Positions 1 to 39,697 of a DNA stretch of 39,697 nt are shown in pieces. Origin of the DNA: Lentilactobacillus sp. Marseille-Q4993. GTDB lineage: Bacteria > Bacillota > Bacilli > Lactobacillales > Lactobacillaceae. The DNA lies in NCBI RefSeq assembly GCF_951230165.1, contig NZ_CATNVB010000024.1:1-39697 (forward strand), in the 5' to 3' direction. How positions within the stretch are numbered: position 1 is the stretch's first letter; each line of letters opens with the position of its first letter. The notes beneath the pieces were generated by a model. That model searched no databases and was not told the DNA's origin. It saw only the letters and a list, made by a program, of their open reading frames with translations. Both the position numbers and the translations under genes were made by a program.

Positions 1-2
1 AT

Positions 3-164
3 GGTTTATTGAGAGAATACATGCCTAAGGGAGTGGATATCAGTACCATCAATGATAAAGAAATTCAGGGCTATGCCACTAAGTTGAACAAGCGTCCTCG
101 TAAATGTCTAGGCTGGAAAACACCATATGAGTCATTCTTTAACGTTGCGTTGCACTTAATTTGA
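3..164 (+). CDS. IS30-family transposase, C-terminal end (partial)
   Basis: Open frame running in from the left edge and ending at TGA 162-164. It reads LLREYMPKGVDIS, then NKRPRKCLGWKTPYE, which is the typical C-terminus of IS30-family DDE transposases (the NxRPRKxLGxKTPxE motif). Only about 53 residues are inside the window, so the catalytic core is not visible and intactness cannot be judged. The frame ends a few bases before the terminator of a minus-strand leader, so the element's right end lies there. Confidence 0.85.
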   Translation, partial: GLLREYMPKGVDISTINDKEIQGYATKLNKRPRKCLGWKTPYESFFNVALHLI

Positions 165-175
165 CAATTCAAGCA
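140..175 (+). mobile_element. right end of IS30-type element
   Basis: The last codons of the transposase run into GTTGCGTTGCACTTAATTTG, which resembles the terminal inverted repeats of lactobacillar IS30 elements (GTTGCACTT core). The exact boundary, probably between 160 and 175, cannot be set without the left end. No duplicated target can be checked. Confidence 0.55.
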
Positions 176-178
176 TAT

Positions 179-216
179 AAAAAGAGCCAAGAACTGGATT
201 AGCAGTTCTTGGCTTT
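179..216 (-). terminator. attenuator terminator of the Val/Ile leader
   Basis: Perfect 11-bp stem (GCCAAGAACTG at 186-196 pairing with 203-213), 6-nt loop, extended by A-T/G-T pairs, followed on the minus strand by TTTTT (183-179). The T-run exists only on the minus strand. The hairpin therefore terminates transcription coming from the leader peptide at 329-264. Confidence 0.85.
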
Positions 217-263
217 AAACCAACCCTGCCCGCTTTTGCGAGCAGCACAACGATGCCCGCGGT
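217..263 (-). promoter_or_regulatory. leader hairpin between Val/Ile peptide and terminator
   Basis: Between the leader stop codon and the terminator the minus-strand RNA can form CUGCUCGC-AAAA-GCGGGCAG, an 8-bp stem. The segment GGTTGGTT just before the terminator can also pair with AACTAACC inside the leader peptide's early codons. Such alternative pairings are what ribosome-controlled attenuators use, but which pairing is pro- or anti-termination cannot be decided by eye. Confidence 0.5.
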
Positions 264-329
264 CTAAATGACGATGACCCGGACAATCACGACGATGTTT
301 TCATTTGTGCAAAGGTTAGTTGTTTTCAT
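264..329 (-). CDS. branched-chain amino acid type leader peptide, 21 aa
   Basis: Short minus-strand frame starting at ATG 329-327 behind an AGAGGAAA ribosome binding site and ending with TAG at 264-266. The peptide begins MKTTNLCTNEN and ends NIVVIVRVIVI, so nine of its last ten residues apart from Arg are Val or Ile. That composition is typical of ilv attenuator peptides such as E. coli IvbL and IlvL, in which stalling at Val/Ile codons reports starvation. It is followed by a hairpin and a strong terminator. The structural genes it should control would lie left of the window, beyond the IS30 end, so the attenuator may be orphaned. Peptide and terminator are seen directly; the regulatory role is inferred from that layout. 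Confidence 0.75.
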   Translation of the reverse strand: MKTTNLCTNENIVVIVRVIVI

Positions 330-360
330 ATCTGATTTCCTCTTTCTTGGATTGAATAGA

Positions 361-389
361 ATATTATCACGACAAATATTAAAAGTAAA
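361..389 (-). promoter_or_regulatory. promoter of the Val/Ile leader
   Basis: On the minus strand TTTACT (389-384), a 17-nt spacer and TAATAT (366-361) lie about 32 nt upstream of the leader ATG. The spacing is ideal and the -35 is moderate. Confidence 0.5.
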
Positions 390-447
390 TAAGATTATTA
401 AATAAAATTAATTTATTTTTCAAACCACTAGTTTGGTTGCCATAGAT

Positions 448-453
448 TATAAT
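448..453 (+). promoter_or_regulatory. -10 element for the secreted protein at 494
   Basis: Perfect TATAAT 41 nt upstream of the ATG at 494. No good -35 hexamer is visible at 17 nt. Confidence 0.4.
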
Positions 454-493
454 GATAGCGAACCATAACTAATCTATTAGGGGGATTTTATTC

Positions 494-838
494 ATGAAAT
501 TATCTGCAAAACTACTTGTTGGTATTGCCTCGTTTTCTTTTGGAGTAACAATCGCAAGCGTACCCGCTCCATCGGCCAACGCTAGCACGGCAATTCCTGC
601 CAAAATGCGTCACAAGTGGTACGCCCATGCCTGGGGTCGGACATACAAGCTATATTTGTATAAACACCCTGCGAAGTTTAATGACGGCGGCTGGAGTTCG
701 TATAAGTATCATAAAATCAGTAAAAACAAATATGGTCTAGTATCAACTCAAGGTGGTCAAAGATTACAACTGAAATACAAAAGTTCGCATAAAATAACCG
801 TCATGTACAACGTTTCCTACCTTCATTTCAAAAGATAA
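494..838 (+). CDS. small secreted basic protein, function unknown
   Basis: A 114-residue protein with a clear Sec signal peptide: MKLSAK, a hydrophobic core, and a probable signal peptidase I site after PSANA near residue 30. The mature ~84 residues are rich in Lys, Tyr, Trp and His and would be a small beta-rich, strongly basic exported protein. The Lys/Tyr-rich style resembles the exported proteins at 4131, 27944 and 34777, but no family is recognised. The start is supported by AGGGGGA 10 nt upstream of the ATG. It appears monocistronic, with no obvious terminator behind it. Confidence 0.75.
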   Translation: MKLSAKLLVGIASFSFGVTIASVPAPSANASTAIPAKMRHKWYAHAWGRTYKLYLYKHPAKFNDGGWSSYKYHKISKNKYGLVSTQGGQRLQLKYKSSHKITVMYNVSYLHFKR

Positions 839-894
839 TCTCCAACGCCATTAGTCAGCAAGTGCTAATCCTTTCATTCACTAGGTTTGCCCTT

Positions 895-900
895 TATAAT
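895..900 (+). promoter_or_regulatory. -10 element for the GNAT gene at 934
   Basis: TATAAT at 895-900 with a weak -35 (TTTCAT, 872-877) at 17 nt. An AGAGG ribosome binding site follows at 917-921. Confidence 0.45.
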
Positions 901-933
901 AACAATACTTAAACAAGAGAGGACGACATCGAA

Positions 934-1425
934 ATGGCCGACAATCCCACACTTTCATTCACAAATATCAACGAGGTTCGCCCACTGATCACAGATTTGT
1001 TTGGCTCCCTTTGGGGGTCAGAAGAAATGGTGGTTTCAACTGGGGTCTATAATATCAACACCCTGGAAGGGTTCGTGGCGCACAAAGGCGAAGATATTGT
1101 CGGTATCATTACTTACGATGTTAGGGACGACATCATCGAGGTGGTTTCTCTTAACAGTTTTGAAAAAGAGGAAGGCATTGGAACTTCATTGATGAATGAG
1201 GTGAAGAAGATTGCTAGCAAACTCAAAATCAATACTATCCAAACAATCACTACTAACGATAATACTGACGCTCAAACTTTTTATGAGTATCTTGGATTCA
1301 AAAAAATCAAGATACTGCGTGAAGCAGTTGATAACGCTCGAAGTATCAAGCCAAGCATCCCAGTCTTAGCGGACAATGGGGTTGAGATTCATGATGAGAT
1401 ATTGTACCAAATGACCATCGATTAA
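934..1425 (+). CDS. GNAT family N-acetyltransferase
   Basis: 163 residues with the GNAT core. Beta strand VVSLNSF (71-76) leads into the acetyl-CoA pyrophosphate loop EKEEGIGTSLMNEV (77-90), and NTDAQTFYEYLGF (110-122) is the typical motif B region. It would transfer an acetyl group from acetyl-CoA to an amine; the substrate cannot be read from sequence. The C-terminal ~40 residues (ADNGVEIHDEILYQM) are usual for the small soluble single-domain members. The start is supported by AGAGG 12 nt upstream. The gene stands alone and ends at a strong terminator. Confidence 0.85.
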   Translation: MADNPTLSFTNINEVRPLITDLFGSLWGSEEMVVSTGVYNINTLEGFVAHKGEDIVGIITYDVRDDIIEVVSLNSFEKEEGIGTSLMNEVKKIASKLKINTIQTITTNDNTDAQTFYEYLGFKKIKILREAVDNARSIKPSIPVLADNGVEIHDEILYQMTID

Positions 1426-1447
1426 TTTGATAACTAAGTTATAAATC

Positions 1448-1490
1448 AAAGGAAGAATCCACTTGTTTTAAGCGGATTCTTCCTTTTTTG
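1448..1490 (+). terminator. terminator after the GNAT gene
   Basis: 13-bp stem AAAGGAAGAATCC / GGATTCTTCCTTT (1448-1460 with 1474-1486), then a T-run. The right arm coincides with sequence that matches the 3' end of the nucleotidyltransferase gene at 3056 (see the remnant at 1470-1507). Confidence 0.85.
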
Positions 1491-1507
1491 AAAGTAATTA
1501 TTTTTTA
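1470..1507 (-). pseudogene. remnant 3' end of a second ANT-like nucleotidyltransferase gene
   Basis: The minus strand here reads LLSKKEESA-stop (TAA). The intact nucleotidyltransferase at 3056-3826 ends LLSKVKEESA-stop. The DNA aligns closely between about 1471-1503 and 3059-3094 with one in-frame 3-nt gap. Upstream of this the reading frame is closed (CAA in the intact gene corresponds to TAA here). It sits 25 nt beyond the anti-sigma stop codon, so it looks like the leftover end of a duplicated cassette. Confidence 0.55.
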
Positions 1508-1531
1508 ATCCCAGACCGATTAATAACTTTA

Positions 1532-2428
1532 TCAGTTCAACCCATTCTTACTCAAAGTCACACCAGCTGACGTTGCCAAAATCCAACTCTTGTTAACCAA
1601 TTTTCCCATCATCTGTGAATCTCCCGTGACAATTACACCCTTTATTTTTACTTTATTTAAATCTGAGCTAACCTTTGAGTACCTCTTCATTCTTTCATTT
1701 GAAGCTGAAAGCTCTTTTATTCCATGTCTGTATTCTGCAAAATTTCCACTCGCAGATTCACCATTCCCAGCTTCGGAAAATCCTAATTGCATAGCTTCTA
1801 CATCAATTTCGGTTTTGCTTTTATCGCTTCCAAGCCAATACCACTTCACATGAACCCCTTTTGGCATTATTTTCTTGATCTTTCTGTAACTCATTGAGCT
1901 TGTAAAGGTTACTCCAACCTCCGAAACAGCTCCTTTTAGCTTAGCTAATTTCGTAGCGTCTTCGGGTAAATTGTGACTATCAAGACTATAAAATTGGGGG
2001 ATTTTTCTCTGGGTAATTCTATCGTAAGTAGCTGCCCCTTCCGAATCAATTGATGAAAATGTGGAGAAATTAAATTCTGACTGATTCCACGAATAATTTC
2101 CTTGTAACGGTGACCAAGGGATTCGTTGTCCCTCTATGTCTTTATATCTGTGACTAACAACTTCTCCACCCATAAAATCAGAATGATCAATAAATTGATC
2201 ACTGACTTCTATGTTAGGTGATGAAACTTCATTGATTATAGTCATTTCTTGGAAGAGCTTATTGGACTGCTTTGCTGACATGGATTGAGTAACTTTATAG
2301 CCAACTGCCATCAAAATTGGGGTAAATAGCATAATTAGCATTATTGTAAAGATAATCCTTCGAATTCTAACTTTCAAAGCCATTTTTTTAAAATTTGCAT
2401 TTTGTTGCTTCATATTTTCCTTCGCCAA
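1532..2428 (-). CDS. membrane anti-sigma factor (sigma regulator N/C-domain type)
   Basis: 298 residues with a short basic cytoplasmic N-terminus, one membrane segment (about 24-43, IIFTIMLIMLFTPILMAVGY) and a ~250-residue extracellular part. Membrane-proximal and C-terminal segments match the sigma factor regulator N-/C-terminal domain pair found in Firmicutes anti-sigma proteins, for example the stretch around GVTFTSSMSYRKIKKIMPKGV. Its ATG lies inside the 3' end of the ECF sigma gene (19-nt overlap), so the two are translationally coupled. The inferred role is to hold the sigma factor inactive until an envelope signal arrives. Nucleotidyltransferase-like 3' debris lies immediately downstream. 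Confidence 0.75.
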   Translation of the reverse strand: MAKENMKQQNANFKKMALKVRIRRIIFTIMLIMLFTPILMAVGYKVTQSMSAKQSNKLFQEMTIINEVSSPNIEVSDQFIDHSDFMGGEVVSHRYKDIEGQRIPWSPLQGNYSWNQSEFNFSTFSSIDSEGAATYDRITQRKIPQFYSLDSHNLPEDATKLAKLKGAVSEVGVTFTSSMSYRKIKKIMPKGVHVKWYWLGSDKSKTEIDVEAMQLGFSEAGNGESASGNFAEYRHGIKELSASNERMKRYSKVSSDLNKVKIKGVIVTGDSQMMGKLVNKSWILATSAGVTLSKNGLN

Positions 2429-2898
2429 CCTTTTCTTACTTTTCGTTTTATTCTCATCAACCGCATTTTTATAACTCCAGGGGACACTCCGTACTCAAAA
2501 CTAAGTTCTGAAATTGTTTTTTTATTAACGTACTTTTTAATCAATAACGTCCTCTGCGCGTCCGGTAATTGCTGCAATGAGGAGGCTAAATAACTAAATA
2601 TTTCATCTTCATATGTATTAATTTCGGATTCTTGGGATTGAGGAATTAAAAATCGTTCCATGATTTCTTGGAATTTAGCTTCTCGTCGATACTGATCAAT
2701 ATACTTATGCTTAACGATTGTGTACATCAAAGGTCGTAATTCTGACTCAGTCAATATTAAATCCGATTCTAATATCTTGACGAAGGCGTCTTGTACTAAA
2801 TCCTGAGCGGTTTGAATTTCAACTCCATGACCAACTAAATAATGCAAAACTTCGTTTGAAATATTCTTTATTGATTGCTCATATTTATCAAGTTTCAT
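2410..2898 (-). CDS. ECF-type RNA polymerase sigma factor
   Basis: 162 residues. Region 2 (about 20-75) contains AQDLVQDAFVKIL and RPLMYTIVKHKYIDQYRR. Region 4 (about 105-157) has LQQLPDAQRTLLIKKY followed by the helix-turn-helix KTISELSFEYGVSPGVIKMRLMRIKRKVRKG. Length and layout fit a group IV (ECF) sigma factor. A GAGGAGGAATT ribosome binding site precedes the ATG. The gene overlaps the downstream anti-sigma gene, and its 5' region carries leader copy A with a terminator. Expression is therefore probably controlled by read-through as well as by any autoregulated promoter. No convincing AAC/CGT-type ECF promoter was identified. Confidence 0.9.
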   Translation of the reverse strand: MKLDKYEQSIKNISNEVLHYLVGHGVEIQTAQDLVQDAFVKILESDLILTESELRPLMYTIVKHKYIDQYRREAKFQEIMERFLIPQSQESEINTYEDEIFSYLASSLQQLPDAQRTLLIKKYVNKKTISELSFEYGVSPGVIKMRLMRIKRKVRKGWRRKI

Positions 2899-2946
2899 AA
2901 TTCCTCCTCTCAGTATATTAACGAACGACTTTTAAAAAAGTAACAT

Positions 2947-3058
2947 AAAAAAGAGAGAAACCTATTATATATAGGTCCCTCTCTCATTCAAAGTACACAA
3001 ATCCTCACGCCAATTCGTTAATATTTACCAAGCTTTGGTTTTGTCTATACCCATACTA
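2947..3058 (-). promoter_or_regulatory. attenuator-like leader, copy A (upstream of the ECF sigma gene)
   Basis: Minus-strand leader beginning at the nucleotidyltransferase stop codon (3058-3056) and ending in a terminator: GAGAG-GG-ACCTAT / ATAGGT-TT-CTCTC (2985-2953), then TTTTTT (2952-2947). It contains GGGTATAGACA, a small hairpin CCAA-AGC-TTGG, and an open frame ...QSLVNINELA-stop whose last codons are at 3031-3005. It aligns over most of its length with copy B at 3846-3968, including an identical 19-nt block at 2974-2992. The terminator lies ~50 nt before the sigma ATG. A regulatory role is inferred from position and conservation; no known RNA family was recognised. Confidence 0.6.
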
Positions 3059-3826
3059 AGCGGATTCTTCCTTTACTTTTGAGAGTAATTGTTTTGCAAC
3101 CTCAATAATCTCTCTATCGTTAATTGTTCCGTTCGCACTTGATCTACTGTCAATACACCTGCGAATTACTTCAGCCGAAAAACTTGGGTAGTTATTGATC
3201 ACCCAATATGCTGACCTAATCTTTGGGTATATATTACCCTTCTTCAGAAAAGCTAATGTTCGACACAGATTGAGAACCTCATTTGACGGATTGTCTGGTT
3301 GCCCCTGAAAATCAATGTCATACTTTACCGCGTTCCAGTAATCAAGGTCAGACACAGTTTCAAACACATCCTCAGGGTTAGGACCAATTAAAGCCACTCC
3401 ACACTGATTGATAACTTTCACATGAGCAATCAAATCTAAATCAAAGCCATGCATCTTCTTTATGTATTCACTGGGGCTGTCCAAATAATGTTTTAGATGA
3501 TACTTTGAAAAATGAAATTCAAAATTTGGTTTCGTCGTTATATGCTTAGCTTGATTACTTAAAATCACATGAAGTTCGAGCCCCTTTTCGGGTGATAATG
3601 ACCATAAATCTTCAAAGGTAATTTTCATTAGTTTCTTCTTCATTTCAAATGACAAAGGATCATTAACTACCGCAATAAAGTCAACATCACTATTATCGTC
3701 AAACCCGCCAAGCACGAGAGAACCATGCAGATAGATTCCAACCAAATTATCACCTAATAAGCGATTCAGTTTAGCTTTTATGTTAGTTAATAAAAATCTT
3801 AGATTAAAGGATTTCAAAATCAGCAC
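3056..3826 (-). CDS. aminoglycoside nucleotidyltransferase-like protein (ANT/AadA type, DUF4111)
   Basis: 256 residues. The nucleotidyltransferase motif GSLVLGGFDDNSDVDF (35-50) supplies Gly-Ser and the metal-binding Asp47 and Asp49. The remainder, including CRTLAFLKKGNIYPKIRSAYW, fits the alpha-helical C-terminal domain of the AadA/ANT(3'')/ANT(9) group. Such enzymes adenylylate streptomycin or spectinomycin, but chromosomal lactobacillar members often have unproven substrates. A GTG at 3826-3824 is the upstream start, close behind AAGGGGCAGG; a slightly shorter protein is possible. It is preceded by leader copy B and followed by leader copy A, in the same orientation. A fragment of a second copy remains at 1470-1507. 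Confidence 0.8.
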   Translation of the reverse strand: MLILKSFNLRFLLTNIKAKLNRLLGDNLVGIYLHGSLVLGGFDDNSDVDFIAVVNDPLSFEMKKKLMKITFEDLWSLSPEKGLELHVILSNQAKHITTKPNFEFHFSKYHLKHYLDSPSEYIKKMHGFDLDLIAHVKVINQCGVALIGPNPEDVFETVSDLDYWNAVKYDIDFQGQPDNPSNEVLNLCRTLAFLKKGNIYPKIRSAYWVINNYPSFSAEVIRRCIDSRSSANGTINDREIIEVAKQLLSKVKEESA

Positions 3827-3845
3827 CTGCCCCTTCTATCTGTTA

Positions 3846-3968
3846 AAGAAAAAGAAAGCAACCCTACAAGGGTCCCTCTCTCATTCAAACACGGTCAAAT
3901 TAACGTCACATTCACGCCAACTCGCCAATATTTACCAAACTTTGACTCTGTCTATACCCACATTATAC
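3846..3968 (-). promoter_or_regulatory. attenuator-like leader, copy B (upstream of the nucleotidyltransferase gene)
   Basis: Minus-strand element starting at TATAAT (3967-3962), then GGGTATAGACA, a hairpin TCAA-AGT-TTGG, an open frame ending ...QSLVNIGELA-stop (last nine codons 3938-3912), and a terminator GAGAG-GG-ACCCT / AGGGT-TG-CTTTC (3880-3854) followed by a T-rich tail. Relative to copy A the terminator stem has changed on both sides while still pairing, and the short frame keeps its reading with mostly third-position changes. The gene's GTG start is about 20 nt beyond the tail. This looks like ribosome- or ligand-controlled attenuation of a resistance-type gene. An antiterminator pairing was not identified. 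Confidence 0.6.
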
Positions 3969-4130
3969 GGGATAGCTACTTATATTGATAGGTAATTATA
4001 ACTTAATTAGACAATGAGATTAGGGCTTTCTAGAAAATGAAATTTCTCTAGTTATCATTTTACTAAGAAATGCTTAACTCCACCCCCTCAAAACCAATAA
4101 ATGATAAACTAATTTTAGGAGGACTTACTC
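3969..4130. other. intergenic stretch before the secreted protein at 4131
   Basis: AT-rich spacer between the minus-strand leader promoter and the plus-strand gene. A modest inverted repeat (CTAGA...TCTAG, about 4030-4052) is present. No convincing plus-strand promoter was found, apart from a GATAAACT -10-like string close to the AGGAGG ribosome binding site. Confidence 0.3.
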
Positions 4131-4934
4131 ATGAAATTTCTTAAATATCTAACAATAAGTGGCCTAGCCGTTACTGGGTTAGCCATCACATCAATTGGGA
4201 ACCCTGCGACGGTTCAAGCAAAAACATCGAAATCAGCATATAAAATTGCTAATAAAGCTTCAATCAAAGAAACCTATTTCCACATCCCTACCAGTAAGAA
4301 AAACATCTATATGTGGAATTCCAACCACACCAAAAAACTACTAAACGTTAAAGATTACCCTAACGCAAATTGGTACAGTTATAGGAAGTACACCTTATCA
4401 AAAAATAATAAAAAATCCGTTTATTATCAGGTCACAGGACATAACCCAAACCGTCACACTACTGAAACTGGGTTGATTTGGCACGGTTATTTGAAAACTG
4501 GTTATAACAAGAACTGGAAGGTCTGGAACGATCTCCAACCTGGCCAATTTGCAAACGATCAGGACTACTACGACTACATTCAACAGTCACCATCCCAAAA
4601 ATTTACCAAAGCTGTTTTAAAGCTATTTCCTAATACCCAACTTTCAAAAGAATTGTCCTCAGATTTGATTTACGAATATTACGAGAAGGACTGGACGGAC
4701 GTCATCAAGCTACCAGGTGCCTCAAAGTATTTTGATAAAATGCTCTTTAAGGATAAAGTTACCGAAACCCAACGACTCGAGCTGGTAAAACAGGCGCTTG
4801 ATAAAGCCGGTTACGATCAAACCAAACGTGATAGCCTATCAGACTATAAAATTGGTGTCTTTTACTCAAAGTACCCAGATTGGTTAGCAATCGATCAATA
4901 CCCAGGAATCGTCCTAGCAAAGCCAAAGAACTAA
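4131..4934 (+). CDS. secreted protein with SH3-like Lactobacillus surface module, function unknown
   Basis: 267 residues with a Sec signal peptide and probable cleavage after TVQA (residue 30). Residues ~50-125 (YMWNSNHTKKLL, the YSYRKYTLSKNN region, KKSVYYQVTGHN, GLIWHGYLKTGYN) form a beta-rich module of a kind repeated in many lactobacillar exported proteins. A similar stretch occurs in the protease at 34777. The C-terminal half is alpha-helical and lacks recognisable catalytic motifs or an LPxTG anchor, so the protein is probably released or loosely wall-bound. The start has TAGGAGGA 9 nt upstream. It ends at a strong bidirectional terminator. Confidence 0.7.
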   Translation: MKFLKYLTISGLAVTGLAITSIGNPATVQAKTSKSAYKIANKASIKETYFHIPTSKKNIYMWNSNHTKKLLNVKDYPNANWYSYRKYTLSKNNKKSVYYQVTGHNPNRHTTETGLIWHGYLKTGYNKNWKVWNDLQPGQFANDQDYYDYIQQSPSQKFTKAVLKLFPNTQLSKELSSDLIYEYYEKDWTDVIKLPGASKYFDKMLFKDKVTETQRLELVKQALDKAGYDQTKRDSLSDYKIGVFYSKYPDWLAIDQYPGIVLAKPKN

Positions 4935-4960
4935 ATTTATGAACGGGTTCTATTCAAACC

Positions 4961-5010
4961 AAAAAGCGTCAACGATAATTTCACTCGGAATTGTCGTTGA
5001 CGCTTTTTTA
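4961..5010. terminator. bidirectional terminator between 4131 gene and the L,D-transpeptidase gene
   Basis: About 20-bp stem (AAAAAGCGTCAACGATAATT with its complement at 4989-5008) with A- and T-runs on either side, placed between convergent genes. Confidence 0.9.
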
Positions 5011-5018
5011 TAACCATA

Positions 5019-5507
5019 TTATCTAATTACAATTCTTAACCCGTAAGGCACCGTTTTATACATCCATTTTGCATCGGCAACTGATAACCTAATACAACCA
5101 TGTGAATGGGCTGCTCTGCCCAGATACTTGGCTTCAGATGGCAAATAATGACCGATTCGGTTAACGGGAACTGAATGAAACAGGTAGATTCCATGACCCT
5201 TCCATGACACCCAATACCTGGCTCCTTCTCCTGAGGTGGCATTATAAAATGATAGTCCCCGCTCTCGCTGGATATGGTATGTCCCCTTCGGAGTCGGTGA
5301 TGACTTTGTTCCAGTAGAACAGTACATCACATAAACAACTTTACCATCATCATGAATATAAACTTTCTGCCGCTTTGTGCTGACATAAAGCCAAGGATTA
5401 TCCATCTTAGACCATACTGGATATGCTTTTGATTGTGACGGCATTCGCCAATTAATCGCCTTTTGTGTCTTTGTTCCCTTTGCTTGGGTAGCTACAGTTG
5501 TAGTCAT
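5019..5507 (-). CDS. L,D-transpeptidase (YkuD), signal peptide lost to a frameshift
   Basis: The YkuD catalytic domain is intact. It starts around PWLYVSTKRQKVYI, contains STGTKSSPTPKGTY and YLFHSVP (His111), and carries the HSHGCIRLS signature with Cys138 and Arg140. Such enzymes form 3-3 peptidoglycan cross-links or attach proteins to the wall, outside the membrane. The frame opens at ATG 5507 with MTTTVATQAKG, which is only the end of a signal peptide. The basic and hydrophobic part lies just upstream in another frame, behind a good ribosome binding site (GTG 5566-5564). As sequenced, the protein would lack export information. A restored frame would extend to 5566. Confidence 0.8.
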   Translation of the reverse strand: MTTTVATQAKGTKTQKAINWRMPSQSKAYPVWSKMDNPWLYVSTKRQKVYIHDDGKVVYVMYCSTGTKSSPTPKGTYHIQRERGLSFYNATSGEGARYWVSWKGHGIYLFHSVPVNRIGHYLPSEAKYLGRAAHSHGCIRLSVADAKWMYKTVPYGLRIVIR

Positions 5508-5566
5508 TCCTACAGACAGAAAACCCCTAGGCCAATAAACAACTTCTTAACAATTCTAAAATCCAC
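5508..5566 (-). pseudogene. out-of-frame signal peptide start of the L,D-transpeptidase
   Basis: From GTG 5566, eight nt behind AGAGGTG, the strand encodes MDFRIVKKLFIGLGVFCL and then stops (TAG). One extra G in the CCCC/AAAA run at 5520-5527 (GGGG/TTTT on the coding strand) would instead continue as GGFLSVGM, entering the TTTVATQA segment of the intact frame. That gives a textbook signal peptide ending ATQA. Real mutation, phase variation at a short tract and sequencing error are all possible. Confidence 0.7.
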
Positions 5567-5592
5567 TATATTTTCACCTCTGAATATATTGA

Positions 5593-5632
5593 GAAAAACA
5601 AATGGCGTCGCAAATTGCGAGGCCATTTGTTT
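5593..5632 (-). terminator. terminator of the 31-residue membrane peptide gene
   Basis: Stem CAAATGGC (5599-5606) with GCCATTTG (5622-5629) and an inner TCGCA/TGCGA pairing, followed on the minus strand by TTTTT (5598-5594). Confidence 0.85.
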
Positions 5633-5634
5633 GA

Positions 5635-5730
5635 TTATTCATTCTTACTTGCGTTGTGAGTGTCAAATGCTGAGGCACCCATGGCAATTAGGAACACCAA
5701 AATTCCAAAAAACAATACAACTGATGCCAT
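5635..5730 (-). CDS. small single-span membrane protein, 31 aa
   Basis: ATG at 5730-5728 behind a perfect GGGGGAG ribosome binding site (spacing 6), TAA at 5637-5635. The sequence starts MASVVLFFGILVFLIAMGASA and ends with a polar tail FDTHNASKNE, so it is one membrane helix with a short outside or inside tail. It has its own promoter-like elements and its own terminator immediately behind, which argues for a real gene despite its size. It resembles small accessory or stress membrane peptides in general form, but no family is recognised and no function is assigned. Confidence 0.7.
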   Translation of the reverse strand: MASVVLFFGILVFLIAMGASAFDTHNASKNE

Positions 5731-5796
5731 GTTAACTCCCCCATTCAGATGAAAATGAATAACGCACGTAATCAATTGATTTTCTCCCTACTACTA

Positions 5797-5824
5797 ATGA
5801 TAGCCGTTTTGCATTAGTTGTAAA
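5797..5824 (-). promoter_or_regulatory. promoter of the small membrane protein gene
   Basis: TTTACA (5824-5819), 16-nt spacer, TATCAT (5802-5797) on the minus strand, giving a leader of about 60 nt before the ATG at 5730. Confidence 0.45.
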
Positions 5825-5854
5825 GGCAATGTATACACTTTGATTATGTTGTCA

Positions 5855-6688
5855 TTACTCAATTTCTCTAACCCAAGTGATGTAGGGTTGATCTGCCTCT
5901 TTTGGAAATGAGTCATAAACAAGCATTGCTTGGTCATCAGTTGAATCAAGTTCTCCGTTCAGAAGAGCATATCTCCCGGATAATTCTCTAATTTGAACTT
6001 TGATCAAGTCAATCAACTGCTGGGGATCATTTGCCCAAACATATGCAAGGGTACAGCTTTTCTGGTTATCTTGATACCAGATGGAATACGCCGAAATCTC
6101 GTTTCCGCTGATCATAACAGATGGAGCAGTTAGAATTACATCACTCCAAATAAGCTGTCGCCATTCATCAACAGAAAGATTAGCAACCGGATTTATTTGG
6201 TGAACTTTTTTGTACTGCCAAACTATTGTATTAAGCAAATTATCTTTTTGTTCATCGTTTAAATCACTAATTCTAGTAGCCGTCTCAAAATTACCATCGA
6301 GATTGATTCCCTTTTTAAACTCAACTAAGTGAGTAACTCTCATCTGCGCAAAATGATTTTTTACAAGTTCGCTTTGCACCTGCTTATCAAACTTGCCACC
6401 ACTAATCACAATCCGCTTTTTGTTAAGTTTCTTAGCCTGAATAATAGCTAGTTCGATAATCCGCTGAGTTACTTCTAGCGAATTTTTAAAGGAAACAAAA
6501 GCAATATGTAATGGATTCGGGTGAATTTTGTTGACCCAATATGTCCATATTCCCACTTCGCGTTGATTACTTGTCAATCCCCTAGCATTATTCTTATAGT
6601 CGGCAATCATTTGTACCTGTTCATTATCAGCGGGTAACTTTGCCAAAACAGAGTCTACATAGTCTGAATCATTCACTTTGCTCACCAT
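5855..6688 (-). CDS. GNAT-fold acetyltransferase-like protein
   Basis: 277 residues. The N-terminal half (LHIAFVSFKNSLEVTQRIIELAIIQAKKLNKKRIVISGG, about 60-98) looks like a GNAT beta4-alpha3-beta5 unit. A second similar half follows (SVMISGNEISAYSIWYQDN and the helix after TLAYVWANDPQQLIDLI). The usual QxxGxG loop is not conserved in either half, so activity is uncertain. Its ATG lies inside the end of the upstream hydrolase gene (20-nt overlap), so both are one translationally coupled operon. A joint detoxification or modification role is only a guess. Confidence 0.6.
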   Translation of the reverse strand: MVSKVNDSDYVDSVLAKLPADNEQVQMIADYKNNARGLTSNQREVGIWTYWVNKIHPNPLHIAFVSFKNSLEVTQRIIELAIIQAKKLNKKRIVISGGKFDKQVQSELVKNHFAQMRVTHLVEFKKGINLDGNFETATRISDLNDEQKDNLLNTIVWQYKKVHQINPVANLSVDEWRQLIWSDVILTAPSVMISGNEISAYSIWYQDNQKSCTLAYVWANDPQQLIDLIKVQIRELSGRYALLNGELDSTDDQAMLVYDSFPKEADQPYITWVREIE

Positions 6689-7484
6689 CTTTAGTCCGCA
6701 AAAAATTAATCAGCCTTTCTCTAACTACATGACGTTGATCAATTGGTAGATTATGGCCAGATTCGGCAATTACTTCGATATTTGCGTCAAACATTCTACT
6801 AAACAACTTTTGCTGATCTTTATACCCAACAATATTATCATACTCACCAAGCAATATCTCAGCGTTCATCGGATGATAGCTTGCCTTCAACTCATCATCA
6901 AAAGAAAACGGATAGTTTTCACCAGTAGCTAACGTCTCCTTAAAGAAGCGGCTGCCACTTAACAAACCGGGAATTATCGCCTTTTTGTATAAATTCCAAG
7001 TGTCATCAGAAATTTTAACGTTCGTTTCGTAATAGTCATCAAACCAAGTGTACTGATTGGTTGCGACTGAAATCTGCTTGTCACCATAAGTTTGATGCTG
7101 TTCAACCGTTCGATTACGACGATCAGCTTCAATTACTGGGCAGGTTAAAAATAATGATGTAATTTGGGAGCCCAGTTGATGAGCTAGTCCAGCAGCAAGA
7201 TAACCACCATATGAATGGCCGACCAACACAATCGGTTGTGAGTCAGTAATTTCTGCTATAAATGTGCTAATAGAATTGAGAATCTCATCACTCTTAATTT
7301 CGGAGCTAACCTTACTTTTTCCCATCCCAGGCAAATCAATATAAATTCGCCGGTAGTTTACTAATTCAGGCAACGGCTCATACACCGCTCTCATGGAACG
7401 ACAATCAAGATCCATTCCATGAATAAAAACAATTGGCTTTCCTGTTCCGTATAACTCATAGTATATTCCATTGTTAGAAATCAA
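6669..7484 (-). CDS. alpha/beta hydrolase
   Basis: 271 residues. FIHGMDLD (20-27) supplies the oxyanion HG, IDLPGMGKS follows strand 4, GHSYGG (89-94) is the nucleophile elbow with Ser91, and GEYDNIVGY (Asp216) and SGHNLPID (His244) complete the triad. This is a complete cytoplasmic serine hydrolase of the proline iminopeptidase / haloperoxidase-like superfamily, with no signal peptide. The substrate is unknown. The first in-frame start is TTG at 7484-7482, 5-6 nt after AGGTG. It is the first gene of a two-gene minus-strand operon with the GNAT-like gene. Confidence 0.85.
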   Translation of the reverse strand: MISNNGIYYELYGTGKPIVFIHGMDLDCRSMRAVYEPLPELVNYRRIYIDLPGMGKSKVSSEIKSDEILNSISTFIAEITDSQPIVLVGHSYGGYLAAGLAHQLGSQITSLFLTCPVIEADRRNRTVEQHQTYGDKQISVATNQYTWFDDYYETNVKISDDTWNLYKKAIIPGLLSGSRFFKETLATGENYPFSFDDELKASYHPMNAEILLGEYDNIVGYKDQQKLFSRMFDANIEVIAESGHNLPIDQRHVVRERLINFLRTKDGEQSE

Positions 7485-7516
7485 ATAATCACCTGCTAAA
7501 CATTGATTTGATTCGT

Positions 7517-7563
7517 TTAGTTAGTACTCCCATAATCAGTAAATTGATTGAGTGGGCTAACTA
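7517..7563. promoter_or_regulatory. inverted repeat upstream of the hydrolase operon
   Basis: Arms TTAGTTAG and CTAACTAA plus adjacent CCCA/TGGG-like matches, separated by about 30 nt, lie 30-80 nt upstream of the hydrolase start. It could be a leader hairpin or a two-site operator. There is no further evidence. Confidence 0.3.
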
Positions 7564-7723
7564 ATTCGTTATTAGCAAGTATTATAGTTCTATTAGAATA
7601 TTAAGTATAGTTAATTTTTTGTGTTTTCATATTTATTTTCAAAAAGTTAGCCATGAATGTTTTATTTTTCAACAATCACCATTACAATATTAATAAGACT
7701 TTTATTGAGGGGCGGATCACTAC

Positions 7724-8344
7724 ATGCGTAAGTTATTTTTAGTTCCAGCAACGATTTTATTATCGTTGTCCCTTGCTGGTTGCAATAATAAAAAAGATTC
7801 AAAGCCAGCAAGTAAAATCAACACTGCTCAGCCAATTCCAGAAAACAAAATCGGAAATGTTCTGACTCAGGATAAATATTACCAAATAAAAGTAGGTAAT
7901 ATTCTAACTGGTAAGGGTGGAGATACCAAAAAGGCAGTGCTTCATTTGTTGGGAAAAGAGGATTATCGGCAAAACACTAAGATTGCAGGCACCAAAAAGA
8001 AGGCAGTTCAATACTATTGGAAAGAACTAGCAACCTCCTTCAAAGCAAGTAATGTTTCAGTTAGGTTTTACAAAGACAGAGTAATTGCCAAGGGGTACAC
8101 CGCTGCTAACGTTGCCGGTTCAAAAACTACTTCAGTTTCAAAAATAAAAACCATTAAAAAGGGTGATTCATATAAGTCTGTAATTACTGACTTGGGCTAT
8201 CCTAATGGTGATTCAATTTCTGGAACGGGAAAATATTCAGGCGGAACGCTGGTTTACCTCACCGACCGAAAAGGATCTACTGCCAATATCAATATCCAAT
8301 CAAATAAAGTAAAAGCCATCAGTTATACAAAAGCAAATAACTAA
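7724..8344 (+). CDS. lipoprotein with SmpA/BLIP-like repeats
   Basis: 206 residues with a lipoprotein signal peptide; lipobox LAGC puts the lipidated Cys at residue 20. After a Lys/Ser/Ala linker come two similar units. One is GNILTGKGGDTKKAVLHLLGKEDYRQN..., and the other is IKTIKKGDSYKSVITDLGYPNGDSISGTGKYSGGTLVYL. The second has the 'G-x-S-x-x-x-V-x-x-x-L-G-x-P' pattern of small SmpA/OmlA- and DUF3862-type domains that fold like beta-lactamase inhibitor protein. It would sit on the outer face of the membrane. Its role is unknown. The start is supported by TGAGGGGCGG upstream, and the gene is followed by a terminator. Confidence 0.75.
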   Translation: MRKLFLVPATILLSLSLAGCNNKKDSKPASKINTAQPIPENKIGNVLTQDKYYQIKVGNILTGKGGDTKKAVLHLLGKEDYRQNTKIAGTKKKAVQYYWKELATSFKASNVSVRFYKDRVIAKGYTAANVAGSKTTSVSKIKTIKKGDSYKSVITDLGYPNGDSISGTGKYSGGTLVYLTDRKGSTANINIQSNKVKAISYTKANN

Positions 8345-8348
8345 TGAT

Positions 8349-8415
8349 AAGAGAATTATAGCGATCAAGAGGACTCATCTAGCAGACCTCCTAGGCTCTA
8401 ATTCTCTTATTTTTT
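8349..8415 (+). terminator. terminator after the lipoprotein gene
   Basis: Outer stem AAGAGAATTA (8349-8358) with TAATTCTCTT (8399-8408), an inner GAGG/CCTC stem, and a T-run at 8410-8415. Confidence 0.8.
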
Positions 8416-8468
8416 ATGATTAAATACCGGCTTGAGGTGTATGATTATAATCTAAGGTGGTGGCTAAA

Positions 8469-9227
8469 TTGGTGGATTATACAGACGACGTGATGCAAAC
8501 ATGTGGTAAGGTTGGGACAATTTTACTAACCAGTGGTGCCGAAACATCACGAGTGGAGCAAACCGTTGAATATATCGGTCATGCAGCAGGAGTCGCAATC
8601 TCCTGCTACGTTACAATGACCGCAGTTTTCATTTCAGTTAATCAAATGGGCCGGACAATGATGTTCAAAACAAAGCTGAGTGGGTTTAACCTCCAAAAGG
8701 TAGACGAATTGAACCAAGCTTCTCGGCAGTTTACAGCTCACCAGATATCATACGATAAACTAAAAGAAGAGTTAGAGCGGATCGACCACCAAGTAATCGA
8801 GTTCAACTGGCCAACTAAAATCTTGGGAGCTGGACTCGTTTCCGTTGCACCAATGTTTTTATTCAAAGCTACTTGGGGTGATCTTGGACTGTCATTTTTC
8901 ATCGGCATCGTTGGCTTCTTAGCTACTATGTGGGTAGCTAACAAGCACAAAACCCCGTATATCAAAGAATTAGCTGGCGGTTTTACTATTGCCCTTCTTT
9001 CGATTCTAGCGGTTAAAACAGGGATTGGTATCGATAGCGACAAAATGATTGTTAGCTCCCTGATGCCACTTGTTCCGGGAGTCGCAATTACCAATTCATT
9101 TCGAGAAATCATGGCGGGTGAAATTATTTCCGGGTTAGTCCGCGGAGTTGATGCAGTGCTAGTCGCAATTGCAATTGGTTCTGGAGTAGTCCTTGCTACT
9201 TCGCTTCTTTACATGATTGGGGGCTAA
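8469..9227 (+). CDS. ThrE/YjjP-type exporter, large subunit
   Basis: About 252 residues. The hydrophilic N-terminal domain carries the hallmark LLTSGAETSRVEQTVEYIGHAAG of the ThrE (DUF1212) family. Four or five membrane helices follow from about residue 125, including MPLVPGVAITNSFREIMAG. Family members export threonine/serine or, as E. coli YjjPB, succinate. Together with the next gene it forms the split two-subunit form. AAGGTGG (8454-8460) overlaps the first possible GTG at 8457, so the TTG at 8469 or the GTG at 8472 is the more likely start. TTG 8469 gives 8-nt spacing and is used here. It is the first of three co-directional genes. Confidence 0.8.
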   Translation: MVDYTDDVMQTCGKVGTILLTSGAETSRVEQTVEYIGHAAGVAISCYVTMTAVFISVNQMGRTMMFKTKLSGFNLQKVDELNQASRQFTAHQISYDKLKEELERIDHQVIEFNWPTKILGAGLVSVAPMFLFKATWGDLGLSFFIGIVGFLATMWVANKHKTPYIKELAGGFTIALLSILAVKTGIGIDSDKMIVSSLMPLVPGVAITNSFREIMAGEIISGLVRGVDAVLVAIAIGSGVVLATSLLYMIGG

Positions 9228-9230
9228 CTA

Positions 9231-9677
9231 ATGAAACTAATTATTGAATTTATCATTAGCTTTTTATCAACTGTCGGCTTTGGAATCATCACTAACGTTC
9301 CCCGAAGAGCCCTCCTACCAGCCGGAATAACTGGAGCTATTTCTTGGACGACATACGTTGTTCTTGCCACAGTCATGCATTCACTGTTTTTTCCAAATGT
9401 GATTGCTGCCATTATTATCGGTGTTCTAGGCAATCTATTTTCTATTCATTACAAGGTTCCAGTTAATATGATTTATATTCCTAGCCTAGTCTCCCTTGTT
9501 CCTGGTGGAATTATCTACGAAGCAATGAAAGACTTCACTCAGGGAAAAATAACTATGGCTCAAACAAATCTGATGAACACCTTGATTGTCGCAATTTCCC
9601 TAGCAGGTGGCTTTTTTATCGCCGAAGTATTCTTCAGATATTTCAAAAGTAAAGTACAGCGAAGAAAGGTTGAATAA
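9231..9677 (+). CDS. ThrE/YjjB-type exporter, small subunit (DUF3815)
   Basis: 148 residues with four hydrophobic segments. PRRALLPAGITGAISW and IPSLVSLVPGGIIYEAM are the conserved blocks of the small ThrE_2 (DUF3815/YjjB) subunit. The start codon lies 3 nt after the stop of the large subunit, with GGGGGC as ribosome binding site, so both are certainly co-transcribed and probably form one membrane complex for amino acid or dicarboxylate export. Placement ahead of a deacylase/peptidase gene suggests the exported compound may be an amino acid released by it. That link is inference only. Confidence 0.85.
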   Translation: MKLIIEFIISFLSTVGFGIITNVPRRALLPAGITGAISWTTYVVLATVMHSLFFPNVIAAIIIGVLGNLFSIHYKVPVNMIYIPSLVSLVPGGIIYEAMKDFTQGKITMAQTNLMNTLIVAISLAGGFFIAEVFFRYFKSKVQRRKVE

Positions 9678-9679
9678 TT

Positions 9680-10828
9680 ATGTCGACATTTACAGACAAA
9701 GAGAAATTATCTATTCTGAGTGACTTAATTAGCATAAAATCAGTTAATGATGACGAAAAACTCGTTAGTGAGTATCTCAATAAGCTATTTTCTAAACATG
9801 GAATCAACTCTAAAATCATCCCCGTCGGTGGTAACCGAACGGACCTTATCGCAGAAATTGGTAGTGGTCACCCCGTTTTAGGCATTTCTGGTCACATGGA
9901 TGTTGTCTCTGCTGGTGATGAATCACAATGGGCAAGCAATCCATTCACAATGACAGAACGAGACGGTAATTTGTACGGTCGCGGAGCCGCCGATATGAAA
10001 TCGGGATTAGCAGCAATGGTAATTGCCATGATTGAAATCAAAGAACAAGGCCTGCTTAAGAGGGGAACCATTCGTTTAATGGCAACCATGGGAGAAGAAG
10101 TTGGTGAACTAGGATCCAAAACCTTTGCAACCGATGGCACAATGGATGACGTTGATGCGCTCATAATTGGTGAACCATCCGGATGGATGATTGCATACGC
10201 TCACAAGGGTTCCATGGATATCAAATTAACTTCCACTGGTAAGGCTGCTCACAGTTCCATGCCTGATCAGGGCTACAATGCCATTGACCCCTTGATGGAT
10301 TTACTAGTAAAGGCAAATCATCTTTTCCGAAATACAGATAAGAACAGCCAGTTAATGGGGCCGTTATCCTTTAATACCACGATTTTCAATGGCGGTAATC
10401 AAGTTAACTCAATTCCGGAAAACGCTACCGCCGAAATCAACATCAGGACCATTCCCGAATTCAATAATCCTAAAGTTGAAGATACAATAACCAAACTTGT
10501 AGCTGATGAGAATAAGTCTGGGGCAAAAATCGATATGGATATCTACATGTCACAACCATCAATTGAAACCACTGGAGATTCTCCATTAGTTTCTATTGCC
10601 GAAGAGATTGGTAAAAAATACTATGGTTCAGACGTTCCCTTGGGAGCAATTCCACCCGTTACTGACGCATCAAATCTTTTGCAATCCAAACCAAAGGAAT
10701 TTCCATTCATAATTTTCGGGCCTGGTAGTGACTCAGTTCATCAAGTTGATGAATACGTGCCTAAGGACATGTACCTCGCCTTCATAAATATATACGAAGA
10801 ATTATTCACTGGTTATTTAAATAATTAA
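9680..10828 (+). CDS. M20 family metallopeptidase (ArgE/DapE-type deacylase)
   Basis: 382 residues with all M20 dinuclear zinc ligands visible: His72 and Asp74 in GHMDVV, bridging Asp105 in GRGAADMKSG, catalytic Glu139 and Glu140 in MGEEVGE, Glu165 in GEPSGW, and the final His in DSVHQVDEYV. The lid domain (about 180-290) contains HSSMPDQGYNAI. It hydrolyses an N-acyl amino acid or dipeptide, and is often labelled succinyl-diaminopimelate desuccinylase in lactobacilli, although the true substrate may differ. The start is 2 nt after the preceding stop. It is the third gene of the exporter operon and ends at a strong terminator. Confidence 0.85.
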   Translation: MSTFTDKEKLSILSDLISIKSVNDDEKLVSEYLNKLFSKHGINSKIIPVGGNRTDLIAEIGSGHPVLGISGHMDVVSAGDESQWASNPFTMTERDGNLYGRGAADMKSGLAAMVIAMIEIKEQGLLKRGTIRLMATMGEEVGELGSKTFATDGTMDDVDALIIGEPSGWMIAYAHKGSMDIKLTSTGKAAHSSMPDQGYNAIDPLMDLLVKANHLFRNTDKNSQLMGPLSFNTTIFNGGNQVNSIPENATAEINIRTIPEFNNPKVEDTITKLVADENKSGAKIDMDIYMSQPSIETTGDSPLVSIAEEIGKKYYGSDVPLGAIPPVTDASNLLQSKPKEFPFIIFGPGSDSVHQVDEYVPKDMYLAFINIYEELFTGYLNN

Positions 10829-10858
10829 AAAAATCCTGCAAATTGCAGGATTTTTTTC
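10827..10858. terminator. bidirectional terminator between the M20 and YafQ-like genes
   Basis: Perfect 13-bp stem AAAAAAATCCTGC / GCAGGATTTTTTT with a 5-nt loop, T-rich on both strands, between convergent genes. Confidence 0.9.
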
Positions 10859-10860
10859 AA

Positions 10861-11124
10861 CTACATATCACCATGACGGCCCACGTCAAGAAACTTTGCA
10901 GTGTCGCCCTCATAACTGTAAAGAGCCAACCAACTCCCCTTTATAAAGAAGGCTCGTTCCGGTTTTCGACTCTTAACAACGTGATCATCATATTTTTGGT
11001 CAAGTGGACCTCCCCGAAGGATTTGACCCTGGGCGGTTTCAAATTCCTTTTTTGTGAAGCGACCAGCCCGAATTAAATTCTGATAATGCTTTTTGAATCG
11101 GGATTGGTACTTAGCAGTATACAT
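10861..11124 (-). CDS. orphan YafQ/RelE-family toxin-like protein
   Basis: 87 residues with the YafQ fold pattern: YQSRFKKHYQNLIRAG, LDQKYDDHVV, WLALYSYEGD, and the C-terminal FLDVGRHGDM. YafQ toxins cleave mRNA on the ribosome. Compared with E. coli YafQ, the first catalytic His (His48), Trp65 and the C-terminal His84 are kept. The residues matching His63 and Asp67 appear to be Phe60 and Ser64, so activity may be reduced. No antitoxin gene is adjacent: it starts 14 nt after the stop of an isochorismatase-family gene, behind a GGGGGCTGG site. Confidence 0.75.
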   Translation of the reverse strand: MYTAKYQSRFKKHYQNLIRAGRFTKKEFETAQGQILRGGPLDQKYDDHVVKSRKPERAFFIKGSWLALYSYEGDTAKFLDVGRHGDM

Positions 11125-11138
11125 CCCCGCCAGCCCCC

Positions 11139-11672
11139 TTACTCAAATAACTGATCGTCAACTGACACTATCTTTGCACCGTACATCGTCTTCAAGAAAT
11201 TAAGCCCACTAGCGTATTCTTCATCGCTTAAGGCCTCAGTTGTCTCCTTGGGAACTGTAATTGAATAACCGCGGAAGAAAGCATCAGCAGACGTATGTTG
11301 AATACAAATATTAGTTACTACTCCAGTAACAACAACATTATCCACGTTCAACTCCCTAAGTAACGTATCCAACCCAGTTTCAAAGAAAGCACTGTAATTG
11401 CGCTTTTCTAACGTATAATCCTTATCGGTTGGAGTTAGCTCATCAACTACTTGGCCACCCCACTCACCCTTCATGCTGTGTTCTCCCCAGAGTTTCAACT
11501 CAGTATCTTCTGGGTAATGAGCATCCGAAATATAAACAACGGGAGTGCTACTCTTGTGAGCCTCGTCCACTAATTTCTTGAGTGGTGAAATTACCTTCAG
11601 TGCTCGATCATTTTTCAACTTTCCGGTAATAAAATCATTTGTCATATCAACAACTAATAACGCAGTAGCCAT
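11139..11672 (-). CDS. isochorismatase-family cysteine hydrolase (nicotinamidase-like)
   Basis: 177 residues with the family triad: Asp9 in VVDMTNDF, Lys90 in EKRNYSAF and Cys123 in GVVTNICIQHT. Asp50, His52 and His65 could bind the metal used by nicotinamidases. It probably deamidates nicotinamide or a related amide for NAD salvage, but other amides are possible. A GAGGAGA ribosome binding site precedes the ATG. It is transcribed together with the YafQ-like gene 14 nt downstream. Confidence 0.85.
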   Translation of the reverse strand: MATALLVVDMTNDFITGKLKNDRALKVISPLKKLVDEAHKSSTPVVYISDAHYPEDTELKLWGEHSMKGEWGGQVVDELTPTDKDYTLEKRNYSAFFETGLDTLLRELNVDNVVVTGVVTNICIQHTSADAFFRGYSITVPKETTEALSDEEYASGLNFLKTMYGAKIVSVDDQLFE

Positions 11673-11820
11673 TATGCATCTCTCCTCGGAGAATTATTTT
11701 TACCAATAGGATACCACATAAACTATATTAGCAACCCATAAAACTGGGTTTGAACTACGATTTATAAACATCATATGTGATTACTTATCCATCATTCAAA
11801 TTAGTCACTATTACCATATT

Positions 11821-11848
11821 TTGAATAGACCTATATCGCGAGTATACT
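11821..11848 (+). promoter_or_regulatory. promoter of the DsrE-like gene
   Basis: TTGAAT (11821-11826), 16-nt spacer, TATACT (11843-11848), 28 nt before the start codon at 11877. Confidence 0.6.
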
Positions 11849-11876
11849 AATAACAAACGAAAGGAAAGTGACTTCA

Positions 11877-12209
11877 ATGAACACAATTTTTCATATCGAT
11901 GAACCCACAAAATGGCCGATGATTTTCAGTAATGTCCCTCACATGCACGAGTGGATGATTGCAAACAATGATCCTGGCAAAATTGAAGTGTTGGTAAATG
12001 GTGAGGCAATCACCAAGACAACTCAAAGTAGTGATATCGATTTGAACCAGCTAATCAAACTAGGGGTTGAAGTAGCTGTCTGCAATAACTCAATGAACCA
12101 AAGAAACATCACTAAGGATGACCTACAGCCCGGGTTGACCATTGTTCCAGTGGGTGTAGTTGAACTGGCTCAGAAACAACAACAGGGATACTCATATATT
12201 CGGCCTTAA
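11877..12209 (+). CDS. DsrE-like small protein (COG1416 type)
   Basis: 110 residues from the ATG at 11877, which sits 10 nt after AAGGAA. The in-frame GTG at 11868 is only 2-3 nt from that site and is disfavoured. The layout is HIDEPTKWPMIFSNVPHMHEW, then the strand IEVLVNGEAI, then LGVEVAVCNNSMNQRNI with a conserved Cys, then LTIVPVGVVELAQKQQQGYSYIRP. This is the DsrE/DsrF-like fold used by intracellular sulfur-relay proteins, and the GYSYIRP ending is common in the stand-alone cytoplasmic group. A sulfur or redox role is known only for relatives. Monocistronic. Confidence 0.75.
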   Translation: MNTIFHIDEPTKWPMIFSNVPHMHEWMIANNDPGKIEVLVNGEAITKTTQSSDIDLNQLIKLGVEVAVCNNSMNQRNITKDDLQPGLTIVPVGVVELAQKQQQGYSYIRP

Positions 12210-12217
12210 GTTAGAAG

Positions 12218-12261
12218 AAGGACGGCAAAAAGCATTTTGATATGCTTTTGCTGTCCTTTTT
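12218..12261 (+). terminator. terminator after the DsrE-like gene
   Basis: Long stem AAGGACGGCAAAAAGCAT (12218-12235) with ATGCTTTTGCTGTCCTT (12242-12258), then a T-run. Confidence 0.85.
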
Positions 12262-12291
12262 CACAATCTTTGCGTACACCAAGCGTTACAA

Positions 12292-12305
12292 AGTTAGCGT
12301 TTACA
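12292..12305 (+). promoter_or_regulatory. CcpA catabolite-response (cre) site upstream of pyruvate oxidase
   Basis: AGTTAGCGTTTACA matches the cre consensus TGWNANCGNTNWCA at every position except the first. It lies 123 nt before the pyruvate oxidase start. Pyruvate oxidase in lactobacilli is known to be glucose-repressed, so carbon catabolite control is plausible. TTTACA (12300-12305) could also serve as a -35, but no matching -10 was found. Confidence 0.6.
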
Positions 12306-12427
12306 CCTAAAAATATGGATCTTTGTGAATTAAACTGTTGCATTTTTCAAGCGAAGGGAGTAGGTTGTTATTTGTACTTACAAAAAGTAAGCTAAAGAAA
12401 ACAAATTTTTAGGAGTGATTTTTAATT

Positions 12428-14173
12428 ATGGCAAAAATGAAAGCAGGTCAAGCCTTAGCTAAGGTAATCGTTAGCTGGGATATAGACCATCTCTACGGAA
12501 TCACTGCAGACTCGATCAACAACACCGTTGATGGTTTCTACCAAGAAAAAGACAAATTAAACTACATTCAAGTTCGTCACGAGGAAGCTGGCTCACTAGC
12601 CGCTGCCGCTGATGCAAAACTAACTGGTAAGGTTGGAATCAGTTTCGGCTCAGCTGGCCCTGGTGCTACTCACCTATTCAACGGTTTGTATGATGCTAAG
12701 ATGGATCATGCTCCCGTTGTTGCTATTATCGGCCAATCAGCAACCCCAATCATGAACACGTACTTCTTCCAAGAAATGGATCAAGACCCAATGTTCGCTG
12801 ATTTGACCGACTTCCACAAACAAGTTACTAATGCAGACCAAATTCCTTACGTAATGGATGAAGCCATTCGATACGCATATCAACACAAAGGTCCTGCCGT
12901 TATCATTATTCCTGACAACCTTTCAGGTGAAGAAATTGATTTCACTCCTTATAAAACTGCTAAGACTATTAACGCCCAAAGCGAATCACAAGTCGATGAC
13001 AGCGCGGTTCAAGAAGTATACGATTTACTAAAAGAGGCTAAGCACCCCGTTTTGTGGGCTGGCCTTGGTATGAAAGGTGCCCGGAAGGAAGTCGTTGAAT
13101 TTTCTGAAAAGTTCAGCGTTCCCGTTTTGACTACTGCTCCTGCCACTGGCCTGATGCCCACTGATCACCCTAACTTCATGGGTTCCCGTGGTCGGCTAGG
13201 AACCAAACCGGCATTTGAAGTGACTCAAGAAGCTGATTTGATTATTCTTGCAGGTACTAACTACCCATTCAGTCGGTTCCTCCCACAAGGTATCAAGTTT
13301 GTTCAAATCAACAACAGCATTGAAGATTTGGGTAAGCAACGAGACATTGATGTTGCGGTTCTTGCTGACGCAAAGGACTTCATCGCTGCTTTAAATGCTA
13401 AGGGCGAACAAGTTGCTCCAACCAAGTTCCTTAAGGCAGCCCAAGAAGACAAGAAGAACTGGGACGCATGGCTTGATAAGGTTGCTGACGATGACAGTAA
13501 TGGCCTTGCCCCAGAAGCAGTTATCCGCGAAGTTAAGAATATCGCTGACGACGATGCTGTATTTGGTTTGGATGTTGGTAACAACCTAATGTGGTCAATT
13601 CGTCAATTACCAATGAATAAAGACCAGAAGTTTACTATGTCATCATGGTTTGGAACAATGGGATACGCCCTTCCAGCAAGTATCGCTGGCAAACTAAGCT
13701 TCCCTAACTCCCAGACATTCAGCATTTCTGGTGATGGTGGTTTCTCAATGAATATGCAGGACTTGTTGACCCAAGTTCAGTACGAGATGCCAATCGTTAA
13801 CGTTGTTCTCGAAAACAAGGCATACGGATATATCCAACACGAAAAGATTCAAGCCAACCAGGAACCTTACGGAATCCACTTCAAAGGCGCTGACTGGGCT
13901 AAATTTGCTGACAGCATGGGAGCAGTTGGGTTAACCGCAACTGACAATGCATCATTAAAGGCAGCTTTTTCTAAGGTTAAGGAGCTTCAATCAGCTGGTG
14001 ACAAGCGGCCAATCGTCATTGATGCTAAGGTTAAAAATGTTGACCCAGTTGATACTAGCTTCATGCCAATCGATCCTGACCAATTTGACCAAGCTACTAT
14101 TGATGGCTACGTAAAGGCATCAAACTTGTTTGATCAACCTACATTCAAAGAATTATTAGCTAATCAAGACTAA
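12428..14173 (+). CDS. pox: pyruvate oxidase
   Basis: 581 residues, the full length of Pox/SpxB enzymes. The N-terminal Pyr domain contains RHEEAG (50-55) with the catalytic Glu. SFGSAGPGATHLFNGLYDAKMDHAPV is typical of the family. The middle domain would bind FAD, and the C-terminal PP domain has the thiamine-diphosphate motif SGDGGFSMNMQDLL...VVLENKAYG. The enzyme converts pyruvate, phosphate and oxygen to acetyl phosphate, CO2 and hydrogen peroxide in the cytoplasm, giving extra ATP in aerobic growth. The start has TTAGGAGTG upstream. A cre-like site in the 5' region suggests glucose repression. Monocistronic, followed by a terminator. Confidence 0.93.
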   Translation: MAKMKAGQALAKVIVSWDIDHLYGITADSINNTVDGFYQEKDKLNYIQVRHEEAGSLAAAADAKLTGKVGISFGSAGPGATHLFNGLYDAKMDHAPVVAIIGQSATPIMNTYFFQEMDQDPMFADLTDFHKQVTNADQIPYVMDEAIRYAYQHKGPAVIIIPDNLSGEEIDFTPYKTAKTINAQSESQVDDSAVQEVYDLLKEAKHPVLWAGLGMKGARKEVVEFSEKFSVPVLTTAPATGLMPTDHPNFMGSRGRLGTKPAFEVTQEADLIILAGTNYPFSRFLPQGIKFVQINNSIEDLGKQRDIDVAVLADAKDFIAALNAKGEQVAPTKFLKAAQEDKKNWDAWLDKVADDDSNGLAPEAVIREVKNIADDDAVFGLDVGNNLMWSIRQLPMNKDQKFTMSSWFGTMGYALPASIAGKLSFPNSQTFSISGDGGFSMNMQDLLTQVQYEMPIVNVVLENKAYGYIQHEKIQANQEPYGIHFKGADWAKFADSMGAVGLTATDNASLKAAFSKVKELQSAGDKRPIVIDAKVKNVDPVDTSFMPIDPDQFDQATIDGYVKASNLFDQPTFKELLANQD

Positions 14174-14178
14174 TTGTT

Positions 14179-14210
14179 AAAAGTGTGAGCCCACGGGTTC
14201 ACACTTTTAT
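14179..14210 (+). terminator. terminator after pyruvate oxidase
   Basis: Stem AAAAGTGTGA-CCC (14179-14192) with GGG-TTCACACTTTT (14195-14208), ending in a short T-run. Confidence 0.8.
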
Positions 14211-14285
14211 TTAGTAAGCATCTTTCTTGAACCCAATTATAAATAAGCCTAAAATTACAACTGTAAATTTGAGGAGGGATAGATT

Positions 14286-15200
14286 ATGAAAGCATTTGGA
14301 TATGATCACAATGGTGGTCCAGAAGTGATTGAAGAATACGACGTACCAACTCCCGAACTGAAAGATAAGGATATTTTAATTGAAACTCAGGCTGTTGGAT
14401 TAAACAATTTTGAACGGGCTAGTCGAGCTGGCGATTTTCGAACAACAACTCACCGAGTGATTCCTGGCCGTGATGTTGCGGGAATCGTAAAACAAGTGGG
14501 CTCTGATGTTACGAAGTTTGCCCCCAGTGACCGAGTAGTCGCTCACGGCCATCACTCCTATTCAGAATTCGCTACCAGTGATGAAACAAATACGGTTAAG
14601 TTACCAGATGATATTTCATTTGTTCAGGCCGCTGGAATCGTGACCCCAGGGGTTACTGCTTATAATGCAGTTAACCTATTTGGCCAAGTCGAACCAGGTC
14701 AAACTGTTATCGTAAAGGGAGCTTCTGGTGGTGTCGGCTCTTTAGCAGCTCAAATTGCTGCTGATCTTGGAGCTAACGTAATTGGAATTGGGTCTAGCAA
14801 GCATGAAGCTGACGTCAAGGCTCTTGGTGTTAGTCGTTACGTAGCATACGACAAAGAAGATCCTGCTACGGTCCTAGCTGGTCAAGGTGATGTCGTTATC
14901 AACTCAGCTATGAACGGAGCATCAAGTGATGACGACGTGGCTATGGTTAAAGACGGTGGCATTATTTCAAGTGTCGCTCATGATGAACCAGAGACTAGCA
15001 AAAATATTCAATTTAACCACATTGCCCCTACCAGTGAAGTTTCAGATACAGACGCTCTCTCAAAAATTATCGAACTGATGACTAACAAAGGAGCAAGTAT
15101 CAAAATTGGGTACGAGTACCCCTTCTCACTTGACGGGTTCCGCCAAGGTCACCAAACATTGGAGGAGAAACACTCAGGTAGAGTGATTATCAAGAAATGA
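14286..15200 (+). CDS. NADPH:quinone reductase-like MDR oxidoreductase
   Basis: 304 residues. The GroES-like N-domain runs from MKAFGYDHNGGPEVI to VGLNNFERASRAGDF and PGRDVAGIVKQVG. The Rossmann domain has VKGASGGVGSLAAQIA (about 149-164), the NADPH-binding AxGGVG pattern of zinc-independent quinone reductases. The zinc-binding Cys residues of true alcohol dehydrogenases are absent. It would reduce quinones or enals using NADPH in the cytoplasm. The start has GAGGAGGGA upstream. It lies behind pyruvate oxidase in the same direction but has its own terminator-bounded unit; a link to peroxide or electrophile stress is only suggested. Confidence 0.85.
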   Translation: MKAFGYDHNGGPEVIEEYDVPTPELKDKDILIETQAVGLNNFERASRAGDFRTTTHRVIPGRDVAGIVKQVGSDVTKFAPSDRVVAHGHHSYSEFATSDETNTVKLPDDISFVQAAGIVTPGVTAYNAVNLFGQVEPGQTVIVKGASGGVGSLAAQIAADLGANVIGIGSSKHEADVKALGVSRYVAYDKEDPATVLAGQGDVVINSAMNGASSDDDVAMVKDGGIISSVAHDEPETSKNIQFNHIAPTSEVSDTDALSKIIELMTNKGASIKIGYEYPFSLDGFRQGHQTLEEKHSGRVIIKK

Positions 15201-15212
15201 CCACTTAGCGCC

Positions 15213-15254
15213 AAAAAAGAGCCCTAAATCGACAGCAATTTAGGACTCTTTTTT
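15213..15254. terminator. bidirectional terminator between the MDR and yueI genes
   Basis: Stem AAAAAAGAG-C-CCTAAAT with ATTTAGG-A-CTCTTTTTT between convergent genes, with A/T runs on both sides. Confidence 0.85.
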
Positions 15255-15256
15255 AC

Positions 15257-15637
15257 TTACAACAACACTCTTTTTTTAATTTTTTCATTGGGTGAAGCAA
15301 TCACCAGACCAAAATTTGTCATCGACACTTTCTGGTCAACTCGAACCCCGTTTTGAACTAGAACAGTGAACTGATAATTATTCTTAATGGCAATTTTCAT
15401 GTACTGATCAATCATTGAATCAGCCATCCGGCCATTTAGATACATCCGATATTCGGGATATTCCTGAACCACTTTCTCAACCATTGCTGGGGAATTGGAA
15501 TTATTCAACTCCGCAATTGTGAGTGCTAATGCAACCCGTTCCCGAAAGTTACCAAGAAATTCTCGTTTCTCATCAGGCTTGATCTCCGGAGCACCAAACG
15601 CATGCTGCTTAATAAAATCTTCAATTTGATCAGCCAT
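15257..15637 (-). CDS. yueI: YueI family protein (DUF1694)
   Basis: 126 residues matching the YueI family in size and blocks: a short N-terminal helix, FLGNFRERVALALTIAELNNS, YPEYRMYLNGRM, then a beta-rich end VLVQNGVRVDQKVSMTNFGLVIASPNEKI. The biochemical role of the family is unknown. It is separated from the upstream antiporter gene by only 12 nt, with GAGGTTAA as ribosome binding site, so the two form an operon. The protein is soluble, with no signal peptide. Confidence 0.8.
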   Translation of the reverse strand: MADQIEDFIKQHAFGAPEIKPDEKREFLGNFRERVALALTIAELNNSNSPAMVEKVVQEYPEYRMYLNGRMADSMIDQYMKIAIKNNYQFTVLVQNGVRVDQKVSMTNFGLVIASPNEKIKKRVLL

Positions 15638-15649
15638 AAATTAACCTCA

Positions 15650-17506
15650 CTAATTCATTTTTCCAAGCTCCTGTCTAATCAGCGGAGCTTCTTGTTTTGT
15701 ACTTGTAAATATTATTCTATCATTTAATTTCAATGGTGTGCCACCCGTCGGCCTGATGAACCACTTCTCACGATATATCTGGGTAATCGTTATCTTATCA
15801 ATGAACGGTAAGTTTCTAACTTGAATGTCAGCGTACAGCCGGTTATGGAGTGCAACCTCGTAAACACTTGCCTCTGTTGATGTCAGTAATTGCATTGTCG
15901 ATGGGGTTTCAATCAATGCCCGCAACATACTAATATTCACATCCGGTGTATTGTACACTTCAATTCCTAATTCACTTAATTCATCCTGCTTCTCGTTGAG
16001 AATGTTTCGATCTTCGAACCGGACAATAACCCGTCTGACCCCGTACTTCTTTGCAACCTTTGCTAACTCGTAATTCTTGTTGGAAGTCGTCTGTGCAAAA
16101 ACAACAATATCGGCATCAAAGACCCCTTCTTTAACAAGATAGCCCGTTTCCAAATTATCCAAAAAATTGACTGGGGCTTCACTATTAAACGCCCGAAAGT
16201 TATGCTCGTTTTGGGTATACATCGTAACGTCGTACCACCCCTTTGCCAGTTGCTGGGCAATTGGGACGGTCGTAAGGTTAGTCCCCACGATATGAATATG
16301 AGTCTTCTTCAAATCTTCTGCCTCTGCTGAGTATAGCTTGTTAAAAACAAACGGGCCAACAACACAGGTAATAATTGCAGCCAGTAAAAATGCGCCCGAC
16401 TGTTGGCTAGTGATTCGGTGCAAGTGCTTAGCAACTTGGAGGACTGCCAAAACCACTGTAATGGTGGTTGCTGACATGGCTGTCCCTGCAACTGCATTCG
16501 CGTTTTTAAATCTGATTCTGAGAATTGGGTATACCAAAGCTTTAGCTAGCAGATAGGCCACTAACAAAACTGGAATCAGCACTAACGTTGAAGGGTCTGC
16601 AATCAATTCTCTAATATTCAAATTAACTCCACTCATGATGAAGAAAATTGGGATAAAGAAGCCGTAACCGATTGAATCAAGGCGCACCTTAGTTTCCTCG
16701 TGCGGATTTAACAACTTGATAACGATCCCAGCGACGAACGCTCCTAGAATCCCTTCCGCCCCAACTGATTCTGCAATCGTAACCAAAGCAACGATCATAA
16801 AGAATGACAACCGAACATCTAGCTGAGTGGTTGACTTATTAACGCGGTCAAAAAACCGGAAAAAGAATTTGAACCGAATGAATAAGACCGCTGCGGCAAG
16901 TAAAATCAACAATAACAACCACAGTGATTTTGCTTCTGGACTATAGACAGAGGTGTAAAATGTTAGCCCAATCATTGGTACCACTTCACCAAGTGCCGCA
17001 ATCAACAGGATTGTTTGCCCAAATGGTTTGCTAAGCAGTTCCTTTTCCTTTAAACCTGCAATGACGATTCCTAACGAAATTGTCATGAAGATAATCGCCG
17101 CTAACCAAATATCCGAAAATAGGCCTACAATCTTAAGTCCGAAGGCCAAGACAAATGACATGCCCACAATCGAAATGTAACTGGCAACTGCAACCCACAA
17201 AACAGAGTGCTTAGGCTCACTCTGCTTATTCTTTATCTCTAATGGGGTTAGTTCTTTTGACTTCTTTGTGAACAAACTAAAGTCAATCTCCAGGCCACTC
17301 AAGAACAGTAACACGATAACCCCGACGTTTTGAAGCATATTCAGTGACGAAGTTTTGCTAATTATATCTAATAGACTCGGGCCAAGAATAACTCCCACAA
17401 TAATTTCAACAACCGCTGTTGGTAGAATCGTCAACTTGAATCTGGCCATCACCAACGGAATAAATAATGCAGCTAATAAAATAATTACTAACGATAACTG
17501 ATTCAT
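15650..17506 (-). CDS. CPA2-type cation/proton antiporter with C-terminal RCK domain
   Basis: 618 residues from ATG 17506-17504, which sits behind GGGGGAAAAT; an in-frame TTG 12 nt further up overlaps that site and is unlikely. The N-terminal ~380 residues contain about twelve membrane helices with Kef/NapA-type features (VGVIVLLFLSGLEIDFSLF, GAEGILGAFVAGIVIKLL, IFFIMSGVNLNIREL). A Rossmann-like TrkA-N stretch follows (HIHIVGTNLTTVPIAQQL), then a TrkA-C-like end (LPFIDKITITQI...PLKLNDRIIF). Such proteins exchange Na+ or K+ for H+ and are gated through the RCK domain by nucleotides or pH. First gene of an operon with yueI. Confidence 0.85.
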   Translation of the reverse strand: MNQLSLVIILLAALFIPLVMARFKLTILPTAVVEIIVGVILGPSLLDIISKTSSLNMLQNVGVIVLLFLSGLEIDFSLFTKKSKELTPLEIKNKQSEPKHSVLWVAVASYISIVGMSFVLAFGLKIVGLFSDIWLAAIIFMTISLGIVIAGLKEKELLSKPFGQTILLIAALGEVVPMIGLTFYTSVYSPEAKSLWLLLLILLAAAVLFIRFKFFFRFFDRVNKSTTQLDVRLSFFMIVALVTIAESVGAEGILGAFVAGIVIKLLNPHEETKVRLDSIGYGFFIPIFFIMSGVNLNIRELIADPSTLVLIPVLLVAYLLAKALVYPILRIRFKNANAVAGTAMSATTITVVLAVLQVAKHLHRITSQQSGAFLLAAIITCVVGPFVFNKLYSAEAEDLKKTHIHIVGTNLTTVPIAQQLAKGWYDVTMYTQNEHNFRAFNSEAPVNFLDNLETGYLVKEGVFDADIVVFAQTTSNKNYELAKVAKKYGVRRVIVRFEDRNILNEKQDELSELGIEVYNTPDVNISMLRALIETPSTMQLLTSTEASVYEVALHNRLYADIQVRNLPFIDKITITQIYREKWFIRPTGGTPLKLNDRIIFTSTKQEAPLIRQELGKMN

Positions 17507-17690
17507 ATTTTCCCCCAAAGTATCAATTTCTTCTGACTGAATACCTTAACAGACCCAAACTGGAAATTCAATGAATTATTAAAAAAATTCCCGTTTCAGA
17601 ACCTTTTATTTTTAATCTAGAACTTGATAGCCCATAATTGAGTCAAGAAATGGGGTAACTCTCATTCCACTTTATTTTGGAGGTGATCAT

Positions 17691-18488
17691 ATGGGAAGAG
17701 AAGATCGAGTTTTGATTAAGGAGTCCGCAAAGAAAGAACTTAATAGTCATTTCTCCTTTTATTTAGTTTTATGTTTATGTGCAGTTTTATCGGGGTTTGT
17801 TTACGGAATAGTCAGTGAAACAACTGGTCAAACCGATATTCAAACAACCACTGATTCAGTCCATGCCCTAACAGAATTAACCGGTTGGGCAATGTTATTT
17901 GGAATATTGGCAAGCCTATTTCAAACGGGAGCATTATTCACAATGATTGATAGAACCCGTGAAGAAATTGGAGCCAAAAATGCAATTCAACGGACTTTTG
18001 CTGTATTTGATAATGGCAAATACTTTACTGGTTGGATTTTCATTAGTATTCTCCAATTTGTATTCATAGCTTTATGGTCTATATTATTTTTGATTCCCGG
18101 AATCATTAAATCATATTCCTACTCGCAAGCACTGTATATCTATCGAGACGCAGTGAAAAACGGCGAGGACATTGGCTACCTTGAAGCAATTACACGAAGT
18201 CGCCGATTAATGGACGGCAAAAAATGGTTCTACTTCGTAATGCAACTTAGCTTTATTGGCTGGATGATCGTAGCAATAGTCACTGCAGGTATTGCCTCTT
18301 TCTGGGTTATCCCTTATTTATGGCTTTCAATTGCAAAATTCTACACCACCATTACGGATGAAAAACAACAGGCTGCAGAATTTCAAACTGATTCGTTTGA
18401 TTCTAATGAAACTGAAAAACCAGATTCTAGTGAACCAGAACCAAGACACATGAAAAAGCCTGAAGATGAGGACAGTAGTCAAGAATAG
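17691..18488 (+). CDS. DUF975 family membrane protein
   Basis: 265 residues with five to six hydrophobic segments. The family hallmarks are the N-terminal KESAKKELNSHF, FDNGKYFTGWIFISILQFVFIALWSILFLIPGIIKSYSYS, AITRSRRLMDGKKWFYFVMQLSFIGW and IPYLWLSIAKFY. The C-terminal ~45 residues are a highly acidic Ser/Glu/Asp/Lys tail, probably cytoplasmic. The function of DUF975 proteins is unknown. GGAGGTGATC provides the ribosome binding site. Stand-alone, ended by a strong terminator. Confidence 0.85.
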   Translation: MGREDRVLIKESAKKELNSHFSFYLVLCLCAVLSGFVYGIVSETTGQTDIQTTTDSVHALTELTGWAMLFGILASLFQTGALFTMIDRTREEIGAKNAIQRTFAVFDNGKYFTGWIFISILQFVFIALWSILFLIPGIIKSYSYSQALYIYRDAVKNGEDIGYLEAITRSRRLMDGKKWFYFVMQLSFIGWMIVAIVTAGIASFWVIPYLWLSIAKFYTTITDEKQQAAEFQTDSFDSNETEKPDSSEPEPRHMKKPEDEDSSQE

Positions 18489-18510
18489 GATTAACATTCT
18501 TTAGATAAAC

Positions 18511-18577
18511 AAAAAGCGTGAGAGAAGAACCACGAAGGCATCTTTAAATGCTTTCCGGGTCACTCTCGCGCTTTTTT
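18511..18577. terminator. terminator between the DUF975 and marR-type genes
   Basis: Outer stem AAAAAGCGTGAGAG with CTCTCGCGCTTTTTT, plus an inner hairpin around AAGCATTT (minus sense), between convergent genes. Confidence 0.85.
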
Positions 18578-18589
18578 AGTTTCTATATT

Positions 18590-19018
18590 TTATTTTCCTT
18601 TTTTTAAATAATCTTGTAACTGCTTTATCATGCCTAAAAACTCGTCAACATTATCCCCAAGCACTTCTCTTAAATTACTTTCATTTTGATCAAAAACAGC
18701 TCTTATTTTTTCACCTAGCATACGAGCTTTTGGCGTCAATAGAATCCGCTTGAAACGACTATCATGGCTCGAAATAACCCGAACTATCAAATCCTTTTTT
18801 TCCATTAATTTTAAAATTGCCGTCGTTGATGATTTCTGAATGTTAAATTCCCTTTCAATATCCGTCTGAAATAATTCCTGCTTTTCTTCATTTCGGTACA
18901 AAAAGTCAATAATGCTCATCTGAACAGGAGTAATTCCAAATTGTTTAGCCTCTTCGGCCGAAAACCGACTCAAATCATTGTTCAGTCGTTTGACTTCAAT
19001 TCCAATTGAATGATTCAT
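18590..19018 (-). CDS. MarR family transcriptional regulator
   Basis: 142 residues from ATG 19018-19016, the start directly behind AAGGAGACGG; an upstream in-frame ATG exists but has no such site. The winged helix spans about 30-95: FGITPVQMSIIDFLYRN, ELFQTDIEREFNIQKSSTTAILKLMEKKDLI (recognition helix) and the wing SSHDSRFKRILLTPKA. It is divergent from the DHA2 exporter at 19167, and the shared spacer carries a perfect 18-bp palindrome overlapping the exporter's transcription start region. It therefore probably represses that exporter and responds to a drug-like ligand. Confidence 0.88.
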   Translation of the reverse strand: MNHSIGIEVKRLNNDLSRFSAEEAKQFGITPVQMSIIDFLYRNEEKQELFQTDIEREFNIQKSSTTAILKLMEKKDLIVRVISSHDSRFKRILLTPKARMLGEKIRAVFDQNESNLREVLGDNVDEFLGMIKQLQDYLKKGK

Positions 19019-19046
19019 ATCCGTCTCCTTAGTTTTATTGCTAACT

Positions 19047-19075
19047 ATTTTATTCTTAAAACTCAATCAAATCAA
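19047..19075 (-). promoter_or_regulatory. promoter of the marR-type gene
   Basis: TTGATT (19075-19070), 17-nt spacer, TAAAAT (19052-19047) on the minus strand, about 29 nt before the ATG. Confidence 0.5.
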
Positions 19076-19121
19076 CATTTTATCACTTTACCCTTGTCAA
19101 ACTAGATTAATGGTGATAGAT

Positions 19122-19127
19122 TATAAT
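19122..19127 (+). promoter_or_regulatory. -10 element of the DHA2 exporter gene
   Basis: TATAAT immediately before the operator palindrome. The nearest -35-like string, TTGTCA (19094-19099), is 22 nt away, which is too far for a strong promoter, so an activator or an extended element may be needed. Confidence 0.45.
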
Positions 19128-19129
19128 AT

Positions 19130-19147
19130 TAGTTCTATATAGAACTA
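19130..19147. promoter_or_regulatory. MarR-type operator palindrome
   Basis: TAGTTCTATATAGAACTA is a perfect 18-bp palindrome 2 nt after the -10 box and 19 nt before the exporter start codon. Size and position suit a MarR dimer blocking transcription start of the exporter. Confidence 0.7.
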
Positions 19148-19166
19148 TATCAACTAGGAGGAACTT

Positions 19167-20540
19167 ATGGAACGAAATTTATCACCCAAATTATACTTAG
19201 CGATTTTAGCAACTGGCTTAATGGCCTTTTGCGGGATTGTAATTGAAACAGCGATGAACGTTACTTTTCCAACCCTGATGAACCAATTCAACGTTGGAAC
19301 TGGAACAATTCAATGGTTGACTACCGGTTATCTATTGATAGTTTCGATTGTTATCCCTTTGTCTGGTTATTTAAAACGTAGATTCACGAACAAGCGGCTA
19401 TTCATTAGTTCCAGCATTACATTTATTATTGGGCTGTTAATTTGTAGTTTTGCAAACAGTTTCCCACTTTTATTAGCTGGCCGACTCATTCAAGGGTGTG
19501 GAACTGGAGTAGCGCTCCCATTGATGTTCAATATCATATTAGAACAAGCGCCCCTAAATAAAATTGGTTTTTTAATGGGCATCGGAACGTTGGTCACAGC
19601 TGTGGCCCCAGCCCTAGGGCCCACTTACGGTGGCCTGTTGGTGGATAAAGATTGGCACCTAATTTTTATTTTTCTATTGATCATTATGGTGTTTGCTGTA
19701 ATAATCGGCTCAATTTCAATCACTCAAGTAACTAAGACGGAGAGAATATCTTTAGATGTTCTGTCTTGGCTGAGCATTAGTATTTTCTTTGTAGGTGCCA
19801 TCTTAGCATTCAACTCTATTGAAAATTCGGTTATATCTTCACTTGCTTTTGGACTAATTGGAATCTTTGGTTTAATTGCATTTGTTTTCAGGACAAAAAG
19901 GGTAGACTCACCTTTGATCAACGGTGATATCTTCAAGATCCCATCATTTAGCCTATTGTTGATTGGCTTTATCATTTTTCAAATGATTTTGGTTGGAGTG
20001 GCCTTCATTTTGCCAAATTACCTTCAAATTGTTAATGGTATCTCATCAGGTGTCGCGGGGCTCTTGTTGCTACCTGGAGCTGCGTTAGGAGCAGTATTAT
20101 CACCGCTAAGTGGAAAGCTTTACGATTCACTTGGCCCAAAAAAGCCTATTAATCTTGGCCTACTTCTCCAGGCAATTGCCCTAGTATTATTTATTACGAC
20201 TGCTCTGAGCTCAAAACCTTGGCAGTCAACGCTTGGATATATTCTCCTAATGCTTGGGACAGGATTTGCCATGGGTAACATCATGACAAGTGGTTTATCC
20301 CAAGCATCAAAAGAACTTTCCGCTGACGCGAATGCCGTTTTTAATACGCTTCAACAGTTTGCAGGAGCTCTAGGAACTGCGGTAGCATCCCTAATCATTG
20401 CTTTATTCCAAACCAACAGCAATCTTGCAGGTAGCACCGCATTAGGAGCTAGAGTCGACTTTTTAGTTCTTGCCTGCCTATTGATTATCGCTGCGTTCGC
20501 CATTAATCTTGGCCTCAGCAAGAGCACGGCTAACAAATAA
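19167..20540 (+). CDS. MFS drug exporter, DHA2 (EmrB/QacA) family
   Basis: 457 residues, about 14 membrane helices. Motif blocks of the DHA2 family are visible: NVTFPTLMNQFNVGTGTIQWLTTGYLLIVSIVIPLSGYL (helices 1-2 with motif D1), RRFTNKRLFISS (motif A region), GRLIQGCGTGVALPLMFNI (motif B with Arg), and GIGTLVTAVAPALGPTYGGLLV (motif C, antiporter). It would export cationic or lipophilic drugs in exchange for protons. The start has AGGAGG upstream. The promoter overlaps the palindrome recognised in the spacer to the divergent marR-type gene, which is its likely local repressor. Confidence 0.9.
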   Translation: MERNLSPKLYLAILATGLMAFCGIVIETAMNVTFPTLMNQFNVGTGTIQWLTTGYLLIVSIVIPLSGYLKRRFTNKRLFISSSITFIIGLLICSFANSFPLLLAGRLIQGCGTGVALPLMFNIILEQAPLNKIGFLMGIGTLVTAVAPALGPTYGGLLVDKDWHLIFIFLLIIMVFAVIIGSISITQVTKTERISLDVLSWLSISIFFVGAILAFNSIENSVISSLAFGLIGIFGLIAFVFRTKRVDSPLINGDIFKIPSFSLLLIGFIIFQMILVGVAFILPNYLQIVNGISSGVAGLLLLPGAALGAVLSPLSGKLYDSLGPKKPINLGLLLQAIALVLFITTALSSKPWQSTLGYILLMLGTGFAMGNIMTSGLSQASKELSADANAVFNTLQQFAGALGTAVASLIIALFQTNSNLAGSTALGARVDFLVLACLLIIAAFAINLGLSKSTANK

Positions 20541-20613
20541 AATATCTTTCACTTTTTGATAAGTTCATGTCACACATTCAACTAACTTTGATGGATTAGT
20601 ATTGTAGGTTAAT

Positions 20614-20658
20614 ATGTTTATAGCAACTAAGTTCCTCAGTTGTTATAAACATTTTTTT
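20614..20658 (+). terminator. terminator after the DHA2 exporter gene
   Basis: Stem ATGTTTATA-CAACT (20614-) with AGTTG-TATAAACAT (-20652), followed by a run of T. Confidence 0.85.
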
Positions 20659-20724
20659 ATGGTTAAATTTGCCACCGATACAGTTAATGCACACTAATCA
20701 GACACTAAGTGGGGATTGATTATT

Positions 20725-21945
20725 ATGAAGCAACCATCAACCAACAATCATTGGAAAGTTAATCTAGGCTACCTAATCGTAGCCCAAAACTTTTTTCTTT
20801 TCGGCTCATCAGCCGTGTTTTTTGCAATCCTATGGTATATCGCACTAAAATCTTCCTCTGGTACGTGGATGATGCTTACAACACTAGCAACTTCCCTACC
20901 CCAAATTTTAATTTCATTATGGGCAGGCACTTGGTCAGACCGTTTTAAACGCCGAAATCTGTTAGTCATTGCCAGTATTTTTACTTCGGTATTCACAATT
21001 GTCATTGCTATTTTTTATTATTTTATTGACCGTAACCTGTGGTTATTACTGGCCATTGCGGCGATTCGCTCGTTAGGCAACGGAATATCGACCCCAGCTG
21101 CTAACTCACTCCTACCAGAATTAACGCCAAAGTCGCATCTAACTCAAGCAAACGGGATCAATCAAACTGCTAACTCGATTCTCCTACTAATTTCACCACT
21201 TGTGAGTGGTTATATCTTAGGGAATCTCGGAATTATCTACGTTTTTGTCATTGATTTAATTACTTCGATTGGCGGAATTGGTGTCCTATTACTAATCAAG
21301 GAACCAGTTGTTAAAAAGATCCAGCAAAGTGAAGCCAAAGGATCATTGACCCAAATCACTAAAGGGCTAAAATACACCTTTGCTAATCGAAGTCTATTCC
21401 TGTTAATGCTATTCACCGTGGTTGGTTTTATCTTGATTGCCCCATCATCACAACTATCCACATTATTCGTTAAACGAACGTTTGGGACTGATGTCTGGTT
21501 GTTAACCTTTAATGAACTACTTTGGACGATTGGGGCTGCCTTAGGTGGAATCTTCATTTCCCTTCACTCGAAGATTAATAACAAAATTAAGTGGATTGCC
21601 TTAGGGTTCATTGGATCAGGATTCTGTTTTGCAGCAATGGGAGTTGTAAAACCATTTTGGGTTTATTTAGTCTTTATGTTCGGCTCTGGAATTTGTATGC
21701 CGATTATTCAAGGGACTACCAATATCCTCATTCAAGAAACCGTTCCGACTGAATGGATGGGACGCGTATTTTCGATTCTACAAATCGTCTCAACGGGGAT
21801 TTACCCAATCGCTATGCTATTCTTCGGACCCCTTGCAGATTTCGTAGCAATCAAATGGATCTTAGTTGTGACTGGTCTGCTCCTAGTTGTGGCTGCCATC
21901 GGATTCTACGGGCGTTTCAAATCAAAGCAATTCTATATTAATTAA
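20725..21945 (+). CDS. MFS transporter, 12-helix drug/macrolide efflux type
   Basis: 406 residues from ATG 20725, which has GGGGA 9 nt upstream; a TTG 9 nt earlier touches that site. Helix 1-2 (FFLFGSSAVFFAILWYIALKSSS), motif A WAGTWSDRFKRRNLLV, and LTQANGINQTANSILLLISPLVSGYIL are typical of the MefA/Cmr-like 2.A.1.21 group. These are proton-driven exporters of macrolides or other hydrophobic compounds. The gene is flanked by terminators on both sides and has no local regulator. It resembles the exporter at 29726 in type and size, but the two are not close copies. Confidence 0.85.
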   Translation: MKQPSTNNHWKVNLGYLIVAQNFFLFGSSAVFFAILWYIALKSSSGTWMMLTTLATSLPQILISLWAGTWSDRFKRRNLLVIASIFTSVFTIVIAIFYYFIDRNLWLLLAIAAIRSLGNGISTPAANSLLPELTPKSHLTQANGINQTANSILLLISPLVSGYILGNLGIIYVFVIDLITSIGGIGVLLLIKEPVVKKIQQSEAKGSLTQITKGLKYTFANRSLFLLMLFTVVGFILIAPSSQLSTLFVKRTFGTDVWLLTFNELLWTIGAALGGIFISLHSKINNKIKWIALGFIGSGFCFAAMGVVKPFWVYLVFMFGSGICMPIIQGTTNILIQETVPTEWMGRVFSILQIVSTGIYPIAMLFFGPLADFVAIKWILVVTGLLLVVAAIGFYGRFKSKQFYIN

Positions 21946-21946
21946 C

Positions 21947-21993
21947 AAAAAACGTGAGTAACTGGCGAATCATCGTTAGCTACTCATGTTTTT
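21947..21993. terminator. bidirectional terminator between the MFS and SDR genes
   Basis: Stem AAAAACGTGAGTA with TACTCATGTTTTT, between convergent genes. Confidence 0.8.
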
Positions 21994-22909
21994 ATTTGGT
22001 TAAAATTTGAGAAATTCCAGATTCAAATGAAGTTATTTGAAAATCTGGGAATTGTGTCTTAAATTTATCCGACAAAAAAATGTTATCCACTTGGTATCGA
22101 GGCATCAATTCCATCGATTCTCTTAATGCTGGATTAAATCGACTTCCTAACTTAAACATCCATAACCTGATCACGGAATACTTAATCCGTTTACCTAAAA
22201 CCCGCTCAGAAATATTGATCATTTCTCGATAAGTAATTCCCTTAGGGGTTGGTAAATGCCAAGTCTGTCCATAAGCAGATTCAGTATTTCCAATTAATGC
22301 CATTGCCCGACTAGCATCTGGCGTCCAAATCAATGTTCGAATTGCTTGGTCACTAATTGGTACGAATGGTCGTTTACCTGCTTTGATACGATTAAACACC
22401 ATCGAATTGGTAATACTTTTGGTGTTATTCGGACCATAGAATTCTGGTGCTCGACAAATGACAATCGGCAAATCACCTTTCTTCATTTCATCTTCCAATC
22501 GTTCAACCATCCTGGCCCGTACCGTCGACTTACGACCCTCATGAAGAAATGGGCTGTTCTCAGTTTGCGGTGTATCATCTTTGGCGTACATATAAGTGTT
22601 ATCAAAAAATACTAATTTGCTGTGAGCTTGCTTACTGGCATTAACGACATTATCTAACATGCCAAGGAATTGTTGTTCCCACATATCTGGATTCATTGGT
22701 AATCCCACCGTGAAATATACAATGTCACTGCCTGTAATGGCATTTACTGTTTCATCATAGTCTAGCAAATTAGCAGCAACCGTTTGATCACTTGGGTGAA
22801 TTTGTTTCGGATTTCGACTTACTAGCCGCAGTTCTTTTGTATAATTTCGATATAATTCTTCAGCTAATTCATGACCAATTTGGCCGTTGCTTCCTAAAAT
22901 TGTTTGCAT
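21992..22909 (-). CDS. atypical short-chain dehydrogenase (NAD-dependent epimerase/NmrA-like)
   Basis: 305 residues. The Rossmann start is TILGSNGQIGHELAEEL (GxxGxxG at 5-11), with the family's DIVYFTVGLPMNP and LVFFDNTYMYAKDD; the Y-x-x-x-K pair lies in YMYAK. RTLIWTPDASRAMALIGN and TWHLPTPKGITYREM are typical of extended SDRs that act as epimerases or reductases. Substrate not predictable. It is the third gene of a minus-strand unit after an ArsR-type regulator and a DJ-1/PfpI protein, with a 56-nt gap that contains no terminator. A role in handling reactive metabolites is plausible from that context. Confidence 0.8.
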   Translation of the reverse strand: MQTILGSNGQIGHELAEELYRNYTKELRLVSRNPKQIHPSDQTVAANLLDYDETVNAITGSDIVYFTVGLPMNPDMWEQQFLGMLDNVVNASKQAHSKLVFFDNTYMYAKDDTPQTENSPFLHEGRKSTVRARMVERLEDEMKKGDLPIVICRAPEFYGPNNTKSITNSMVFNRIKAGKRPFVPISDQAIRTLIWTPDASRAMALIGNTESAYGQTWHLPTPKGITYREMINISERVLGKRIKYSVIRLWMFKLGSRFNPALRESMELMPRYQVDNIFLSDKFKTQFPDFQITSFESGISQILTK

Positions 22910-22965
22910 TTTTTCTCACCATTTCGTTTAATCGTTTAATCATTTGAACAATTACTTTAAAAAAA

Positions 22966-23643
22966 TTATCTTACTTCTTTGATCAATAATTTAGCAACTG
23001 ACCGGGCTGAAAAAGGATTCTGCCCCGTAATAAAATGTCCATCTTGAACTGCATAATCCTTATATGCCCGCTTCTGTTTGAAATTAGCACCACGTTTTTC
23101 AGCTTCTGCTTTATTAAAAAATGGAACAACTGACTTTTTCCCAGCTAAAATTTCTTCGGCCTTTGTAAATCCCGTGATTGTCCGGCCATCTATCAAATAG
23201 TTGTCACTTTCATCTTTAATATTTAGTAAACCGGCAATTCCATGGCATACAGAGGTAACGTAGCCGTTCTGTTGATAGATAGCCAATGCAATTGACTGCA
23301 GTTGCTTATCATCTGGAAAATCCCACATCGTTCCATGGCCACCAGCATAGTAAATCGCAAAGTAATTGTCTGGATCAACCTCACTTGGGCTAAGGGTCTC
23401 AGTAAGCCCCCGCGTTTTAAAGTCATTGGTTTCATAAAACTCCATAATTGATTCATCAACATACTTCATACTGCGAGGATCTAAAGGAACAAAACCACCT
23501 TTAGGGCTAACATAATCAACAGCGATACCGACTTTTTGAAGTTCCTCAGCAAATTCAGTCGACTCTCCAAGCCAAAGACCAGTTGCATCATAGGTCCCAG
23601 CGTATCTAGTAACATTGGTTTCTACAATTAATACTTTTTTCAT
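22966..23643 (-). CDS. DJ-1/PfpI (class I glutamine amidotransferase-like) protein, Hsp31 type
   Basis: 225 residues. The nucleophile elbow is TSVCHGIAGLL (Cys133-His134), with an upstream conserved Glu in LGESTEF and the loop YYAGGHGTMWDFPDD. This matches the Hsp31/HchA-like subgroup, whose members act as glutathione-independent glyoxalases on methylglyoxal or as chaperones and deglycases. Its start overlaps the end of the ArsR-type gene by 4 nt (ATGA), so translation is coupled. With the SDR gene behind it, it forms an inducible reactive-carbonyl or electrophile response unit (inference). Confidence 0.88.
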   Translation of the reverse strand: MKKVLIVETNVTRYAGTYDATGLWLGESTEFAEELQKVGIAVDYVSPKGGFVPLDPRSMKYVDESIMEFYETNDFKTRGLTETLSPSEVDPDNYFAIYYAGGHGTMWDFPDDKQLQSIALAIYQQNGYVTSVCHGIAGLLNIKDESDNYLIDGRTITGFTKAEEILAGKKSVVPFFNKAEAEKRGANFKQKRAYKDYAVQDGHFITGQNPFSARSVAKLLIKEVR

Positions 23644-23978
23644 TCTCGGCCACGCTCTTTAATAATCGTCTTAACATTACTAATTAGGTCTTGTAACTGA
23701 TTGATTTTAGTCAAATCATGAGATAGATAGTAATAATTCTTGGTTCCATCACTTCGGCGCTGAATTAGTTTTGCTTGCATCAGGATTTTGATATGATGTG
23801 AAATTGCTGGTCGTGATAACTTAGTAGCATCAGTTAAATCAACAACTCTTAATCCTTCAACTCCATTTTCTGCCGCCATCAATTCGATCAAAATCGCTTG
23901 CCGTTTTTCATCCCCTAAAGCGACTAAAAAGTCGCTCAGTCCTGTTAATTGCTTTTGAATTCCGCTTAAATCTTGCAT
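23640..23978 (-). CDS. ArsR family transcriptional regulator
   Basis: 112 residues with the ArsR winged helix: FLVALGDEKRQAILIELM, RVVDLTDATKLSRPAISHHIKILMQAKLIQRRSDGTKNYYYL. No Cys metal-binding motif is present, so it senses something other than a thiolate-bound metal. It is the first gene of the operon with the DJ-1 and SDR genes. Its promoter contains a palindrome that covers the -10 side, which supports autorepression. The ribosome binding site is AAAGGAAAAA. Confidence 0.88.
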   Translation of the reverse strand: MQDLSGIQKQLTGLSDFLVALGDEKRQAILIELMAAENGVEGLRVVDLTDATKLSRPAISHHIKILMQAKLIQRRSDGTKNYYYLSHDLTKINQLQDLISNVKTIIKERGRE

Positions 23979-23992
23979 AGTAATTTTTCCTT

Positions 23993-24040
23993 TGGTTTAA
24001 TATTTTAAACCATTAAACCATTGATCTTTATACTTGTCAA
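23993..24040 (-). promoter_or_regulatory. promoter and operator of the arsR-type operon
   Basis: Minus strand: TTGACA (24040-24035), 17-nt spacer, TTTAAT (24017-24012). The operator TGGTTTAATATTTTAAACCA (23993-24012) is an 8-bp inverted repeat with a 4-bp centre directly after the -10. A further half-site, TTAAACCA, lies at 24013-24020, so two overlapping sites are present. The position fits repression by the ArsR-type product. Confidence 0.75.
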
Positions 24041-24150
24041 ATAATTTAGCATTCGTCTGTTGAAATACAGACCACTACTAATCCTCACTTTAGTGAACAT
24101 TTATCAAATCAAAAGATAAGGTCAGTGTTGTAACATATTTTTGATTCAAC

Positions 24151-24203
24151 AAAAAAACTGAGACGCCCCTTCCAGATAATTTGGAAAAGGCGTCTCAATT
24201 TAT
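24151..24203 (-). terminator. terminator after the second DHA2 exporter gene
   Basis: Stem GAGACGCC (24160-24167) with GGCGTCTC (24189-24196), an inner TTCC/GGAA stem, then TTTTTTT on the minus strand (24157-24151). Confidence 0.85.
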
Positions 24204-24231
24204 TTATAAACAGTTTGTTTAAGTATTAAAA

Positions 24232-25683
24232 TCACTTAATAACTTCTTTATTAGGATCCCTAAAATTAACAATCATAACCGTTATCAGCAAGATTACCGA
24301 AATCGTGAAAACAGCATGAAGTGAATTAAGGACGATTCCATTAACAGCTGCTCTATCAGCAACGTGAGCCGTACTATTTGAACTGATCACGTTATTGATT
24401 TCTGAGAACGGAATCCCGTGTAATTGCAATTGAATTACGATGTTAAGCACCGCACCGTAGACGCCGGTCATCACAGTCTGACCTAATGCTCTTCCAAGCG
24501 TTAAAATAGCTGATGCCGTTCCAACCAAATCGTCACTAACCAAATGCTGACTAAGAACTGTGTTCATACTAATAATAATTCCAAGCCCGGCTCCGTTGAC
24601 TGCCGAAATAATATAGAATATCCAGACTGGAAAGTGAATTCCAGCAAACACAAGGAGTAAGTAAAACACTAGCTGAACTCCCATTACGGACAAAGCAATC
24701 ATCTTCGGTACGAGTTTGGCAATCAAAGTTCCAACAAAAAAAGATGAAATTAGCCACATAATCGAACTCGAAGTAACCACCATTCCCGCTCCGGTTGCCG
24801 GAATTCGATAAATCGACTGTAACCAAATCGGTAAGTATACTTGAAACCCGATTAGAACCCCACTCAAAATTGTCACCGTGATAATCTGGACGTTAAACGT
24901 CTGGTTTTTGAAAATTGTCATCGGAATCAACGGGTCAGAAAATCTACCCTCTTGTCTGATGAACAACCAAAAACTAATTGCCGCCATTACCAGCAAACTA
25001 ACGGTTACAACAACGTTTGCCGTAATGTTCTGAACTGCAAGCAAAACGCCAATTAAGCCAATCGATAACCAGGTAATCCCAAGCCAGTCGATCTTCATCA
25101 TTTTCCTGTCGGTATTTTGTTCCTGATAACCAATCAAAATAACAACAAACACAATCAATCCCAGTGGTACGTTCACAAAGAACACCCAGTGCCAGGAAAG
25201 GTTATCCACCAAGAAGCCACCCAATAATGGTCCAATCAGTGCAGAAAGCCCCCAAGCCGTGTTATTGAATGCCATGATTCGAGCCCGTTCTTCAAAGCTG
25301 TAGTAGTCAGCAATGATCGTAAACGTCAACGGCATAACTGCCCCTGCTCCGATTCCCTGTAATGCCCTAGACATAATCAAAAAGATTATTGATGGGGATA
25401 AACCACTCAGCAGTGAACCAAGTGAAAACACAATAACTCCAAATTGAAAGACTTTTTTACGTCCCAAAGTATCAGCTAACTTTCCATAGATTGGAGTCGT
25501 TATTGCAGTCGTTAATAAGTAAGCACTCATTATCCAGCTCTGAAAGGCCAAACCATGGAGTTCACTTATAATTGAAGGTAATGCCGTAGTAACGATTGTT
25601 ACCTCAACTGAGGTCATGAACGTCGCGATAAACACCGCCAACATCACCAATCCACGGTTTTTACCCTTTTTTCCAGATTCCAT
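24232..25683 (-). CDS. MFS drug exporter, DHA2 (EmrB/QacA, 14-helix) family
   Basis: 483 residues with the complete DHA2 pattern: TSVEVTIVTTALPSIISELHG (motif D1), YGKLADTLGRKKVFQFG (motif A), MSRALQGIGAGAVMPLTFTI (motif B), and NNTAWGLSALIGPLLGGFLVDNLSWHWVFFVNVPLG (motif C and signature). It exports lipophilic or cationic compounds using the proton gradient. No regulator gene is adjacent. The promoter is TTGGCA-17-TACAAT, and GGAAGGGATG is the ribosome binding site. Confidence 0.92.
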   Translation of the reverse strand: MESGKKGKNRGLVMLAVFIATFMTSVEVTIVTTALPSIISELHGLAFQSWIMSAYLLTTAITTPIYGKLADTLGRKKVFQFGVIVFSLGSLLSGLSPSIIFLIMSRALQGIGAGAVMPLTFTIIADYYSFEERARIMAFNNTAWGLSALIGPLLGGFLVDNLSWHWVFFVNVPLGLIVFVVILIGYQEQNTDRKMMKIDWLGITWLSIGLIGVLLAVQNITANVVVTVSLLVMAAISFWLFIRQEGRFSDPLIPMTIFKNQTFNVQIITVTILSGVLIGFQVYLPIWLQSIYRIPATGAGMVVTSSSIMWLISSFFVGTLIAKLVPKMIALSVMGVQLVFYLLLVFAGIHFPVWIFYIISAVNGAGLGIIISMNTVLSQHLVSDDLVGTASAILTLGRALGQTVMTGVYGAVLNIVIQLQLHGIPFSEINNVISSNSTAHVADRAAVNGIVLNSLHAVFTISVILLITVMIVNFRDPNKEVIK

Positions 25684-25719
25684 TTTGACATCCCTTCCAC
25701 AAATTAATCACAAGAATAT

Positions 25720-25748
25720 ATTGTACGCCATTCATTCTAAGATGCCAA
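25720..25748 (-). promoter_or_regulatory. promoter of the second DHA2 exporter gene
   Basis: TTGGCA (25748-25743), 17-nt spacer, TACAAT (25725-25720) on the minus strand. The -35 lies just after the LOG-family stop codon. Confidence 0.6.
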
Positions 25749-25753
25749 TCTAA

Positions 25754-26319
25754 CTAATACGTCCGAATATCCGGAGCCTGATAGTTCTCCATAAACTGTT
25801 TGATTTCCTCCAGAGAATCAGAAAAGAGGAGCTTGTTTCGGTCATCCCTGGTCAAAAATTCCTTTTCGGTCATTTGATCAAACATTGTCTGGAGGGGATC
25901 ATAGTATCCGTCTACATTCAATAAAGCACTTGGGGTTGAATTGTCACCAATTCTAGCCCATGAAAAAGCCTGGCTTATCTCTTCAAGGGTCCCGGGTCCT
26001 CCGGGCAGAGCGATACACCCATCAGACTCAGTCATCATCATTTTCTTTCTAACGTCCATATTTTCAACAATTTTCAGATCTGTAATCCATTCAAGAGCTG
26101 CCCCACGGTCGAACAGCTCCTTAGGCATAATTCCGTGAACTACCCCACCAGCGTTGATGACTGACCGACCAAGTAATCCCATCAAGCCAACCCCACCGCC
26201 ACCATAGACTAATTCATAGTCATTGGCTACCAACCACTGAGCTAATTCAATCGTGGCATCTTTATACTCTTGACGATTCCCAGTTGACGCCCCGCAATAG
26301 ACTGCAATTTTTTAATCAT
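25754..26319 (-). pseudogene. LOG family protein (TIGR00730), frameshifted at codon 4
   Basis: The body is a clear Lonely Guy / lysine decarboxylase-like protein: ELVYGGGGVGLMGLLGR, then AALEWITDLKIVENMDVRKKMM, then CIALPGGPGTLEEISQAFSWARIG with the PGGxGTxxE signature. The real N-terminus, IAVYCGASTGNRQEYKD, continues upstream of the longest open frame but meets a TAA. ATG 26319-26317 sits behind GAGGAGAAA and is one base out of frame with it. One more A in the A6 run (26308-26313 on the plus strand as T6) would give MIKKIAVYCGAS and about 188 residues, the normal LOG length. Family members hydrolyse nucleoside 5'-monophosphates to ribose phosphate and base. Confidence 0.78.
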
Positions 26320-26376
26320 TATGCATTTCTCCTCTATAATTAAAGCTATAGTTAATAATATCACGGAGGAAAACTA

Positions 26377-26697
26377 ATGGATATCAACGAACACATGAAC
26401 TGGCTAATCAAATTTTACGAAAAGAGAAATTGGTATCATTACGCCCCACCAATCAGGCTCAACTACCTAACGGAGGAGGTTGGTGAGTTATCAAGAGCCA
26501 TTCGGGCAATTGAATTTGGACGCGACCACCCTGGCGAACGCGAACAAACAACTAAGGAAAAACAAGCCAACTTGATTGAAGAACTTGCGGATGTGATTGA
26601 CCAGACTCTGATTATTTGTTCAAAGTATCACATCGACCCCAATGTGCTATTCGAAGCAAGTGAAAAGAAACTTAAGGCCCGTTTTCACGAAGAATAA
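26377..26697 (+). CDS. MazG-like nucleotide pyrophosphohydrolase
   Basis: 106 residues, all-alpha. YLTEEVGELSRAIRAIEFGR (Glu33, Glu34, Glu37) and IEELADVIDQTLIIC (Glu68, Glu69, Asp72, Asp75) supply the EExxE...ExxD magnesium site of the MazG / all-alpha NTP-PPase superfamily. It probably hydrolyses a non-canonical or surplus nucleoside triphosphate. The start follows CGGAGGAAAAC. It is divergent from the LOG-family gene, another nucleotide-acting gene, with a 57-nt spacer, so the two may share a regulatory region. Confidence 0.8.
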   Translation: MDINEHMNWLIKFYEKRNWYHYAPPIRLNYLTEEVGELSRAIRAIEFGRDHPGEREQTTKEKQANLIEELADVIDQTLIICSKYHIDPNVLFEASEKKLKARFHEE

Positions 26698-26784
26698 TCA
26701 TTACAATCCTGTTAACTATAATAAACGGAGACTTTTCAGGATAAGATTGTGAAAATATCTCAACTCAAATGCTAAACCAATTTT

Positions 26785-26813
26785 TTATCATTAGCCGTTC
26801 TTTCTGATACAAT
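26785..26813 (+). promoter_or_regulatory. promoter of the baeRF-like gene
   Basis: TTATCA (26785-26790), 17-nt spacer, TACAAT (26808-26813) with a TG upstream that makes an extended -10. Confidence 0.55.
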
Positions 26814-26843
26814 CGAGGTATAGAAAATAAAGGAGTGAAGTAT

Positions 26844-27902
26844 ATGGCAACACTAGTAGAATTAAATCAAGTTCCTTCGGTCTTAAAAAATGAAAACGAT
26901 ATCATTACTTTGAGCGTTAACTTAGATAAACTGAGACAACAAGATAAGAGCGAAAAAATCGCCTTGAAGAATTCGTTACTTGATATCAATCGTTATTGCA
27001 AAGCTCATAATTTTAATGACGCAGATCAAATTGAACGCGATATCAATAGTTTGCTCGATCAAAATCTCCCTTATTCAGGAATCTCGATATTCATCCAAAT
27101 TGGTGATGACAAACTATATTGTCTCCCACGGACAAGTGTATCTGAAACTAAAGCAACGATTGGTTATGCACCCGACCTCATTTCCATCCTTGGCGAGCAA
27201 CCAAATCAGACCTACTACCTTGTTGCCCTAGATGGTGAAAGTTTCAGCCTATTCACAGTCAAGGACAAGAGCGTGAAGAAGATTGAACTTCCAAAAGACG
27301 CCCCTACTGACATGATAGAAACTCTGGGCTCAGAAAAACGCGGTGGTGAAACAAACTACAGCTCGAACGGTGAAGCTGCCAACTATCATGGTCATAATGA
27401 AACAAGTAAGGAAAAACAAATTGATCAGGAACGTTACTATCGTGAAATCATCAACTATTTAGTCACTAACGCTGGAACCAAAGAAGCCATTATTTTAATG
27501 GGTTTAAAGCAAAACATTTCGCTGTTCAAACGACTAAACGATAAACTAAAAATTTCTGATATTGAAATCTCAAAATCACCAACTAACCTGACTGATTCAA
27601 AAATCGTTAGTGAGGCAGAAACGACTATTTCGGAAGCAGAGAGTCAAAACGTTGAAAACCAATTGATCAAAGATAATGGCAAACCACTCGTAACCGATTT
27701 ATCAAGCATTAATGATTTAATTACTAGTGGTACTCTAAACCAACTTATCGTCAACGTTGAGCGAATCGTTGTTGAAGGTGATAAGGACCTTTACGATGAT
27801 ATAAATCAACTAATGACAAACGCTTTAAGAATAAAAGCTAACATTATCGTCCTCAAAAAAGATGACCCTCGAATTGGGTTGATAGCGGCAAAAAGTTATT
27901 AA
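26844..27902 (+). CDS. bacterial archaeo-eukaryotic release-factor-like protein (baeRF3 type)
   Basis: 352 residues from ATG 26844, behind AAGGAGTG; an in-frame GTG 9 nt upstream falls inside that site. The N-terminal part (about 1-115) is alpha/beta. YYLVALDGESFSLFTVKDKSVKKIELP (about 130-158) and the Gly/His-rich YHGHNETSKEKQIDQERYYREIINYL match the eRF1-domain-2-like fold of baeRF family 3 proteins. The C-terminal domain follows. No GGQ motif is present, so peptide release by the classical mechanism is unlikely. Relatives are suspected to act in ribosome rescue or stress. Stand-alone gene with its own promoter and terminator. Confidence 0.7.
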   Translation: MATLVELNQVPSVLKNENDIITLSVNLDKLRQQDKSEKIALKNSLLDINRYCKAHNFNDADQIERDINSLLDQNLPYSGISIFIQIGDDKLYCLPRTSVSETKATIGYAPDLISILGEQPNQTYYLVALDGESFSLFTVKDKSVKKIELPKDAPTDMIETLGSEKRGGETNYSSNGEAANYHGHNETSKEKQIDQERYYREIINYLVTNAGTKEAIILMGLKQNISLFKRLNDKLKISDIEISKSPTNLTDSKIVSEAETTISEAESQNVENQLIKDNGKPLVTDLSSINDLITSGTLNQLIVNVERIVVEGDKDLYDDINQLMTNALRIKANIIVLKKDDPRIGLIAAKSY

Positions 27903-27908
27903 ATGTAA

Positions 27909-27943
27909 ATGGCCTGAATATCATATGATTTTCAGGCCTTTTA
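27909..27943 (+). terminator. terminator after the baeRF-like gene
   Basis: Stem GGCCTGAA (27911-27918) with TTCAGGCC (27931-27938), followed by TTTTATT. Confidence 0.75.
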
Positions 27944-28417
27944 TTAGTGTTTAAATTGACTGTTCTTAATTACTTTAACATTCGGATTAACGTAGTAATA
28001 ATATTGAGTCATCGTTGGATCATAAATTGACTGCTGACCAAAAACATCAAAGGCGTGGTATATTTTCTTCTTCTCGCCTGGCTTTACTATCACGGCTTTA
28101 TGCGGGAAGACCACGCTTGATTTATTTTTGGGAAAGTCCTTTCGGTAATACTTAATATTCTTGAACTCAAACTTGATTGTTTTGTTAGAGTTGTTCTTTA
28201 TCGTCATATTCCGATAAACCCTAACATATACACTAGGTGACTTTTTGGCATCGTAATGCCAAGCCCCGTTTAATTGAACTTTTTTTCGTTGAATCGCAGA
28301 AATCTGGTTGTAGTTATGAATTTTAGTTACCTTTGCTTGAGCGGTCCACCCAAATGCCTGACTGGAAACCACGACCGTTAAAGCCGCAAGAGATAACTTT
28401 TTAATATTGTATTTCAT
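27944..28417 (-). CDS. secreted protein, function unknown
   Basis: 157 residues with a Sec signal peptide (MKYNIKKLSLAAL core, probable cleavage after TAQA at residue 28). The mature ~129 residues are basic and beta-rich. The stretch VRVYRNMTIKNNSNKTIKFEFKNIKYYRKDF, then VIVKPGEKKKIYHAFDV, reads like an immunoglobulin-like or DUF4352-like sandwich in which 'NNSNKTI' precedes a strand. No anchor is present. The family is not recognised beyond this. It probably shares the exported small-protein style of the genes at 494 and 4131. The start lies near the divergent promoter of the SMR gene. Confidence 0.65.
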   Translation of the reverse strand: MKYNIKKLSLAALTVVVSSQAFGWTAQAKVTKIHNYNQISAIQRKKVQLNGAWHYDAKKSPSVYVRVYRNMTIKNNSNKTIKFEFKNIKYYRKDFPKNKSSVVFPHKAVIVKPGEKKKIYHAFDVFGQQSIYDPTMTQYYYYVNPNVKVIKNSQFKH

Positions 28418-28513
28418 ACTAGGATATTAACAACAAAGGGTCTCTACTTCAACCTTTTTAAGGAAACGTAAAACTGTAGTAACACTCCCTTAACATGTAG
28501 TAATGCGCAAAAA

Positions 28514-28542
28514 TTGACTACATCCTTTTTTTCAGTTATGCT
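28514..28542 (+). promoter_or_regulatory. promoter of the SMR exporter gene
   Basis: TTGACT (28514-28519), 17-nt spacer, TATGCT (28537-28542). Transcription would start near 28550, leaving a leader of about 105 nt before the start codon. Confidence 0.6.
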
Positions 28543-28549
28543 TAATTGT

Positions 28550-28645
28550 AATTTAAAGCTATTCGCCACCGGGCGACTGAACTTGGTTCGCAGCAATTCT
28601 CATTAGGTCTTAGAAGAGAATTGTGGGCGGCCATTTTTTTATGGA
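28550..28645 (+). promoter_or_regulatory. structured leader of the SMR (Gdx/SugE) gene, possible guanidine-type riboswitch
   Basis: The ~100-nt leader contains a short hairpin TCGCC-ACCG-GGCGA near 28562-28576, then a strong 9-10-bp stem GCAATTCTC with GAGAATTGT around 28591-28624, and then GGGCGGCCATTTTTTT shortly before the ribosome binding site. Gdx/SugE genes are commonly controlled by guanidine riboswitches. The sequence does not obviously match the class I, II or III consensus that I can recall, and class IV could not be judged. Structured leader: fairly sure; ligand: open. Confidence 0.4.
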
Positions 28646-28655
28646 GGAAATTATT

Positions 28656-28976
28656 ATGGTATGGATTCATTTAATTATTGCTGGTCTATTCGAAGTTTTT
28701 TGGGCAACGATGATGAAACTTAGTCATGGTTTTTCAAAATTGGACTATTCAATCGCTACCGTTGTTGGAATGTTTCTAAGTTTTTATTTCTTAGCAAAAG
28801 CTACTAAGCAAATGCCACTGAGTCTGGCATACCCCATTTGGACTGGAATTGGAGCCTTAGGGGCAATTCTTGTAGGAGCAATCTTTTTTAAAGACTCCCT
28901 ATCACCACTTACTTGGGTATTTGTCGCGTTTCTACTAATTGGTTTAATCGGTATCAAGATGACTAGTGGCCATTAA
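28656..28976 (+). CDS. gdx: SMR family exporter, Gdx/SugE (guanidinium exporter) type
   Basis: 106 residues, four membrane helices. The invariant Glu is in AGLFEVFWATMMKLSHGFSKL, near residue 12. The string MPLSLAYPIWTGIGALGAILVGAIFF matches SugE closely, including the HGFS and IWTGIGA blocks that mark the Gdx branch rather than the EmrE drug branch. Gdx proteins exchange guanidinium for protons as antiparallel dimers. The ATG at 28656 with GGAGG at 28643-28647 is chosen; further upstream starts lie in the leader. Single gene with no partner SMR. Confidence 0.88.
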   Translation: MVWIHLIIAGLFEVFWATMMKLSHGFSKLDYSIATVVGMFLSFYFLAKATKQMPLSLAYPIWTGIGALGAILVGAIFFKDSLSPLTWVFVAFLLIGLIGIKMTSGH

Positions 28977-29038
28977 GCCTTTCATTTTAATTTAACTTTG
29001 CGTATAATTGTTTTTTCAGTTTTATAAGGAGATAGGCA

Positions 29039-29560
29039 ATGAAAACCAAAGTTAGAAAATGCAATATTGATGACGTTCACGATTTGATCGACGTTGCGGT
29101 TACCACGTTTGTTGAGACGTTTCTACCTAAAAACAGTCAGCGTAACATTGATAAGTACGTTCGAACTGCATTTTCAACATCCCAAATAATGGATGAAATG
29201 TACAATCCCCACTCTCAATTCTTTCTCATTTATTATGATGAAAAGATTGCAGGTTATATGAAAATCAACACTGGCGCCGCTCAGACTGAACCCCACGGTA
29301 ATAAAGCGATTGAAATTCAACGGTTATATATTCTAGATAAATTCAAGCGAATGGGACTCGGTTCAGATTTGATGAGTAAGGCTATTGCCATTGCGAAGAA
29401 CACCCATAAAGATGAGATTTGGCTTGGTGTTTGGGAGCATAATCAAACCGCTCAGGATTTTTACACCACTTTTGGGTTCGCGCATACGGGCGATCACCCA
29501 TTTAAGATTGGTACCGACGTTCAGCACGATTGGATTATGACAAAATCAATCGCGTCATAA
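29039..29560 (+). CDS. GNAT family acetyltransferase, PaiA-like
   Basis: 173 residues. The acetyl-CoA loop IQRLYILDKFKRMGLGSDLMSKAIAIA (RxxGLG) and WLGVWEHNQTAQDFYTTFGFAHTGDHPFKIGTDVQHDWIM fit the PaiA / spermidine acetyltransferase-like group. The GVWE-N-A-FY-GF and the end 'D-Q-D-x-x-M' are conserved there. PaiA in Bacillus acetylates polyamines; here the substrate is inferred only. The start follows AAGGAGATAGGC. It lies between the Gdx exporter and an MFS exporter, both on the same strand, with no terminator seen before it. Confidence 0.82.
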   Translation: MKTKVRKCNIDDVHDLIDVAVTTFVETFLPKNSQRNIDKYVRTAFSTSQIMDEMYNPHSQFFLIYYDEKIAGYMKINTGAAQTEPHGNKAIEIQRLYILDKFKRMGLGSDLMSKAIAIAKNTHKDEIWLGVWEHNQTAQDFYTTFGFAHTGDHPFKIGTDVQHDWIMTKSIAS

Positions 29561-29725
29561 AGTTAAAATGATCAGACCTGGATATCACTAGACTCACAAG
29601 CAAGAACACAACGTTGTTTACTTAACAATACGCTGTGTTTTTATTTTACTTACTTATTCTGAAACCGTTTTAGTTGGTTGATTATTATTTTCATGTCATA
29701 ATTAAACAATGATAAGGAGAATAGT

Positions 29726-30982
29726 ATGAAAACAATAACCCCCACCAAAAATTGGCGGCCAAATATCTACCTTTTCTTGTCTAGCCAATTCATAACTGGA
29801 ATTACTAGTATGGTTGTCCAGTACGCCATTATCTGGTACCTAACAAAAGAGACTGGATCTGCAACGGTTCTCAGCATTGCAACATTATTAGGAATGTTAC
29901 CAATGGCTGTCCTTAGTCCATTTGTCGGTCCACTCGTGGACCGTTGGAATAAAAAAGCGCTTTTGATTGTACCTGATATCGTTGCGGCATTATTTGCCAT
30001 TATTCTATCAATTTCTGGAACTTTGTCGACTCATTTCCCACTGTGGCTAGTATTCATTTCTCTATTTGTGCGGTCAGTGGCCCAAACGTTTCAACTACCA
30101 ACGATTCAGTCAATTATTCCCACGATGGTGCCAGAAAAAGAACTCACTAAAATCAACGGTCAACTAGGGATTGTCCAGTCAGCCAACATGATAATCGCCC
30201 CTGCTCTTGGTGCGTTCCTTTTTTCTCTGGTCCACATCAATATCCTTATTTTACTGGATGTTGTCGGGGCAATTTTAGGAATGCTGATTTTGTTTGGGGT
30301 TTCAATTCCAAATAATAAGAAACCAACTGAAAAGCTAAATATTCTTGGCGATACAAAATTAGGTTTAAAACTCCTTGTTGGCAACCGTGGACTTTGGATA
30401 CTAACAATTATCGGGGCCGTGTTTACCATGATCCTAATGCCCGCTGTCAGCATGTACCCATTGATGACAATGCAATATTTTCACGGTACGGTAGCCCAAG
30501 CCGGTCTAATTGAAGTCGTTTACTCCGTCGGAATGCTAGTCGGTGGAGCAATTATTGGGGTATTTGGAAAGTGGCGAGACCGGATGATCCCAGTTCTCTG
30601 GTCATACCTCGTAATGGGAATTAGTTTTCTATTCAGTGGGTTAATTCCTGGCAATAAAGCTGGCTTTATCTATTTTATTGGGTTGAATATTCTTGGAGGA
30701 CTAGCCACCCCTTTTTTCAATACCCTAATGATGGCAATGATGCAACAATCATTTCCGCCAGAGCAACTAGGCCGGGTATTAGGGATTTTTAACTCCATTT
30801 TGTATATTACTGGCCCGCTTGGCTTGATTTTTGCTGGCCCGCTTGCGGATATGATTGGAGTTGAAAAACTGTTTGTACTGGCTGGAATTGGTACCCTAGT
30901 TTGTGGAGCCGCTAATTGGTTAATTCCAAGAGCAAGAAAATACGATATCGAACTGATGAATCGAAGAAACACAGAAGAATAA
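29726..30982 (+). CDS. MFS transporter, drug/macrolide efflux type (2.A.1.21-like)
   Basis: 418 residues with 12 membrane helices. Helix 1 NIYLFLSSQFITGITSMVVQYAIIWYLTKETGSA, motif A SPFVGPLVDRWNKKALLIVPD, and LTKINGQLGIVQSANMIIAPALGAFLF are the typical macrolide-efflux-like blocks. The Gly-rich central loop and ATPFFNTLMMAMMQQSFPPEQLGRVLGIFNSI also fit. It pumps a hydrophobic toxin out using protons. The start follows AAGGAGAA. It has no adjacent regulator and is closed by a bidirectional terminator. Confidence 0.87.
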   Translation: MKTITPTKNWRPNIYLFLSSQFITGITSMVVQYAIIWYLTKETGSATVLSIATLLGMLPMAVLSPFVGPLVDRWNKKALLIVPDIVAALFAIILSISGTLSTHFPLWLVFISLFVRSVAQTFQLPTIQSIIPTMVPEKELTKINGQLGIVQSANMIIAPALGAFLFSLVHINILILLDVVGAILGMLILFGVSIPNNKKPTEKLNILGDTKLGLKLLVGNRGLWILTIIGAVFTMILMPAVSMYPLMTMQYFHGTVAQAGLIEVVYSVGMLVGGAIIGVFGKWRDRMIPVLWSYLVMGISFLFSGLIPGNKAGFIYFIGLNILGGLATPFFNTLMMAMMQQSFPPEQLGRVLGIFNSILYITGPLGLIFAGPLADMIGVEKLFVLAGIGTLVCGAANWLIPRARKYDIELMNRRNTEE

Positions 30983-30988
30983 TTAGTC

Positions 30989-31028
30989 AAAAAAGACACC
31001 TCCTGCTTTTACACAGTTGGTGTCTTTT
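30989..31028. terminator. bidirectional terminator between the MFS and L,D-transpeptidase genes
   Basis: Stem AAAAAAGACACC with GGTGTCTTTT, flanked by A and T runs, between convergent genes. Confidence 0.8.
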
Positions 31029-31034
31029 GTAAAT

Positions 31035-32420
31035 TTAATAATAAATTACAACTGGTTCATAGGCTTTAGTATTTGCCCATACTTTCTTCATTAACGAAGG
31101 CGGGTTATTGATACATCCATGTGAATGATAATGAGCGCGATAACTTGGGTTACCGTAAACATACGAAGGTTGCCATGGAGAGTCGTGCAATCCGACCCCT
31201 GACATCGTGATTGGTTCCCAATAGTTCACTGGAGATGCATACTTAGAACCGTCATCGTTCTTTCCCCTAAGGGTTGCATTCCGATCCTTATACATAATGT
31301 AATATGCACCGGTTGGAGTACTGTTACCCCCACTAAGGGTTCCTGACATAACTGGGACCTTAACTTTCAGTTTACCATTAACGTAAACATATTCACGAAG
31401 GTTTTTAAGGTCAACAGCTACGTAAGTTTTACCAACTCCCTTTTTGCCGTACCCAGTTCCTTGAACATAATGCTTAAGGTTCATCGTCTTAGATCTACCA
31501 CTTTGCAGGTTAGCCACGATATTCCTAGTGAACAGTCCCTGATTGATTTCCCAACCATAAGTTCCACCGGGTACCTTGACCTTCCGCTTGTTGTGGGTTC
31601 TGATTGTAACTGGTTTACCCTTGGTATCAGCTTTCTTTGCTAATGCTTTTACACGAGCTGCCACCTTAGTACTTCCAAACTGGTAAGTACCGTTTTGGAG
31701 TTGCTTGGCATCCGTCACGTAGTTTCTAGCCTTAAACGTCCAGGTCGTTGTTGGTGTCTTAACTTTCACTGTGTTATCCAGTAAGTTGTTTAGCTTAACG
31801 TGCTGATGCTTAACTGCCTTGCTATTTGGCTTATCGTATTCCTTTTGCTTCTTTGGAACCGAGATGACCAATTCGCTCTTTGCCTGTTTCTTAAATTGCT
31901 TGACCATCCACTGCTTATCAAGCTCAGTTCCCTGCTTACCATCCTTAACAACAGCTTTACCATTAACTAAGTTTACCGTTGAATTGACAGTTTGTTCTCG
32001 GGAAGCATTGATTTTGTCAATTTTATTTTTAAACTTTGGTAGTATCTTCGTTAACCGATACTTTTGTTGTTTCTTAGAAATGACGTTGCCAGCATCAAAC
32101 TGTTGTTTAGTCATCATGCTCATCGAGTTCCTGGTTGAGAATAGTTGTTCAACATTATCCTTATCCACTTTAACTTGTGAACTTTTCAGTACTATGTAGT
32201 TTGGCTTTGCTTTAACGGCATCATCATTCAATTTTTCAGTCGCTTGAGCAACTGTCATTCCAGAAACATTGACCCCGTCAATCGAAGTCATCTTAAAATG
32301 ACTATTATAATAAAGCGTCGATCCTAAAATTCCAATGGCTACAACTGCGACCCCCGCAGTGATGCCAGAAATGATTCGGGACCTTCTCCGCCTCTTTCTT
32401 ACCTCTTCTTTACGCGACAT
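31035..32420 (-). CDS. membrane-anchored L,D-transpeptidase with peptidoglycan-binding-type domain
   Basis: 461 residues. A basic N-terminus (KRRRRSR) is followed by one membrane helix (about 17-37, ISGITAGVAVVAIGILGSTLY). A ~280-residue extracellular region with VNVSGMTVAQATEKLN and VPGGTYGWEINQG fits the PG_binding_4 module. The YkuD domain runs from TYVAVDLKNLREYVYVNGKL and contains STPTGAYYIMYKDR, GVGLHDSPW and HYHSHGCINNPP with the catalytic Cys. It would make or modify wall cross-links outside the membrane. It is complete, unlike the short paralogue at 5019. The start follows GGTGGGGAAAAT. Confidence 0.92.
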   Translation of the reverse strand: MSRKEEVRKRRRRSRIISGITAGVAVVAIGILGSTLYYNSHFKMTSIDGVNVSGMTVAQATEKLNDDAVKAKPNYIVLKSSQVKVDKDNVEQLFSTRNSMSMMTKQQFDAGNVISKKQQKYRLTKILPKFKNKIDKINASREQTVNSTVNLVNGKAVVKDGKQGTELDKQWMVKQFKKQAKSELVISVPKKQKEYDKPNSKAVKHQHVKLNNLLDNTVKVKTPTTTWTFKARNYVTDAKQLQNGTYQFGSTKVAARVKALAKKADTKGKPVTIRTHNKRKVKVPGGTYGWEINQGLFTRNIVANLQSGRSKTMNLKHYVQGTGYGKKGVGKTYVAVDLKNLREYVYVNGKLKVKVPVMSGTLSGGNSTPTGAYYIMYKDRNATLRGKNDDGSKYASPVNYWEPITMSGVGLHDSPWQPSYVYGNPSYRAHYHSHGCINNPPSLMKKVWANTKAYEPVVIYY

Positions 32421-32638
32421 ATTTTCCCCACCTTTAATTTGTAACTACACCTAAGTTTAATAGTTTCCGAACAACCGTTCCATTTTTTTGTCCTTTTTTG
32501 TTTAACCTTAACTAAATCTTCAATTTTTGATTTACCCAACTTTAAAACTAAAAAGTAATAGCATCCGGAGCGGAACCGCATTCATACTGACAAATTAATG
32601 ATACAATTAATTCATCTTATAAATAAAGGTGATTAATT

Positions 32639-33217
32639 ATGACTGACAATAGAACAGAAAAAGAAAAATTCTTAGCTGGTGACCCTTATAATATTATGGA
32701 TCCAGAATTAGCAGCTGAGGAAACCACTGCTCGTCGTTTATGCAAAATGATGAACGAATTAGATGACACTGCTTCAGAAGAAAAGGACGAGTTGATTCGA
32801 AAACTATTTGGGTCAGTTGGTAAAAGTCCTTGGGTACAGCCTAACTTCCGTTGTGATTTTGGGTATAACATTCACGTTGGTGATTACTTCATGTGTAACT
32901 ACGACAACGTAATCTTAGACATTGCCCCCGTAACAATTGGTGACCATTGTATGCTTGCGCCGCACGTCCAAATCTATGCTGCCTATCATCCTAAGGATCC
33001 CAAAGGTCGAGCAGATTTTATTGGCTTAGGCAAACCCGTCACATTGGGAGATCATATCTGGGTTGGTGGCGGTTCCGTAATTCTACCAGGAGTCACTCTT
33101 GGTAATAATGTTATCGTTGGGGCTAACTCTACAGTCACTAAGTCGTTTGGTGATAATGTCATTATTGCTGGCAACCCTGCTCGAGTAATTAGTGAGAACA
33201 TTCCCGAGGAAAATTAA
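32639..33217 (+). CDS. sugar O-acetyltransferase (maltose/galactoside type, LbH)
   Basis: 192 residues. The N-terminal MTDNRTEKEKFLAGDPYNIMDPELAAE is the Mac domain of maltose/galactoside acetyltransferases. Hexapeptide repeats of the left-handed beta-helix follow (VTIGDHCMLAPHVQIYAAYHPKDP, GKPVTLGDHIWVGGGSVILPGVTLGNNVIVGANSTV). The catalytic His is in the YAAYH loop. It acetylates a sugar 6-hydroxyl using acetyl-CoA, as a cytoplasmic trimer. The start follows AAAGGTG. No terminator was found before the T-box promoter that begins just behind it. Confidence 0.88.
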   Translation: MTDNRTEKEKFLAGDPYNIMDPELAAEETTARRLCKMMNELDDTASEEKDELIRKLFGSVGKSPWVQPNFRCDFGYNIHVGDYFMCNYDNVILDIAPVTIGDHCMLAPHVQIYAAYHPKDPKGRADFIGLGKPVTLGDHIWVGGGSVILPGVTLGNNVIVGANSTVTKSFGDNVIIAGNPARVISENIPEEN

Positions 33218-33236
33218 ACTTTTTTCATTTTTATTG

Positions 33237-33265
33237 TTGACACCGTTAGGAAATGGTTGTATCTT
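33237..33265 (+). promoter_or_regulatory. promoter of the T-box transcript
   Basis: Perfect TTGACA (33237-33242), 17-nt spacer, TATCTT (33260-33265). Confidence 0.7.
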
Positions 33266-33284
33266 ATTGCCAATCATTAAATTC

Positions 33285-33557
33285 CGATTAAATACTATGA
33301 AGAGAACCACGAGTTATCATTTGTGCTCAGAGAGATTCCGTTTGGTGAGAGGAACCCACATTTTTAACCCGTTATCATCTCCGAGTTATTCGATGAATTT
33401 TTAGTAGTCGAATTGGTGTCCACCCATTATTGTGGCAGCGTATCGCTTCGGCCGTACGTCTGAGGTAGTTCTAGTGATGGAACTACGAAAATAGGTGGTA
33501 ACCCGTTTATTAAACGTCCTATATGGTACATAAGTACGGTTAGGGCGTTTTTTGGTT
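33285..33557 (+). promoter_or_regulatory. T-box riboswitch leader, probable Ile specificity
   Basis: Stem I: GAAGAG near 33300 and the distal AGAGAGATTCCGTTTGGTG with GAGAGGAA. The T-box sequence AGGTGGTAACCCG is at 33493-33505, preceded by the stem-III hairpin GTAGTTC...GGAACTAC (33464-33486). Folding stem I by eye (ACG/CGT, then GAG/CTC) leaves TATCAT in the specifier loop. ATC (33374-33376) followed by A gives Ile as the best fit, with Val or Tyr registers less likely. It controls the hydratase-family gene at 33706 by tRNA-dependent antitermination. Confidence 0.85.
33514..33557 (+). terminator. T-box terminator hairpin
   Basis: ACGTCCTA with TAGGGCGT, inner GTAC-ATAA-GTAC, then TTTTTT. 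The 5' arm follows directly after the T-box sequence, which would pair into the competing antiterminator. Confidence 0.88.
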
Positions 33558-33705
33558 TTTAATGAAAATTTATTTTTGGTGGTGAGGAAAATGGAATCGC
33601 AGATTATGGTTTCAAATGAAGATCCAGTTCAGATTAGTAGATCAAATAAAAAATTAGGAAAAGTCCTCGCCATTATTAGGTGGGGACCCACAGGAGGACT
33701 CACTT
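33558..33705 (+). promoter_or_regulatory. spacer between T-box terminator and hydratase start, with hairpin over the ribosome binding site
   Basis: The 150-nt spacer contains GTCCTC (33663-33668), which can pair with GAGGAC (33694-33699) that includes the ribosome binding site AGGAGG (33692-33697). An inner GTGG-GGAC-CCAC stem is also possible. The site would be masked in this fold. An open frame from an ATG at 33591 to 33767 overlaps the hydratase start, but nothing else marks it as a gene. Confidence 0.4.
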
Positions 33706-34521
33706 ATGGATACACAATTAACAGTAACAAAGAATGCTTTATCAGAAACTCAACGCAAATTTGCTAAGGAATTATACAACTCATACGAAACCCATCAAGC
33801 GTTAGTTGAGGATAACTTCAATGGCGTAGTTACCAATGAAGATGATGCTTACGCAGTGCAGTCAATGGTGACTGAAATGAAGGGCGAAGCTGTTGGAGGC
33901 TACAAAGTTTCCCTTACTAGCAAACAGACTCAAGATATGTTTGATTCTGACTCCCCACTTTACGGAGCTCAAGTTACATCTCACTTTATGCAATCACCGG
34001 TTGAACTCCATCAGGCCGAACTAATGGAGCCGCTAGCTGAGGTGGAAATGTTATTCACAGTAACTGAGGACGTATCTTCATCAGATTCACTGGAAGATTT
34101 GATGCACAAAACATTAGTTGCACCAGCAGTTGAAGTACCCGACTCACGTTTCAGCGATTGGTTCCCTAGTTTATCTAAATACATGGTTATGTCGGATTCA
34201 GCGGTTGGGGGCTTTGTGACTTACGGTGAAGAAGTTAGAACTGACGACTTATTTGATACAGTTGATGATGTTGCTCATGTTAACTGTGAGCTATTCCACG
34301 ATGGTAAAAAGTTAAAGGATGGTCAATCGTCAGAAGTTTTAGGAAACCCACTAAAATCACTCCACTGGCTAGTTGAAAAACTCGAAGAGCAAGGGACCCC
34401 ACTTCAAAAGGGGCAGCGGGTTTCAAGCGGAACATTCTTACTGCCAGAATCATTAACCACTGGTAGATGGAAGGCCACATTTGATAAGGGGCTCGGCTCT
34501 GTTTTCTTACACGTAAAATAA
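33706..34521 (+). CDS. 2-keto-4-pentenoate hydratase family protein
   Basis: 271 residues of the MhpD / fumarylacetoacetase-related fold. Blocks seen are VGGYKVSLTSKQTQDMFDSDSPLYGAQ, LMEPLAEVEMLFTV (the ExE metal ligands), VAPAVEVPDSRFSDW with a further Glu, and LGNPLKSLHWLVEKLEEQG. These enzymes hydrate or decarboxylate 2-oxo acids using Mg2+ or Mn2+. No aromatic catabolism genes are nearby, so the physiological substrate is probably another oxo acid. The ATG follows AGGAGG with 8-nt spacing. The T-box leader ties its expression to uncharged tRNA, most likely tRNA-Ile. Confidence 0.8.
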   Translation: MDTQLTVTKNALSETQRKFAKELYNSYETHQALVEDNFNGVVTNEDDAYAVQSMVTEMKGEAVGGYKVSLTSKQTQDMFDSDSPLYGAQVTSHFMQSPVELHQAELMEPLAEVEMLFTVTEDVSSSDSLEDLMHKTLVAPAVEVPDSRFSDWFPSLSKYMVMSDSAVGGFVTYGEEVRTDDLFDTVDDVAHVNCELFHDGKKLKDGQSSEVLGNPLKSLHWLVEKLEEQGTPLQKGQRVSSGTFLLPESLTTGRWKATFDKGLGSVFLHVK

Positions 34522-34660
34522 ACCAATTAATTTAGCCATAACAAAACCTACTCACTTTCACATAGAACAAAATCATAGGCGTTTGCTTCTTTTCAGGGGA
34601 GAAGCACTAACACATAATAACGGACATATATGATAACTTACTGGATTACCCTTTCCTTAA

Positions 34661-34702
34661 AAACACCATCAGACTAATAAACAATCTGATGGTGTTTTTT
34701 TG
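34661..34702 (+). terminator. terminator upstream of the matrixin gene
   Basis: Stem ACACCATCAGA with TCTGATGGTGT and a long T-run, 140 nt behind the hydratase stop. The stretch 34522-34660 in between holds nothing recognisable. Confidence 0.8.
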
Positions 34703-34776
34703 CAAAAATGAAGATGTGCTATTCCATGAAATCAACAGAGTTATGTTATATTTAAATTAGATAAGGGGGAATTACA

Positions 34777-35826
34777 ATGAAATTCAACAAGTTATTAAAA
34801 ACTACTATATTACTAACTCTAAGCGTTAGTGTATTTTCGGTTGGAGTTCCCCCACTTTTTAATTCAACAAAGGCTGCTACTCGCATCGTAAATCACACCA
34901 CGATTCCGACTAGGCAAGTGAAGCCGACCACTACGTATCTTTACCGGTCAACAACCCTAACAAAAAAACTAACGTTTAAAAGTAATCGGCTGGATACAAG
35001 GCTCTATACGAATAAAAAGTTTACGGTTAAGAACAATAAGCAAAAAACAGTTACCGTTTACTACATTTTTAACAAGAACAAATCTTTAACGGGTTACCTA
35101 CCAACCAGTAAACTTAAAATAACCACCACTTCGAAGAAGAAAGTTACTCCGTCAATCTCCCGGACAAAACTCAATAGTGAGATCAAAGCTTCACCCGATT
35201 TAGATCCGAGTGATTTGCTAACAAGTTTGACTAAAAACGATTATCAAGTATACAGGCCAACCTTAAATAAGGCTTTTAACGTTTACCGATTATCACCTAA
35301 AGGCACTTTCGTCGGCAATACCGCCTCTGTGTACGTCCCTTCAGATAGCTTGAAACCAATCGCTAAGGAAGCCTTTGAAAAATGGAATTCGGCACTAGCA
35401 AGTAACGTATTTACGTTCGGAACTAAGACGCACAACACCCTTAGTATCCGGTTTGCAAATGCAGCCTCTGAGCAATGGGACGGCATGTACAATGGGCACA
35501 CCGTTTATATCGATCAAAGTAGATTTGACGATTCAAAGTATCCTACTACGTACTTAAACCCCAAGCTTGCTTCTCAATTCACCAATCGCCAATACTGGCT
35601 TGGTGTCATCACCCATGAGTTAGGTCATGTTTTAGGGCTTGACCATACTGGTTACCAAATTGATTTAATGTATTCCCCAACCAGCTCAGGAAATGTCATT
35701 GCTAAATATCAATGGAAGCACCCTATTCAACGAAGTGATACTGGATTAGACGGAACTGAAATGGCAACGATTACGGAAGGAGATCTGAGTAGAGCAAAAT
35801 TAGCAAGGAATTTAGGTTACTGGTAA
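34777..35826 (+). CDS. secreted matrixin-like (M10A) zinc metalloprotease
   Basis: 349 residues. The N-terminus is a Sec signal peptide (hydrophobic stretch about 8-24, probable cleavage near TKAA, 33-34). Residues ~45-115 form a Lys/Tyr/Thr-rich SH3-like module (TTTYLYRSTTLTKKL, VTVYYIFNKNKSLTGYLPTSKL) like that of the secreted protein at 4131. The C-terminal catalytic domain has ITHELGHVLGLDH, with zinc ligands His280, His284 and His290 and catalytic Glu281. LMYS supplies the Met-turn (Met298). The zincin consensus is therefore complete. It should cleave external proteins or peptides; the target is unknown. GGGGGA is the ribosome binding site. Confidence 0.88.
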   Translation: MKFNKLLKTTILLTLSVSVFSVGVPPLFNSTKAATRIVNHTTIPTRQVKPTTTYLYRSTTLTKKLTFKSNRLDTRLYTNKKFTVKNNKQKTVTVYYIFNKNKSLTGYLPTSKLKITTTSKKKVTPSISRTKLNSEIKASPDLDPSDLLTSLTKNDYQVYRPTLNKAFNVYRLSPKGTFVGNTASVYVPSDSLKPIAKEAFEKWNSALASNVFTFGTKTHNTLSIRFANAASEQWDGMYNGHTVYIDQSRFDDSKYPTTYLNPKLASQFTNRQYWLGVITHELGHVLGLDHTGYQIDLMYSPTSSGNVIAKYQWKHPIQRSDTGLDGTEMATITEGDLSRAKLARNLGYW

Positions 35827-35856
35827 TCATGACTGCCGGTAAGAATTGCAGGGTAA

Positions 35857-35902
35857 AAGCACAGCGATAATTCTCTTTTTTGAAATTATTGCTGTGTTTT
35901 TG
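35857..35902 (+). terminator. terminator after the matrixin gene
   Basis: Stem CACAGC-ATAATT with AATTAT-GCTGTG, then a T-run. Confidence 0.8.
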
Positions 35903-36070
35903 TCTACTTATGGATCACCTAGTAATTACTCCAACCTCATCCTCATCACGGCTATAAGGGCTGAGCAACTTAATTATCCCTCTTATTTATTTCTCATTAA
36001 CTTTCCCCATTTAGCAAGTTTTACTACCCCTCTTCGTGATATTAACGCGCTTTCACGGAGTCTAATGTCA
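35903..36070. other. intergenic stretch before the glnPQ promoter
   Basis: About 170 nt without convincing gene, promoter or repeat. It is less AT-rich than other spacers. Confidence 0.4.
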
Positions 36071-36099
36071 TGTACATTTTCTTAAAAATCTGGTATTCT
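36071..36099 (+). promoter_or_regulatory. promoter of glnPQ
   Basis: TGTACA (36071-36076), 17-nt spacer, TATTCT (36094-36099) preceded by TGG, making an extended -10. The start of transcription would lie inside the GlnR box. Confidence 0.6.
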
Positions 36100-36104
36100 A
36101 TCAG

Positions 36105-36121
36105 TGTTACATTTTGTTACA
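36105..36121. promoter_or_regulatory. GlnR operator of glnPQ
   Basis: TGTTACATTTTGTTACA matches the GlnR/TnrA consensus TGTNA-N7-TNACA exactly. It lies 6 nt after the -10 and 19 nt before the glnP start, where a bound repressor would block initiation. GlnR represses glnPQ in related lactic acid bacteria when nitrogen is plentiful. Confidence 0.82.
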
Positions 36122-36139
36122 TCAAGTAGGAGGACAATT

Positions 36140-38287
36140 ATGAAACGGAAGTTTTTCAATGCTAGTTTTCTAATTGCTTTTCTTGGAGCGCTATTATTTA
36201 TTTTTTCATTATCTCCCGTCTCCAGTAAAGCTGAGAAAACTTACCAAATAGGTACTGATGTTACATACCCACCATTTGAGTTTGCAAATAAGCAAAATAA
36301 ATACGTGGGAATTGACATAGATGTTATGAAAGCAATCGCCAAAGAAGAGGGATTTAAGGTCAATATCAAGCCAGTCGGCTTTAATGCTGCAGTCCAGTCC
36401 CTCGATGCTGGTCAGATTGATGGTGTTATTGCCGGGATGACAATGACTCCAGAGCGGGTTGAAAAATTCGACTTTGGAACCCCCTACTATAAAACGGGTG
36501 TGGTAATGGCCGTTGGGAAGAACAGCAGCATCAATAGTTTTAAGCAGCTTAAGGGCAAACGAGTTGCTTTAAAGACCGGTACCGCTGCCGCTAGTTATGC
36601 TGAGAGTATCCAAAAGAAATACGGGTTTAAGACAGTAACCTTTGATGACTCTGATAACATGTACCGGGACGTTGAAACGGGAAACTCAGTTGCCTGTTTT
36701 GAAGATCAACCTGTTATGCAGTACGCCATCAAACAAGGTTCAAAATTAAAAATCGTTACCAAGCCTGCTAACCAGGGTTACTATGGTTTTGCCGTTCAAA
36801 AGAATAAGAACAAAGAATTGGTCAAAAAGTTTAACGCAGGCCTTAAAAAGATTAGACAAAACGGCACCTATGACCAAATCGTAGGTAAGTATCTAGGTGA
36901 TGGTGGCAACCCTAAAGTAAAGGGTAAGACTTTCACGATTGGTACTGACGTTACCTTCCCTCCATTTGAGTTTGCAAATAAACAAAACAAATATGTCGGG
37001 ATCGATATGGACTTAATGAAGGCAATTGCCAGAGAGCAAGGCTTTAAAGTTAAGATCAAAGCGCTTGGGTTTAACGCTGCTGTTCAATCACTCGAATCAG
37101 GTCAAATAGATGGTGTGATTGCCGGAATGTCGATCACAAATGACCGGAAGAAACAATTCGACTTCTCCTCACCTTACTTCCAATCAGGAGTGGTAATGGC
37201 AGTTAATCCAAAAGGTAAAGTTAACAGTTTAAAGGATCTAAAGGGTAAACGAGTAGCTATCAAAACTGGTACTTCAGGAGCGGATTATGCCAACAGTATC
37301 AAGAAAAAGTACGGCTTCAAAACCGTAACGTTTGATGATTCTAACAATATGTACCAAGACGTAATTACCGGTAATTCAGCTGCTTGTTTTGAAGATCAAC
37401 CGGTTATGCAATACGCAATCAAACAAGGAACCAAGCTACAAATCGTCACAAAACCTGCCCTAGCTGGTGATTATGGTTTCGCCGTTAAAGAAGGTCAGAA
37501 TCAAGCCTTACTTAATGCATTTAACACCGGATTGAAAGATTTGAAGGCTAGCGGTAGTTATGACAGTATTGTTGAAAACTATCTTGGAAGTAAAAAGGAT
37601 CAAAAAATCGTCACAAAGGGATCAACTTCTGATGATCGGTCATTTATTGGATTGATTAAAGAAAATAAAGATGCTCTTTTAAGTGGTTTGAGTCAGACAA
37701 TGTGGTTAACCATTGTTGCAATCTTCTTCGCTACGATTTTTGGAATCATTGTCGGACTACTAGGTGTTATTCCGAATAGGTTTGGGAATGGCGTTTCAAG
37801 CGTCTTAGTTTATGTATTCAGAGGAATGCCATTGCTTGTGCTTGCTCTATTCATCTACACAGGAATTCCAAGTTTAACTGGTACCAAGATTCCAGCTTTC
37901 GTTGCAGGTATCATCACGCTTACGTTTAACGAAGGAGCGTACATTGCCGCGTTTGTTAAGGGTGGAATCGAAGCCGTCGATAAAGGCCAAATGGAAGCTG
38001 CTCGCAGTTTAGGTCTTCCGTTTGGAAAATCAATGAGAAAAGTTATCCTTCCACAAGGAATCAAAATTATGATTCCGTCATTCATCAACCAGTTTATTAT
38101 TACCCTAAAGGATACATCGATTCTTTCAATCATCGGGATTCTGGAACTTACACAAACAGGTAAGATTATTATTGCCAGAAATCTTGAAGGATTCAAAGTT
38201 TGGACAATCGTTGCCGTAATGTACTTAGTCATCATCACGTTGTTGACATGGCTTTCAAACTGGGTACAAAGGAGAACTAAAGTATGA
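36140..38287 (+). CDS. glnP: glutamine ABC transporter, fused tandem substrate-binding domains and permease
   Basis: 715 residues from ATG 36140, behind AGGAGGACAATT; an earlier in-frame ATG at 36104 lies within the operator. Order: signal or anchor helix (to about 33), substrate-binding domain 1 (about 36-255, [23 protein letters not shown]), substrate-binding domain 2 (about 265-485, nearly the same string), then the permease domain (about 505-715) with the EAA loop [20 protein letters not shown]-like segment. This is the GlnP architecture of Lactococcus/Lactobacillus, which imports glutamine or glutamate. The two binding domains are unusually alike. It overlaps glnQ by 4 nt. Confidence 0.92.
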
Positions 38288-39030
38288 GTGAAAATCAAGC
38301 AAAAATAAAGGTTTCTGATTTAAAGAAACAATATGGCGATAACCTTGTTTTAAAGGGTATCAATCTAGAAGTTGCTAACAATGAAGTGGTCGTTGTAATT
38401 GGCCCTTCAGGTTCGGGTAAGAGTACGTTTCTAAGAACTCTTAACAAACTAGAGGAACCAACTTCAGGATCAATCATCATTGATGGAATTGATATTGCAA
38501 AAAAAGATACGGATATCAATACCGTTCGCGAAAACATCGGGATGGTGTTCCAACATTTTAATTTGTTCAATAACCTAACCGTTGGCCAAAACATAACTCT
38601 TGCTCCTGTCGAACTCAGCAAAGAAACCCAGAGTGAGGCTGACCAACAAGCAAAGAAACTATTAGATATGGTTGGTTTGGAAGAAAAGTTTGGGGCTAAA
38701 GTTCAATCACTCTCCGGTGGACAACAGCAACGGGTTGCCATTGCACGAGCTCTTGCAATGAATCCAGATGTCATGCTATTTGACGAACCAACCTCTGCTC
38801 TTGATCCTGAAATGGTTGGCGATGTCCTCGAAGTCATGAAAAGACTTGCAACCCAAGGTATGACGATGGTTGTTGTCACCCACGAAATGGGATTTGCTAA
38901 AGAAGTTGCTGATCGGGTTGTTTTTGTCGACGACGGCCAGATTCTTGAAGAAGGAACTCCGGACGAAGTGTTCAGTCATCCTAAAAATGAGCGGCTTAAG
39001 AGCTTCTTAGATAAGATTTTAAACGTTTAA
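38284..39030 (+). CDS. glnQ: glutamine ABC transporter ATPase
   Basis: 248 residues. Walker A is GPSGSGKST (40-48), the Q-loop is in [13 protein letters not shown], the ABC signature is [15 protein letters not shown], Walker B is [16 protein letters not shown], and the switch His is in [10 protein letters not shown]. It is the typical polar amino acid ABC ATPase that powers the fused GlnP. The start overlaps the glnP stop (ATGA) and is translationally coupled. The only terminator follows this gene, so the unit is a two-gene operon under GlnR control. Confidence 0.95.
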
Positions 39031-39048
39031 ATATATATTGAATAACAA

Positions 39049-39090
39049 GACACCCGGAACTAGCTTAATGCTAGCTACGGGTGTTTTTTT
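39049..39090 (+). terminator. terminator after glnQ
   Basis: Stem ACACCCG with CGGGTGT, an inner CTAGC-TTAAT-GCTAG hairpin, then TTTTTTT. Confidence 0.9.
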
Positions 39091-39095
39091 GCGTT

Positions 39096-39580
39096 TTAAA
39101 GTAGATCGGTTACAATCATTTTATTATCGTGTTGCTCAATAATGCTTATCAACCCTTTGTCTTAACTGCAGTACTCTCGTTAGAATGGACCCAAATCCGT
39201 TGCTTCTAAGTGAACTGCTTATCCAGGTAAAATACCACATCACGCAATTCATTATTCAGTAATCCTAATGGGGTTGGTGAACCAGGAGTTAAGCCTAGTT
39301 TCTCTTTTAAGGCAGATTCAGACGCAAACGCCAGTCGTCTCGTATTATATTCATAACTAAATTTATTTAAATCTTTTCTTCGAGAACCATCGATTGAAAT
39401 CAGATAATAGTTTTTCTTCTTATCAGCTTTAACGAAGATATTTTTTGCATCTTTTTTTGGATACGGAAATTCCACTTGGAAAACTTCCTGCGTGCTGTCT
39501 TTGTGATCCGTTACTTCGTACCAAAGCCCCTGCTCGGCAAGAAACGAAGAAATCTGTTGCCTATTTATCAGGCTGTACAC
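39096..39580 (-). pseudogene. PrdX/YbaK-type aminoacyl-tRNA deacylase, decayed
   Basis: The open part (39580-39206, 124 residues, GTG start with no clear ribosome binding site) contains ISSFLAEQGLWYEVTDHKD, FVKADKKKNYYLISIDGSRRKDL and LGLTPGSPTPLGLLNN, the Prolyl-tRNA editing (PrdX/YbaK) fold. It ends at an in-frame TAG after LDKQFT. The frame continues as KQRIWVHSNESTAVKTK. After a 1-nt shift it reads LISIIEQHDNKMIVTDLL to TAA 39098-39096, which together match the expected PrdX C-terminus and give ~161 codons. The gene therefore has one nonsense codon and one frameshift, and is probably inactive. Confidence 0.78.
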
Positions 39581-39584
39581 TTTT

Positions 39585-39617
39585 TAGTGTGATAGAGAAA
39601 TCTATCGCACTATTTTT
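39585..39617 (+). terminator. terminator-like hairpin upstream of the last gene
   Basis: Stem AGTGTGATAGA with TCTATCGCACT around a GAAA tetraloop, preceded by T5 and followed by T7 on the plus strand. No plus-strand gene ends here, so it may insulate the next promoter or be part of its leader. Confidence 0.6.
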
Positions 39618-39623
39618 TTGGAC

Positions 39624-39648
39624 GCAAAAGGACACCTGTCCCTTTTGC
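39624..39648. promoter_or_regulatory. inverted repeat next to the final promoter
   Basis: Arms GCAAAAGGAC and GTCCCTTTTGC are near-perfect complements around a 4-nt centre. The repeat covers the -35 region of the promoter below and could be an operator. Confidence 0.5.
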
Positions 39649-39654
39649 TATAAT
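39649..39654 (+). promoter_or_regulatory. extended -10 promoter of the last gene
   Basis: TATAAT with TGC directly upstream (extended -10). No usable -35 is visible. Confidence 0.6.
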
Positions 39655-39691
39655 GAATTCACCACAAACCATTTAGAAAAGAGGAAAACAG

Positions 39692-39697
39692 ATGTCC
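39692..39697 (+). CDS. start of a gene running off the window
   Basis: ATG TCC preceded by AGAGGAAAACAG, a good ribosome binding site, and by an extended -10 promoter. Only two codons are visible, so the product is unknown. Confidence 0.6.

Follow-up and report, generated by a model that had tools for sequence, protein, structure and literature searches.

In the stretch of Lentilactobacillus sp. Marseille-Q4993 DNA analysed here (the window, 39,697 nucleotides), an operon for an ECF sigma factor and its anti-sigma protein lies between an intact nucleotidyltransferase gene, which we call ANT-like, and what appear to be the remains of a second copy of that gene. The best explanation, which we consider fairly probable, is that a unit made of a leader and the ANT-like gene was duplicated, and that the body of the second copy was then replaced by a sigma module carrying its own self-regulated promoter, with the mode of operation proposed below. 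The history has good support from the sequence comparisons, while the logic of expression is a prediction.

Layout of the locus

On the minus strand, leader B is followed by the ANT-like gene (3826-3056), leader A, the sigma gene (2898-2410), the anti-sigma gene (to 1532) and a short tail, with leader A beginning immediately past the ANT stop codon. This bears out the order leader, ANT, leader, sigma and anti-sigma, ANT 3' end proposed in the initial annotation. The features are as follows.

3850..3967, minus strand: leader B, comprising a TATAAT box (3967-3962), a leader that is presumably transcribed and a hairpin (3882-3852) with a T-rich stretch behind it; precedes the ANT-like gene
3056..3826, minus strand: intact ANT-like nucleotidyltransferase gene, 256 aa, NTP_transf_2 and AadA_C
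3057..3095, minus strand: tail 1, the ANT 3' end, encoding the C-terminal helix region of most homologs plus KEESA
2948..3054, minus strand: leader A, a diverged second leader copy without TATAAT box, with a 15-pair hairpin (2985-2951) and T-run
2920..2944, minus strand: predicted ECF-type promoter of the sigma operon, GTTAC-N16-CGTT, a family-conserved motif
2410..2898, minus strand: gene of the ECF sigma factor (162 aa), with sigma regions 2 and 4
1532..2428, minus strand: anti-sigma gene, Sigma_reg_N and Sigma_reg_C, C-terminal end unlike Lentilactobacillus homologs
1511..1530, minus strand: a probable mid-gene remnant of the second ANT copy; 17 of its 20 bases agree with ANT 3418-3399
1469..1504, minus strand: tail 2, in which the 3' end of the second ANT copy survives as a relic, disrupted by a 3-base gap and a stop codon in frame
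1448..1486, minus strand: perfect 17-bp hairpin, presumed terminator, left arm inside tail 2

The nucleotidyltransferase has both the NTP_transf_2 and the AadA_C domain, as do AadA and ANT(9)-type enzymes, and its best NCBIfam match is ANT(9) (E 3.7e-22). That match, however, scores 78.8 against a cut-off of 340, and none of the 11 matching models reaches its curated cut-off; we therefore claim only an ANT-like protein, for which aminoglycoside adenylylation is putative. The source genome contains one match to it. Relatives occur in 42 other family genomes of 397, with identities of at most 44% save for one 125-residue match at 49%, and no close relative was found in a collection of genome contigs. 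On plasmids, the ANT-like and sigma proteins match 4447 and 12 records, respectively, all below 60% identity.

The sigma protein passes the NCBIfam sigma70-ECF cut-off (57.6 against 42.9) and lies just above the Pfam gathering scores for Sigma70_r2 (24.4 against 24) and Sigma70_r4_2 (29 against 25.7). Its gene is overlapped by that of the anti-sigma protein, its putative cognate partner, in which Sigma_reg_N and Sigma_reg_C were found (a domain search made for the window protein only) and which has the same neighbour in relatives. The listed anti-sigma reading frame starts at TTG 2428, although the ATG at 2413 is the likelier start. ECF operons of Lentilactobacillus, Levilactobacillus, Bombilactobacillus and Lactiplantibacillus similarly consist of a sigma gene of about 160 codons and then an anti-sigma gene, and share with the window operon a GTTAC-N16-CGTT motif some 21-27 bases upstream of the start codon. 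The window operon differs from them in having an ANT gene on one side and an ANT relic on the other, in its altered anti-sigma end and in its divergent sigma factor (end branch 2.19 against a median of 0.15). The base composition of the ANT-like, sigma and anti-sigma genes (34-37% GC, against 39% for the window) is not distinctive.

Relics of a second ANT copy and the two leaders

The region behind the anti-sigma gene carries probable traces of a lost ANT copy. Tail 2 (1504-1469) and the ANT 3' end (3095-3057) are identical at 34 of 36 aligned bases, with one 3-base gap, and the score of 53 was approached by none of 2000 shuffles (maximum 31). The resemblance to the ANT end noted in the initial annotation was thus upheld, and it is far better than in the shuffled sequence suggested there as a test. 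Furthermore, the 17-base core of the tail, AAGGAAGAATCCGCTTA, has exactly two copies in the 2.28 Mb genome, one in each tail, and its only further match, with two mismatches, falls on the hairpin at 1486-1448, in the arm opposite to the one in tail 2. Most of 27 aligned homologs (two of 29 were dropped) have the C-terminal helix for which the ANT 3' region codes, and the tail is therefore taken to be of ANT origin.

Between the anti-sigma stop and the tail is a 24-base spacer in which 17 of 20 bases match ANT nucleotides 409-428. The match found its equal once in 3000 shuffles and in 4 of 3000 real segments, and its forward score of 14 compares with 9 for reverse-complemented or reversed ANT. 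When the 39 bases not of anti-sigma descent were considered, 104 of 20000 real segments scored as well. Bases 1530-1511 are thus probably a second, mid-gene ANT fragment; they and block 1504-1469 are colinear with ANT and in the same reading frame (frame 2). By itself the mid-gene relic is only modestly significant (about 0.5%). A longer 51-nt match partly covers bases of anti-sigma descent.

Towards its C-terminus the anti-sigma protein ceases to resemble its nearer kin at about the point where the ANT relic starts. It is without the [R/K]VPY-type end found in all ten homologs compared (L143-L152; nine from Lentilactobacillus and one from Bombilactobacillus), which have RVPY throughout, with L145 and L147 varying after it. 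The protein is short only in relation to these nearer kin, as ten Levilactobacillus and Lactiplantibacillus rows end at the same alignment column.

The hairpin at 1486-1448 is a perfect 17 bp (z -7.5), its left arm is held by tail 2, and it sits between two genes that converge on it, anti-sigma and acetyltransferase (934-1425). It was not listed by a consensus terminator scan because the T-run behind it is short.

Leader A had been described as a second copy of leader B, and their homology proved stronger than in any of 2000 dinucleotide shuffles (local score 79, maximum 30). Of 101 aligned bases 87 agree, with 16 gap columns besides, and BLAST gave 73% over the span (E 1.4e-10). Identical blocks of 19, 12, 12 and 9 bases are kept in leader A, and the four longest runs together were equalled in 0.5% of permutations, whereas the longest alone (6%) is not significant. 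The fold z is -4.8 for leader B and -4.5 for leader A, whose hairpin is stable. The folds 5' of the hairpin are not alike, and the TATAAT box of leader B is absent at the corresponding place in leader A. The leaders have diverged more than the two tails, a difference that a single duplication event need not yield. We best read the 15-pair hairpin of leader A as a terminator of the ANT transcript and an insulator. A housekeeping promoter within it (TTGAAT-16-TATAAT, 2991-2964) was rejected, as promoter-like sites in this region (16) are no commoner than in shuffles (mean 13.6).

Neither leader has a match in Rfam, even at E up to 5, and a known riboswitch or T-box was rejected on this ground; the window has a single match at gathering level, to a T-box, at 33288-33524. 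In placing a terminator-type hairpin ahead of the gene and behind the promoter, the leader resembles in layout the transcription attenuators of antibiotic resistance genes such as Bacillus subtilis vmlR (PMC9226507). By eye, no leader peptide with a ribosome site was recognised in the leader.

The leader is not a genome-wide repeat: BLAST gave two strong matches only, the seven others being at E 0.13 or worse, and two of these (L004 and L005) lie on contigs with transposase genes that we take to be IS110-like. Model R1, run with stricter filters at the cost of weak matches, yielded no convincing copy in 396 other family genomes. Its matches with an E of up to 1 lay in 48 other genomes of 397, the best at 1.1e-4 (G222) and all others at 0.0065 or worse. 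Four of these alignments were inspected, three with their gene context: L099 covers the end of a gene (presumably glycosyltransferase-like) and the hairpin behind it, L104 lies inside a long, presumably transporter-like gene, and L100 reaches from the end of one gene into the beginning of its neighbour. The leader core pattern had no exact match in viral contigs, and two plasmid searches gave only short matches, six in one and one in the other. For the 42 genomes with an ANT match, 29 homologous loci were returned; in the sequence upstream of these genes the best leader score (23) was below the maximum (29) from 300 shuffles of one such stretch.

The sigma promoter and comparison with relatives

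Just downstream of the leader A T-run is a predicted sigma promoter, GTTAC-N16-CGTT (2944-2920). Of 20 named loci, 18 have the strict motif upstream of sigma, while mononucleotide shuffles gave it 22 times in 40000. By eye, GTTAC...CGTT could be read in all 12 Lactobacillaceae rows and was absent from the same place in four distant order-level rows. In the genus, a stricter form was present as a single copy, invariably at sigma, in 9 of 24 genomes; these are 9 of the 11 genomes with sigma and none of the 13 without (Fisher 4e-5). The reversed pattern gave 5 matches against 9 true ones in this search, so the weight of the promoter rests on position, not on number. A wider regulon in the source genome was rejected, as the relaxed pattern gave 9 matches and its reversed control 17. 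One account of ECF sigma factors (PMC8103513) describes an own promoter with an AAC-type -35 and a CGT -10 and positive autoregulation; in the window, conservation extends to the CGTT and the spacing, with GTTAC instead of AAC as the -35. The sigma operon, which is of stress type, is predicted to be self-regulating.

Among 32 stretches from about 23 relatives, no sigma operon has an ANT gene beside it, and none carries this leader or tail apart from one 15-base chance match to the tail. A sigma operon with the same tail but never beside an ANT gene, which the initial annotation named as evidence against a replaced cassette, was therefore absent. None of the relatives searched had a pair of ANT copies or the leader, and the duplicated ancestor is therefore inferred. 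By eye, the sigma operon has several different neighbourhoods among 12 relatives, which makes relocation plausible.

Proposed history and alternative readings

The homology of leaders and tails, the mid-ANT fragment and the shifted anti-sigma end together support the duplicated cassette with a replaced second body that had been proposed. A unit of leader, ANT-like gene and terminator, with the left arm of the terminator overlapping the gene end, would have been duplicated in tandem, the junction falling right after the first ANT stop, so that the first copy would have lost the right arm of its terminator and the second would have come without a promoter box. Illegitimate recombination may then have replaced most of the second ANT copy by the ECF promoter, sigma and anti-sigma genes, with the left junction at the end of the leader A T-run (about 2948) and the right one near 1546, within the last anti-sigma codons. 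Of the second copy there would be left leader A, the terminator hairpin and two pieces of ANT, one short and mid-gene, the other the 3' end. It speaks against this history that the stretch from leader A to the sigma promoter shows no recognisable ANT body. In operation, the leader B promoter would drive ANT behind the leader hairpin and the leader A hairpin would end ANT transcripts; sigma would start its own operon from GTTAC-N16-CGTT once anti-sigma lets go, and the inherited ANT hairpin would terminate that transcript.

The part of the original proposal that found no support is that the sigma module took over the leader, as its own conserved promoter begins downstream of the leader A hairpin and leader A is without the box that leader B has. 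Leader A might still be a signal-responsive attenuator that switches the sigma operon by the same signal as ANT. The long identical blocks and the stable hairpin do suggest more than a relic terminator, but with the promoter downstream, the missing TATAAT box, the dissimilar upstream folds and the chance-level longest run, we consider this unlikely. Similarly doubtful is the idea that the leader is an undescribed attenuator, the duplication having made an ECF operon subject to a signal common to it and a resistance-type gene, with the sigma operon answering its own feedback promoter and a read-through gated by leader A.

Alternatively, the sigma operon may have been there with its own leader and the leader-ANT unit inserted later by recombination between leaders. 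An older sigma position would fit G013, where the sigma operon (L120) is divergent from a 39-43% relative of the secreted protein at 4131-4934; this family has 1-19 matches in every genus genome, so the evidence is weak, and with so many paralogs we rejected it as a synteny marker. As the sigma stretches of relatives also lack this leader and tail, and the ANT-type 3' end and mid-gene fragment would be left unexplained, such an order of events is improbable. Another possibility is that the module came as a mobile element and entered a single ANT gene at its end, with the 36-base tails as target-site duplication. This would account for direct repeats flanking leader A, sigma and anti-sigma, and the end of a transposase, presumably IS30-type, does lie at the contig edge (9-164). 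Yet there is no transposase gene between the tails, and leader A and the mid-gene relic would have no explanation; we regard this as highly improbable.

In summary, duplication and replacement would make this locus a readable case of operon relocation, in which the module came with its promoter, ended up with changed last codons and acquired the displaced gene's terminator. It also illustrates that a shared leader beside an operon is by itself no proof of shared control. In the literature searched, by titles and the starts of abstracts, we found no dedicated study of this ECF group of lactobacilli, for which the conserved GTTAC-N16-CGTT provides a testable promoter.

Gene order and the two repeats

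All features of the locus lie on the minus strand, in the order leader B, ANT (an AadA/ANT-like nucleotidyltransferase gene), leader A, sigma, anti-sigma and tail, within a genome of 2.28 Mb in 75 contigs. The features that matter here are listed below.

3826-3056, minus strand: intact ANT-like gene with two domains (NTP_transf_2 and AadA_C)
immediately after the ANT stop codon, minus strand: start of leader A
2944-2920, minus strand: GTTAC-N16-CGTT, a predicted promoter just 3' of the leader A hairpin and 21 bases ahead of the sigma start codon
2898-2410, minus strand: ECF sigma factor gene
end at 1532, minus strand: anti-sigma gene (Sigma_reg_N/C)

Elsewhere in the window, 4131-4934 (plus strand) encodes a secreted-looking protein with no Pfam match, whose family has matches in all 24 genus genomes and ten in this genome, and a T-box leader (RF00230, 97.9 bits; 33288-33524, plus strand) lies upstream of an ORF at 33706-34521.

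The initial annotation had described leader A as a second copy of the leader, and the tail behind anti-sigma as a repeat of the ANT 3' end; both descriptions were borne out. Leaders A and B are identical at 87 of 101 bases, with 16 gap columns, and their alignment score of 79 compares with a maximum of 30 among 2000 shuffles. The longest of the identical blocks (19, 12, 12 and 9 bases) is by itself unexceptional (6% of permutations); their clustering exceeds 99.5% of permutations. The match starts at TGGGTATAGAC, immediately past the TATAAT box of leader B, and ends at the hairpin T-run; at the corresponding position of leader A the TATAAT box is absent. Similarly, the ANT 3' end (tail 1) and the stretch behind anti-sigma (tail 2) align with a single 3-base gap and are identical at 34 of 36 bases; none of 2000 shuffles reaches this score, and the 17-base tail core occurs exactly twice in the genome. 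One arm, the left, of a perfect hairpin (17 bp) falls within tail 2; the hairpin is located where the anti-sigma and acetyltransferase genes converge.

A probable second ANT relic and the anti-sigma end

When the ANT body was compared with the sigma region, the best match fell at the anti-sigma end (1560-1511; 51 nt, 72.5%, E 0.011), stopping six bases short of the tail, and its core (1530-1511) is identical to ANT nt 409-428 at 17 of 20 bases. Among 3000 shuffles and 3000 real segments, 1 and 4, respectively, equalled the 24-base spacer, 10 and 15 a 38-base stretch, and none of either a 63-base stretch that takes in anti-sigma codons. The 39 bases without anti-sigma descent were equalled by 104 of 20000 real segments. 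Forward ANT scores 14, against 9 for both its reverse complement and its reversed sequence. In frame 2, relic and tail read KVINRSGIKK-stop-LLSKKEESA-stop, where intact ANT has KVINQCG and KQLLSKVKEESA; the two ANT-like blocks keep the ANT order in a single frame, and some 300 bases of the gene are missing between them.

In an alignment of 21 anti-sigma rows, the protein of the window ends in KNGLN, and ten homologs (nine Lentilactobacillus and one Bombilactobacillus) continue with RVPY and further residues. Nine Levilactobacillus rows and one Lactiplantibacillus row end at the window's column with different residues, so the apparent loss of the anti-sigma end holds relative to nearer kin, and an early stop as such is not unique. 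Together, the relic blocks and this comparison place the 3' junction near 1546.

Relatives and the history of the locus

Among 12 relatives, read by eye, the sigma operon occupies several unrelated neighbourhoods. ANT, leader and tail were looked for in 12 stretches, each some 20 kb long, and in 20 named loci together with 3 kb on either side; the two sets share nine genomes and cover about 23 in all. Neither an ANT gene nor a leader turned up, and the tail gave a single 15-base match. Of the 397 family genomes, 43 (this one counted) have an ANT homolog, as do 5 of 24 genus genomes. No leader was found upstream (up to 500 bases, less at contig ends) of the 29 ANT loci fetched, and no tandem ANT pair among family genomes with ANT homologs; the two matches in one of them (G198) are fragments on opposite strands. 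Across the 397 genomes, a leader model scored strongly at this locus only (163 and 147 bits), the next best match reaching 35 bits.

A tandem duplication of the leader-ANT-terminator unit would have come first, and the second ANT body would then have been replaced by a sigma/anti-sigma module arriving with its own promoter. Duplication and replacement, as proposed in the initial annotation, are supported: they need the fewest steps to account for leader A, the two remnants of ANT, the hairpin taken over from that gene and the changed end of anti-sigma. A duplicated ancestor with two ANT copies was not found among the genomes compared. If the tails were a target-site duplication, they alone would be accounted for, and earlier residence of sigma at the locus leaves the ANT relics behind the sigma operon without explanation. 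The contig edge (9-164, plus strand) carries the putative end of an IS30-type transposase, at a distance of some 1.3 kb from the rearrangement. A search of titles and abstract starts found nothing on such leader-sharing replacement.

In a tree of 21 sequences, no branch is longer than that of the sigma protein (2.19; median 0.15), whose placement is unsure. Constraint on the protein may have been relaxed or changed once the operon had moved, or a close relative may simply be missing from the tree. The protein differs at residues common or nearly common to 12 aligned homologs, such as those near PP and RPYMY; its promoter motif has not changed.

Control of the sigma operon

GTTAC-N16-CGTT stands at the same place in 12 Lactobacillaceae relatives, read by eye. 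The strict motif is present in 18 of 20 named sigma loci, against 22 in 40000 mononucleotide shuffles; the remaining two loci carry GTGAC instead of GTTAC, again read by eye. A stricter form has a single site, always before sigma, in each of 9 of the 24 genus genomes (9 of 11 genomes with sigma, 0 of 13 without), and a reversed-pattern control gave 5 hits in total across the 24. The window's own genome holds no second site at the stricter setting, and a relaxed pattern shows no excess there over control. For ECF promoters in general, passages of a review (PMC8103513) give AAC and CGT boxes and describe positive autoregulation as usual; the GTTAC half deviates from this. Literature searches, judged by titles and abstract starts, brought up two Lactobacillus papers that mention ECF factors but none devoted to this ECF group in Lentilactobacillus or related genera.

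A sigma-70-like promoter match (10/12; 2991-2964, minus strand) lies within the leader A hairpin and is not in leader B; it could be a source of basal sigma transcription, but such sites are no more frequent than expected by chance.

Since the sigma promoter lies past the 15-pair hairpin of leader A, the proposal that the leader captured the sigma operon is unsupported. In a milder version of that proposal, leader A may still pass some ANT transcripts under a signal, given how well the leader blocks are preserved. A predicted promoter conserved before sigma is what ECF operons that regulate themselves usually show.
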